Assembly (NCBI GenBank): GCA_015056015.1
Contig: SVHD01000025.1
Coordinates: 1 to 36,914, forward strand
Direction: 5' to 3'
Length of the DNA stretch: 36,914 bases
Origin: Clostridiales bacterium
GTDB lineage: Bacteria > Bacillota > Clostridia > Christensenellales > Aristaeellaceae
The notes beneath the pieces were generated by a model. That model was not told the DNA's origin. It saw only the letters and a list, made by a program, of their open reading frames with translations, and did no database searches. The position numbers and the translations under genes are program-made. Numbering within the stretch: the first letter of the stretch is position 1; every line of letters starts with the position of its first letter. This document shows positions 1-36,914 of this stretch, in pieces.

Positions 1-1019
1 GAATAAGGCAGCACAGCAGTGGTGGGATAGCCCAGCACATTGCGCTCATACACGCCGATCATGGCATCCAGCATGGCAGGATTCTGCAGCAGATCTTCGT
101 TCTTGGCAATGGCGTCCGCTTCCGCAGCGCCGTTAAGGAACCGGGCAAATACTTCAGGGCCAAAGGCCAGGGAAAGCACGGCGCCGCCCACAGCAGACGT
201 GGAGGAATAGCGGCCGCCGATGAAATCATCCATAAAGAAAGCAGCCAGATAATCCGGAGATTTGGCCAGCGGAGAGGTTTCGCTGGTAACAGCGATCATA
301 TGCCGGGAAGGATTCAGGCCAGCCTTTTGCAGGGCATCCTTGACAAAGGATTCGTTGGTCAGGGTTTCCAGGGTGGTGCCGGATTTGGATACCAGCACGA
401 AAATGGAATGAGACACGTCAATATTGGCCAGCACGCCGGCAGCATCATCGGGATCCACATTGCTGATGAATTCGGCCTTCATCTTGAAACAGCCGTTTAC
501 TTTGGCCCAGTTTTCCAGGGCCAGATACATGGCCCGGGGGCCCAGGTCGCTGCCGCCGATACCAATCTGCACAACGGTGGTGAATTTTTCACCGGCAGCA
601 TTGGTGATTTCGCCGGCATGCACCTTCTTGGCAAATTCGGCGGCCTTCTGCTGCTGTTCCAGATAGAAAGCGCGCTTGTTTACGCCGTCAGCCACCACGT
701 CTTTGCCCAGCTGGCTGCGGGTCATATGATGCAGCACCATGCGCTTTTCGCCGGTATTGATCACATCGCCGTTATACAGGGCTTCGAATTTTTCGGCCAG
801 CTGCGCTTCCTTTGCGAATTTCGCCAGCGCACTGAGCACCTTTTCATTCACAGGACGGGCGCCGTAATTGAAATCCATGTCCGCACCCATGGGAATGCTG
901 TAATTCTTTACCCGCTCTGCACCATTTTCGCCGCTCATGGCCTTGGCCAGCGCAACAGGTTCCAGATCAAAAAGTTCCTTATAGGAAGCCAAAGTATCCG
1001 TATTTTTCCAGTTTATCAT
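1..1019 (-). CDS. pgi: Glucose-6-phosphate isomerase (3' end beyond window)
   Basis: This enzyme interconverts glucose-6-phosphate and fructose-6-phosphate in cytoplasmic glycolysis. About 339 codons are present, reading from 1019 to the window edge, so the C-terminus is missing. Family blocks are visible in order: GIGGSDLGPRAMY in the sugar-phosphate-binding SIS domain, VSKSGTTLET, and GGRYSSTSAVG. The ATG at 1019 is preceded by a GGAAGGAG ribosome-binding site, and the N-terminus MINWKNTDTL is sensible. Glucokinase lies just upstream on the same strand, but pgi has its own consensus promoter in the gap, so the two sugar-entry genes are neighbours rather than strictly one transcript. I see no internal stop or frameshift. 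Confidence 0.95.
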   Translation of the reverse strand, partial: MINWKNTDTLASYKELFDLEPVALAKAMSGENGAERVKNYSIPMGADMDFNYGARPVNEKVLSALAKFAKEAQLAEKFEALYNGDVINTGEKRMVLHHMTRSQLGKDVVADGVNKRAFYLEQQQKAAEFAKKVHAGEITNAAGEKFTTVVQIGIGGSDLGPRAMYLALENWAKVNGCFKMKAEFISNVDPDDAAGVLANIDVSHSIFVLVSKSGTTLETLTNESFVKDALQKAGLNPSRHMIAVTSETSPLAKSPDYLAAFFMDDFIGGRYSSTSAVGGAVLSLAFGPEVFARFLNGAAEADAIAKNEDLLQNPAMLDAMIGVYERNVLGYPTTAVLPY

Positions 1020-1073
1020 TTCACCCTTCTCCTTCCGCAAATCCAGGTTAAGAATAATCGCTCACGGACAAAA

Positions 1074-1102
1074 ATTATACTATCATTTCCACAAAATTTC
1101 AA
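1074..1102 (-). promoter_or_regulatory. Sigma-A promoter of pgi
   Basis: On the reverse strand a TTGAAA -35 box (1097-1102) is separated by exactly 17 bp from a perfect TATAAT -10 box (1074-1079). It lies about 55 bp upstream of the pgi start. Confidence 0.8.
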
Positions 1103-1140
1103 GATGTGAAGCCTGCTGCCGTGAAAAAACCGTGCTTTGC

Positions 1141-2076
1141 TCAATTGAGGGCATAATCCAGCATGGCGGCGCCGATAATTCCGGCATCATTTCCAAGCTG
1201 AGCTGGCACAATAGGCGGCCGTCCCATCACGTCAATGCCATCCACCATGCCATAGGCCAATTCCCGAAGCGGGGCAAACAGTCTTTCTCCTGCGCCGCTG
1301 ACGCCGCCGCCGATAACCACAAGATCCGGGCCAAAGAGCGTAATGAGATTTGCCACGCCAACAGCAAGGGCATTGATATAATCATCAAGAATCCGATTTG
1401 CCGCATGATCCCCGGCAGCTGCAGCGCCAAATACCATTTTGGCATTGGCCTTTCCATGGTTTTCATCAATCAACCGGGCAAGCAACGCGGATTCCTTGCA
1501 TTCAACTGCCGCGCGGGCCAGGGCTGTGGCCGAAGCATAGCATTCCAGGCATCCGCGATTGCCGCAGGTACAGGAAATCCCATTCCGTTCAATGGAAATA
1601 TGCCCAGGTTCAAAGCCAAAACCATTTCCCCCAAGAAATAGTTTATTCTGATAAATGAAGCTTCCACCAACGCCCGTTCCCAGCGTCAGCATCAGGGTGT
1701 TTCCGACGCCCATGGCTGCCCCATGCATCATTTCGCCAACCGCCGCGCAATCGGCGTCATTGGCAATATAAACAGGAATATCTTTCAAATATTTTTTCAA
1801 TTCACCGCGGATATCGGCATTTTTCCATCCGAGATTATTGGCATGAATAATGATATCGCTCCCAGGAATAAGCGTGCTTGGCACGCCGAAACCCACGCTG
1901 GCAATATCGCCCAGCTGCAAAATCGCCTCAGCGATTGCCTTTATCGCTTCCTCAAAGGGCGGTTTATGATCCATGGGCAAAATTATCCGTTCTACAATCT
2001 CGTTGTTCTCATTCACTACGCCGATTTTGGCCGTTGTTCCGCCCAAATCCACACCGATCCGTTTTCCTTTGACCAT
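1141..2076 (-). CDS. glk: ROK-family glucokinase
   Basis: This protein likely phosphorylates glucose with ATP to give glucose-6-phosphate. It has 311 residues, the normal size for bacterial ROK kinases. The N-terminal phosphate-binding loop is GVDLGGTTAKIGV (residues 8-20). The catalytic Asp is D107 in ANDAD. The ROK zinc site is formed by H159 in EPGHI and the CTCGNRGCLE block (C169, C171, C176). The C-terminal GGGVS glycine turn is present. The start at 2076 has an AAAGGATG ribosome-binding site. The next gene downstream is pgi, the following step in the pathway. Some ROK kinases act on other hexoses, or are repressors, but no helix-turn-helix domain is present here, so kinase is the firm part and glucose the likely substrate. 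Confidence 0.9.
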   Translation of the reverse strand: MVKGKRIGVDLGGTTAKIGVVNENNEIVERIILPMDHKPPFEEAIKAIAEAILQLGDIASVGFGVPSTLIPGSDIIIHANNLGWKNADIRGELKKYLKDIPVYIANDADCAAVGEMMHGAAMGVGNTLMLTLGTGVGGSFIYQNKLFLGGNGFGFEPGHISIERNGISCTCGNRGCLECYASATALARAAVECKESALLARLIDENHGKANAKMVFGAAAAGDHAANRILDDYINALAVGVANLITLFGPDLVVIGGGVSGAGERLFAPLRELAYGMVDGIDVMGRPPIVPAQLGNDAGIIGAAMLDYALN

Positions 2077-2128
2077 TCATCTCATCCTTTACATTTCCTG
2101 CAAACGCATCTTTACATATTCGGAAGAT

Positions 2129-2626
2129 TCATTTATCCGGCTGCGCCTGTCTCCACCAACGCCGAATTTCCTTGCACCATTTAATCGCCTTTTCATCATT
2201 GGCGTAAACCGATAAATCCACCAGATCGCCAATGCTTTGCGAGAGCGATGACGAAAGCATCCACCGTACCAGGGAATCCGCATTCAAATCAGGCAGTATT
2301 TCTTCCGGTATCGGTACATAGCCACCAGCGCCGTCAGCGTGCGAATAGGCGCCGCGCCAGCTGACGCACCAAAGAACGGACGGCTTTCCTTCATGAATCA
2401 ACAGTTCCAAAGTATCAAGCCGCAATTCCCCGGAAGAAGGCGGACACTTGATCAATTGCACCTTGATTCCCTGCACGATGTCGCCACTCCCATGCGGCGA
2501 TATTGATCGGGATAATTCCGCAGGCGAAGGAACGCTTCCCATTTCCGCAGTCATATTTTTTTCATGATGTACTGAAGAGGCATTCTTTCGGCAGCAATTC
2601 TTTATCCTGTTCAAAAGATATTTCAT
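2129..2626 (-). CDS. Uncharacterised 165-residue protein
   Basis: I do not recognise this protein. The ATG at 2626 (MKYLLNRIKNCC) is chosen because GTAGGGGG lies just upstream; the frame is open for another 20 codons, but those overlap the rpsI terminator region. The N-terminus is basic and Cys-containing with no clear signal peptide. The central part is a predicted beta-rich stretch (IKVQLIKCPPSSGELRL, SVLWCVSWRG). The C-terminus is Trp-rich and charged (KWCKEIRRWWRQ). It sits between the rpsI terminator and glk on the same strand, 52 bp before glk, so cotranscription with glk is possible. It is probably a real gene, judging from the start signal and a fit free of neighbours, but it may be lineage-specific. 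Confidence 0.6.
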   Translation of the reverse strand: MKYLLNRIKNCCRKNASSVHHEKNMTAEMGSVPSPAELSRSISPHGSGDIVQGIKVQLIKCPPSSGELRLDTLELLIHEGKPSVLWCVSWRGAYSHADGAGGYVPIPEEILPDLNADSLVRWMLSSSLSQSIGDLVDLSVYANDEKAIKWCKEIRRWWRQAQPDK

Positions 2627-2670
2627 AGAGTATCCCCCTACATCCTTTCGCATTACGATTCGACACGAAA

Positions 2671-2703
2671 GAAAAAATCCCTGCACCCGAAGATGCAGGG
2701 ATT
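2671..2703 (-). terminator. Rho-independent terminator after rpsI
   Basis: A 10-bp perfect stem (arms 2676-2685 and 2694-2703) closes an 8-nt loop. It is followed on the reverse strand by a T run just downstream of the rpsI stop codon. Confidence 0.85.
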
Positions 2704-2725
2704 GAAAATACCAGTTGGAAGCGAA

Positions 2726-3115
2726 TCAGCGCTTGGAGAACTGGGGGGCACGACGAGCGGCCTTCAGACCGTACTTCTTGCGTTCCTTCATACGAGGATC
2801 GCGGGTCATGAAACCAGCCTTCTTCAGGGCGTCGCGCAGTTCGGGATTGGCCTTGCACAGGGCACGGCTGATACCGTGACGGATGGCGCCGGCCTGGCCG
2901 GAGAGGCCACCGCCGCAAACGTTAACCAGCACATCAAAGCTGCCGCCAACGTTGGTCAGCACGAGGGGCTGACGCACGGTCATCTTCAGCGTTTCCAGGC
3001 CGAAGTAATTATCGATATCCCGCTTGTTGATCATAATTTTGCCTTCGCCGGGCACGAGACGTACGCGGGCAACGGCCGACTTCCGACGGCCAACGGCATT
3101 GAAATCATTCGCCAT
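2726..3115 (-). CDS. rpsI: 30S ribosomal protein S9
   Basis: This is a component of the small ribosomal subunit whose basic C-terminal tail reaches the P-site tRNA. It has 129 residues, the normal length. The hallmark blocks are all visible: [12 protein letters not shown] near the N-terminus, [19 protein letters not shown] in the middle, and a C-terminus of [12 protein letters not shown] ending in the invariant Phe-Ser-Lys-Arg. It lies 25 bp downstream of rplM, the conserved bacterial order, and ends at a strong terminator, so the two form one transcript from the promoter at 3690-3718. Confidence 0.98.
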
Positions 3116-3140
3116 GATTTTTTAACTCCTTCCGATCAGC

Positions 3141-3575
3141 TTACTTGATGAGTTCCAGCACTTCGGGCTTCTGCGCAGCCTGTTCATGTTCAGGGCCAGC
3201 GTAGATGCGCAGCTTGGTGGCCATCTGGCGGCCCAGGGGGCCCTTGGGCAGCATGCCCACGATGGCGTGACGCACAGCGAATTCAGGCTTTTCCTCGATC
3301 AGCTTGCGGTACTTGGTTTCCTTCAGACCGCCAGCATAGCCGGAATGATGGTAATAAATCTTCTGATCCAGCTTTTTGCCGGTCATAACGATTTTGGAAG
3401 CATTGATGATGATCACATGATCGCCGGTATCCACATGGGGAGTGTAGGTGGGCTTGTTCTTGCCACGCAGGATATTCGCAACCTGGCTGGCCAGACGGCC
3501 AAGCACCATGCCGTTCGCATCAACGACATACCACTTGCGCTCTACATTCTGCGCATTTGCCATAAAGGTCTTCAA
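3141..3575 (-). CDS. rplM: 50S ribosomal protein L13 (TTG start)
   Basis: This is an early-assembly protein of the large ribosomal subunit, 144 residues long. Conserved segments include [16 protein letters not shown], the [15 protein letters not shown] block, [10 protein letters not shown] and [11 protein letters not shown] choose the TTG at 3575 (giving [10 protein letters not shown]) because a strong AAGGAGG site lies 7 nt upstream, and many L13 proteins begin with a similar KTFMA segment. The first ATG, at 3563, would leave 19 nt between GGAGG and the start. A longer in-frame opening to 3656 would read through the structured leader and is rejected. It is first in the rplM-rpsI operon. Confidence 0.97.
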
Positions 3576-3683
3576 GTGAATTTCCTCCTTGAAACAGTAA
3601 ACTGTTGTTGCTTTCCCGTGATGGTCGCACGTTCCAGCGGTTGAACAATAGTACACCCGGGGCTAGCGGAGCCTATTGATGCA
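3576..3683 (-). ncRNA. Candidate L13 leader RNA (rplM 5' UTR)
   Basis: From the predicted transcription start near 3683 to the TTG start there are about 108 nt that can fold into several local helices: CAATAG (3673-3678) with CTATTG (3646-3651), which encloses a GGCT/AGCC helix; GTTC/GAAC (3643-3646 with 3631-3634); CGTG/CACG (3628-3631 with 3617-3620); and AACAG/CTGTT (3602-3606 with 3593-3597) just before the ribosome-binding site. The first two helices share one base at 3646. Firmicutes are known to have an L13 leader at this position that feeds back on rplM-rpsI. That this one belongs to that family is inferred from position and structure only. Confidence 0.5.
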
Positions 3684-3689
3684 ACAGAT

Positions 3690-3718
3690 ATTGTATCTGA
3701 GTGGGAATGTTTTGTCAA
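3690..3718 (-). promoter_or_regulatory. Consensus sigma-A promoter of rplM-rpsI
   Basis: A perfect TTGACA (3713-3718), a 17-bp spacer and TACAAT (3690-3695) are present on the reverse strand. This is as expected for a strongly expressed ribosomal operon. Confidence 0.9.
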
Positions 3719-3811
3719 GGGGTTGTGGTACACTTTTTCATAATTTTTTCATTCTTTTTGCAGGTTTTTCAATTTTTTATGAAGAAATATTTCCCGAAAG
3801 GGGTGATCAAC

Positions 3812-4585
3812 ATGGTTTTCGGCATGCCTTCCCTGGCCTGCTTCCGCAGCATTGAAGAAAACCTTGCTTTTGCCAATCAGCTTGGGCTGGATTTTGTGGA
3901 ACTGAATATGAATCTTCCTTTTTGTACTGTTCAGGCGCTGCAAAAAGAAAATCTGCCGTCCTTATGCCAAAAATACGGCGTAACCCTGACGCTCCATGCG
4001 GACGAAAATCTGTTTTTCTGCGATTTTAATCCGCTCATTGCCGGCGCACATCTGCAGACCATGCTGGATACCATCGTCCTTTGCCAGGAAAGCGGCATTC
4101 CTCTGATCAATTTTCATATGAGCGAAGGCGTTCACTTTTCCCTTCCTGACAGAAAGCTCTATCTTTTTGAAGAATACGAAAGCATTTATCAGGAGCGCCT
4201 GCTCGCCTTCCGGGAGGCATGCCACCAGACCGCCGGTAACAGCGTGCGCCTTTGCATCGAAAATACCGGCCTGCGAATGCCCTTTATTTTCCGCGCAATC
4301 GATCTATTGCTCCAGTCCCCCGCTTTCGCCCTCACCTGGGATACTGGCCATGATCACAGCGCCGGAGGAACAGACGCACCTTTCCTCCTTGCCAGAAAAG
4401 ACCGGCTGATTCATATGCATCTGCATGACGCCCTGGGGAAAAAGAATCACCTGGCGTTGGGAACCGGCGAGATTGATTTGAGAGCAGTTTTAAACGCCGC
4501 TTCTCCCCAGCGTGTCGTTATTGAAGTGAAAGTGCCCGATGAACTTACAGCTTCCGTTTCCTATCTGAAATCGCATTTGCTCTGA
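3812..4585 (+). CDS. Sugar phosphate isomerase/epimerase (TIM barrel, AP endonuclease 2 family)
   Basis: This is a 257-residue protein of the xylose-isomerase-like TIM-barrel family, whose members isomerise or epimerise sugars or act on related metabolites using a divalent metal. The candidate metal ligands fall in the usual order: Glu in LCIENTG, Asp and His in WDTGHDH, His in HMHLHD and the terminal Glu in VVIEVK. The start at 3812 is chosen for the AAAGGGGTG site upstream; the open frame extends upstream to 3701 but would add a Phe-rich, implausible N-terminus. It is divergent from rplM and precedes the alpha-galactosidase unit, which has its own promoter. The substrate cannot be read from the sequence; endonuclease IV itself is unlikely because the barrel is short and divergent. 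Confidence 0.8.
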   Translation: MVFGMPSLACFRSIEENLAFANQLGLDFVELNMNLPFCTVQALQKENLPSLCQKYGVTLTLHADENLFFCDFNPLIAGAHLQTMLDTIVLCQESGIPLINFHMSEGVHFSLPDRKLYLFEEYESIYQERLLAFREACHQTAGNSVRLCIENTGLRMPFIFRAIDLLLQSPAFALTWDTGHDHSAGGTDAPFLLARKDRLIHMHLHDALGKKNHLALGTGEIDLRAVLNAASPQRVVIEVKVPDELTASVSYLKSHLL

Positions 4586-4622
4586 TTCCTTCAGGATTTT
4601 TGCAAAATATGCGCCTTTCCCC

Positions 4623-4651
4623 TTTTCACAGAATTGAAATCTCGCTATAAT
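4623..4651 (+). promoter_or_regulatory. Sigma-A promoter of the alpha-galactosidase unit
   Basis: A TTTTCA -35 box (4623-4628) lies 17 bp from a perfect TATAAT (4646-4651), 56 bp upstream of the GH36 start. I see no obvious operator palindrome or catabolite-repression site. Confidence 0.65.
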
Positions 4652-4707
4652 AGTTTTGGAAAACATACTTTTATATTTTTAAAAAATAATAATGGGAGGA
4701 ATTTACG

Positions 4708-6894
4708 ATGGCAATCATTTACGATGCACAAAAAGAAACTTTCCATCTGACCGATGGCACCCATTTCAGTTTCATTCTCAAAACCGCACTGGAGCTCGAT
4801 GGCATCAAAACCCTGATCAATACTTATTGGGGGCCCGCATTGGGCGATGCGGATTTATCACATTTGAACGAAGATAATAAAAGCGCCGCTTCATTTGATG
4901 GCTTTGCCAACCATAATTCCTATGCCTATCCCGCCCGCGGCCGCGGTGATTTCCGCCCCGTGGCCCTGACTGCCACCGGTGCCGACGGTGCCCGGTGTGC
5001 GGTGCTCGCCTATCAGGGCCATGCCATTCTGCCCGGCAAGCCCGGGATTCCGGGACTGCCCGCCGTATATGTCGAAAACGAAGCGGAAGCCGATACCCTC
5101 TCCATCCGTATGCTGGATGGGCTTACCGGTCTGGAAGTGACTCTGCGCTATACCGTGATGAACGATCTGCATGCCCTGACTTCCAGCGTCATTTTTGAAA
5201 ATCAGGGCAATCATCCCATCCTGCTCGAAAATCCCGCCAGCGCCTGTGCCACCCTGCGCGGCGCTTATGATATGCTGCATCTGCATGGCGGCTGGGCCAA
5301 AGAACGGGCGGTGGAACGCGTGCCTTCCCTCCACGGCATCCGCGAAATCAGCAGCAGCCGCGGCGCCAGCGGCCATCATCACAATCCCTTTATGGCTCTC
5401 CTTTCCCCCGATGCCACCGAGCAGCACGGCGATTGCTATGCCATGAATTTTGTTTACAGCGGTTCTTTCCGTCTGCAGGCTGAAGAAAATGAATTCGGCT
5501 ATACCCGCTTTGTTGGCGGCATGAACGAATGCTTCTGGAAGCTGATGCCCGCTGAAGCCCTGCATACGCCGGAAATGGTGATGGTGTATTCTGACAAGGG
5601 CCTCAACGGCATGTCTCAGATTTATCATCAGCTGTATCGTACCCGTCTGTGCCGTGGCATCTGGCGGGATACGCCCCGCCCCATTCTTGTCAATAACTGG
5701 GAGGGCACGTATTTTAATTTTACACCCGAAAAGCTGCTGGCCATTGCGGAAAAGGCCGCCAATATCGGTATTGAATTATTCGTGCTGGATGACGGCTGGT
5801 TTGGCAAGCGCAATCAGGATAACTGCTCACTGGGCGATTGGGTAGTAAATGAAAGCAAATTGCCCGGCGGCCTTGCCCCGCTGGTCAATAAAATGAACGC
5901 GCTGGGGCTGAAATTCGGCCTGTGGTTTGAGCCGGAAATGATCTCTCCCGATTCCGATCTTTACCGTGCCCATCCCGATTGGTGTCTGCATGTACCCGGG
6001 CGTTATCGCAATGAGCAGCGCCATCAGCTGATTCTGGATATGAGCCGGACCGACGTGCAGGATTATGTCATCAGCGCCGTCAGCAATGTGCTCAATTCCG
6101 CCAATATTGAATATGTAAAATGGGATATGAACCGCAATTATTCCGAGGTTGGCAGCGCCCTGCTCTCCCCGGATCATCAGGGCGAGGTGCACCACCGGTA
6201 TATGCTGGGCCTGTATCGGGTGCTGGAAACCATTACCGCCCGTTTCCCCCATATTCTTTTTGAAAGCTGCTCGGGCGGCGGCGGCCGTTTTGATCCCGGC
6301 ATGCTGCATTATATGCCCCAGACCTGGACCAGCGACGATTCTGATGCAGTCGAACGTCTCTTCATCCAGTACGGCACCTCCATGGCTTATCCTGTCAGCT
6401 CCATGGGCGCCCACGTCAGCGCCGTTCCCAATCATCAGGTAGGGCGTGTGACCACCCTGGAAATGCGCGGCCATGTGGCCATGAGCGGTAATTTCGGCTA
6501 TGAACTGGATCTGAGCAGCCTGGGCGATGAGGAACTTGCCATGATGAAAGATCAGGTAGCCTTCGTCAAGGAAATCCGTGCGCTCACCCAGCAGGGCCGT
6601 TTTACCCGTCTTGTTTCTCCTTTTGAAGGCCGCTTTGCCGCCTGGCAATTCAGCAGCGAGGATCAGAGCGAAATTCTGGTTTGCCTCTTCCGCCGTTATG
6701 CCGCCGCCAATTCGCCCATGCAATTCGTCAAAATCCCCGATATTGATGAAAAACGCTGGTATGTGGATCAGGATGGCAGAGAATATCATGGCAGCGTGCT
6801 GAAGCATGTGGGCGTGCGCCCCGTTTTCGAGGGTCCCGGTGCCAAGCGTATGGAAGACGCCGCCAGCGTCATTTTCCATCTGAAGGCCAAATAA
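4708..6894 (+). CDS. Alpha-galactosidase, GH36
   Basis: This enzyme hydrolyses terminal alpha-1,6-galactose from melibiose, raffinose-type oligosaccharides and galactomannan. Its 728 residues match the length of AgaA-type tetrameric bacterial enzymes. It has an N-terminal beta-sandwich (roughly residues 1-320), then the TIM barrel with LDDGWFG, GLWFEPEM, the nucleophile D473 in KWDMNR, the SCSGGGGRFDPG substrate loop, and acid/base D543 in WTSDDSD. The 70-residue spacing between the two catalytic Asp residues is the same as in the well-studied Geobacillus AgaA. A GGGAGGA site precedes the ATG. No signal peptide is visible, so it acts on imported sugar in the cytoplasm. It is first of a two-gene unit with the paralogue downstream. 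Confidence 0.95.
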   Translation: MAIIYDAQKETFHLTDGTHFSFILKTALELDGIKTLINTYWGPALGDADLSHLNEDNKSAASFDGFANHNSYAYPARGRGDFRPVALTATGADGARCAVLAYQGHAILPGKPGIPGLPAVYVENEAEADTLSIRMLDGLTGLEVTLRYTVMNDLHALTSSVIFENQGNHPILLENPASACATLRGAYDMLHLHGGWAKERAVERVPSLHGIREISSSRGASGHHHNPFMALLSPDATEQHGDCYAMNFVYSGSFRLQAEENEFGYTRFVGGMNECFWKLMPAEALHTPEMVMVYSDKGLNGMSQIYHQLYRTRLCRGIWRDTPRPILVNNWEGTYFNFTPEKLLAIAEKAANIGIELFVLDDGWFGKRNQDNCSLGDWVVNESKLPGGLAPLVNKMNALGLKFGLWFEPEMISPDSDLYRAHPDWCLHVPGRYRNEQRHQLILDMSRTDVQDYVISAVSNVLNSANIEYVKWDMNRNYSEVGSALLSPDHQGEVHHRYMLGLYRVLETITARFPHILFESCSGGGGRFDPGMLHYMPQTWTSDDSDAVERLFIQYGTSMAYPVSSMGAHVSAVPNHQVGRVTTLEMRGHVAMSGNFGYELDLSSLGDEELAMMKDQVAFVKEIRALTQQGRFTRLVSPFEGRFAAWQFSSEDQSEILVCLFRRYAAANSPMQFVKIPDIDEKRWYVDQDGREYHGSVLKHVGVRPVFEGPGAKRMEDAASVIFHLKAK

Positions 6895-6921
6895 AACTCC
6901 GTTCAGAATCGAGGTTCCTTT

Positions 6922-8889
6922 ATGCGTCAAGCCATCCTCAATCAGCCTCGCTTGGATTTTCTCTACGGCGGCGCTTCCTTTTCTGATTTATCTGTTGTTA
7001 AAGAGGAAACGAGCAAAGAAAATCAAGTCATTACTGTTTATACGCTGCAAGACGGAATAAAAATTACCAATGTGCTCACCTGGCACGGCGAAGCCTGCGA
7101 ATGGGTCAACTGGTTTGAAAATCCCAGCAATCAAAAAAGCGCGATTATTTCTTCTCTGCAGGATGCAAACATCATTTTGCCCATGGCACATGAGGATTTT
7201 TACGATCGCAGCGCCTGGCAGCAGGATTTTGCCAATGTGACCCAGATTCATGCACCCAGCGGTTCCCATTGGTCCTACGATGAATTTTCCTGCAATCCCC
7301 ATCGAATGGATGATGTGCGCTTCATCGGCCAAGCCGCTCCCAATCGTTCCAGGAAATATGCCAACAGCGGTGGAAGATCCAGTGATAAAAACGCGCCGTT
7401 TTTCAATATTCATTTTCAAGGGAGAGGCTATATCGCCGCCATCGGCTGGTCCGGCCAATGGAATTGCGAAATCCGGCGCCTGGAAGATGGCGTTCTCATC
7501 AAATCCGGTATTGAAGATACGCATTTCTGCCTGGAGCCCGGGGAAAAATTTCGTACGTCTTCCATCGTGATCATGCCATATGAAGGCGCGGTCATTGACG
7601 GGCAAAACCAATGGCGCCGGCTGGTGCGGGAGCATTTTTCCCTCATTGGTCAGCCGGGCCGGGATACGCATGGGCCTTTGTGCTTGAATGTGTGGGGCGG
7701 GATGAGCACCCAAGCCGTTCTCAAGCGTCTGGAAACTGCCTGCAAGAATCATCTGCCCTACGAATACCTGTGGATGGATGCGGGGTGGTATGGCATCGAT
7801 ACCGCCGCCACGCCGGATGAATTTGAGGGCGACTGGGCCGATCACACCGGCGATTGGCGGGTAAGCCCGTTGATTCACCCCAACCAGCTTAAAGACGTGG
7901 CAAACGCGGCGCATCAGGCAGGCATGAAATTTTTGTTGTGGGTTGAGCCGGAACGGGTCATCGCCACCACACCCATCGTTCAGGAACACCCGGAATACTT
8001 TTATCTCCCCAGCGATGAAAAAAGTCAAAACCGGCTGCTGAATTTGGGAAATCCAGACGCCTGGAATTATTGTCTGGAAACCCTTTCCGGACTCATTGAA
8101 ACCATTGGCATTGATTGCTATCGCCAGGATTTCAATATGCCGCCGCTGAATGATTGGCGCCATAATGATGCAGAAGACCGAAAATGCATTTCAGAAATCA
8201 AGCATATCAACGGCCTGTATCGCCTGTGGGATGCGTTGCTTGATCGTTTCCCCCATCTGCTGATTGATAATTGTGCTTCCGGTGGACGCCGCATCGATAT
8301 CGAGACCTTGCGCCGCAGCATTCCTTTATGGCGCAGTGATTATCAGTGCAGCGCCAATTTCCTGGTGGAGGCCTCACAGTGCCATCAGCTGGGCTTCAAT
8401 CAATGGCTTCCCTATTCCGGCAGCAGCACCGGAAGACTGTATGATACTTACCGGATGCGCAGCGCTTACACCCCTGCATTGGCAGCGCCATACGCATTCA
8501 GCGAACGGGATTCGTTCGGGGATGACCCGGAAAAAATGACCTGGCTTCGCCAATATTTGCTGGAATACTTAAAAGTGCGTCCCATGATGGAGGAGGATTT
8601 CTATCCCCTGACCACCATCAATGATTGCAAAGACGCCTGGTGTGCCGCGCAATTTGACCGTCCTTCTAAAAAAGATGGTTTGATTCAGGCCTTCCGCCGG
8701 GATGATTCGCCTTTTGAAACCGCATGTTTTTTCCTGTATGGTGTGAATGAAAACGCCCAGTATATTTTTACAGATGAGGATTCGGGCGAAGAAATCATCC
8801 TTGGCGGAAGAGAGCTGAAAGAAAAAGGGCTTTCCATCACGATTTCCCAAAAACGCGCCTCCCGACTGATCTTCTATCGCCAAATCTGA
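6922..8889 (+). CDS. GH36-family alpha-galactosidase-like enzyme (divergent paralogue)
   Basis: This 655-residue protein has an N-terminal beta-sandwich and a GH-D clan barrel with WMDAGWYG, FLLWVEPERV, nucleophile D403 in YRQDFNM, DNCASGGRRID and a second catalytic candidate D473 in WRSDYQ. The D403-D473 spacing of 70 equals that of the upstream enzyme, which supports an intact active site. The SDD motif is replaced by SDY, and the protein is about 70 residues shorter, placing it in a different GH36 branch whose members act on alpha-galactosides or related alpha-linked sugars. It starts 27 bp after the first enzyme and ends at a strong terminator, so the pair is cotranscribed. There is no signal peptide, so it is probably cytoplasmic. 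The exact substrate is unknown. Confidence 0.85.
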   Translation: MRQAILNQPRLDFLYGGASFSDLSVVKEETSKENQVITVYTLQDGIKITNVLTWHGEACEWVNWFENPSNQKSAIISSLQDANIILPMAHEDFYDRSAWQQDFANVTQIHAPSGSHWSYDEFSCNPHRMDDVRFIGQAAPNRSRKYANSGGRSSDKNAPFFNIHFQGRGYIAAIGWSGQWNCEIRRLEDGVLIKSGIEDTHFCLEPGEKFRTSSIVIMPYEGAVIDGQNQWRRLVREHFSLIGQPGRDTHGPLCLNVWGGMSTQAVLKRLETACKNHLPYEYLWMDAGWYGIDTAATPDEFEGDWADHTGDWRVSPLIHPNQLKDVANAAHQAGMKFLLWVEPERVIATTPIVQEHPEYFYLPSDEKSQNRLLNLGNPDAWNYCLETLSGLIETIGIDCYRQDFNMPPLNDWRHNDAEDRKCISEIKHINGLYRLWDALLDRFPHLLIDNCASGGRRIDIETLRRSIPLWRSDYQCSANFLVEASQCHQLGFNQWLPYSGSSTGRLYDTYRMRSAYTPALAAPYAFSERDSFGDDPEKMTWLRQYLLEYLKVRPMMEEDFYPLTTINDCKDAWCAAQFDRPSKKDGLIQAFRRDDSPFETACFFLYGVNENAQYIFTDEDSGEEIILGGRELKEKGLSITISQKRASRLIFYRQI

Positions 8890-8905
8890 CTTGAATATCG
8901 CTTTT

Positions 8906-8939
8906 ATCAGGTTCTCCACGGTGGGAACCTGATTTTTTA
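8906..8939 (+). terminator. Terminator of the GH36 unit
   Basis: A 9-bp perfect stem (8906-8914 with 8925-8933) is followed by a T run at 8934-8938, just downstream of the second GH36 stop codon. Confidence 0.85.
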
Positions 8940-8943
8940 TTGT

Positions 8944-8973
8944 GCATAGCATTCCCAATTCCTGCGCATACTG
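8944..8973 (+). promoter_or_regulatory. Forespore sigma-G-type promoter of spoVA
   Basis: GCATA (8944-8948), an 18-bp spacer and CATACTG (8967-8973) match the Bacillus sigma-G consensus (GHATR, 17-18 bp, CATWHTA) at all but the last base. The same stretch also partly fits sigma-F. It lies directly after the GH36 terminator and 27 bp before the spoVAA start, and Bacillus spoVA is known to be sigma-G dependent. Confidence 0.7.
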
Positions 8974-9000
8974 TCTATTGCAAACGAGGTGAATGTTCCT

Positions 9001-9558
9001 TTGATCTATCTGCAATTAAAACCCCGGGTCGCCATATCCCCCGGAGAAAAATTGATGGTACGCCATGTGGCGGATTGCATGGATACCGATCATGAAAACC
9101 TGATGGATCTGCCGGTGGCTTGCCCTGATGTTGCCGGCGTCTGGCGTTTACCCGCCATGGCTGTGATCAAAGCCATCACCGCCATCACGCCGGATATTAC
9201 CCTGTTGGGACCGCCGGAATGCTATGTCCATATCGTGCCGGAAAGCAAGCGCAATCGCACGCACCTGGTTCGTGCCATTTTCGCCTTCCTGCTGCTGTTG
9301 ATTGGCAGCGCCCTTGCCATCACCTGGTTTCATGCCGACGTGAATATGCTGGATGCCCAGCAGGGCCTTTTCCGCATGATAACAGGAAAAGCGGCTGATA
9401 ATATCTGGCTGATTACCATTCCCTATGCCCTGGGCGTATTTTTCGGCGTGGCGCTCTTCTATGCCCTGCTCGGAAAAAAACGCACCACTTCTCCCCTTGA
9501 GATCAAACTGGAGGAATACCGGAAATCCGCCGAGGAAGCAACGGGGAAAATGCCATGA
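9001..9558 (+). CDS. spoVAA: Stage V sporulation protein AA (TTG start)
   Basis: This is part of the SpoVA complex that moves Ca-dipicolinic acid into the forespore and releases it on germination. It is 185 residues long. The N-terminal half is soluble (IYLQLKPRVAISPGEKLMV), as in other SpoVAA proteins. Two membrane segments follow, at about residues 90-110 and 140-160, then a charged tail. I prefer the TTG at 9001 over the GTG at 8989 because GAGGTG lies 9 nt before it, and because SpoVAA proteins begin with a similar short basic strand. The final ATGA overlaps spoVAB. Expression is probably from the sigma-G-like promoter upstream. Confidence 0.88.
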   Translation: MIYLQLKPRVAISPGEKLMVRHVADCMDTDHENLMDLPVACPDVAGVWRLPAMAVIKAITAITPDITLLGPPECYVHIVPESKRNRTHLVRAIFAFLLLLIGSALAITWFHADVNMLDAQQGLFRMITGKAADNIWLITIPYALGVFFGVALFYALLGKKRTTSPLEIKLEEYRKSAEEATGKMP

Positions 9559-9941
9559 TGGAAATAACATTTGGCATTCTCAGCGGCGCAACCCTTGGTT
9601 TGTGCGTAGCCCCGCTATGGATGATGCTGCAATTGCCCATGCGGGTGGGCGATATTTTTGATGCAGGAAATATCCGCGTGATGGCGCTGGCGTTGGTTTG
9701 CGGTGCCACGCTGGGAGCCCTGAATCTTACCGGATTTCTGCCGCAGGCATTGGGCGTTGCCGGCATGGCGATTGGCGGAATATTTGTGGGGATGCTTGCT
9801 TCTGCGCTGGTAGAGGCGGTAGAGGTGATTCCCGTATTATTTGATCGGCTGAGTATTTCGGCCGATATGCGTTTTGCCGCCCTTGCCCTGGCGATCGGCA
9901 AAGCCGGCGGGGCCGTAATTGCTGCTTTGATGGGAGTGTGA
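9555..9941 (+). CDS. spoVAB: Stage V sporulation protein AB
   Basis: This is a small integral membrane subunit of the spore SpoVA system, 128 residues long and hydrophobic throughout, with about four membrane helices. It has the family's LPMRVGDIFDAG-like loop followed by a Gly-rich helix (GMAIGGIFVGMLASALVE). Its ATG overlaps the spoVAA stop by 4 nt, which indicates translational coupling. Its exact role within the complex is not known even in Bacillus. Confidence 0.88.
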   Translation: MMEITFGILSGATLGLCVAPLWMMLQLPMRVGDIFDAGNIRVMALALVCGATLGALNLTGFLPQALGVAGMAIGGIFVGMLASALVEAVEVIPVLFDRLSISADMRFAALALAIGKAGGAVIAALMGV

Positions 9942-9943
9942 AA

Positions 9944-10081
9944 ATGATGGGAAGAAAAGAAAATCGCCCGCCTCTGATGGAATTTTTCCCGCGGCCCGGC
10001 ATGCGGGAAATCCGCACAAAATCCATTCCAGCCATTCCACTGATCCGCAATGAAAGGATGATTCCGCATGGAGAAGAATAA
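9944..10081 (+). CDS. 45-residue ORF inside the spoVA operon
   Basis: This small open frame fits between spoVAB and spoVAC. It starts 2 nt after the spoVAB stop, has GGGAG 7 nt upstream, and overlaps the first 14 nt of spoVAC. The product is basic, rich in Pro, Arg and Met (MEFFPRPGMREIRTKSIPA), with no membrane segment or known motif. The tight packing and ribosome-binding site favour real translation, possibly as a coupling peptide or small spore protein. I know of no named spoVA subunit at this place, and it could be a chance frame. Confidence 0.45.
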   Translation: MMGRKENRPPLMEFFPRPGMREIRTKSIPAIPLIRNERMIPHGEE

Positions 10082-10535
10082 ACAAAGCGCCAAGGCTGCC
10101 GCTTGGGAAAATTATGCTGCCCTGGTGAAAAGAATTACGCCAAAATCCAAAATGGCCCAGGGCTGCCTGCGCGCTTTCTGGGTGGGCGGCAGCATATGCA
10201 CCCTCGGGCAGGCGCTTGCCGATATCGGCGTTTCCTTTTTGAATCTCACGGCTTCTTCCGCTTCCGCATTTTCCTCTATCACCCTGATTTTTCTCACCGC
10301 CCTGCTCACCGGCCTCGGGGTTTTTGACCGGATTGCACGATATGCAGGAGCAGGAACAGTGGTGCCCATTACCGGCTTTGCCAATGCCATGGTATCCCCG
10401 GCGATGGAATTTAAACCCGAGGGATGGGTATTGGGTACCGGCGCGCGGCTTTTTACCATCGCAGGCCCCGTACTGGTTTATGGGATATCCGCCTCTGTCG
10501 TCGTCGGCATTCTTTATTATTTCATTCGTTGGTAA
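10068..10535 (+). CDS. spoVAC: Stage V sporulation protein AC
   Basis: This is a membrane protein of the SpoVA channel; Bacillus SpoVAC behaves as a mechanosensitive channel for dipicolinic acid release. It has 155 residues: a basic cytoplasmic N-terminus with the conserved ITPKSK segment, then about four membrane helices. The signature LGVFDRIARYAGAGTVVPITGFANAMVSPAMEF is split here as LGVFDRIARYAGAG and TVVPITGFANAM. A GAAAGG site lies upstream of the ATG. It is followed 14 nt later by spoVAD. Confidence 0.95.
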   Translation: MEKNKQSAKAAAWENYAALVKRITPKSKMAQGCLRAFWVGGSICTLGQALADIGVSFLNLTASSASAFSSITLIFLTALLTGLGVFDRIARYAGAGTVVPITGFANAMVSPAMEFKPEGWVLGTGARLFTIAGPVLVYGISASVVVGILYYFIRW

Positions 10536-10549
10536 GGAGGGATCATCCC

Positions 10550-11569
10550 ATGGCCCAGCATCGAATCGGCAAGCAGACCATTGTTTTTCCAGGGAAACCC
10601 GGTATTCTTTCCTCCGCTGCGGTGGTCGGCCCCAAGGAAGGCCGCGGCCCCCTTGCAGATGGCTTTGATCTGGTGGTGAATGACGCCCTGTTCAACCAGG
10701 AAAGCTATGAACAGGCAGAGCATGCCATTTTTCGTGAAGCATGCGAAAAATGCCTGAAAAAAGGGAATTTTTCCAATACGGATGTACAGGCCATGCTGGG
10801 CGGTGATCTGCTCAATCAGATTATGGCTGCCTCTCTTTCCGCACGCGAATTATCCATTCCGTTTCTCGGGCTTTACGGGGCCTGCTCCACCATAGCAGAA
10901 TCCCTGATTCTTGGCGCCATTCTGGTGGATGGCGGCTATGCTGCGCCGGTTCTTTGTGCCGCCGGCAGCCATTTTTGCACGGCAGAACGGCAATATCGCT
11001 ATCCACTGGAATACGGTAATCAGCGCACGCCCGCCGCGCAATGGACCGTTACCGGTACCGGCGCCTGTCTGCTGGGCGCATCATCAAATCCGTGGGCGCG
11101 CATAACGCACGCCACGGCTGGGCGGGTAGTGGATATGGGCATTAAGGACGCCAATAACATGGGCGCTGCCATGGCCCCGGCAGCGGCCGATACGCTGATT
11201 GCTCATTTCAGGGATACAGGGCGCACACCACAGGATTATGATCAGATCATTTCCGGAGATTTGGGCCGGATTGGCAGCGAAATCCTGACGGAACTGATGA
11301 AAAAGAATGATTATCTGCTTACTCAGGATAACTATATGGATTGCGGGCTGAAAATATTTGATCCACGCGATGACGTGCATGCCGGAGGAAGCGGCTGCGG
11401 CTGCTCCGCTACCACGCTGAGCGCCTATATTCTGCCGAAAATTCGAAAACGCGAATGGAAACGTGTGCTCTTTATGGCTACCGGTGCCTTGCTTAGCACC
11501 ACCACCAGCCAGCAAGGCGAAACCATTCCCGGCGTAGCCCATGCGCTGGTGCTGGAAGGAGAGATGTAA
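10550..11569 (+). CDS. spoVAD: Stage V sporulation protein AD
   Basis: This is the soluble, thiolase-fold SpoVA subunit that binds dipicolinic acid at the inner spore membrane. It has 339 residues. Visible blocks are VFPGKPGILSSAAVVGPKEGRGPL at the N-terminus (shown as VFPGKPGI and VGPKEGRGPL), the thiolase-like GAC112STIAES segment, WTVTGTGACLLG, and the C-terminal GGSGCGCSATTLS. The ATG at 10550 has AAGGAGG 9 nt upstream; the frame is open further upstream but overlaps spoVAC. It runs directly into spoVAE. Confidence 0.96.
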   Translation: MAQHRIGKQTIVFPGKPGILSSAAVVGPKEGRGPLADGFDLVVNDALFNQESYEQAEHAIFREACEKCLKKGNFSNTDVQAMLGGDLLNQIMAASLSARELSIPFLGLYGACSTIAESLILGAILVDGGYAAPVLCAAGSHFCTAERQYRYPLEYGNQRTPAAQWTVTGTGACLLGASSNPWARITHATAGRVVDMGIKDANNMGAAMAPAAADTLIAHFRDTGRTPQDYDQIISGDLGRIGSEILTELMKKNDYLLTQDNYMDCGLKIFDPRDDVHAGGSGCGCSATTLSAYILPKIRKREWKRVLFMATGALLSTTTSQQGETIPGVAHALVLEGEM

Positions 11570-11932
11570 GTGCTGATGTATCTGAAAGCATTCCTGGTCG
11601 GCGGGCTTTTTTGTCTGATTGGCGAAGCGCTGATTCTGAAAACCAAACTGACGCCCGCCCGGATTCTGGTTGTTTATATTACCACCGGGGTAATTTTAAG
11701 CGCAGCTGGGCTGTATGCCCCCATCGTCCGCTTTGCCGGCGCCGGCGCTACCACTCCCCTGACGGGTTTCGGGCATTTGCTGGCTCAGGGCGCCATTTCC
11801 GCCGTTCAGGATACAGGAATTCTTGGCGCTTTTACCGGCGGTATGACGTCTGCTGCCGGGGGCATTACTGCCGCTGTTTTCTTCGGTTTTATTGTCGCCA
11901 TCTGTTTTAAACCAAAACCCAAGGATTATTGA
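11570..11932 (+). CDS. spoVAE: Stage V sporulation protein AE (AEB type, GTG start)
   Basis: This is the membrane partner of SpoVAC in the dipicolinate channel. It is 120 residues long with about four helices. The family segment LYAPIVRFAGAGATTPLTGFGH parallels the SpoVAC signature (FAGAGATTPLTGFGH). The GTG immediately follows the spoVAD stop and has GGAAGGAG 6-7 nt upstream; an ATG two codons later is the alternative. The operon ends here with a terminator, so spoVAEA and spoVAF, present in Bacillus, are absent from this locus. Confidence 0.92.
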   Translation: MLMYLKAFLVGGLFCLIGEALILKTKLTPARILVVYITTGVILSAAGLYAPIVRFAGAGATTPLTGFGHLLAQGAISAVQDTGILGAFTGGMTSAAGGITAAVFFGFIVAICFKPKPKDY

Positions 11933-11947
11933 CCGTGCTCATTTTTG

Positions 11948-11976
11948 ATCCTGTGCCCTTCGCACAGGATTTTTTA
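11948..11976 (+). terminator. Terminator of the spoVA operon
   Basis: A 9-bp perfect stem (11948-11956 with 11962-11970) with a 5-nt loop is followed by a T run. Confidence 0.88.
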
Positions 11977-11978
11977 TA

Positions 11979-12007
11979 TTGCCATTCCCCGATAAATCAC
12001 TTATAAT
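11979..12007 (+). promoter_or_regulatory. Sigma-A promoter of the DMT transporter
   Basis: TTGCCA (11979-11984), a 17-bp spacer and a perfect TATAAT (12002-12007) follow immediately after the spoVA terminator. Confidence 0.8.
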
Positions 12008-12062
12008 ATAATTCAGTTCATAGAATCAGGCTGTAATCGCCTGCGGAAAAGAGGAATTCTTC

Positions 12063-13019
12063 ATGATCAAGGAACGTTTTCAAGCAATCATGAAAAGCAA
12101 GCTTGGGTGCACATTGCTGGCGCTGCTGGCTATGTTTCTGTGGGGTTCGCTGTTTCCCATTGTAAAAATCGGCTATGACGCCTTTGGCGTTGACGCCAAT
12201 GATGTCCCCAGTATTTTTATCTTTGCCAGTCTGCGCCTGATCATTTGCGGTATCGCCCTGCTGGCGATGGATGCCGTCAAGGAAAAGCGGGTAACGATTC
12301 CCAAAGGCAAGGCACTCAAGCCCGTCCTCGCGGTTGCATTTTTTTCCTATATCCTTCATTTTGCGCTTCTGTATACCTCCATGTCCCAGTTGGACAGCTC
12401 CAAAACCGCAATTCTCAAGCAAACCGGCGCGCTGTTTGTGATCTGCTTTGCCTTCCTTTTCCGGAAGGAGGATAAATTCACCATCAATAAGCTGCTGGGC
12501 GGTATTCTGGGCTTTTCCAGTATTCTGGTAGTAAATTTAAACGGCCTGCACTTTTCCATGGGTATTTACGAAATTCTGGTCATTCTTTCTTCCTTCAGCA
12601 CCTCTGCCGGCATTGTCTGCTCCAAGAATGCCTATGATCATTATCCCCCGCTGTTTGTTACCGGCTGGTCCCATCTGATCGGCGGCATTGTTTTGCTTCT
12701 TTCCGGGATTATTATGGGCGGCTCTGTTTCTGCCAGCGGTTCCTCTGCCTATCTCCTGCTCTTCTATATCTGTGCTTCCTCCACCATTGCCTATGCGCTT
12801 TGGAATGCATTGCTCAAGCAGCATGATCTTTCCCGGCTCAATGTGATCCGTTTTGCCGAGGCGCTCTTTGGCTATATCTGCGCCTGGATTCTTCTGGGCG
12901 AAGATATTTTCAGTTTCGCCTATCTCTTCTCTTTCCTGCTGCTGCTCCTGAGCATCCTGATCATCAATCATGTAATCCACCTGCCCGGAAAAATCCGGAA
13001 GGATACCCTGGCGCAGTAA
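12063..13019 (+). CDS. DMT-superfamily (EamA-type) transporter
   Basis: This is an integral membrane protein of 318 residues with about ten hydrophobic segments and the EamA double-repeat pattern. The first repeat begins at TLLALLAMFLWGSLFPIVK; the second half carries AYALWNALLKQHDLSRLNVIRFAEALFG, the usual helix-9 region, where family members end with a glu-containing LLGEDIF segment. Members export or import metabolites such as amino acids or nucleotide sugars; the substrate cannot be assigned. An AGAGG site precedes the ATG. The P-loop protein follows 30 bp later on the same strand and probably shares the transcript. Confidence 0.85.
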   Translation: MIKERFQAIMKSKLGCTLLALLAMFLWGSLFPIVKIGYDAFGVDANDVPSIFIFASLRLIICGIALLAMDAVKEKRVTIPKGKALKPVLAVAFFSYILHFALLYTSMSQLDSSKTAILKQTGALFVICFAFLFRKEDKFTINKLLGGILGFSSILVVNLNGLHFSMGIYEILVILSSFSTSAGIVCSKNAYDHYPPLFVTGWSHLIGGIVLLLSGIIMGGSVSASGSSAYLLLFYICASSTIAYALWNALLKQHDLSRLNVIRFAEALFGYICAWILLGEDIFSFAYLFSFLLLLLSILIINHVIHLPGKIRKDTLAQ

Positions 13020-13049
13020 TCCATTTTCTGCAATTTGCGAGTGCAAACC

Positions 13050-13694
13050 ATGAGATATGAGCATGTATATTTTGTAAATGGCACGGCCTACGCAGGCAAA
13101 TCCACGCTGGTAAAAGGTTTGGCCAGGAAATACAACGGCATTGCCTGCGAAGAAAACTATCATAATGCCCTGTTGGACGAACTGGATCCAGCCGAATTTC
13201 CCGGTCTGACCTACACAAGGGATTTGCAGGACTGGCATGATTTCGTCCGAAGAACACCGGATGAATACGAAGCCTGGATCAGGCGCACTTCCAAAGAATG
13301 CGAAATTTTGGAGCTTCGTATTCTGGATCAATTGCGTTATGAAAACAAGCCCATTTTTGTGGACACCAATATTTCCGTCGAAACGCTTCGGGAAATATCG
13401 GATGAAAAACATGTGCTCATAATGCTTGCCGATCCTGATATTTCCGTGAATCTTTTCTTCAATCGGCCAGACAGGGAAAAGCAATTCCTGTACCGACTGA
13501 TGATGGAAGAAAAGAATCCGGATCAGGCGCTGGAAAATTTCCGGAATTGCCTCCGGAGAATCAATTCACCCGAAAACTACGCCGCTTTTCTTCACGCAGG
13601 CTTTCCCGTGTTGCTTCGGGATGAAAACAGAAGCATCGAAGAAACCATGATCCTTGCCGAAAGCATCTTCGGCCTTGATTCTCAGAATGACTGA
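13050..13694 (+). CDS. P-loop NTPase, small kinase-like protein
   Basis: This 214-residue protein has a Walker A motif GTAYAGKST at residues 11-19 directly after the first beta strand, as in adenylate-, shikimate- and chloramphenicol-kinase-type folds. It then has FVDTNIS (a Walker-B-like strand end) and VLIMLADPDISV, with an Arg-containing region LFFNRPDREKQ resembling a LID. It probably phosphorylates a small molecule, but the acceptor is unknown. The ATG at 13050 is preferred; in-frame TTG 13035 and GTG 13041 are possible because no clear ribosome-binding site decides. It ends just before a terminator shared with the convergent AraC gene. Confidence 0.65.
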   Translation: MRYEHVYFVNGTAYAGKSTLVKGLARKYNGIACEENYHNALLDELDPAEFPGLTYTRDLQDWHDFVRRTPDEYEAWIRRTSKECEILELRILDQLRYENKPIFVDTNISVETLREISDEKHVLIMLADPDISVNLFFNRPDREKQFLYRLMMEEKNPDQALENFRNCLRRINSPENYAAFLHAGFPVLLRDENRSIEETMILAESIFGLDSQND

Positions 13695-13698
13695 ACAT

Positions 13699-13734
13699 AA
13701 AAACCGGAGCGCCGTTTTGCGCCCCGGTTTTTAT
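13699..13734. terminator. Bidirectional terminator
   Basis: A stem with AAAAACCGG / CCGGTTTTT arms and an inner GCGC pairing has T runs on both strands. It lies between the convergent kinase-like and AraC genes. Confidence 0.8.
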
Positions 13735-13746
13735 TTGCCAAATTCC

Positions 13747-14565
13747 TTACTCCCGTGTATTTTCCTTGATATACTGGGTCGGCGTCATATCATAGCAATT
13801 CTTGAACGCCCGATAGAAGGTACGCAGGCATTCAAAACCTACATTCATGGCAATATCCAGCATCGTCATTTCGCTTTCCAGCAGCAGATGGGCCGCCTGG
13901 CGGCAGCGGAGCACCGCAAGATACTCAATCATGGAACAGCCCAGATGATCGTGGAAAAGCCGGGAAAAGCGGCTCTTGCTATAGCCAAAATGCTTGGCCA
14001 GGCTTTCCATATGCAGGGGGGACTGATAGTTTTCCTGCAGATAAATCAGCACATCCCGCATCAGGCCGCATTGCTGATTGCTAGGCTGATCCTTCAGCCC
14101 CACCCTGGAAATCAGCAGCCCCAGAATGGCATAGGAAAATCCTTTGCGGGTCTCATTTTCATAATTTTTCCAATTGATCGGGATCATGGATAATAGGGTC
14201 TGTAATTCATAATCCTCCCGCGCGTCATAGATCACCTGGGAAAAAGCGCGCTTATTCAGGGTTTTCTGCAAGGAAGGGACACTGGTAAGGGGAATAATCA
14301 TAATCACGACCCGATTATGCTTTCCCTCCTCCGTGCGATAGGTATGCACGGAATAGCTGGACGCCAGCAGCAATTCACCCTTTTTTACCTGATAGCTCTG
14401 TCCATCCAGATTTGCCGTAATTTCCCCGTCTTCTACATAAAGCAATTCAATACTGGAATGGAAATGCGCCATGCAATGATTATTATCTCCCCGCCAGCAA
14501 TGGGCGGATTGCATGCCGTCCCTGCGGTGTTCATAAAAATCGCCCTGAGAAAGGGTTTTGCGCAT
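13747..14565 (-). CDS. AraC-family transcriptional regulator
   Basis: This 272-residue regulator has an N-terminal cupin sensor (around residues 25-100, with HFHSSIELLYVEDGEI and a VKKGELLLASSYSVHTYR turn). Two C-terminal helix-turn-helix motifs follow: MESLAKHFGYSKSRFSRLFHDHLG and MLDIAMNVGFECLRTFYRAFK (parts quoted separately in the family pattern). It likely senses a sugar or glycan product. I choose the ATG at 14565 because GGAGGG lies 7 nt upstream; the frame continues 12 codons further without a start signal. No sugar operon is adjacent: the divergent gene encodes the secreted NAGPA-type protein, a possible target. Confidence 0.88.
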   Translation of the reverse strand: MRKTLSQGDFYEHRRDGMQSAHCWRGDNNHCMAHFHSSIELLYVEDGEITANLDGQSYQVKKGELLLASSYSVHTYRTEEGKHNRVVIMIIPLTSVPSLQKTLNKRAFSQVIYDAREDYELQTLLSMIPINWKNYENETRKGFSYAILGLLISRVGLKDQPSNQQCGLMRDVLIYLQENYQSPLHMESLAKHFGYSKSRFSRLFHDHLGCSMIEYLAVLRCRQAAHLLLESEMTMLDIAMNVGFECLRTFYRAFKNCYDMTPTQYIKENTRE

Positions 14566-14606
14566 TCTTTTCCCTCCATTCAGCATTTTGTGCCATAACA
14601 ATGGTT

Positions 14607-14635
14607 ATTATATCATATTCTTCCGCGATTGAAAA
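14607..14635 (-). promoter_or_regulatory. Promoter of the AraC gene
   Basis: TTTTCA (14630-14635), 17 bp and TATAAT (14607-14612) lie on the reverse strand. A CCAT-aaca-ATGG inverted repeat (14592-14603) falls at the predicted transcription start and could be an operator. Confidence 0.65.
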
Positions 14636-14688
14636 CCAAAAACATTTTCGATATCTGCCATCTTTCATGTAAATTCCCATCCGTGCTC

Positions 14689-14717
14689 TTGTGATATTGG
14701 CCAGAATATGGTATACT
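14689..14717 (+). promoter_or_regulatory. Extended -10 promoter of the secreted NAGPA-type gene
   Basis: TTGTGA (14689-14694), a 17-bp spacer and TATACT (14712-14717) with a preceding TG dinucleotide (TGG) lie 32 bp upstream of the start. Confidence 0.75.
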
Positions 14718-14749
14718 AAACTGAAATTTTATGTGGGTGAGGTATGCTT

Positions 14750-16768
14750 ATGCGCAGAAATTCACTGTTCCTGCTCCTGGTTGCATTTGTGCTGATCATC
14801 ACTTCCGTGCTCCCCGCTTTTGCCGCGGACGCCACGGAAATTAAAGGCTACAGCAAAAAGACCAAATATCAGTATGTCACATTCGGCTCTTTCCCTGCCG
14901 ACGCCAATGCCACGGTGGAGCCTTTGCTCTGGCGCGTGCTGGAAGTCAAGGGAAACGAAGCCTTCCTGCTGACCGAATACATCGTGGACGTGCATTATGT
15001 GCATCTGGACACGGAAGAATACTATCATCTTGACTGGGAAGACAGCGATCTTTTCGCCTATCTCCAGAATGATTTTATGCCCCGTGCCTTCACGGAAGCC
15101 GAGCAGGCCGCGCTTTTGCAGCGCACTGAGGACGGCGGCCTGGTAACGCTGCCCCTGATCAACGATATGCGCAATGCCAATTACGGCTTTGCCGATAATA
15201 ATTCCCGTCTCTGCAAGGGCACCGCATACGCCCAGGAAATCGGCCTTTATAAGTATACCAGCAAGCATAGCCCCTGGCTTTCCCGGGAAAAATCCCAGGA
15301 TTATCCCATGCAGCAGCGCCGCGTAATGAGCGAAGGCAAGCTGGGCCGTGTTCCCTGCGGCAATGTAGATCTGGGCATCCGTCCCTGCGTCTATGTGGAT
15401 CTGAGCATGCTGACCATCGCCTCCGGTAACGGCACCAAGGATTCCCCTTATGTGCTCCAGGCCGGCCCCGTGCCCACGGAAGCACCTACCGCCGTGCCCA
15501 CTGAGGCGCCCACCGCCGCCCCCACGGCCGTTCCTACTGAAATTCCCGCTGCGGCGACTGAGGCCCCTGCTCAGGCGCCCGTCGCCCAGGAACAGCCCAC
15601 CGCCGTTCCTGCCGCCGTCACCCAGGCACCCATTACCCAGCAGCAGGGCACCGTTGGCAGCATTACCATTCCCATTATCGTAACCAACCAGGCCACTCCC
15701 GTTGTTTCCGTTGCTACCCAGGTTCCTGCCGTGCAGCCCACCCAGGCCCCTGTTGCCACGGAAGCGCCCGTTGTCGCCCAGGCCACCGAAATTCCTGCGC
15801 CACAGCCCGAAGCGGAGCAGCAGCCTGCCCAGGCCCCTGCCGGCGGCGCCTTTACCGCTGCCGCCAATCCGGAAACCATCCATGAACTCTTCCCTGAATT
15901 AACCGCCGAAGGCTTCCTGCCCGATGGTCAGGAGGAATTCGTTTACAAGGACGAAAAGACCGGGCTTTGGCTCTATGCCTCCCAGACCCTGCGCATCGAA
16001 ATCAATCGCCGCACCGGCACCAACAGCAAGAAGGAGCCGCTGCGCTGGTATGAAGCCGAAGTTTTCACCCGGGATCCAAGCGAGCTTTTCCATCTCTTCC
16101 CCTATGACGAAGCAAAATACAAGAATCGTTTTGCGCTGGAGCTTGCGGATAAAATTGCCCGGAAGCATCAGCTGGTATTCGCCATCAATTCCGACTATTT
16201 CATCTATCGCGTAGGCCGTCAGGCGGAAGTGAATTATACCTACCCCATCGGCCCCATCATCCGGAACGGTGAAATTTTCTATGATGTGCCTAAAAAGGCC
16301 AATTCCACCGTTTATCCGCCCCTTGACGTTATGGCCCTGTATCCCGACGGCAGCGTGCAGGTCTTCCTGAATGCGGAAAAGACCGCCGAAGAAATCCTGG
16401 CCTCCGGCGCTACGGATACCCTGGCCTTTGGCCCCATCCTGGTGGAAAACGGCGAAGTTGCCCCCCGCTCCAAAGAATTTGGCAATACCCCCAATCCCCG
16501 CACCGGCTTTGGCATGGTGGAACCCGGCTATTATATCTGCCTGATGGTGGAATCCCGCATCAGCGAAAGTAAGGGCGAATCCTGCGTCTGGATGGGCGAA
16601 AAGATGGCTGAACTTGGCTGTTCCGTGGCCATTAACCTGGACGGCGGCGCCACCTCTACCATGATTTTCATGGGCGAACAGATCAACAAGAGCGGCAATT
16701 ACGGCGATATTACCAACCGCAAGCAGAATGAATTGCTGGGCATCGGCCATTCTGACGCCGTGAAATAA
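14750..16768 (+). CDS. Secreted DUF6273 / phosphodiester glycosidase (NAGPA) fusion
   Basis: This 672-residue exported protein has three parts. A signal peptide (residues 1-26, ending PAFA-ADA) is followed by a DUF6273-like domain (about 30-235; YQYVTFGSFP, LLWRVLEV, NEAFLLTEYIVD). A roughly 130-residue Thr/Glu/Ala/Pro linker follows. The C-terminal phosphodiester glycosidase (NAGPA, DUF2233) domain carries INSDYF, GNTPNPRTGFGM and the hallmark INLDGGATSTM near the end. Family members cleave or process phosphodiester-linked sugars in glycans or the cell envelope. The ATG at 14750 is preferred because GGGTGAGG lies 7 nt upstream. I see no LPXTG or membrane anchor, so it is released or held by the DUF6273 domain. 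The combination of the two domains is unusual. Confidence 0.88.
   Translation: MRRNSLFLLLVAFVLIITSVLPAFAADATEIKGYSKKTKYQYVTFGSFPADANATVEPLLWRVLEVKGNEAFLLTEYIVDVHYVHLDTEEYYHLDWEDSDLFAYLQNDFMPRAFTEAEQAALLQRTEDGGLVTLPLINDMRNANYGFADNNSRLCKGTAYAQEIGLYKYTSKHSPWLSREKSQDYPMQQRRVMSEGKLGRVPCGNVDLGIRPCVYVDLSMLTIASGNGTKDSPYVLQAGPVPTEAPTAVPTEAPTAAPTAVPTEIPAAATEAPAQAPVAQEQPTAVPAAVTQAPITQQQGTVGSITIPIIVTNQATPVVSVATQVPAVQPTQAPVATEAPVVAQATEIPAPQPEAEQQPAQAPAGGAFTAAANPETIHELFPELTAEGFLPDGQEEFVYKDEKTGLWLYASQTLRIEINRRTGTNSKKEPLRWYEAEVFTRDPSELFHLFPYDEAKYKNRFALELADKIARKHQLVFAINSDYFIYRVGRQAEVNYTYPIGPIIRNGEIFYDVPKKANSTVYPPLDVMALYPDGSVQVFLNAEKTAEEILASGATDTLAFGPILVENGEVAPRSKEFGNTPNPRTGFGMVEPGYYICLMVESRISESKGESCVWMGEKMAELGCSVAINLDGGATSTMIFMGEQINKSGNYGDITNRKQNELLGIGHSDAVK
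15470..15860 (+). repeat. Degenerate Thr-Glu-Ala-Pro coding repeat
   Basis: This low-complexity stretch inside the NAGPA gene encodes repeated PTEAPTA, PTAVPTE and QAPV units. It is probably a flexible, possibly glycosylated cell-wall-spanning linker. It is coding repeat, not an intergenic array. Confidence 0.75.
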
Positions 16769-16783
16769 TTGATCACATAAATC

Positions 16784-16821
16784 AAACCCCGGTTTTCCTG
16801 GATCGGAAAGCCGGGGTTTTC
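16784..16821 (+). terminator. Terminator of the NAGPA gene
   Basis: A long GC-rich stem (AAACCCCGG with CCGGGGTTT, extended by TTTTCC / GGAAAG) with a short loop ends in a T run. Confidence 0.85.
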
Positions 16822-16830
16822 ATTTGGCAT

Positions 16831-17355
16831 TTATTTATTCTTTATGTGCTTCATCACTTCCGCCCAGCGCGCGGGGTGGCTTTCGTGGTTCATCAGCGGC
16901 TCAAATCCCAGGGAAAAATACAGATTCAGCGCAGGAATCCTGAAATCATCGGTGGAAAGCACCACAGATTTGTATCCCTGCTTTTTGAGCTGATGAAGCG
17001 CAGCCAGCGCCACCATCTTTCCCGCCCCCTGTCCGCGGGCTTCCGGCGATACGCCCACCATTCTGAACCAGCCCTCGCCTGGGAAAATATCCTTTTCCGT
17101 GGCTGTCGTCGTGGCGATATCCACCCCATCCTTACTGATATAGAGCACCTGCGAAGGATCATAATTATCAGCAGAAGAAATGCAGGACGCAAAGGAATAA
17201 CGATTACCAAAGGCCTTCTCAATCAAATCTTCCCATTCCTTTTCCTTTCCTGGCTCATGGCTGTGCAGTGCAAAGCCTTCGGGAAGAATCAGCTCAGGCA
17301 GATCATTCAAATCAGCCTTTCTCATAAAAAGCTGGGGCAAAGTTCCATTGCTCAT
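16831..17355 (-). CDS. GNAT-family N-acetyltransferase
   Basis: This 174-residue protein has the acetyl-CoA-binding signature MVGVSPEARGQGAGKMV (R107-G-Q-G-A-G112) and the C-terminal strand-helix LNLYFSLGFEPL of the GNAT fold. It transfers an acetyl group to an amine of unknown identity. Its ATG overlaps the stop of the upstream oxidoreductase gene by 4 nt, indicating translational coupling. A role in modifying an amino-sugar or a MocA product is possible but not shown. Confidence 0.85.
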   Translation of the reverse strand: MSNGTLPQLFMRKADLNDLPELILPEGFALHSHEPGKEKEWEDLIEKAFGNRYSFASCISSADNYDPSQVLYISKDGVDIATTTATEKDIFPGEGWFRMVGVSPEARGQGAGKMVALAALHQLKKQGYKSVVLSTDDFRIPALNLYFSLGFEPLMNHESHPARWAEVMKHIKNK

Positions 17356-18611
17356 AAAATCACCTCATTTTCCGTTCGGTCAGCAGAAAGCACTTCCATT
17401 CCTTCCGGCGGATTGCCCACATCGGGCACATCCATGGCCTGCCCGCCATTGAGCGCGCTTTCATGGGCAATCAGGCCTGGCAGATTATACCGTGCCGCCT
17501 GCCATGCATGGGTGGGCGATAGTTTTCCGCTCATATATGCCTGGCAAAAATCATCCACCATGAATTTATGGGTACCGGCGTGATTGGTTGCCAGGGGCGC
17601 CAGCTCCATGGGCAGGCGATTGACAATCTGAATCGGCGCTTCCCCGGCGCTCCATTCACCGCGGATCACCTTTTGCATAAATTCCGGATCATCCTTATGT
17701 TTGGTCAATTCGATGGGATTGAGCTGATCGCTGACGTCCTCATAAAATACTTCCTTATCCGGCATGGTGATATAGCTGTGCTGCACGATGGAACATTCGT
17801 AAGACGCCTTTTCCCCGTGGAAGCAGGAAATATAGGTGGGCGGCGTATTCCATGCCACGCGCCGGTTTTCGCTGATCCGGGCCACGGCGCCGTTATCCAG
17901 CTGCAGCAGCATGGAAGTATTGGAAAAGGGATTATCCCAATAGTTCTTTCCTTTACCGAAAATATCCACATCATAATCATCCACATATCCAAAGGCGGAA
18001 ACCTTTACCGCCCGGGCATTGGCCGCGGAAAGCACCATGGAAGTGGAATGGGTGGGATAATACAGGGGCGGCATACCGGCCATCTGGCGCCATTTTTCCC
18101 CTTCGGTGTATTGATACACATGATACAGATGCTTCATATCATGGTTATACTGGGCCTCGGCATAGACCATCTTCCCCATTTCGCCGGATGCATACTTTTT
18201 CCGGCAGAAGATGGCAGCCGGGCGGTAAATGCCCGTTTCACCCATGGAATAGGTGAGCCCCGTTTCCTTGACCAGCCGTACGATTTCCTTGATTTCCGCA
18301 ACAGATGTTGCCATAGGCACGGCGGAGTAAACATTTTTCCCTGCCTTCAGCGCAGCAATGGCCATTTCGCCATGCTGATTTCGCTGGGTAAAGATCGCCA
18401 CGGTATTGATTTCGTCGGATGCAATCGTATCCTCAAAGGAATCAAATATCCGATCCACATGAAACATTTCGTTATATTGCTTGCTGCGCTCCGGGCGGAT
18501 ATCCGTAACCGCCACATATTCCACCGCAGGATGTGCCTGGAACAGCGGCACAAAATGACGGCAGAATTGGCCGCAGCCAGCAAACCCCACTCTGATTTTT
18601 TCTTTCATCAT
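17352..18611 (-). CDS. Gfo/Idh/MocA-family oxidoreductase lacking the EKP lysine
   Basis: This 419-residue protein has the N-terminal NAD(P)-binding Rossmann fold GFAGCGQFCRHF and VTDIRPER, then a C-terminal Gfo/Idh/MocA alpha/beta domain with YPTHSTSMV, a conserved-type substrate-binding segment. The family normally oxidises or reduces sugars and their derivatives. The usual Glu-Lys-Pro motif after the KAGKNV turn is here Ala-Val-Pro (97-99), so the conserved lysine is missing. The ATG at 18611 follows GGGGGAAAG; a second ATG directly after it is equally plausible. It is coupled to the GNAT gene and divergent from an AraC-transporter pair that may regulate or feed it. Confidence 0.85.
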   Translation of the reverse strand: MMKEKIRVGFAGCGQFCRHFVPLFQAHPAVEYVAVTDIRPERSKQYNEMFHVDRIFDSFEDTIASDEINTVAIFTQRNQHGEMAIAALKAGKNVYSAVPMATSVAEIKEIVRLVKETGLTYSMGETGIYRPAAIFCRKKYASGEMGKMVYAEAQYNHDMKHLYHVYQYTEGEKWRQMAGMPPLYYPTHSTSMVLSAANARAVKVSAFGYVDDYDVDIFGKGKNYWDNPFSNTSMLLQLDNGAVARISENRRVAWNTPPTYISCFHGEKASYECSIVQHSYITMPDKEVFYEDVSDQLNPIELTKHKDDPEFMQKVIRGEWSAGEAPIQIVNRLPMELAPLATNHAGTHKFMVDDFCQAYMSGKLSPTHAWQAARYNLPGLIAHESALNGGQAMDVPDVGNPPEGMEVLSADRTENEVIL

Positions 18612-18739
18612 CTTTCCCCCTTTTTCCTGTGCTTGCGTTTCTGGCTTTATTGTAGCATAGTCAATCCGTTTCGTCTTGTATATTGGTTGTATATTTCTCT
18701 TAATTTCATGTGAATTTGTTGCATAATGGTGGATTTCAA

Positions 18740-18768
18740 TTGATCGGAAGCATATTCTGTGCTATACT
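18740..18768 (+). promoter_or_regulatory. Extended -10 promoter of the AraC-transporter pair
   Basis: TTGATC (18740-18745), 17 bp and TATACT (18763-18768) preceded by TGC lie in the 201-bp divergent gap before the regulator. The rest of the gap (18612-18739) is AT-rich and holds nothing else I can name. Confidence 0.7.
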
Positions 18769-18812
18769 GCTATTGCTCGAAATTTGCAATTTTATGAAAT
18801 GGAGAGATCGCA

Positions 18813-19679
18813 TTGTCCTACGATACAGAGCGATACGACATCGAAAAATTGCCCAATCAAAGCCTGGCCGTCATCCAATGGGGCGTCACCCGCAATCATC
18901 CCGGCCATAAATGCGGGCCGCTGGTTTATCAGCACTACGCCATCCATTTTGTCACCAAGGGAAAAGGCGTTTATCAGATCAACGGAAAAAGCTATTCGCT
19001 CTCCCGGGGCCAGGGATTCCTGATTCCTCAAAATATTTCCAATATTTATACTGCCGATGAAACCGATCCCTGGGAATACCATTACGCTACCTTTTACGGC
19101 CCTGACGCAGATTCCCTGGTGCACCATGCCGGGCTGGATGATCAGCATGTCGTCTTTTCCTATCCAACCTCCCCCCATACTCTGCTTTTGCTGGATCAGA
19201 TCATGACCTGCTGCCGTGAAAACAAGGCAAAGGGCTACGATATCATCGGCTATTTCCTTTTGCTGATGAGCAAGCTGGTGCAATGCCATGAATCAGAGAA
19301 GAAAGAAACCTATCAGGCCTCGCAGTATCTGGCCAAAGCGATTTCCTATATTGAGGATCACTATCCATATGGCATTTCCATCAATGATATCGCCCGTTTC
19401 ATCGGTATTGATCGCAGCTATCTCTATCGCATCTTCAAATCCGGCCTGAATGTTTCCCCCACCAGGTATCTGAGTGACTACCGCTTGAAAAAAGCTGTTG
19501 AGATGATGGAAAAGGAATCCCTTTCCCTGCATGAAATTGCATTGTCGGTCGGCTTTTATGATGTTTCTCATTTTTCCCGGGCTTTCACGCCCCATTATGG
19601 CATGCAGCCCGGGGCATATCGCAAAATGCTTTTGAAAAGTACTGACGAAGGAGAAAAAAGATCATGGAATACTTACTGA
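18813..19679 (+). CDS. AraC-family transcriptional regulator (TTG start)
   Basis: This 288-residue regulator has an N-terminal AraC-type cupin (HFVTKGKGVYQINGKSY, LSRGQGFLIPQNISNIY) and two C-terminal helix-turn-helix motifs: ISINDIARFIGIDRSYLYRIF and LSLHEIALSVGFYDVSHFSRAF (partly quoted). The TTG at 18813 follows GGAGAG by 8 nt and gives MSYDTERYD; no in-frame ATG exists nearby. It overlaps the transporter gene by 16 nt, so the two are coexpressed. It sits divergently from the MocA-GNAT pair, which is a likely target. Confidence 0.87.
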   Translation: MSYDTERYDIEKLPNQSLAVIQWGVTRNHPGHKCGPLVYQHYAIHFVTKGKGVYQINGKSYSLSRGQGFLIPQNISNIYTADETDPWEYHYATFYGPDADSLVHHAGLDDQHVVFSYPTSPHTLLLLDQIMTCCRENKAKGYDIIGYFLLLMSKLVQCHESEKKETYQASQYLAKAISYIEDHYPYGISINDIARFIGIDRSYLYRIFKSGLNVSPTRYLSDYRLKKAVEMMEKESLSLHEIALSVGFYDVSHFSRAFTPHYGMQPGAYRKMLLKSTDEGEKRSWNTY

Positions 19680-20569
19680 TGCTGGTATCTATCTTTTTTG
19701 CCGTCACCAATAATTGTCTGCTGCATCGTCTGCCCTCCTCCACTTTCCGTACGCCTGGCGATATCTATTTCTATAACGGCTGCATGAATGGCGGCTGGCT
19801 GATTCTGATAGGCGCATTTTCCCTGATTACCGGGGATTTTGCTATCAGCTGGGAATCCGTGATCTTTGGCGTGATCTACGGCATGATGCTGGTGGTGTTT
19901 TTGCTTTCCAAATCCATGGCCATGGTGGAGGGACCCGTTTCTCTGACCACGCTGATCGGCTGCTCCTGTTTTGTGATCTGCACCATCTTTGGCGCCATCT
20001 ATGCCAAGGAGACTGTTAATCTTTTCCAGATCATTGGCATGCTATTGCTCTTAGTTGGCCTGTTCTTATGCGTTAATCCCAAGAAGGGTGATCAGCCGCT
20101 GACGCCCCGCTGGTTTTTATATGTTGCCCTATTTTTTATCGCCGGCGGCCTCGGGGGCATCCTCTACAAAATCTTTGGGCAGACCGATTCCGGCCATATG
20201 TTCAACAGTATGTTGTTCTTCGCTGCGCTGACGGCATCCTCGCTTTTCCTGGTACTAAGCTTCGCCATCAATAGAAAAGCCAAAGCGCCAAAGCCTAGTA
20301 TCCCTGCCTCTGCCCGCCCTTCCCTTCTGCTTTGCAGCTTTGTCAGCTGCGTATATATCCGCATGAATCTTTCCCTATCAAATATGATTCCCAGTGCGAT
20401 TTTCTTTCCCATTTGCAACGGCGGGATCATCCTGCTGTCTACTCTGGTTGGCATCGTGCTATTTAAAGAAAAGCTGCAGCGAATCCAGATTCTTGGGATT
20501 GCCCTTGGTTTGCTGGCCATTGTGCTCAATGGCTGCAGCGGACTGCTGATGAAACTGATCTTACCGTAA
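19664..20569 (+). CDS. DMT-superfamily transporter
   Basis: This is an integral membrane protein of 301 residues with about ten helices in two repeats, of the drug/metabolite transporter type. The C-terminal half contains the recognisable FFPICNGGIILLSTLVGIVLFKEKL region, where DMT members have a small-residue helix followed by a basic loop (quoted pieces FFPICNGG and GIVLFKEKL). Its start lies inside the regulator's end with GAAGGAG upstream. The substrate may be the molecule sensed by the AraC regulator; that is inference. Confidence 0.8.
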   Translation: MEYLLMLVSIFFAVTNNCLLHRLPSSTFRTPGDIYFYNGCMNGGWLILIGAFSLITGDFAISWESVIFGVIYGMMLVVFLLSKSMAMVEGPVSLTTLIGCSCFVICTIFGAIYAKETVNLFQIIGMLLLLVGLFLCVNPKKGDQPLTPRWFLYVALFFIAGGLGGILYKIFGQTDSGHMFNSMLFFAALTASSLFLVLSFAINRKAKAPKPSIPASARPSLLLCSFVSCVYIRMNLSLSNMIPSAIFFPICNGGIILLSTLVGIVLFKEKLQRIQILGIALGLLAIVLNGCSGLLMKLILP

Positions 20570-20585
20570 TGAGCCATAATAAGTG

Positions 20586-20610
20586 AAAGCGCCGATTGGC
20601 GCTTTTATTT
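20586..20610 (+). terminator. Terminator of the AraC-transporter unit
   Basis: An 8-bp AAAGCGCC/GGCGCTTT stem with a 4-nt loop is followed by a short T-rich tract. Confidence 0.75.
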
Positions 20611-20688
20611 ATGTAAAAAAGCGAGAAATATCTTAAAATAATGAGAATAAAAGAGAATACGCGCGAAATCCTGCGAAAATCATAAGTT

Positions 20689-20731
20689 TTTGACCTTCTT
20701 TGACTTTTCGATAATTTGACCATCTTTGATC
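20689..20731 (+). promoter_or_regulatory. Two CtsR-type heat-shock operators
   Basis: Two tandem heptad pairs are present: TTTGACC-TTC-TTTGACT (20689-20705) and TTTGACC-ATC-TTTGATC (20715-20731). A further TTTGATG abuts at 20732-20738. This is the CtsR operator (GGTCAAA, 3 nt, GGTCAAA) read on the opposite strand. The second pair covers the -35 box of the hsp20 promoter, as expected for a repressor site. Confidence 0.85.
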
Positions 20732-20744
20732 TTTGATGTATACT
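20716..20744 (+). promoter_or_regulatory. Sigma-A promoter of hsp20
   Basis: TTGACC (20716-20721), a 17-bp spacer and TATACT (20739-20744) are interleaved with the second CtsR operator. A roughly 90-nt leader follows. Confidence 0.8.
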
Positions 20745-20841
20745 AACATCGTCAGCAGGGAAGCATAACTTCCGAACAGCTGAGTTTCTTAATCAGCCAT
20801 CAACCGGGCGCTGCGCCCGCACATTCAAGGAGGATTTTGCC

Positions 20842-21318
20842 ATGTATTATACCATGATTCCCCGTCGCCCCCGTCATGATCTGTCCCATGTTCCTTTTCA
20901 TCGTTCCCCTTCCCTCTTCGATGATCATTTCTTCCGTTCCTTTTTCAACATGAATGATATGATGGGCGATATCGGTTTCCGGGTGGATATCCACGAAGAA
21001 AACGATCATTACCTGCTGGAGGCTGAACTGCCCGGCGTTTCCCAGGATCAGATCAATCTTACCGTCGATCATGATTCCCTGGTGATTTCCGCCGATATGC
21101 GCAGTGAACGCAAGGATGAGAAGGCCTATTACAGCGAACGCCGGATTGGCCATGTATCCCGCGCCTTTAACCTGGATGGAATTGACAAGGAGAATATCCG
21201 TGCCGATTACAAAAACGGTATTCTCTCCGTGATTCTGCCCAAGGAAAAGCCTTGCGAAAGCTGCGGCCAGCGTCGTATTCCCATCGGCTGCGGTGATCAG
21301 CAAAAAATCGAAGAATAA
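20842..21318 (+). CDS. hsp20: Small heat-shock protein Hsp20
   Basis: This is an ATP-independent holdase chaperone that binds unfolding proteins. Its 158 residues include an alpha-crystallin domain from about residue 45 (FRVDIHEENDHYLLEAELPG) to 134, with the typical end FNLDGIDKENIRADYKNGILSVILPK (parts: KNGILSVILPK). The oligomerisation I-X-I motif is IPI at 146-148. The tail is odd: three Cys residues (C138, C141, C150) form CESC and GCG around the IPI motif, which is unusual for this family. A strong AAGGAGG site precedes the ATG. The upstream CtsR operators indicate heat-shock derepression. Confidence 0.94.
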   Translation: MYYTMIPRRPRHDLSHVPFHRSPSLFDDHFFRSFFNMNDMMGDIGFRVDIHEENDHYLLEAELPGVSQDQINLTVDHDSLVISADMRSERKDEKAYYSERRIGHVSRAFNLDGIDKENIRADYKNGILSVILPKEKPCESCGQRRIPIGCGDQQKIEE

Positions 21319-21320
21319 TA

Positions 21321-21356
21321 AAAAAAGCTGTCAGGCCTTCGCCTGGCAGCTTTTTT
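21321..21356. terminator. Terminator between hsp20 and MATE genes
   Basis: A long stem (AAAAAGCTG-CAGGC with GCCTG-CAGCTTTTT) with a 4-nt CTTC loop and T runs on both strands serves the two convergent genes. Confidence 0.88.
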
Positions 21357-21370
21357 CGCGTCCGAATATG

Positions 21371-22723
21371 TCAGCGCTTCTTCCATTTCCCGGAGATGAA
21401 ATAGCACATGCCAATCACCAGCGGCATAAAGCCCGCCAGCGCATCGCCATACCAGAAGCCCTGGCAGCCCATGCCAACGCCAAAGCCCAGCAGCGCCGCA
21501 ATACCGATGCGGCTGATCATGCCGTCGATTATGGCAACGGCAAAATTCAGTTTGGTATTGCCCGATCCATTGATCAGGGAGAAGCTGATGCTGCGGGTGG
21601 CGGATCCAAAGAAATTGAGGATGGCCGGCGCTACCAGAATGGAAGCGATAGCCAGTACATTCTGATCGGGCGTAAAGAGATTGAAAATGGGGCCGGAGAA
21701 GAACGCCAGCGCAATAGAGCAAAGAATGGCGATGCTGATGCCGCAAACGCCCACGGTTTTCATAATTCTGGGAACGCGCTCATATTTCTTTGCGCCCAGA
21801 TTCTGCCCCACCATGGAACTGCCGGCGGTGGTAAAGGAATTGGATACGATGCCGATCATCATATTGATCTTGTTGTAAATACCGGAAAGGGCGGAATATA
21901 CCACCCCGGAAAGATTGATCCAGGAGGTCAGAACGATCTTGGAAATATTGATGGCGGCGGATTGAATCGCCATGGGCACGCCCAGGGCAACAAGCTTTTT
22001 AAGCGCCATCTTTTCAATTTTGAAGCTTTCGGGCCTGAAATCAAAGCCAAAGCTTTCCTTGTGTTGATGAAGATAAATCAGCGCAATGATGAAGCTGGTT
22101 GCCTGGCTGATCACCGTGGCCAGGGCAGCGCCGAATACCTCCATACCGCAGCAGACAACGAAAACTACGTCCAGGATAATATTCATAACCGCAGCGATGG
22201 CAATGAATACGAAGGGGCGGCGGCTATCGCCCATCCCGCGCAAAATGGCGCTGATGATATTATAGCCGTAAATGAATATCAGGCCCACGATGCAGGTGAC
22301 GGTATAATCCAGCGTGTACTGATAGGATTCAGCCGGAGTATTGAGCAGCTTCAGCATCACATCCCGCAGGAAAAAGCAAATCACAGAAATAACCAGAGAA
22401 ATGCCCAGCAGGAAAGTAAACATGGTACCGATGGTATGACGGACGTTATCCATCCGCTTTGCCCCTACATCCTGGGCAATCAGCACCTGGCCGGCAGAGG
22501 AAAAGCCCATAGCAACAAAGGTAAGCAGATGCAGGATATCGCCGCCAATAGAAACGGCAGACATGCCGGCACCGCCGATAAACTGACCTACAACGATCAT
22601 ATCAACGATATTGTAGACTGCCTGGAGTGCATTGGAAATAAACAGCGGAAACGCGAATTTCAATAACAGCTTGGCTACGCTTCCCTCTGTCAGGTCATTG
22701 ACCATGGTTGCCTGTTTTGCCAT
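21371..22723 (-). CDS. MATE-family efflux transporter
   Basis: This 450-residue membrane protein has 12 expected helices in two repeated halves. Characteristic parts are an N-terminal FAFPLFISNALQAVYNIVDM helix and VGQFIGGAGMSAVSIGGDI; the second half has a repeat with LGVPMAIQSAAINISK. MATE pumps export cationic drugs or metabolites using a Na+ or H+ gradient. The ATG at 22723 is chosen since GGAGG lies 8 nt upstream; an ATG five codons earlier sits before the ribosome-binding site and is rejected. It has its own promoter and no linked regulator. Confidence 0.93.
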   Translation of the reverse strand: MAKQATMVNDLTEGSVAKLLLKFAFPLFISNALQAVYNIVDMIVVGQFIGGAGMSAVSIGGDILHLLTFVAMGFSSAGQVLIAQDVGAKRMDNVRHTIGTMFTFLLGISLVISVICFFLRDVMLKLLNTPAESYQYTLDYTVTCIVGLIFIYGYNIISAILRGMGDSRRPFVFIAIAAVMNIILDVVFVVCCGMEVFGAALATVISQATSFIIALIYLHQHKESFGFDFRPESFKIEKMALKKLVALGVPMAIQSAAINISKIVLTSWINLSGVVYSALSGIYNKINMMIGIVSNSFTTAGSSMVGQNLGAKKYERVPRIMKTVGVCGISIAILCSIALAFFSGPIFNLFTPDQNVLAIASILVAPAILNFFGSATRSISFSLINGSGNTKLNFAVAIIDGMISRIGIAALLGFGVGMGCQGFWYGDALAGFMPLVIGMCYFISGKWKKR

Positions 22724-22794
22724 GAAATAATCCTCCATTTTCTCAAGACAGCGTTTTGCCCGGGCTTTGCGCCCAATAAACGCAGAACATATTT

Positions 22795-22824
22795 ACTATA
22801 CACCTTATTCGACGCATTTTTCAA
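22795..22824 (-). promoter_or_regulatory. Promoter of the MATE gene
   Basis: TTGAAA (22819-22824), an 18-bp spacer and TATAGT (22795-22800) lie on the reverse strand, about 70 bp upstream of the start. Confidence 0.65.
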
Positions 22825-22903
22825 TCGTTTTTTCAAAAAAATATTATTTCGCGGCAATTTTCAGGCATGGCGTGCCGCAATTGTGCCCGCATTTGCTGAA
22901 AAT

Positions 22904-22937
22904 AAAAAAGAAGGGGAGCTATATCCCCTTCTTTTTT
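22904..22937 (-). terminator. Terminator of the acetyl esterase gene
   Basis: A 9-bp AGAAGGGGA/TCCCCTTCT stem with T runs on both sides lies directly downstream of the esterase stop on the reverse strand. Confidence 0.85.
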
Positions 22938-22944
22938 TCTTCCA

Positions 22945-23910
22945 TTACAGCAGAGTCATCATCAATTTATGGATTTTTTCATCGGCCTTGGGCAGGTTTT
23001 CATGGCCAAAGTCAGGATAAATCACCACATTCTTTTCAGAAGTAATCTTATTAAAAGCCGCAAACTGAGAAGAGGGCGGACAGATATTATCCATTAACCC
23101 GGTGAACATAGTCACCTTGGCCCGGATCCGCTTGGCCAGATGCTGCAGATCGATGTAACCCAGGGTGGTGAAGATTTCTTCCTCTTTTTCATGGTTGGGA
23201 TCAAAATGACGGAAATAATCCCGCAGGCCTTTGTAAGCCCGATCATCCAGATCCATATCCCACACCCGCTTATAATCGCACAGCCAGGGGTACTGGGGCG
23301 CAGCAACGGCGATCCGGGGTTCCAGAGAAGCGCAGGCCAGTGTCAGCGCGCCGCCCTGAGAGCCGCCCATGGCGCCCACGCGGGTTTCATCCACCTGCTC
23401 CATATTCATCATGATTCCGGCCAACTGGGCGGCATCCAGAAACACATTGCGGAAGAACAGATTTTCGGGTCCTTCATTCAGGCCCTTGACAATATGACCA
23501 TACACGGAATTGGTGACAGCCGCCTGGGTATCCTGGGAAAGGCCGCCCTGACCGCGGGTATCCATGGAAATGATATAGAAGCCGGCATAGGCATAGGGCA
23601 GCAGGCTCATAAACCCGGGGGCAGAGCCGCAATAGCCATGGAACCAGCAAATGGCAGGATGCTTTTTCCCATCATCCTGGGCAGGGCGGACAAAATTGCA
23701 ATGAATCCGGGCGCCGCCGACGCCGGTAAAATACAAATCCTGGCAAATAAGACCGGGGGCCTGGAAGGCGGCGTCCCTGCACTCCACCTGAGGATCCGTG
23801 GCCTTCATTTCGGCCAGGGCTCTTTCCCAATACGCATCAAGATCCTGGGGGCAAGGGTTAACGCCCTGATATTCTCTCAATTTCGCCAAAGGCATATCCA
23901 GAATAGGCAT
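22945..23910 (-). CDS. Acetyl xylan esterase / cephalosporin-C deacetylase, CE7
   Basis: This enzyme removes acetyl groups from xylo-oligosaccharides and similar substrates in the cytoplasm. It has 321 residues, close to the 325 of the Thermotoga enzyme. The catalytic triad is S184 in GGSQGG, D274 in GLMD and H303 in FGHE; the Asp and His numbers match the Thermotoga enzyme exactly. Further CE7 blocks are the FHGYCG oxyanion turn and MDTRGQGG. The ATG at 23910 follows GGAGG by 8 nt. The frame stays open to 24081, but that extension has no homology-like character and is rejected. It is a single-gene unit beside MATE, on the same strand. Confidence 0.94.
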   Translation of the reverse strand: MPILDMPLAKLREYQGVNPCPQDLDAYWERALAEMKATDPQVECRDAAFQAPGLICQDLYFTGVGGARIHCNFVRPAQDDGKKHPAICWFHGYCGSAPGFMSLLPYAYAGFYIISMDTRGQGGLSQDTQAAVTNSVYGHIVKGLNEGPENLFFRNVFLDAAQLAGIMMNMEQVDETRVGAMGGSQGGALTLACASLEPRIAVAAPQYPWLCDYKRVWDMDLDDRAYKGLRDYFRHFDPNHEKEEEIFTTLGYIDLQHLAKRIRAKVTMFTGLMDNICPPSSQFAAFNKITSEKNVVIYPDFGHENLPKADEKIHKLMMTLL

Positions 23911-24074
23911 TTTTTCGTCCTCCAAACTATTTCTTTTGAAAATGCCAGAATCCATGGGCATCTTCATTTTGCTTTGGTAATACGCCACATTCTTGCTATT
24001 TCCTGCATTATTTACAAGAAATAATATTTTCTCCTGTTTCATTGCGTGCCCGCCGCCGTTTTCCCCTTTCACCG

Positions 24075-24103
24075 TTGACATTATTTTTTAGTTCATATAT
24101 TAT
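24075..24103 (+). promoter_or_regulatory. Sigma-A promoter of the glycosyltransferase
   Basis: A perfect TTGACA (24075-24080), a 17-bp spacer and TATTAT (24098-24103) lie about 70 bp before the start. The rest of 23911-24174 is AT-rich with nothing else recognised. Confidence 0.75.
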
Positions 24104-24174
24104 TATATAGTATTGAATCCAGGATGCTTTGCCGTTTTTTACGGCATTGATCATCTTTCGCGCGGAGGAAATCC

Positions 24175-24972
24175 ATGCTTCCCTTAATCAGTGTAATTAT
24201 GCCGGTCTATAATGCCGAAAAATGCCTGGAACGCAGTATCGGCAGCGTGCTTTCCCAGTCCTATTCCCGTCTGGAATTGATCCTTGTAGATGATGGCAGC
24301 AAGGATCAGAGCCTGAAAATCTGCCATGAACACGAAAAAACGGATTCCCGTGTCCGGGTGATCGCTCAGCAGAATGCAGGGCCAGCCATGGCCCGTAATG
24401 CCGCCCTCGAAATCATGCAGGGGGATTTTGTGCTTTTTGTGGATAGCGATGATCTGCTCTCCCCTGACGCCTGCCAGAAAATGGTGGATGCCATGAAAAA
24501 AAATGATCTGGTCATCGGGCATTATTTTTTTGAATTTGGCAAGGCAATTTCCGATCGTGGCTTGCTCAGCGGCAATCGTGTTTTGGGCGAACAGGAATTC
24601 CTGATGGAATTAATCAAAAAGCCGGGCAGCTTTTATTACAGCGCCCTGTGGAATAAATTATATCGCGCTTCCATTATCCGTGATCAAAAGCTGCGCTTCG
24701 ATCCCTTCCTCAGCTGGGGTGAAGATTTTGCCTTCAATATGCAATATAATCTCGCCGTAAAATCAGTGGCGATAATAGATATGCCGGTCTATCATTATGT
24801 AAAAAATACTTCCAGTACCAGCATCCGTTCCCTGATCCGCATCCTTCACAGCTGCAAGATCAAATATCGCCTTTATCAGCATTTTAAAGCGTTGTATGTG
24901 AAAAAGGGGCTGTATGACAATCACCGCTTCGCAATCTGGCGCTATATTTTCAATGTAACCATAATTGATTAA
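24175..24972 (+). CDS. Family 2 glycosyltransferase
   Basis: This 265-residue GT-A-fold enzyme transfers a sugar from a nucleotide donor, probably to a cell-surface polysaccharide or teichoic-acid-like chain. Visible are the N-terminal SVIMPVYNAEKCLERS, the nucleotide-binding D39-D40-G-S, the metal-binding D90-S-D92-D93 and a C-terminal WGEDFAFN motif (the usual ED catalytic-base region). A GGAGG site precedes the ATG. It lacks a C-terminal membrane helix and stands alone between its promoter and terminator, with no linked polysaccharide cluster, so the acceptor is unknown. Confidence 0.9.
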   Translation: MLPLISVIMPVYNAEKCLERSIGSVLSQSYSRLELILVDDGSKDQSLKICHEHEKTDSRVRVIAQQNAGPAMARNAALEIMQGDFVLFVDSDDLLSPDACQKMVDAMKKNDLVIGHYFFEFGKAISDRGLLSGNRVLGEQEFLMELIKKPGSFYYSALWNKLYRASIIRDQKLRFDPFLSWGEDFAFNMQYNLAVKSVAIIDMPVYHYVKNTSSTSIRSLIRILHSCKIKYRLYQHFKALYVKKGLYDNHRFAIWRYIFNVTIID

Positions 24973-24986
24973 AGATTTCTGATGAA

Positions 24987-25015
24987 AAAAAGCAGGTTCG
25001 CCTGCTTTTTTCTTT
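24987..25015 (+). terminator. Terminator of the glycosyltransferase
   Basis: A 10-bp AAAAAGCAGG/CCTGCTTTTT stem with a TTCG loop ends in T-rich sequence. Confidence 0.9.
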
Positions 25016-25105
25016 TCATTTCACGAACAAAAACATTTGTTCCCCTATTCTTGGAATTTGGGTTTTCGGGCAAATGAAATTCCTGATATTTCTTGTCGTT
25101 TTCTC

Positions 25106-25122
25106 TGTCGAACTTTGTCGAA
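25106..25122 (+). promoter_or_regulatory. Two direct Spo0A boxes upstream of spo0A
   Basis: TGTCGAA occurs at 25106-25112 and again at 25116-25122, 10 bp (one helical turn) apart on the same strand. A weaker TGTCGTT lies at 25094-25100. The Spo0A box is TGNCGAA. They lie about 46-62 bp upstream of the -35 box, a position that fits activation, and suggest autoregulation. Confidence 0.75.
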
Positions 25123-25167
25123 AAACTTCTATCTTTCGCGATTTCTATTCTTTTAGTTATTATTCTA

Positions 25168-25195
25168 TTGATTATTTTATTCTTTTCGTTATAAT
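25168..25195 (+). promoter_or_regulatory. Promoter of spo0A and leader hairpin
   Basis: TTGATT (25168-25173), a 16-bp spacer and TATAAT (25190-25195). Immediately after it a bulged inverted repeat (25196-25223; TGACAT ... ATGTCA around an ATCTTC/GAAGAT stem) begins. No sigma-H-like site is evident to me. Confidence 0.65.
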
Positions 25196-25302
25196 TGACA
25201 TATATCTTCCAAAGAAGATGTCAGCCACTGATGAACCAAAGGGAAAAGTGGCGCGATAGGCTCAAGGGAAGAAAATGCCAAGAGAGGGGAACGGGAAATC
25301 GC

Positions 25303-26076
25303 ATGAATAAAATTCGTTTATTAATTGTGGAGGATAATGAAGAACTCAGGCGTGAATTGGTGGATTATTTTCAGGATCAACCTGAAATCATCATCGCCGG
25401 CGAATCCAGCAATGGGATTGAGGCGTTGCATGCCGTAAAAGAATCCCAGGTGGATGTAATGCTGCTGGATATGATCATGCCCGTGCTGGATGGTTTTGGC
25501 GTTCTGCAGCAATTGCAGAGTATTCCCGCCGAAAAACGGCCGCAGGTGATTTCGGTAACCGGTCTGGGACGGGATGATTTCATCCGTCGCGCGGTGGATC
25601 TCGGGGTAAGCTATTATATGGTAAAGCCCATCGAATTGCCCGTTCTCCTGGAACGGGTACAGGATGTAATGCGTCAGGCGCCAGCAACGCCCACGGATCA
25701 TCACGGAATTCACTTCAGCGGCATGAGCCTGGATGATCGCCTATCCAATCTGTTTCTGACCATGGGCATCCCTGCCCATATCAAGGGCTATCAATTTCTT
25801 CGGGAAGCCATCAAGCAGGTGATCGAAAATCCCAATATGATCAGCGGCATCACCAAAGAACTCTATCCCGCCATTGCCAGGCGTTTTGGCACAACCTCCA
25901 GCAAGGTGGAGCGCGCTATCCGCCACGCCATTGAAGTGGCATGGAGCCGGGGCCGTGTCGATACCCTGAACAAAGCCTTTGGCTGCTGCGTGGCGCTGAA
26001 GGATGAAAAGCCCACCAATGGTGAATTCATCGCGCTGATCAGCGACAAATTCAGAATGGAGGATATCAGTGCGTAA
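25303..26076 (+). CDS. spo0A: Sporulation master regulator Spo0A
   Basis: This is the response regulator that commits the cell to sporulation when phosphorylated. It has 257 residues. The N-terminal receiver domain has an acidic pair (E10, D11), phospho-acceptor D56 in MLLDMIMP, T86 and K108 in VKPIE. The C-terminal effector domain contains the nearly invariant recognition helix SSKVERAIRHAIEVAWSRG and the tail KPTNGEFIALISDKF. The ATG at 25303 gives the expected N-terminus MNKIRLLIVED; sequence further upstream is leader. Two Spo0A boxes and a sigma-A-type promoter precede it, and a terminator follows. A decayed partial copy of its 3' end lies 640 bp downstream. Confidence 0.97.
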   Translation: MNKIRLLIVEDNEELRRELVDYFQDQPEIIIAGESSNGIEALHAVKESQVDVMLLDMIMPVLDGFGVLQQLQSIPAEKRPQVISVTGLGRDDFIRRAVDLGVSYYMVKPIELPVLLERVQDVMRQAPATPTDHHGIHFSGMSLDDRLSNLFLTMGIPAHIKGYQFLREAIKQVIENPNMISGITKELYPAIARRFGTTSSKVERAIRHAIEVAWSRGRVDTLNKAFGCCVALKDEKPTNGEFIALISDKFRMEDISA

Positions 26077-26140
26077 GGGTTCGCGCGACCTGAAGGAACT
26101 TGCGCCTGTGATTTTTTGAACCTATGAACTTAAATCCTGA

Positions 26141-26170
26141 GTCAGACACGTTACGTGTCTGGCTTTTTTG
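26141..26170 (+). terminator. Terminator of spo0A
   Basis: A 10-bp GTCAGACACG/CGTGTCTGGC stem (one G-T pair) with a 3-nt loop is followed by six T. Confidence 0.88.
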
Positions 26171-26253
26171 CTGCCGGAATACGAAAGTGTGCATAATAAT
26201 TGTGACGGTAATATAAGAGTGATAACAAAAAATGGAAATCTTCCAGAAATTAC

Positions 26254-26282
26254 TTGTAAAAAAATGTAATAAGTGGTAAACT
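26254..26282 (+). promoter_or_regulatory. Candidate promoter of the mini LPETG gene
   Basis: TTGTAA (26254-26259), a 17-bp spacer and TAAACT (26277-26282) lie in an AT-rich stretch about 75 bp upstream of the broken gene. The boxes match consensus at four of six positions each. Confidence 0.45.
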
Positions 26283-26359
26283 ATCATGGAATAAATTGGT
26301 AACAAAATCATTATCCCAACATCAAAATTGCAGCATGAACTGATAATGGAGGATTTATG

Positions 26360-26618
26360 ATGAGCAGAAGTTTGAAATGGCTGGGGGTGCTGGCAGCGGC
26401 GTTTTGTTTGCTGTGCGGCGGAAGCGCCCTGGCAGAGGACACCCGCTTTGACTGCGACTGCACAGATCACCGACAAGTGCGAGGCGCTCATCGCCCTGCT
26501 GTCCTGGCAGCTTCCTGAAACCGGCGATAATTTTGCGCCTCACCTGTGGTGGGGAGCGATCCTGGTGTGCGGCGCGCTGCTGTATCTGCTGGTGCGCAAA
26601 AAGGGCCGGACGGTTTGA
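26360..26618 (+). pseudogene. Frameshifted small LPETG-anchored surface protein
   Basis: The reading frame from ATG 26360 (GGAGGA 6 nt upstream) encodes a signal peptide (KWLGVLAAAFCLLCGGSALA) but stops at 26516. In the +1 frame, open from 26376, the sequence reads TDKCEALIALLSWQLPETGD, then a membrane helix (LWWGAILVCGALLYLLV) and a basic tail KKGRTV, ending at 26618. Signal peptide, LPETG, helix and positive tail are the full set of sortase-substrate features, so one base has been gained, or two lost, between them. The repaired product would be only about 85 residues. The gene could be decayed, or the shift could be a sequencing error. It is richer in GCG/CTG codons than its neighbours, suggesting transfer. 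Confidence 0.65.
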
Positions 26619-26622
26619 CACG

Positions 26623-26645
26623 TTTCCAAGCATAATGCCTGGAAA
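26623..26645 (+). repeat. Inverted repeat after the LPETG gene
   Basis: The TTTCCAaGCAT and ATGCcTGGAAA arms form a hairpin 5 bp after the stop codon. Without a T run it is a weak terminator at best. Confidence 0.5.
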
Positions 26646-26690
26646 GGCTGATTTTCCCTGTATTTCCCGCCGAGGAAAGCTGCGGCCCGG

Positions 26691-26794
26691 GTAGATTCCC
26701 TGAATAAAGCGTTGGGCTGCCGATGCCGAAAGATGAATAGCCTGCCAATGGGGAGTTCATCGCACTGATTACCGATAAGCTTTCCGTGAATTGA
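26691..26794 (+). pseudogene. Remnant of the 3' end of a second spo0A
   Basis: This fragment matches the 3' part of the intact spo0A (25957-26049). It begins VDSLNKALGC (against VDTLNKAFGC), and after a net 4-nt deletion continues KDE-stop-PANGEFIALITDK (against KDEKPTNGEFIALISDK), ending at a TGA. A TAG at 26738-26740 replaces a Lys codon. By my count about 16 of 81 aligned bases differ, 12 of them at third codon positions. That pattern means the copy diverged while still under selection as a protein before it broke. Similarity fades upstream of about 26690. Confidence 0.8.
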
Positions 26795-26802
26795 TCTGAA
26801 TC

Positions 26803-26831
26803 AAAAGAGGATGCGTTGCGCATCCTCTTTT
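26803..26831. terminator. Terminator between the spo0A remnant and the glycan operon
   Basis: A 13-bp perfect stem (26803-26815 with 26819-26831) has a 3-nt loop. T runs on either strand allow it to end the reverse-strand operon and any forward transcript. Confidence 0.8.
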
Positions 26832-26836
26832 CTCAG

Positions 26837-28534
26837 TTAGCCTTTTTTCAAGGTGTACTTCATTTCGTTGTAGTCCACCGTCACCACACTGCCGTCAGAA
26901 TAGGTGATCTGATAAATATTATCCGCGATCTTTTCATGGTTTTCCATAAATTCATACTGCAGATACTGCAGCTCATTGTATTGATCCATCTGCATTTTCA
27001 GGGCGTTGGTATCCCGCTGAATCTTTTCCGGGGAAGCCACGGTGAAATCGGTATCCCCCATCCAGTCCTTACCGTCGCTGACAAATTTGGAATAGTAATA
27101 TACCGCAGGCCGCCCGCCGCATTCAATCCATTTCAGTTTATTCTTTTCATCCTGGCTGATGGCCGCATTCACAGTAGCCGCATAGGGGTTATACAGCAAA
27201 ATGCCATGGAATACCAATTCAAAGAAGGGAATGTATTCATCCACAATGGGCTGATCATCCGTATCCCGCAGGAAAGAGGCATACAGAATATAATCCACAT
27301 TGCGCATGCTGTATTCATAGGAGCTTTCGCAGGCCGCGCCGCCAAAGAGCTTCTTTGCCGTCAGGAATAATTCATCAAAGCATTTACCCGCTTCCTTCTT
27401 GTTTACCGGATGATCGGGATGATAGCATTTCCGGGGCACGGTGCAGGTAATAACATCGATATAATGCAGCCCGCGGAAGCCCAGATCGGCTACGGGCTTT
27501 AAACTCTCTTCCCCTAATTCCATGGCCCGCTTGGGACATACATTGTAGGTGCGCCCGCCAGCCCAGTAGGTGGTTTCGATGCTCACATCCCCATTGCGGG
27601 TGCGGGCAATATTATAAAGATCGAAATTATCGGCGATGGAATAGGCGTCGGTGCTGTTGGTATGGCATACCACCCGATATCCCGCGTCATTGGCGGTTTT
27701 GATCAGGCTGCGCAGCCCTTCTTCCCCGCCCAAACTTTCTTCCACCGGCAGAATCTGAGGCCAGCGACCGTCATGGCCCTTGATATTCCAGCCTACCAGG
27801 CAGAATTCCACTTTTTCGATTCCGGCGGCCTTGTAAGCGTGGATAATATCCTCCACATCTTTGAAGGTACAGGCCACATGCATGGGCGGTTCATTTTCTG
27901 CCGTCTGATCCGGAATGGAGCAGGGAACCGGCTTCCAGCCGTGACGAATGCGCACATAGGCGGATTCCGCAGCATACTGGATTTCATCATTCAATTTATC
28001 CTTCAGGGGCGTAAAGCCGCATTCCAGCTTATAGGCCCGATAAGCCCGTGCCATGGCGCTGTAGGTGGGCTTTTCATCCAGAAACATCTGATGCACGCGG
28101 ATGGGCTCATAGGGCATTTCCCCATCAATATCAATGCGGAAGGCCAATTGATAGGCGTCGGCCTGAATCGTCACCAGCTGGCTGGAATTTTCCGCCATGC
28201 CGGTAACGGATGCCAGAAAGCCCTGATTTTCCACGGCCAGGCCAAGAATCGGCATATAGGCGTCAATATTCTTGAATACGGTATCCTCCCGATGATGGAA
28301 ATAACCCAGGGCACATTCGTGAATTTTGCATTTGCCCCAGCCGCCGGGCAGCAGATAGAAGCCTTCCGTGCCAGCCTTGATCCATTGCCGGTTCAGCACG
28401 ATATCCACCGATGCAATCTGGTCAAAGGGATAATCATGCCGCATTTCATAATCCGCTGTTTTGCCATTCTTTTGCATCGTGGCTTCCGCCAGTTCACGGC
28501 GTCCATCCAGATAATTGAGATAGAAATCAAACAT
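26837..28534 (-). CDS. DUF5696-like putative glycoside hydrolase
   Basis: This 565-residue cytoplasmic protein has an N-terminal beta-sandwich (to about residue 180) and a predicted TIM barrel with KVEFCLVGWNIKGHDGRWPQ-type sugar-binding loops (quoted in part), HTNSTDAYSI, and candidate catalytic acids D360 in LHYIDVITC and E403 in CESSYEYS. I associate this layout with DUF5696, a family related to endo-alpha-N-acetylgalactosaminidase-type enzymes; that assignment is from memory of the pattern and is moderate. The ATG at 28534 is chosen for GGAGG 9 nt upstream. It is last in a four-gene operon after an SGNH esterase, 19 bp apart. The substrate is unknown. Confidence 0.6.
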   Translation of the reverse strand: MFDFYLNYLDGRRELAEATMQKNGKTADYEMRHDYPFDQIASVDIVLNRQWIKAGTEGFYLLPGGWGKCKIHECALGYFHHREDTVFKNIDAYMPILGLAVENQGFLASVTGMAENSSQLVTIQADAYQLAFRIDIDGEMPYEPIRVHQMFLDEKPTYSAMARAYRAYKLECGFTPLKDKLNDEIQYAAESAYVRIRHGWKPVPCSIPDQTAENEPPMHVACTFKDVEDIIHAYKAAGIEKVEFCLVGWNIKGHDGRWPQILPVEESLGGEEGLRSLIKTANDAGYRVVCHTNSTDAYSIADNFDLYNIARTRNGDVSIETTYWAGGRTYNVCPKRAMELGEESLKPVADLGFRGLHYIDVITCTVPRKCYHPDHPVNKKEAGKCFDELFLTAKKLFGGAACESSYEYSMRNVDYILYASFLRDTDDQPIVDEYIPFFELVFHGILLYNPYAATVNAAISQDEKNKLKWIECGGRPAVYYYSKFVSDGKDWMGDTDFTVASPEKIQRDTNALKMQMDQYNELQYLQYEFMENHEKIADNIYQITYSDGSVVTVDYNEMKYTLKKG

Positions 28535-28553
28535 GGTATTCATCCTCCGTTTC

Positions 28554-29702
28554 TTATTTACGGTATGTTTGCCGGGATGCATCCCGGGTAATGACAGCTG
28601 CAATCTTCATCGTATCCGGCGCATTCCCTTCAAACAGGGGCCGCAAGCGGATTGTATGCTTTCCAGGCTTCAAATCCTGGGCCAGCATCAGCGGATTATG
28701 GCTGGAACAGGGAATGCGGCGATATTCCTCACCATCCAGAGAAAGCAGCACCTGGGCGGAACGCAATTTCCAATTTGCAAAATTGGAAAGCACAGCAATT
28801 TCTGTTCCGTCACAATCAAAGATAAATTCCGCATCCGGCTGATTCGTATAAACGCAGCCGATATGGGGCGTTTTAGGGATATTCAGGAAGCATTCATCGG
28901 AATAGGCAAAGCCCGGCGCATTTTTCAGCCATTCCCGGCTACAGGAATACCATTTCCGATCCCCATCCAGCAGATGATCGCTGAAAATGGGCGGAAGCGC
29001 GGAGGGGGGATCCGTTTCCTCAGAATAATCCGTATCAAGCAGGCTGTGATGCAAATATTCCTTCAGGCATTCCCAGTAGGCGGCATAGCCCGCATCGGTT
29101 GGGTGCACTGTATCCAGAAAATATTTCTTCCATTTTTCCTCAGTGATTTCACCCAATTGTGCGCCCAGTGCCCGGCTGACCCAGAGGGTGGGAATATCAT
29201 AATAAACTGAAATCCTTTCATGGCCCTGGGCGGCCGGATAGAGCGCTTCATCCTGAATGGTGTTTCGTCCATCGGTAATCAGGGTAACAATATCGCAATC
29301 GGGGCATTTTTCCTTTACCGCCCGCACGATGGTTTCATATTGCAGGCCGGCCTGTTTTTCATCGGCCTGATGTGCACTGTCATTAAAGGCATATTCAATA
29401 AATAATAAATCCGGCCTGAGGGAAATGATATCCCGATCCAGGCGATATACCCCAAGATACGTACCGCTTTCCCCCACGGCGGACCGGATCAATTCAATTT
29501 CCGCCTGGGGAAACATTTCACGAAACCATTTTCCGGATAATGCCCGCCAGGATTTCTCTTCAACATCCGTGCTGCCAAAGCCCACCGTAATGGAGCCGCC
29601 GAAGTAAACGATCCGGAGCTTTTTATCCTTTGTCAGCTTTTCATAGGTACGCTTGAGCGTTCCCCGGGCATGAATAAACTGCGCGTGTTGATTTTCCGCC
29701 AT
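28554..29702 (-). CDS. SGNH/GDSL-family hydrolase (probable carbohydrate esterase)
   Basis: This 382-residue protein has the SGNH blocks in order: GGSIT with nucleophile S37, block II Gly in SAVGESGT, block III N107 in EYAFND, and D197-x-x-H200 in DTVHPTD. A C-terminal beta-sandwich of about 130 residues follows (LSLDGEEYRR, LKPGKHTIRLRPL), often a substrate-binding jelly roll. It likely removes acyl groups from sugars. No signal peptide is present, so it acts on imported oligosaccharide. An AAGGAGG-like site precedes the ATG. Third in the operon. Confidence 0.85.
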   Translation of the reverse strand: MAENQHAQFIHARGTLKRTYEKLTKDKKLRIVYFGGSITVGFGSTDVEEKSWRALSGKWFREMFPQAEIELIRSAVGESGTYLGVYRLDRDIISLRPDLLFIEYAFNDSAHQADEKQAGLQYETIVRAVKEKCPDCDIVTLITDGRNTIQDEALYPAAQGHERISVYYDIPTLWVSRALGAQLGEITEEKWKKYFLDTVHPTDAGYAAYWECLKEYLHHSLLDTDYSEETDPPSALPPIFSDHLLDGDRKWYSCSREWLKNAPGFAYSDECFLNIPKTPHIGCVYTNQPDAEFIFDCDGTEIAVLSNFANWKLRSAQVLLSLDGEEYRRIPCSSHNPLMLAQDLKPGKHTIRLRPLFEGNAPDTMKIAAVITRDASRQTYRK

Positions 29703-29737
29703 CAGAGCGATCCTCCTTCGCGAATAAAAACGCTTTC

Positions 29738-31759
29738 TTATTCCACTTCAACAATAGCAAGAGAATTGGCCTCAAGGAACGCAGGCATTGCCTCTCCACT
29801 GCCAACAATGGTTTCATACCGCATTGCTTTCATGCCGGAAAGCTTCAATTGCACCGGCCGCGTTTCTTCCGTGTCATTCCAGAGTACAAGCACGCTTTTT
29901 CCGTTTTCTCCCAGGAAGCGGGTGGCAATCAGTGAAGGATCATCATTTTCGATTCCTTCATCCGCCCGGAAGGTACCCAGCAGCAGATAATCCTCATATT
30001 TCCGCCGCAAATCGGCAACGGCCCTGGAATATTTCCTCATTTCCGGTTCTGCATCATTCCGGATATCCCTTTGGTCAGTAAGATATCGCAGCTCCATTTC
30101 AAATTTACAGCCGAAGGCCACCGCATAATTGACCATTCTTTCAGCCATGTAAGGCTTGGGATTGCGAACGGTGCACATGGCCTCCGGGAAGGTATAGCGG
30201 AAAAGCTGTGGCATCTTATGCCATCCTTTTCCCTCATGCCGAGATCCGGGATCCGAACCAATCCCATGAATGCAATCAAGGAACTGGGAATAGGCGTCCG
30301 TCGCATGCTCAGACATGAAAGCAAAATTCGGATGGCTTTTTACCTTCTTCTGAATGGCCTGATGCAATTTTAATCTGCCCTGAGAATAGGAAAGGGAGGG
30401 TTTGTTATGCAGATGATTATGCTTTTCATTGAAGCAGGGATAGGGCGGCATGCCGCCAATCTGATCATACAGCGCACCATCTGCGCCAAAGGAAGCAATC
30501 CAGTCAATCTTATCAGCCATCAATTCATGCCATTCCTCGCAGGAGGGGCAAACCGTGGAAAACACCCGGCGGGAAAATTTCCGCGCAAAATCGCTGAAGC
30601 AGGCCTTTGGATAGAATTCGTAATAGGGATTATTGTAAATGGTGCGTCCTTCCAGTTCCCTTCCCTTTTCCTGATAGAAGGGGCTGTTTATGTCCATCAA
30701 ATGTCCCTGGTAATAAAGGGTTACATGGCCGCCCATACCATGCACAATGTCAATTCCCTTTTTCAGGCCCTCCGCGCCGCCCATGCTGGGGCTTACCTCA
30801 AGATCGGGATACAGATTATCATGTCCGGTGTGATACCAGCCAAAGAGGCCCAGCGCATCAAAGCCATGGGCCATTGCATGCTCATATAATTCCGGCAGCG
30901 TTTCATAGGGCCACGTTTCATCGCCATATTGCTGCTTATTGATCACCAGGAAATAGCCGTTCATCTTTTTCACCCAATCCTGAACGGCCACATGTTTTCT
31001 CCAGGTCTGGGCCCAGGCAGCATATTCATCCGCCCCCTCACGCCAGGAGCCTTCATATAGCCGGGCAACAGCCCTGGGAGCAGCCCAGGTTTCCCCCGGC
31101 TTCACAAAGCACATTTTATTCAGTTCCAGCGTCACCCCGCCCGTTTTCTCGCCCTTTACGCGAAGAGAAGCCACATGGAGCAATTCATCATAGCTGGCAA
31201 AATACAGGCATTGCCGCTTCCCGGTCAGCGCCATCCAGCTCATGGAAAGGTTCCCCGGATAGTTTTCCTGAATTTCATATAGAGCTTCCCGGGCGGTCAT
31301 ATCCCGGAGCACCGCCTCCACATCTTCAACTCGTTCCCCAAGCTGTCGTGGCCAGAGAAGATCCATTTTCCCTTCATCCAGGTGCTGAATCGCGCCAACA
31401 CAGGGATAGAATAGTTCACTGACGGTGGATCGGCTGCCGTTTTCTACCCTTGCATCAAAGCAAATGTGATCCCTATCCAGGGTAATTTTCATTTCTACAA
31501 GGATGGCCGCTTTCCCGCTGCGGGCATGAATTTCAGGAACGCGCACAAAAATGGCCTTATTTTCACAGGATACGCAATAATCCTGATCCTCGCCAAAGGC
31601 CATATCCTCATAGTTGGTTCCGGTATGAAGATTCATCCGGAATAAGGGCTTGGGATCCACAATCAGATTTCCTGTTCCGGCTTTCAGATTTTCCAGGCAA
31701 GTCACGCGTCCATTTTCATCCACGGCCAGTTTCAGCCATTCATTTTGAAGCGTAATCAT
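29738..31759 (-). CDS. DUF6259-like putative glycoside hydrolase
   Basis: This 673-residue protein has an N-terminal beta-sandwich (1-about 235), a TIM barrel, and a C-terminal beta domain (FLGENGKSVLVLWNDTEETR). Barrel landmarks are GFDALGLFGWYHTGHDNLYP, HVTLYYQGHLMD, the strand-4/5-type GADGALYDQIGG (D432) and FMSEHATDAY (E484), which are my candidates for the catalytic pair. The whole pattern resembles DUF6259 proteins, for which no activity is firmly known to me. AAGGAG precedes the ATG, 9 bp after the upstream GH42-like gene. Second in the operon. Confidence 0.65.
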   Translation of the reverse strand: MITLQNEWLKLAVDENGRVTCLENLKAGTGNLIVDPKPLFRMNLHTGTNYEDMAFGEDQDYCVSCENKAIFVRVPEIHARSGKAAILVEMKITLDRDHICFDARVENGSRSTVSELFYPCVGAIQHLDEGKMDLLWPRQLGERVEDVEAVLRDMTAREALYEIQENYPGNLSMSWMALTGKRQCLYFASYDELLHVASLRVKGEKTGGVTLELNKMCFVKPGETWAAPRAVARLYEGSWREGADEYAAWAQTWRKHVAVQDWVKKMNGYFLVINKQQYGDETWPYETLPELYEHAMAHGFDALGLFGWYHTGHDNLYPDLEVSPSMGGAEGLKKGIDIVHGMGGHVTLYYQGHLMDINSPFYQEKGRELEGRTIYNNPYYEFYPKACFSDFARKFSRRVFSTVCPSCEEWHELMADKIDWIASFGADGALYDQIGGMPPYPCFNEKHNHLHNKPSLSYSQGRLKLHQAIQKKVKSHPNFAFMSEHATDAYSQFLDCIHGIGSDPGSRHEGKGWHKMPQLFRYTFPEAMCTVRNPKPYMAERMVNYAVAFGCKFEMELRYLTDQRDIRNDAEPEMRKYSRAVADLRRKYEDYLLLGTFRADEGIENDDPSLIATRFLGENGKSVLVLWNDTEETRPVQLKLSGMKAMRYETIVGSGEAMPAFLEANSLAIVEVE

Positions 31760-31768
31760 GTTTTCTCC

Positions 31769-33814
31769 TTATTTTTCGTCAATTGGAACGATTTCCAGCA
31801 GCAGCGTTTCCCCAAATTTCATTTCCACATCGATAAAGCATTCGTTGCCGGGCAGGATTTTTCCTGTAAAAGCCTCCCTGAGCTGCGCTTTTTTCGGAAT
31901 GCAGATGCGCTTCACGCCGTCGCTGGCAGCATGAATGGAAATGAAGCGATGGCTTGCATCAATCACTTCCCCGGAGAAATTGTATACCTGCCCGCCGGCG
32001 GCGCATACCAGTTGCCGCAATCGATCAGGTTCAAGCGTCATATTCCTGCATGCGTAAAGGCTGTAATCAGAATATCGGCGCAGTATTTCCAACGCATTTC
32101 CATTTTCGTTTTCTGAAATAATCACGTTGCCACGCTGCGCCACGGGGAATCCCTGCGCATCAAACGCCATCGTGTCGGGGCATCTTTCCTGGCCCTTTCC
32201 GGCAAATGCAATCAGTCGATCCTTATTTTTCCAGTTTTCCAGCGCCGCAATCCGCTCCTCATTCCAGTGGCTGGGCGCAATCAGAAGCGCCATCCGGTAA
32301 TCATCAGGATTTACATGTTTAAGATCGCTGAAAAGATACATATGATAGCCGGTGCCCATGAACCCCAGATTTTTTTTCAATTTGGACCCGCTGGTCTGGG
32401 AGCCAACCGGAGCAGGCCTGGCAATCTCAGGGATTACCTCCTGATATAATTCTTCATCCAGGAACAGCGCGATAGGCGCATCGGTTTTCGCGCCGCCTGA
32501 AAAAGCATGCTCACGATAAATTTCCGCTGCCTTTTGATGGAAAGCCATCAATTCTTGATCATCATACCAGCCGCCCCACATATCAAACCACCAGATGGCG
32601 GTATTATGGCACAGCGCCTTTCCCAGCACCTTTTTCATCTGGCCCAGCGAGCCCTCCAGCGTATCCGGGCCAAGCCAGACCTTGCTATCGTAGTATCTTG
32701 CCACCACCGGATCCGCATGAGGCATGCACTGGCTGATGGGCCGGGAAAGCATGGTGCGCACGTCCGCTTCAATAAACCAGGGCTTGCCATGCAATTGCGC
32801 GGAAGCCACCACCCCTGGGAAGGGCCAATCCACCCCCTGCGCCCTCTGATCCATATATGCCAGCGGGCTGGCCAGGAAATCCACCGCATCGCTTTGAAGC
32901 ACCATTTCCATGGCATTATGACCTTGCTCCAGACCACAGGTGGTATAGCCGTAAAAGCCGCCGATCACCTGCTGATTCTTTGTGGCCCGCTTGGCCATTT
33001 TGCATAGATCAATCAGCATCTGGGCGTTCATTTGATTCTGGAAGGCGTAATAATCAATGGTCTGCATTTCAAATTCCCGGCTGCGGAATATTTCGCCCAC
33101 GCCAAAAAGACGCTTTGCCGGGCTGGGAATCGTTATTTCTTCCCAGTTCCCATAATTTGTGCGCCAAGCCTCATTCAGCTTTTCCAGTTGATTGGCATAT
33201 TTTTGCATGCTCCATGCCCGGAAACCCGCCTGGGCGCGCGGGGAATAATCCATCAGCTGCATGGGATGGAGGGATGGCCGCAGATATTCTTCCGTATTTC
33301 CGCAGGCCACATGCCACCCCGCCACAAATTGATCGTATCCCTTTTCTTCAATCCAGCGCTGAAAGGCAATTATGATTTCTTCCGTGTCCTGCTTCCATTT
33401 TTCTGAGCAGGCGCTGTGATGCATTGGCGTTCCCTGGGCGTCCCGGCATAATTCGTCGGGGTTCATCCGATCCCACCAGGAAGGCGGCTCCAGCATCAAT
33501 CGGGGAATCAGATAATCTTCCCCCGGAATGCAATGCTTCAAAATCAATTCAAAGGTTTTTTCCGCTGCCGAAAAATCATATTGGCCGTAGCCTTTCCAGA
33601 ATCCTGGACAAAAGGGACGAATACCACTGTTTTGGTTGATGCCCCGGTCGCCTGCATAAACGCAGGGAAAAAACAGATGCACGCCGGCCTTTCTGAAATC
33701 GCCGTAACAGGCCTTTTCCGGCTGATAGGACATATAACCGTACATGGGGATTTGTTTTCCATCCACTTCCAGCAAATCCATGTGTTTCCTGCGGATAATC
33801 CTGCTCTTCAACAT
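31769..33814 (-). CDS. GH42-like beta-galactosidase-family hydrolase
   Basis: This 681-residue protein begins with a TIM barrel of beta-galactosidase type. It has DFRKAGVHLFFP, LMLEPPSWW, a GNTEEY acid/base candidate (E175), the GH42-typical DYSPRAQAGFRAW with LEKLNEAW, and the nucleophile candidate E349 in PWFIEADVRT. A trimerisation-like middle domain (APIALFLDEELYQ) and a small C-terminal beta domain follow. It may cleave beta-galactosides or other beta-linked sugars; the acid/base neighbourhood differs from classic GH42. It is first in the operon, with AAGGTGG 8 nt before the ATG; a second ATG at codon 12 is less supported. No signal peptide is visible. Confidence 0.75.
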   Translation of the reverse strand: MLKSRIIRRKHMDLLEVDGKQIPMYGYMSYQPEKACYGDFRKAGVHLFFPCVYAGDRGINQNSGIRPFCPGFWKGYGQYDFSAAEKTFELILKHCIPGEDYLIPRLMLEPPSWWDRMNPDELCRDAQGTPMHHSACSEKWKQDTEEIIIAFQRWIEEKGYDQFVAGWHVACGNTEEYLRPSLHPMQLMDYSPRAQAGFRAWSMQKYANQLEKLNEAWRTNYGNWEEITIPSPAKRLFGVGEIFRSREFEMQTIDYYAFQNQMNAQMLIDLCKMAKRATKNQQVIGGFYGYTTCGLEQGHNAMEMVLQSDAVDFLASPLAYMDQRAQGVDWPFPGVVASAQLHGKPWFIEADVRTMLSRPISQCMPHADPVVARYYDSKVWLGPDTLEGSLGQMKKVLGKALCHNTAIWWFDMWGGWYDDQELMAFHQKAAEIYREHAFSGGAKTDAPIALFLDEELYQEVIPEIARPAPVGSQTSGSKLKKNLGFMGTGYHMYLFSDLKHVNPDDYRMALLIAPSHWNEERIAALENWKNKDRLIAFAGKGQERCPDTMAFDAQGFPVAQRGNVIISENENGNALEILRRYSDYSLYACRNMTLEPDRLRQLVCAAGGQVYNFSGEVIDASHRFISIHAASDGVKRICIPKKAQLREAFTGKILPGNECFIDVEMKFGETLLLEIVPIDEK

Positions 33815-33860
33815 CGTTTATTACCACCTTCTGTAAGTTTTTTTCTTCTTTCTGATTATA

Positions 33861-33889
33861 AATATACCGCATTTTTTCATCGGTGACAA
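33861..33889 (-). promoter_or_regulatory. Sigma-A promoter of the four-gene glycan operon
   Basis: TTGTCA (33884-33889), 17 bp and TATATT (33861-33866) lie on the reverse strand, 46 bp upstream of the GH42-like start. Confidence 0.8.
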
Positions 33890-33934
33890 CCTAAATTTCG
33901 TAGGCATTTTGTTTTTTTCCATGCGTAAAGGCCA

Positions 33935-33963
33935 CAAAAAAGAGGAAAAGCACGCTTTTCCCC
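33935..33963 (-). terminator. Terminator separating the beta-sandwich gene from the operon
   Basis: A GGGGAAAAGC/GCTTTTCCTC stem (one mismatch) is followed on the reverse strand by TTTTTT, just after the stop of the 190-residue gene. Confidence 0.75.
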
Positions 33964-33982
33964 TGATGCCGTTATGCGGTTT

Positions 33983-34555
33983 TTATCTCACTGAGAATTC
34001 ATAGGCCCGGGCAATGCCCTCGCACATGGTCAGGCCGAAATGAAATTTTTCAAACAAATCTTCTGTCCGCAGGCTAGTTTCCCATCCATCCACGGAAAAT
34101 ACCAGATTATTCTCCTGAATTTCCACCTGCAGCGTATGGATTTCTTCCTCCGCCACAGGAATTTTCACGCCTACCCGCTTATGCCACCAGCACTTATGAT
34201 CTTCATCCATAAAATGCCGCCACACATTGACGCCATCCTTATAGAGCACCACTTCAAAGCAGGCACCATAGCGCACTTCCCCATCAGGACAGTTTTCCGG
34301 CTTTTCCACAAGGATAATTTCCGGGCAGCCCAGGCCTTCAAAGGCGCAGCGAAGCGTGGCCTTGGCGCCGACGCCATAGGTTTCTTTGGTCAAAAAGCTG
34401 ATATTGTCAAATCCTTCCCGGTGCTCGGGGTTGGGATCACTGGCGATGCAATCTTCCTTCTGACGAATAGGCGGAGTTTCCGTAAATCGGAAAGAATAGG
34501 CCTTTTGCAATTCATTCTGCTGCCATTTTCCTTCGGCAAAACTAATACTTTTCAT
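33983..34555 (-). CDS. Beta-sandwich (concanavalin-like) protein, unknown function
   Basis: I do not recognise this 190-residue protein exactly. It is beta-rich and has the pattern of single-domain LamG/concanavalin-like or DUF1080-like lectin folds (GACFEVVLYKDGVNVWRH, LQVEIQENNLVFSVDGWE, FHFGLTMCEGIARAYEFSV, each in part). There is no signal peptide. It lies upstream of the glycan operon on the same strand but is separated from it by a terminator. Its promoter is a perfect consensus and the GAAGGAG start site is strong, so it is probably abundant. It may be a sugar-binding or sugar-processing accessory. Confidence 0.6.
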   Translation of the reverse strand: MKSISFAEGKWQQNELQKAYSFRFTETPPIRQKEDCIASDPNPEHREGFDNISFLTKETYGVGAKATLRCAFEGLGCPEIILVEKPENCPDGEVRYGACFEVVLYKDGVNVWRHFMDEDHKCWWHKRVGVKIPVAEEEIHTLQVEIQENNLVFSVDGWETSLRTEDLFEKFHFGLTMCEGIARAYEFSVR

Positions 34556-34584
34556 TTTTTCATTCTCCTTCGTATTTGTTTTGC

Positions 34585-34613
34585 ATTATAGACTTATTTT
34601 GCATTTCTGTCAA
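34585..34613 (-). promoter_or_regulatory. Perfect-consensus promoter of the beta-sandwich gene
   Basis: TTGACA (34608-34613), a 17-bp spacer and TATAAT (34585-34590) lie 29 bp before the start on the reverse strand. Confidence 0.9.
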
Positions 34614-34710
34614 TCGCTCATCTTCCCGACGCTAATTATTCGATTGATTGAAAATCGGATTTCCCTGTCCAGAATAATTTAATTTTTGTCACCCATTTTT
34701 CCAGGATTCA

Positions 34711-34719
34711 TGTTATAAT
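34711..34719 (+). promoter_or_regulatory. Extended -10 promoter element of the ThuA-like gene
   Basis: TGT-TATAAT (TG-n plus perfect -10) lies 65 bp before the start. TTGTCA at 34686-34691 is 22 bp away, too far for a classic -35. The rest of the divergent gap is AT-rich. Confidence 0.5.
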
Positions 34720-34784
34720 GATAATCGATAATAATTCGGATCTATGATTCCCCCTTATCAATATGCATTCAGGAGGTTTTTCAA

Positions 34785-35510
34785 ATGAAGGTAACCGTAT
34801 GGAATGAAAACCAGCATGAAAAGACGGAACCCCGGGTGACGGAGCTCTATCCCGGCGGCATCCATGCCTATCTGGCCCAGATGCTTCAGTGCGATGATAT
34901 TCAGTGCCGCACTGCCACCCTGGATGAGCCCGAATGCGGCCTGACGGAAGAAGTGCTCAACGATACCGACGTGCTCATCTGGTGGGGGCATATGGCCCAC
35001 GCCCGGGTGCCCGATGAAATCGTTGACCGTGTGCAGCAGCATGTGCTGGCCGGCATGGGGATGGTTTTCCTCCATTCCGGTCATCACTCCAAGATTTTCC
35101 GTCGCCTGATGGGCACCACCGGCAATCTCAAATGGCGTGAAAATGCCAAGGAGCGCATCTGGACCACGTGCCCCAATCACCCCATCACCAAGGGCATTCC
35201 CGAAACCTTCACCCTGGATGCAGAAGAAGTATACGGCGAGCCCTTTGGCATTCCCGAGCCCCAGGAAACCATCTTCATCAGCTGGTTTGACGGCGGCGAG
35301 GTTTTCCGCAGCGGCTGTACCTGGACCCGGGGCAACGGACGAATCTTCTATTTCCAGCCCGGACACGAAACCAATCCCACCTTTCATAATCCCTATGTAC
35401 AGCAGATCATCAAAAACGGCGTGCACTGGGTATGCCCCGTGGAAAAGAATCTGCCCCTTACCTGCCCCCGCGTTACCGCGCTGGAGCCCATTTCCAGCCC
35501 CTGCAAATAA
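34785..35510 (+). CDS. ThuA-like trehalose-utilisation family protein
   Basis: This 241-residue protein has the class-I glutamine-amidotransferase-like fold of the ThuA family. Visible are [10 protein letters not shown] at the N-terminus, the strand [29 protein letters not shown], and a C-terminal [18 protein letters not shown] with [11 protein letters not shown]. ThuA proteins are linked to trehalose or other sugar and sugar-ketone metabolism in bacteria, with no certain activity. The AGGAGG site before the ATG is strong. It has its own promoter and terminator and lies divergent from the glycan-associated genes, which suggests the same sugar economy. Confidence 0.88.
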
Positions 35511-35531
35511 ATCACGAACAACAAGCACTAT

Positions 35532-35560
35532 GCCCCGCGGCCTTTGCCCGGGGCTTTTTT
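35532..35560 (+). terminator. Terminator of the ThuA-like gene
   Basis: A GCCCC-G-GG/CC-GGGGC stem with a short loop is followed by six T. Confidence 0.82.
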
Positions 35561-35628
35561 CATTGGTTTTTGCAGCACGTATATTTTTCACTGTCGATGC
35601 ACACACTTTGGATATGGAGGAAAGAATG

Positions 35629-36837
35629 ATGCAAGAAATCAATGGTATTCTCCCAACCCTGGAGCAGGGGCTGTCTTCCCTGGAAAAGCTGGGCGCATCC
35701 TGCCTGCTTCCCGCTGAAAGCCCTTATTCCCGCGCCCGGCTGCTTTTGGCTTCCGCCATGGAAAAATTCTCCCTGGATGAAATGGGCCATCTTATCCCCC
35801 GTATTCCTGCCCAGGATAACAGGCGCGCCCTTTCCCTGCTCCGGCGGCTGGAAAGCCATCAGCAGGCCAGGCTTTCTCCTTATCGGCTGCCCGGGGAAAA
35901 TGATTTGCGCCATGGCATTCTGCTTTCCATGATGGCCATGGAATTATCCGCCGTGCTGGCCCAGTATTTAAAAGAAGGATCGCTTCGCCAGGCGCTCCAT
36001 TTTCTCTTGCCGGAATTTCTGGATGAAACCTATCGTCTGGCCAATTTCCTGCTGTTCAAAGAGGATGATACCGCCCAGGATATGCTGGCCGGTTATTCCG
36101 AAATCATGCCGGGAAGGCCGCTGATCGCCTGCCATCGACATCCTCACGATGAAATCTGCCATCCGTTATCCACGGATGATCCGTTGGAAAATATCACGCC
36201 CTTGCTGCTGGGAGCAGCGTTGGGCGTGAAAAAGGATTTTTCCCTTCAGGCTGCCTGTCGGGCGGATGATGATTTGCTTCGCGCCCTGTTCCTTGAAATT
36301 TCCCTGATTGCCGAGGGGCAGCAAACGCGTATCCTTTCCCTGCTTCCTCAGCGCACGCCCTATGCAGCCCTGTATCTGATTCAGTTTACGGAAATGTATC
36401 TGTATGATTCCTTGTCAAAGGATGAAGAAAACCCGGGATTGAGACAATTATACTTATCCGAAAAGGAATTGGAAAAAGCGCATCTGAAAAAGGTAATCCG
36501 TATGATGGAAGATGAGGGCGAAGCGCCGCCGTTCTTTTCCTCCGATCCGGATCGATTGCGTCTTGGGCCCAATAAAGGTTATATCCGGGATGTGCTGCAA
36601 AATGTCGGCGTCACCGCCCGGCGGGAAGAATATGTGCCGGTTGGCGCATTGCCGGAAGGCGCCGATTTCTTTCGCTATCAGCAGCGTGTCTGCACCCATC
36701 CCCAGGAAATCGCTTCTCATCTGTGCATAGCCAGGGTGCTTGAAAAATTCGGCATGGATTACCGCTTTGAAATCGCGCCCCATCCCATCGAGCTATTCAG
36801 AAACCGTTCCTGTGATCATCAGGAAATCGGCAGATAG
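35629..36837 (+). CDS. Ferritin-like / hypothetical alpha-helical protein
   Basis: This is a 402-residue, strongly helical protein of unclear role. Its C-terminal half carries helices with E229, E255 (IQFTEMYLYDSL) and an E282-x-x-H285 motif (LEKAHLKK), the pattern of a carboxylate-bridged di-iron ferritin-like bundle, but the expected first E-x-x-H partner is not evident. A CHRHPHDE segment (168-175) is His-rich and could bind metal. ATG 35629 is 8 nt from GGAGG; the ATG immediately before it (35626) is equally possible. It follows the ThuA terminator, with no promoter I can name. The family call is tentative. Confidence 0.45.
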   Translation: MQEINGILPTLEQGLSSLEKLGASCLLPAESPYSRARLLLASAMEKFSLDEMGHLIPRIPAQDNRRALSLLRRLESHQQARLSPYRLPGENDLRHGILLSMMAMELSAVLAQYLKEGSLRQALHFLLPEFLDETYRLANFLLFKEDDTAQDMLAGYSEIMPGRPLIACHRHPHDEICHPLSTDDPLENITPLLLGAALGVKKDFSLQAACRADDDLLRALFLEISLIAEGQQTRILSLLPQRTPYAALYLIQFTEMYLYDSLSKDEENPGLRQLYLSEKELEKAHLKKVIRMMEDEGEAPPFFSSDPDRLRLGPNKGYIRDVLQNVGVTARREEYVPVGALPEGADFFRYQQRVCTHPQEIASHLCIARVLEKFGMDYRFEIAPHPIELFRNRSCDHQEIGR

Positions 36838-36844
36838 AATCAAA

Positions 36845-36912
36845 ACCACCAGCTAAGCTGGTGGTATGCACCATGCCTTCAAGGCAATAATACCAGCTGC
36901 GCCTGAAGGCGC
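36845..36912. repeat. Cluster of three hairpins at the window edge
   Basis: Three perfect inverted repeats occur in 68 bp: ACCACCAGCT/AGCTGGTGGT (36845-36865), GCCTT/AAGGC (36875-36885) and GCGCC/GGCGC (36899-36912). The first is of the kind found at IS200/IS605-family ends, but it could be the terminator or a regulatory RNA of the preceding gene. No transposase is in view. Confidence 0.45.
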
Positions 36913-36914
36913 AT

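Follow-up and report, generated by a model that had tools for sequence, protein, structure and literature searches.

The window, by which we mean the whole 36,914-nucleotide stretch of Clostridiales bacterium DNA that was analyzed, carries a minus-strand cluster of 4 complete open reading frames from 33814 to 26837, with intergenic gaps of 9, 35, and 19 bp. The Pfam matches of all 4 proteins exceeded the curated cut-offs. The features of the locus, read along the minus strand, were as follows.

33941 to 33964, minus strand: terminator-like site that follows the 190-aa gene upstream and sets it apart from the operon
33861 to 33889, minus strand: promoter-like TTGTCA-17-TATATT, 10 of 12 consensus positions, plausible by position
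31769 to 33814, minus strand: gene 1, 681 aa, GH42-like, clan GH-A type glycosidase (PF02449, E = 6.9e-15)
29738 to 31759, minus strand: gene 2, 673 aa, DUF6259 clade, putative remote glycosidase of the GH101/GH129 superfamily (PF19773, E = 3.8e-23)
28554 to 29702, minus strand: gene 3, 382 aa, predicted RiCE17-like SGNH acetylesterase (PF13472, E = 9.3e-18)
26837 to 28534, minus strand: gene 4, 565 aa, DUF5696, predicted GH129-like alpha-glycosidase (PF18952, E = 1.1e-45)
26803 to 26831, minus strand: terminator-like hairpin, 13-bp inner stem followed by four T, lying 5 bp beyond the stop codon of gene 4

A preliminary description had listed 4 genes in this order with gaps of 9-35 bp, and the open reading frames, gaps, and Pfam matches all agreed with it. 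Each of the 4 ATG codons was preceded 5-9 nt upstream by a purine-rich ribosome site; for gene 4, the ATG at 28534, located behind GGAGG, was a better fit than the TTG at 28603 given in the list of open reading frames. The same description placed the cluster behind a single promoter and before a single terminator. The terminator half of that claim was supported, as the hairpin at 26831-26803 had a predicted stability of -22.5 kcal/mol (z = -5.18) and was matched in stability by 0 of 200 shuffles. The promoter/terminator scan did not list this hairpin, probably because its T tract has only four residues. The promoter half was plausible only by position, with 16 promoter-like sites found between 25500 and 35000 versus 13.0 +/- 3.3 in shuffles, a regional count not above chance.

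N-terminal Kyte-Doolittle means were low in all 4 proteins, with 12-residue maxima of 0.04, 0.49, 1.32, and -0.24 for genes 1 through 4, compared to 2.66, 3.08, and 3.48 for three comparison proteins with signal-like N-termini. No hydrophobic N-terminus was therefore seen in these windows, consistent with the earlier statement that no signal peptide is visible. Also as described earlier, no transporter or regulator lies between the four genes, and Pfam recognized no sugar transporter or sugar regulator among them or the scanned neighbors. The next scanned gene downstream encodes Spo0A, the sporulation regulator, and the upstream 190-aa gene had no family match. GC3 was even across the cluster (0.53-0.60) and inside the range of 11 neighbors (0.53-0.67), so base composition gave no sign of horizontal transfer.

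Residues 16-236 of gene 3 matched RiCE17 (PDB 6hfz) with E = 4.7e-15, the two proteins are close in length (382 and 378 aa), and the SGNH motif residues are S37, N107, D197, and H200. RiCE17 is described as a mannan 2-O-acetylesterase in which the SGNH domain comes first and an extra domain follows (PMC9487903), the same order as in gene 3. The C-terminal CBM35 of RiCE17, however, was not detected by sequence in gene 3, where the SGNH domain alone was matched; the roughly 145 further residues gave only a sub-threshold match to CE2_N (E = 0.005). By homology to RiCE17, the acyl group removed by gene 3 would most likely be acetyl.

This homology raises the possibility that gene 3 is a true CE17 mannan esterase in a pathway for acetylated galactoglucomannan, a plant hemicellulose, with the other three enzymes and two GH36 alpha-galactosidases finishing mannan oligosaccharides. 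The nearest solved relative of gene 3 is RiCE17 itself, two GH36 genes are present in the window about 18 kb away, and Faecalibacterium prausnitzii has been modeled with intracellular GH36, CE2, and CE17 (PMC8262883). We nevertheless consider this pathway unlikely. The four genes include no member of GH113, GH130, GH26, or CE2, the match to RiCE17 is limited to the SGNH domain, and GH129-like enzymes are not known to act on mannan.

The GH129 likeness belongs to gene 4. Searched as a single sequence, it matched the GH129 alpha-N-acetylgalactosaminidase NagBb of Bifidobacterium bifidum (5wzn) with E = 6.6e-20 over NagBb residues 214-529, and as a profile with E = 3.5e-35 over residues 160-630 of 640. 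The gene 4 alignment comprised 6 sequences and excluded L033 and L041 on account of an in-frame stop, L072 at 40%, and two weak matches at 26%, L073 and L074. D360 and E403, which the preliminary description proposed as catalytic, were present and invariant in 6 of 6. E403 aligned with NagBb Glu478, which we take to be the second catalytic residue, the acid/base. D360 aligned with NagBb Asp435, reported to be catalytic (PMC5698469), and W324 (Trp in 5 sequences, Tyr in 1) with Trp398, which, together with Ca2+, is described as recognizing GalNAc (PMC8106489). NagBb has also been described as lacking a signal peptide and was placed in the cytosol (PMC7232152), a further likeness to gene 4. Judged from these alignments, gene 4 is clearly homologous to NagBb and GH129-like, albeit distant, as the first 159 residues of NagBb were unaligned even by profile.

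The same profile gave weaker matches to DagB (5opq, 5.5e-12), an unnamed periplasmic protein (8rzg, 4.9e-12), and GH101 endo-alpha-GalNAcases (1.5e-5). DagB is described as a 3,6-anhydro-D-galactosidase without the second NagBb catalytic residue (PMC5698469), whereas gene 4 has the aligned Glu.

The catalytic Asp, aligned Glu, and platform Trp common to gene 4 and NagBb could mean that the cluster salvages mucin-type O-glycan stubs, with gene 4 freeing GalNAc from GalNAc-Ser/Thr and the others trimming acetylated host glycans. A sialidase-like BNR gene (PF13088, E = 6.4e-17) near a DUF6259 homolog of the nearest relative, G002 (locus L066), also points in this direction. Against such a role are the distance of DUF5696 from NagBb, the action of the related DagB on another sugar (PMC5698469), and the lack of a GalNAc kinase or deacetylase among the four genes. 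We regard it as quite improbable.

Gene 2 required a more indirect comparison. A single-sequence search of solved structures with DUF6259 gave nothing significant (NagBb, E = 0.26), and a search with a 5-sequence DUF6259 profile gave no relevant match; the superfamily link was drawn from hhalign. Comparison of the DUF6259 and GH129-like (DUF5696) profiles gave E = 1.1e-9, compared to 0.31, 0.32, and 0.55 for control comparisons, and aligned D432, the putative nucleophile, to D360. E484, the putative acid/base, lay two residues out of register, just beyond the end of the alignment. Both residues had been proposed earlier as catalytic, and each was invariant in 14 of 14 DUF6259 sequences. Pfam cross-matches ran in both directions: DUF5696 was found in 9 of the 14 DUF6259 members at E <= 1 (best 6.5e-5), and all 6 DUF5696 members matched DUF6259 (best 9e-10) and GH101 (best 2.4e-5) at E <= 0.1. 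In one locus, L017, a short gene 4 match fell inside the DUF6259 gene; this was counted as a family cross-match and not as a second gene. By profile comparison, the DUF6259 protein is a remote second member of the GH101/GH129 superfamily. The preliminary description counted both among families without known activity; they are not unrelated unknowns, gene 4 being clearly GH129-like and gene 2 belonging, remotely, to that superfamily as well.

Gene 1 matched PF02449 over residues 108-299 with 55.7 bits (cut-off 21), and its family profile matched the solved GH42 structure 6lvw with E = 1.6e-9. The acid/base of GH42 is an Asn-Glu pair, and this pair was visible in the GH42 rows of the profile alignment but absent from all 6 aligned gene 1 sequences. 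E176 (GNTEEY, the putative acid/base region) was invariant in all 6; the residue before it, Asn in GH42 beta-galactosidases, was Glu in 5 sequences and Gln in 1. Gene 1 was for this reason named GH42-like rather than GH42. The putative nucleophile, E349 (KPWFIEAD), was found in 6 of 6 following an invariant K344; the GH42 matches stop before it. The alignment included 5 relatives (L009, L067, L068, L069, and L013). It omitted G266 (2.3e-35) and G364 (8.4e-33), which are level with the included L013 (2.1e-33), as well as two paralogs from the source genome (C17 and C34); most other omitted relatives scored lower. A scan of viral_contigs returned 19 pattern matches and no relative of gene 1.

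The preliminary description regarded the four genes as one pathway, and gene neighborhoods gave that claim no comparative support. By tblastn of fetched loci and genome match counts, no other stretch with at least two of the four genes was seen, although several relative contigs are short and a missing neighbor there says little. In G002, the GH42-like and DUF6259 homologs are on different contigs, a DUF5696 homolog (only 40%) is on a third, and there was no SGNH match at E 1e-10. Relatives of the parts occupy separate loci, some with a transporter, kinase, isomerase, and regulator. The suggestion that gene order in relatives be searched for a linked transporter proved useful in that transporters adjoin relatives of single members. 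A binding protein beside the GH42-like gene of G002 had 14 matches in the source genome (best 36%), none a clear counterpart.

Among 13 DUF6259 loci, of which 4 (L075, L076, L079, and L080) agree in length and matches with the contigs of L065, L037, L066, and L038 so that the sets are not independent, a GH50-like clan GH-A enzyme adjoined in 5, a ManA-like protein in 4, and permeases with a binding protein in 3. Both GH50 and GH42 were considered for the five GH-A partners, and comparison decided for GH50-like. The ManA-like protein favors the mannan pathway, as does the additional GH36 in one such locus (L077); the ManA match is weak, however (E = 0.0011 and 0.0091), and far below the cut-off. 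In L076, L078, and L081, from gut Clostridia and a Sphaerochaeta, a DUF6259 protein 47-53% identical to gene 2 sits beside the GH50-like enzyme. These loci differ from ours in having permeases, a binding protein, and a ManA-like protein, with RpiR and an epimerase in 2 of the 3, and no match to the SGNH, DUF5696, or GH42-like protein was found in the compared DNA. Sugar genes also surrounded gene 1 relatives in 3 of the 5 aligned loci: GH2 and an ABC transporter in L009, a SASA-type esterase in L068, and GH28 in L069. A 730-aa gene in L009 was considered as DUF2264; Pfam gave no match, and this is not claimed. Neighbors of DUF5696 relatives were AraC, amidohydrolase, flavoprotein, CoA-ligase, URO-D, FGGY kinase, or Gfo/Idh genes, with no constant partner in the genes scanned.

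With the set seen nowhere else and the relatives of each gene keeping other partners, the cluster could have come together by accident or only recently, from sugar genes that are unrelated, are co-transcribed, and act on different substrates. We think this unlikely, because all 4 proteins resemble carbohydrate enzymes and show no signal peptide, because the 5 loci above again combine DUF6259 with an enzyme of clan GH-A, albeit another member of the clan, and because the even GC3 of the four genes is like that of their neighbors.

Our preferred reading, to which we give a probability of roughly 55%, is that the four genes form a cytoplasmic oligosaccharide-dismantling operon combining deacetylation with exo-cleavage of alpha and beta linkages. 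It draws on the close packing of the genes, their ribosome sites, and the single hairpin at the end; on the GH129 homology of gene 4, with D360, E403, and W324 aligned; on the hhalign and Pfam cross-matches linking DUF6259 to the GH129-like profile; on the SGNH homology of gene 3 to RiCE17; and on the sugar-gene neighbors of DUF6259 and gene 1 relatives. An acetylated oligosaccharide would be imported by a transporter encoded elsewhere, and the RiCE17-like enzyme would strip its acetyl groups. The GH42-like enzyme, from its clan GH-A membership, may act at the non-reducing end and release a beta-linked hexose, for instance galactose. The DUF5696 and DUF6259 enzymes may cleave galactose-type sugars in alpha linkage, whether Gal, GalNAc, or anhydro-Gal, presumably by a retaining mechanism with an Asp nucleophile and a Glu acid/base, as their homology suggests. 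The deacylation and glycosidic cleavage proposed earlier are supported, as are the catalytic residues suggested for the DUF6259 and DUF5696 proteins.

The beta-mannooligosaccharide loci of F. prausnitzii and Roseburia intestinalis are similar in that import is followed by intracellular deacetylation and exo-cleavage, and the F. prausnitzii CE17 homolog is described as intracellular, acting after ABC import (PMC8262883). Those loci differ in using other glycosidase families and in including the transporter. Several observations weigh against the operon reading: none of the other stretches compared had all four genes; in G002 the homologs are scattered over separate contigs; there is no clear transporter counterpart; gene 1 is without the usual Asn-Glu; and DUF6259 had no significant solved structure in the direct search.

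It is possible, if somewhat doubtful, that DUF6259 and DUF5696 each represent a new glycoside hydrolase family within a GH101/GH129 clan. They would act as cytoplasmic alpha-cutters beside interchangeable clan GH-A beta-cutters, GH42-like here and GH50-like in relatives, dismantling an alternating alpha/beta acetylated oligosaccharide residue by residue, with a rearranged acid/base site in the GH42-like partner.

None of the papers searched mentioned DUF5696, DUF6259, PF18952, or PF19773. The cluster, a compact four-enzyme set, represents a known type of glycan operon in a new arrangement, with two uncharacterized glycosidase branches. Two Pfam families of unknown function hereby gain a candidate catalytic identity, with a named nucleophile and acid/base and a nearest solved relative. 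If this is confirmed, the GH101/GH129 group would no longer be confined to enzymes of mucin and carrageenan.

An ORF and spacing check of the window, which is contig 32 in a 106-contig draft genome of 2.9 Mb (84.5% complete), found four closely spaced minus-strand genes at the positions that the preliminary description had assigned them. The genes are separated by 9, 35 and 19 bp, and each ATG is preceded by a ribosome site. The operon and the features around it are as follows.

33814-31769 (-): gene 1, GH42-like, 681 aa
31759-29738 (-): gene 2, DUF6259, 673 aa
29702-28554 (-): gene 3, SGNH, 382 aa
28534-26837 (-): gene 4, DUF5696, 565 aa
33889-33861 (-): promoter-like site, 10 of 12 consensus positions
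34555-33983 (-): 190-aa ORF directly upstream of the operon, matching neither a Pfam nor an NCBIfam family
34613-34585 (-): promoter with 12/12 sigma-70 consensus positions, preceding the 190-aa ORF
4708-8889 (+): two neighbouring GH36 alpha-galactosidase genes
10068-11569 and 25195-26076 (+): SpoVAC, SpoVAD and Spo0A genes

The last of these genes make it probable that the organism is a spore former. A strong hairpin (z -5.18) lies past the last stop codon of gene 4, and a terminator-like site upstream parts the operon from the 190-aa gene. Promoter-like sites numbered 16 across the region versus 13.0 +/- 3.3 in shuffles, which is not above chance. None of the four N-termini was sufficiently hydrophobic for a signal peptide, judged by hydrophobicity only, in agreement with the earlier reading of these proteins.

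The DUF5696 protein matched the GH129 alpha-N-acetylgalactosaminidase NagBb (PDB 5wzn) among solved structures, at E 6.6e-20 as a single sequence and at E 3.5e-35 as a six-sequence profile. Weaker matches of the same profile were 8rzg, an unnamed protein (4.9e-12), the anhydrogalactosidase DagB (5.5e-12) and GH101 enzymes (1.5e-5). E403 aligns with a NagBb Glu counted as 478, which we take to be catalytic. D360 aligns with Asp435, named as catalytic in a passage of PMC5698469, and W324 with Trp398, a sugar platform according to a section of PMC8106489. D360 and E403 were conserved in 6 of 6 sequences and W324 in 5 of 6; the two acidic residues, which had been picked from the sequence alone, coincide with Asp435 and the aligned Glu of NagBb. 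DagB has been proposed not to belong to GH129 because its second catalytic residue differs (passage in PMC5698469); the DUF5696 protein has Glu at that position and is therefore closer to NagBb than DagB is in that respect. Against Pfam DUF6259 the DUF5696 protein scored 25.1 bits (curated cut-off 28.7) and against GH101 20.6 bits (cut-off 25), narrowly missing both thresholds. A paralogue in the same genome (L011, 6181-14600; 43%) lies amid AraC, amidohydrolase, flavoprotein, CoA-ligase and AllG-like genes, and a homologue on contig 49 of genome G110 (L041) has, per the search, a single in-frame TGA.

Sequence searches of the DUF6259 protein against solved structures returned nothing significant, with NagBb at E 0.26. 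A profile of 14 DUF6259 members matched that of the six DUF5696/GH129-like proteins at E 1.1e-9 (probability 96%), whereas comparisons of these profiles with two clan GH-A profiles gave E 0.31, 0.32 and 0.55. D432 was aligned with D360; E484 is invariant in the DUF6259 set but falls just beyond the aligned stretch, shifted by two residues relative to E403. Pfam cross-matches agree with this link: DUF5696 was hit by 9 of the 14 DUF6259 members at E <= 1 (best 6.5e-5), and DUF6259 and GH101 were each hit by all 6 GH129-like proteins at E <= 0.1.

The gene 1 protein scored above the Pfam cut-off for GH42, and its family profile matched a GH42 structure at E 1.6e-9. E176 and E349 are invariant (6/6), and the position preceding E176 is Glu or Gln, never Asn. 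The register around E176 is uncertain, since comparison with a GH50-like profile (E 2.2e-6) moved the Asn-Glu pair two residues towards the N-terminus relative to the GH42 alignment. For these two reasons, the protein was not assigned to GH42. The SGNH protein carries the SGNH catalytic motifs, and its best solved relative (E 4.7e-15) was 6hfz, RiCE17, described in part of PMC9487903 as an SGNH domain followed by CBM35 that targets 2-O-acetyl groups of mannan. The C-terminal part gave a sub-threshold match only.

Within the genus (29 genomes including its own; the gene 1 search took 60 genomes, the genus among them), gene 1 was found in 2 genomes at E 1e-30, its own and the nearest relative, G002 (79%). 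Gene 2 was found in 3 (own, G002 at 69%, G015 at 30%) and gene 4 in 2, both at 1e-30. For gene 3 the count was 5 at 1e-15, with identities of 30-32% in the 4 genomes besides its own. Among 120 genomes of the family, own included, genes 2, 3 and 4 were found in 9, 4 and 6 at 1e-30; at class level, gene 1 was found in 9 of 391, own included, at 1e-20. Among the stretches compared by tblastn, which took in part of the matches and their surroundings, none outside the window held two or more of the four genes.

Gene order in relatives did reveal linked transporters, near the GH42-like gene of G002 and in 3 of 13 DUF6259 loci. The former has an AraC-type regulator, a binding protein, a GH2 gene and two permeases nearby, the second of which misses the Pfam cut-off (E 2.8e-5). 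Other gene 1 relatives among the five aligned had a SASA-type esterase two genes away (L068), an adjoining GH28 gene (L069), or one neighbour without family and one sub-threshold GH99 match (L067); inspection by eye saw no sugar partner alongside L013. The 13 DUF6259 loci were confirmed from 84,980 species' genomes with only two peptide patterns, and the scan therefore undercounts.

Partners in the 13 DUF6259 loci
GH50-like gene, 5: L075, L076, L077, L078, L081
Permeases and binding protein, 3: L076, L078, L081
ManA-like protein (weak match to TIGR00218), 4: L076, L077, L078, L081
RpiR regulator and epimerase, 3: L075, L076, L078
Sugar kinase, 3: L076 and L077 (both ROK), L078 (BadF/NagK type)
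Adjoining AraC regulator, 4: L079, L080, L082, L083
None of these seen, 4: three Planctomycetaceae, one Dyadobacter

Pfam confirmed the permeases, binding protein and RpiR of L076 (also numbered L037). The DUF6259 gene of G002 has a GH50-like gene, an RpiR-type regulator and an aldose epimerase for neighbours. This locus (L065/L075, 1-7355) holds a tandem DUF6259 duplication, the second copy being 71% identical to the window's DUF6259 protein across a span of 332 residues and cut by the contig end; at a further G002 locus (L066, 4442-10925), a DUF6259 gene adjoins GH36-like and BNR sialidase-like genes. When extended, the four Planctomycetaceae and Dyadobacter frames had secretion-like start segments, measured in L084 and L087 only. 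Record titles of 3 of the 13 loci give roe deer rectum or omasum. The profile of the GH50-like partners matched the GH50 agarase 4bq2 at E 2.2e-72. GH50 is usually associated with a marine agar setting, whereas these sugar loci come from gut Clostridia and a Sphaerochaeta.

The four genes had been proposed as one pathway. The recurrence of DUF6259 next to a clan GH-A partner, a different one in relatives, offers the best comparative support, and it supports that pair, not the four-gene pathway. An oligosaccharide would likely be imported through an unlinked transporter, deacetylated inside the cell, and shortened there as beta-linked and alpha-linked end residues are taken off in turn. One oligosaccharide-binding protein used as query had 14 matches in the genome, the best 36% identical; because the draft is 84.5% complete, it may lack a transporter or a duplicate of the locus. 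As to substrate, GH129/GH101 kinship would favor galactose-type alpha linkages, and the esterase, together with the ManA-like protein seen in relatives, would favor mannan.

DUF5696, DUF6259, PF18952 and PF19773 were not mentioned in the literature collection to which our search was confined. In a model for F. prausnitzii (part of PMC8262883), deacetylation involving CE17-type esterases and exo-cleavage take place inside the cell, as they would here, and NagBb has been placed in the cytosol (excerpt of PMC7232152), where the window enzymes would act as well. By these parallels the logic of the operon is familiar; its parts are new.
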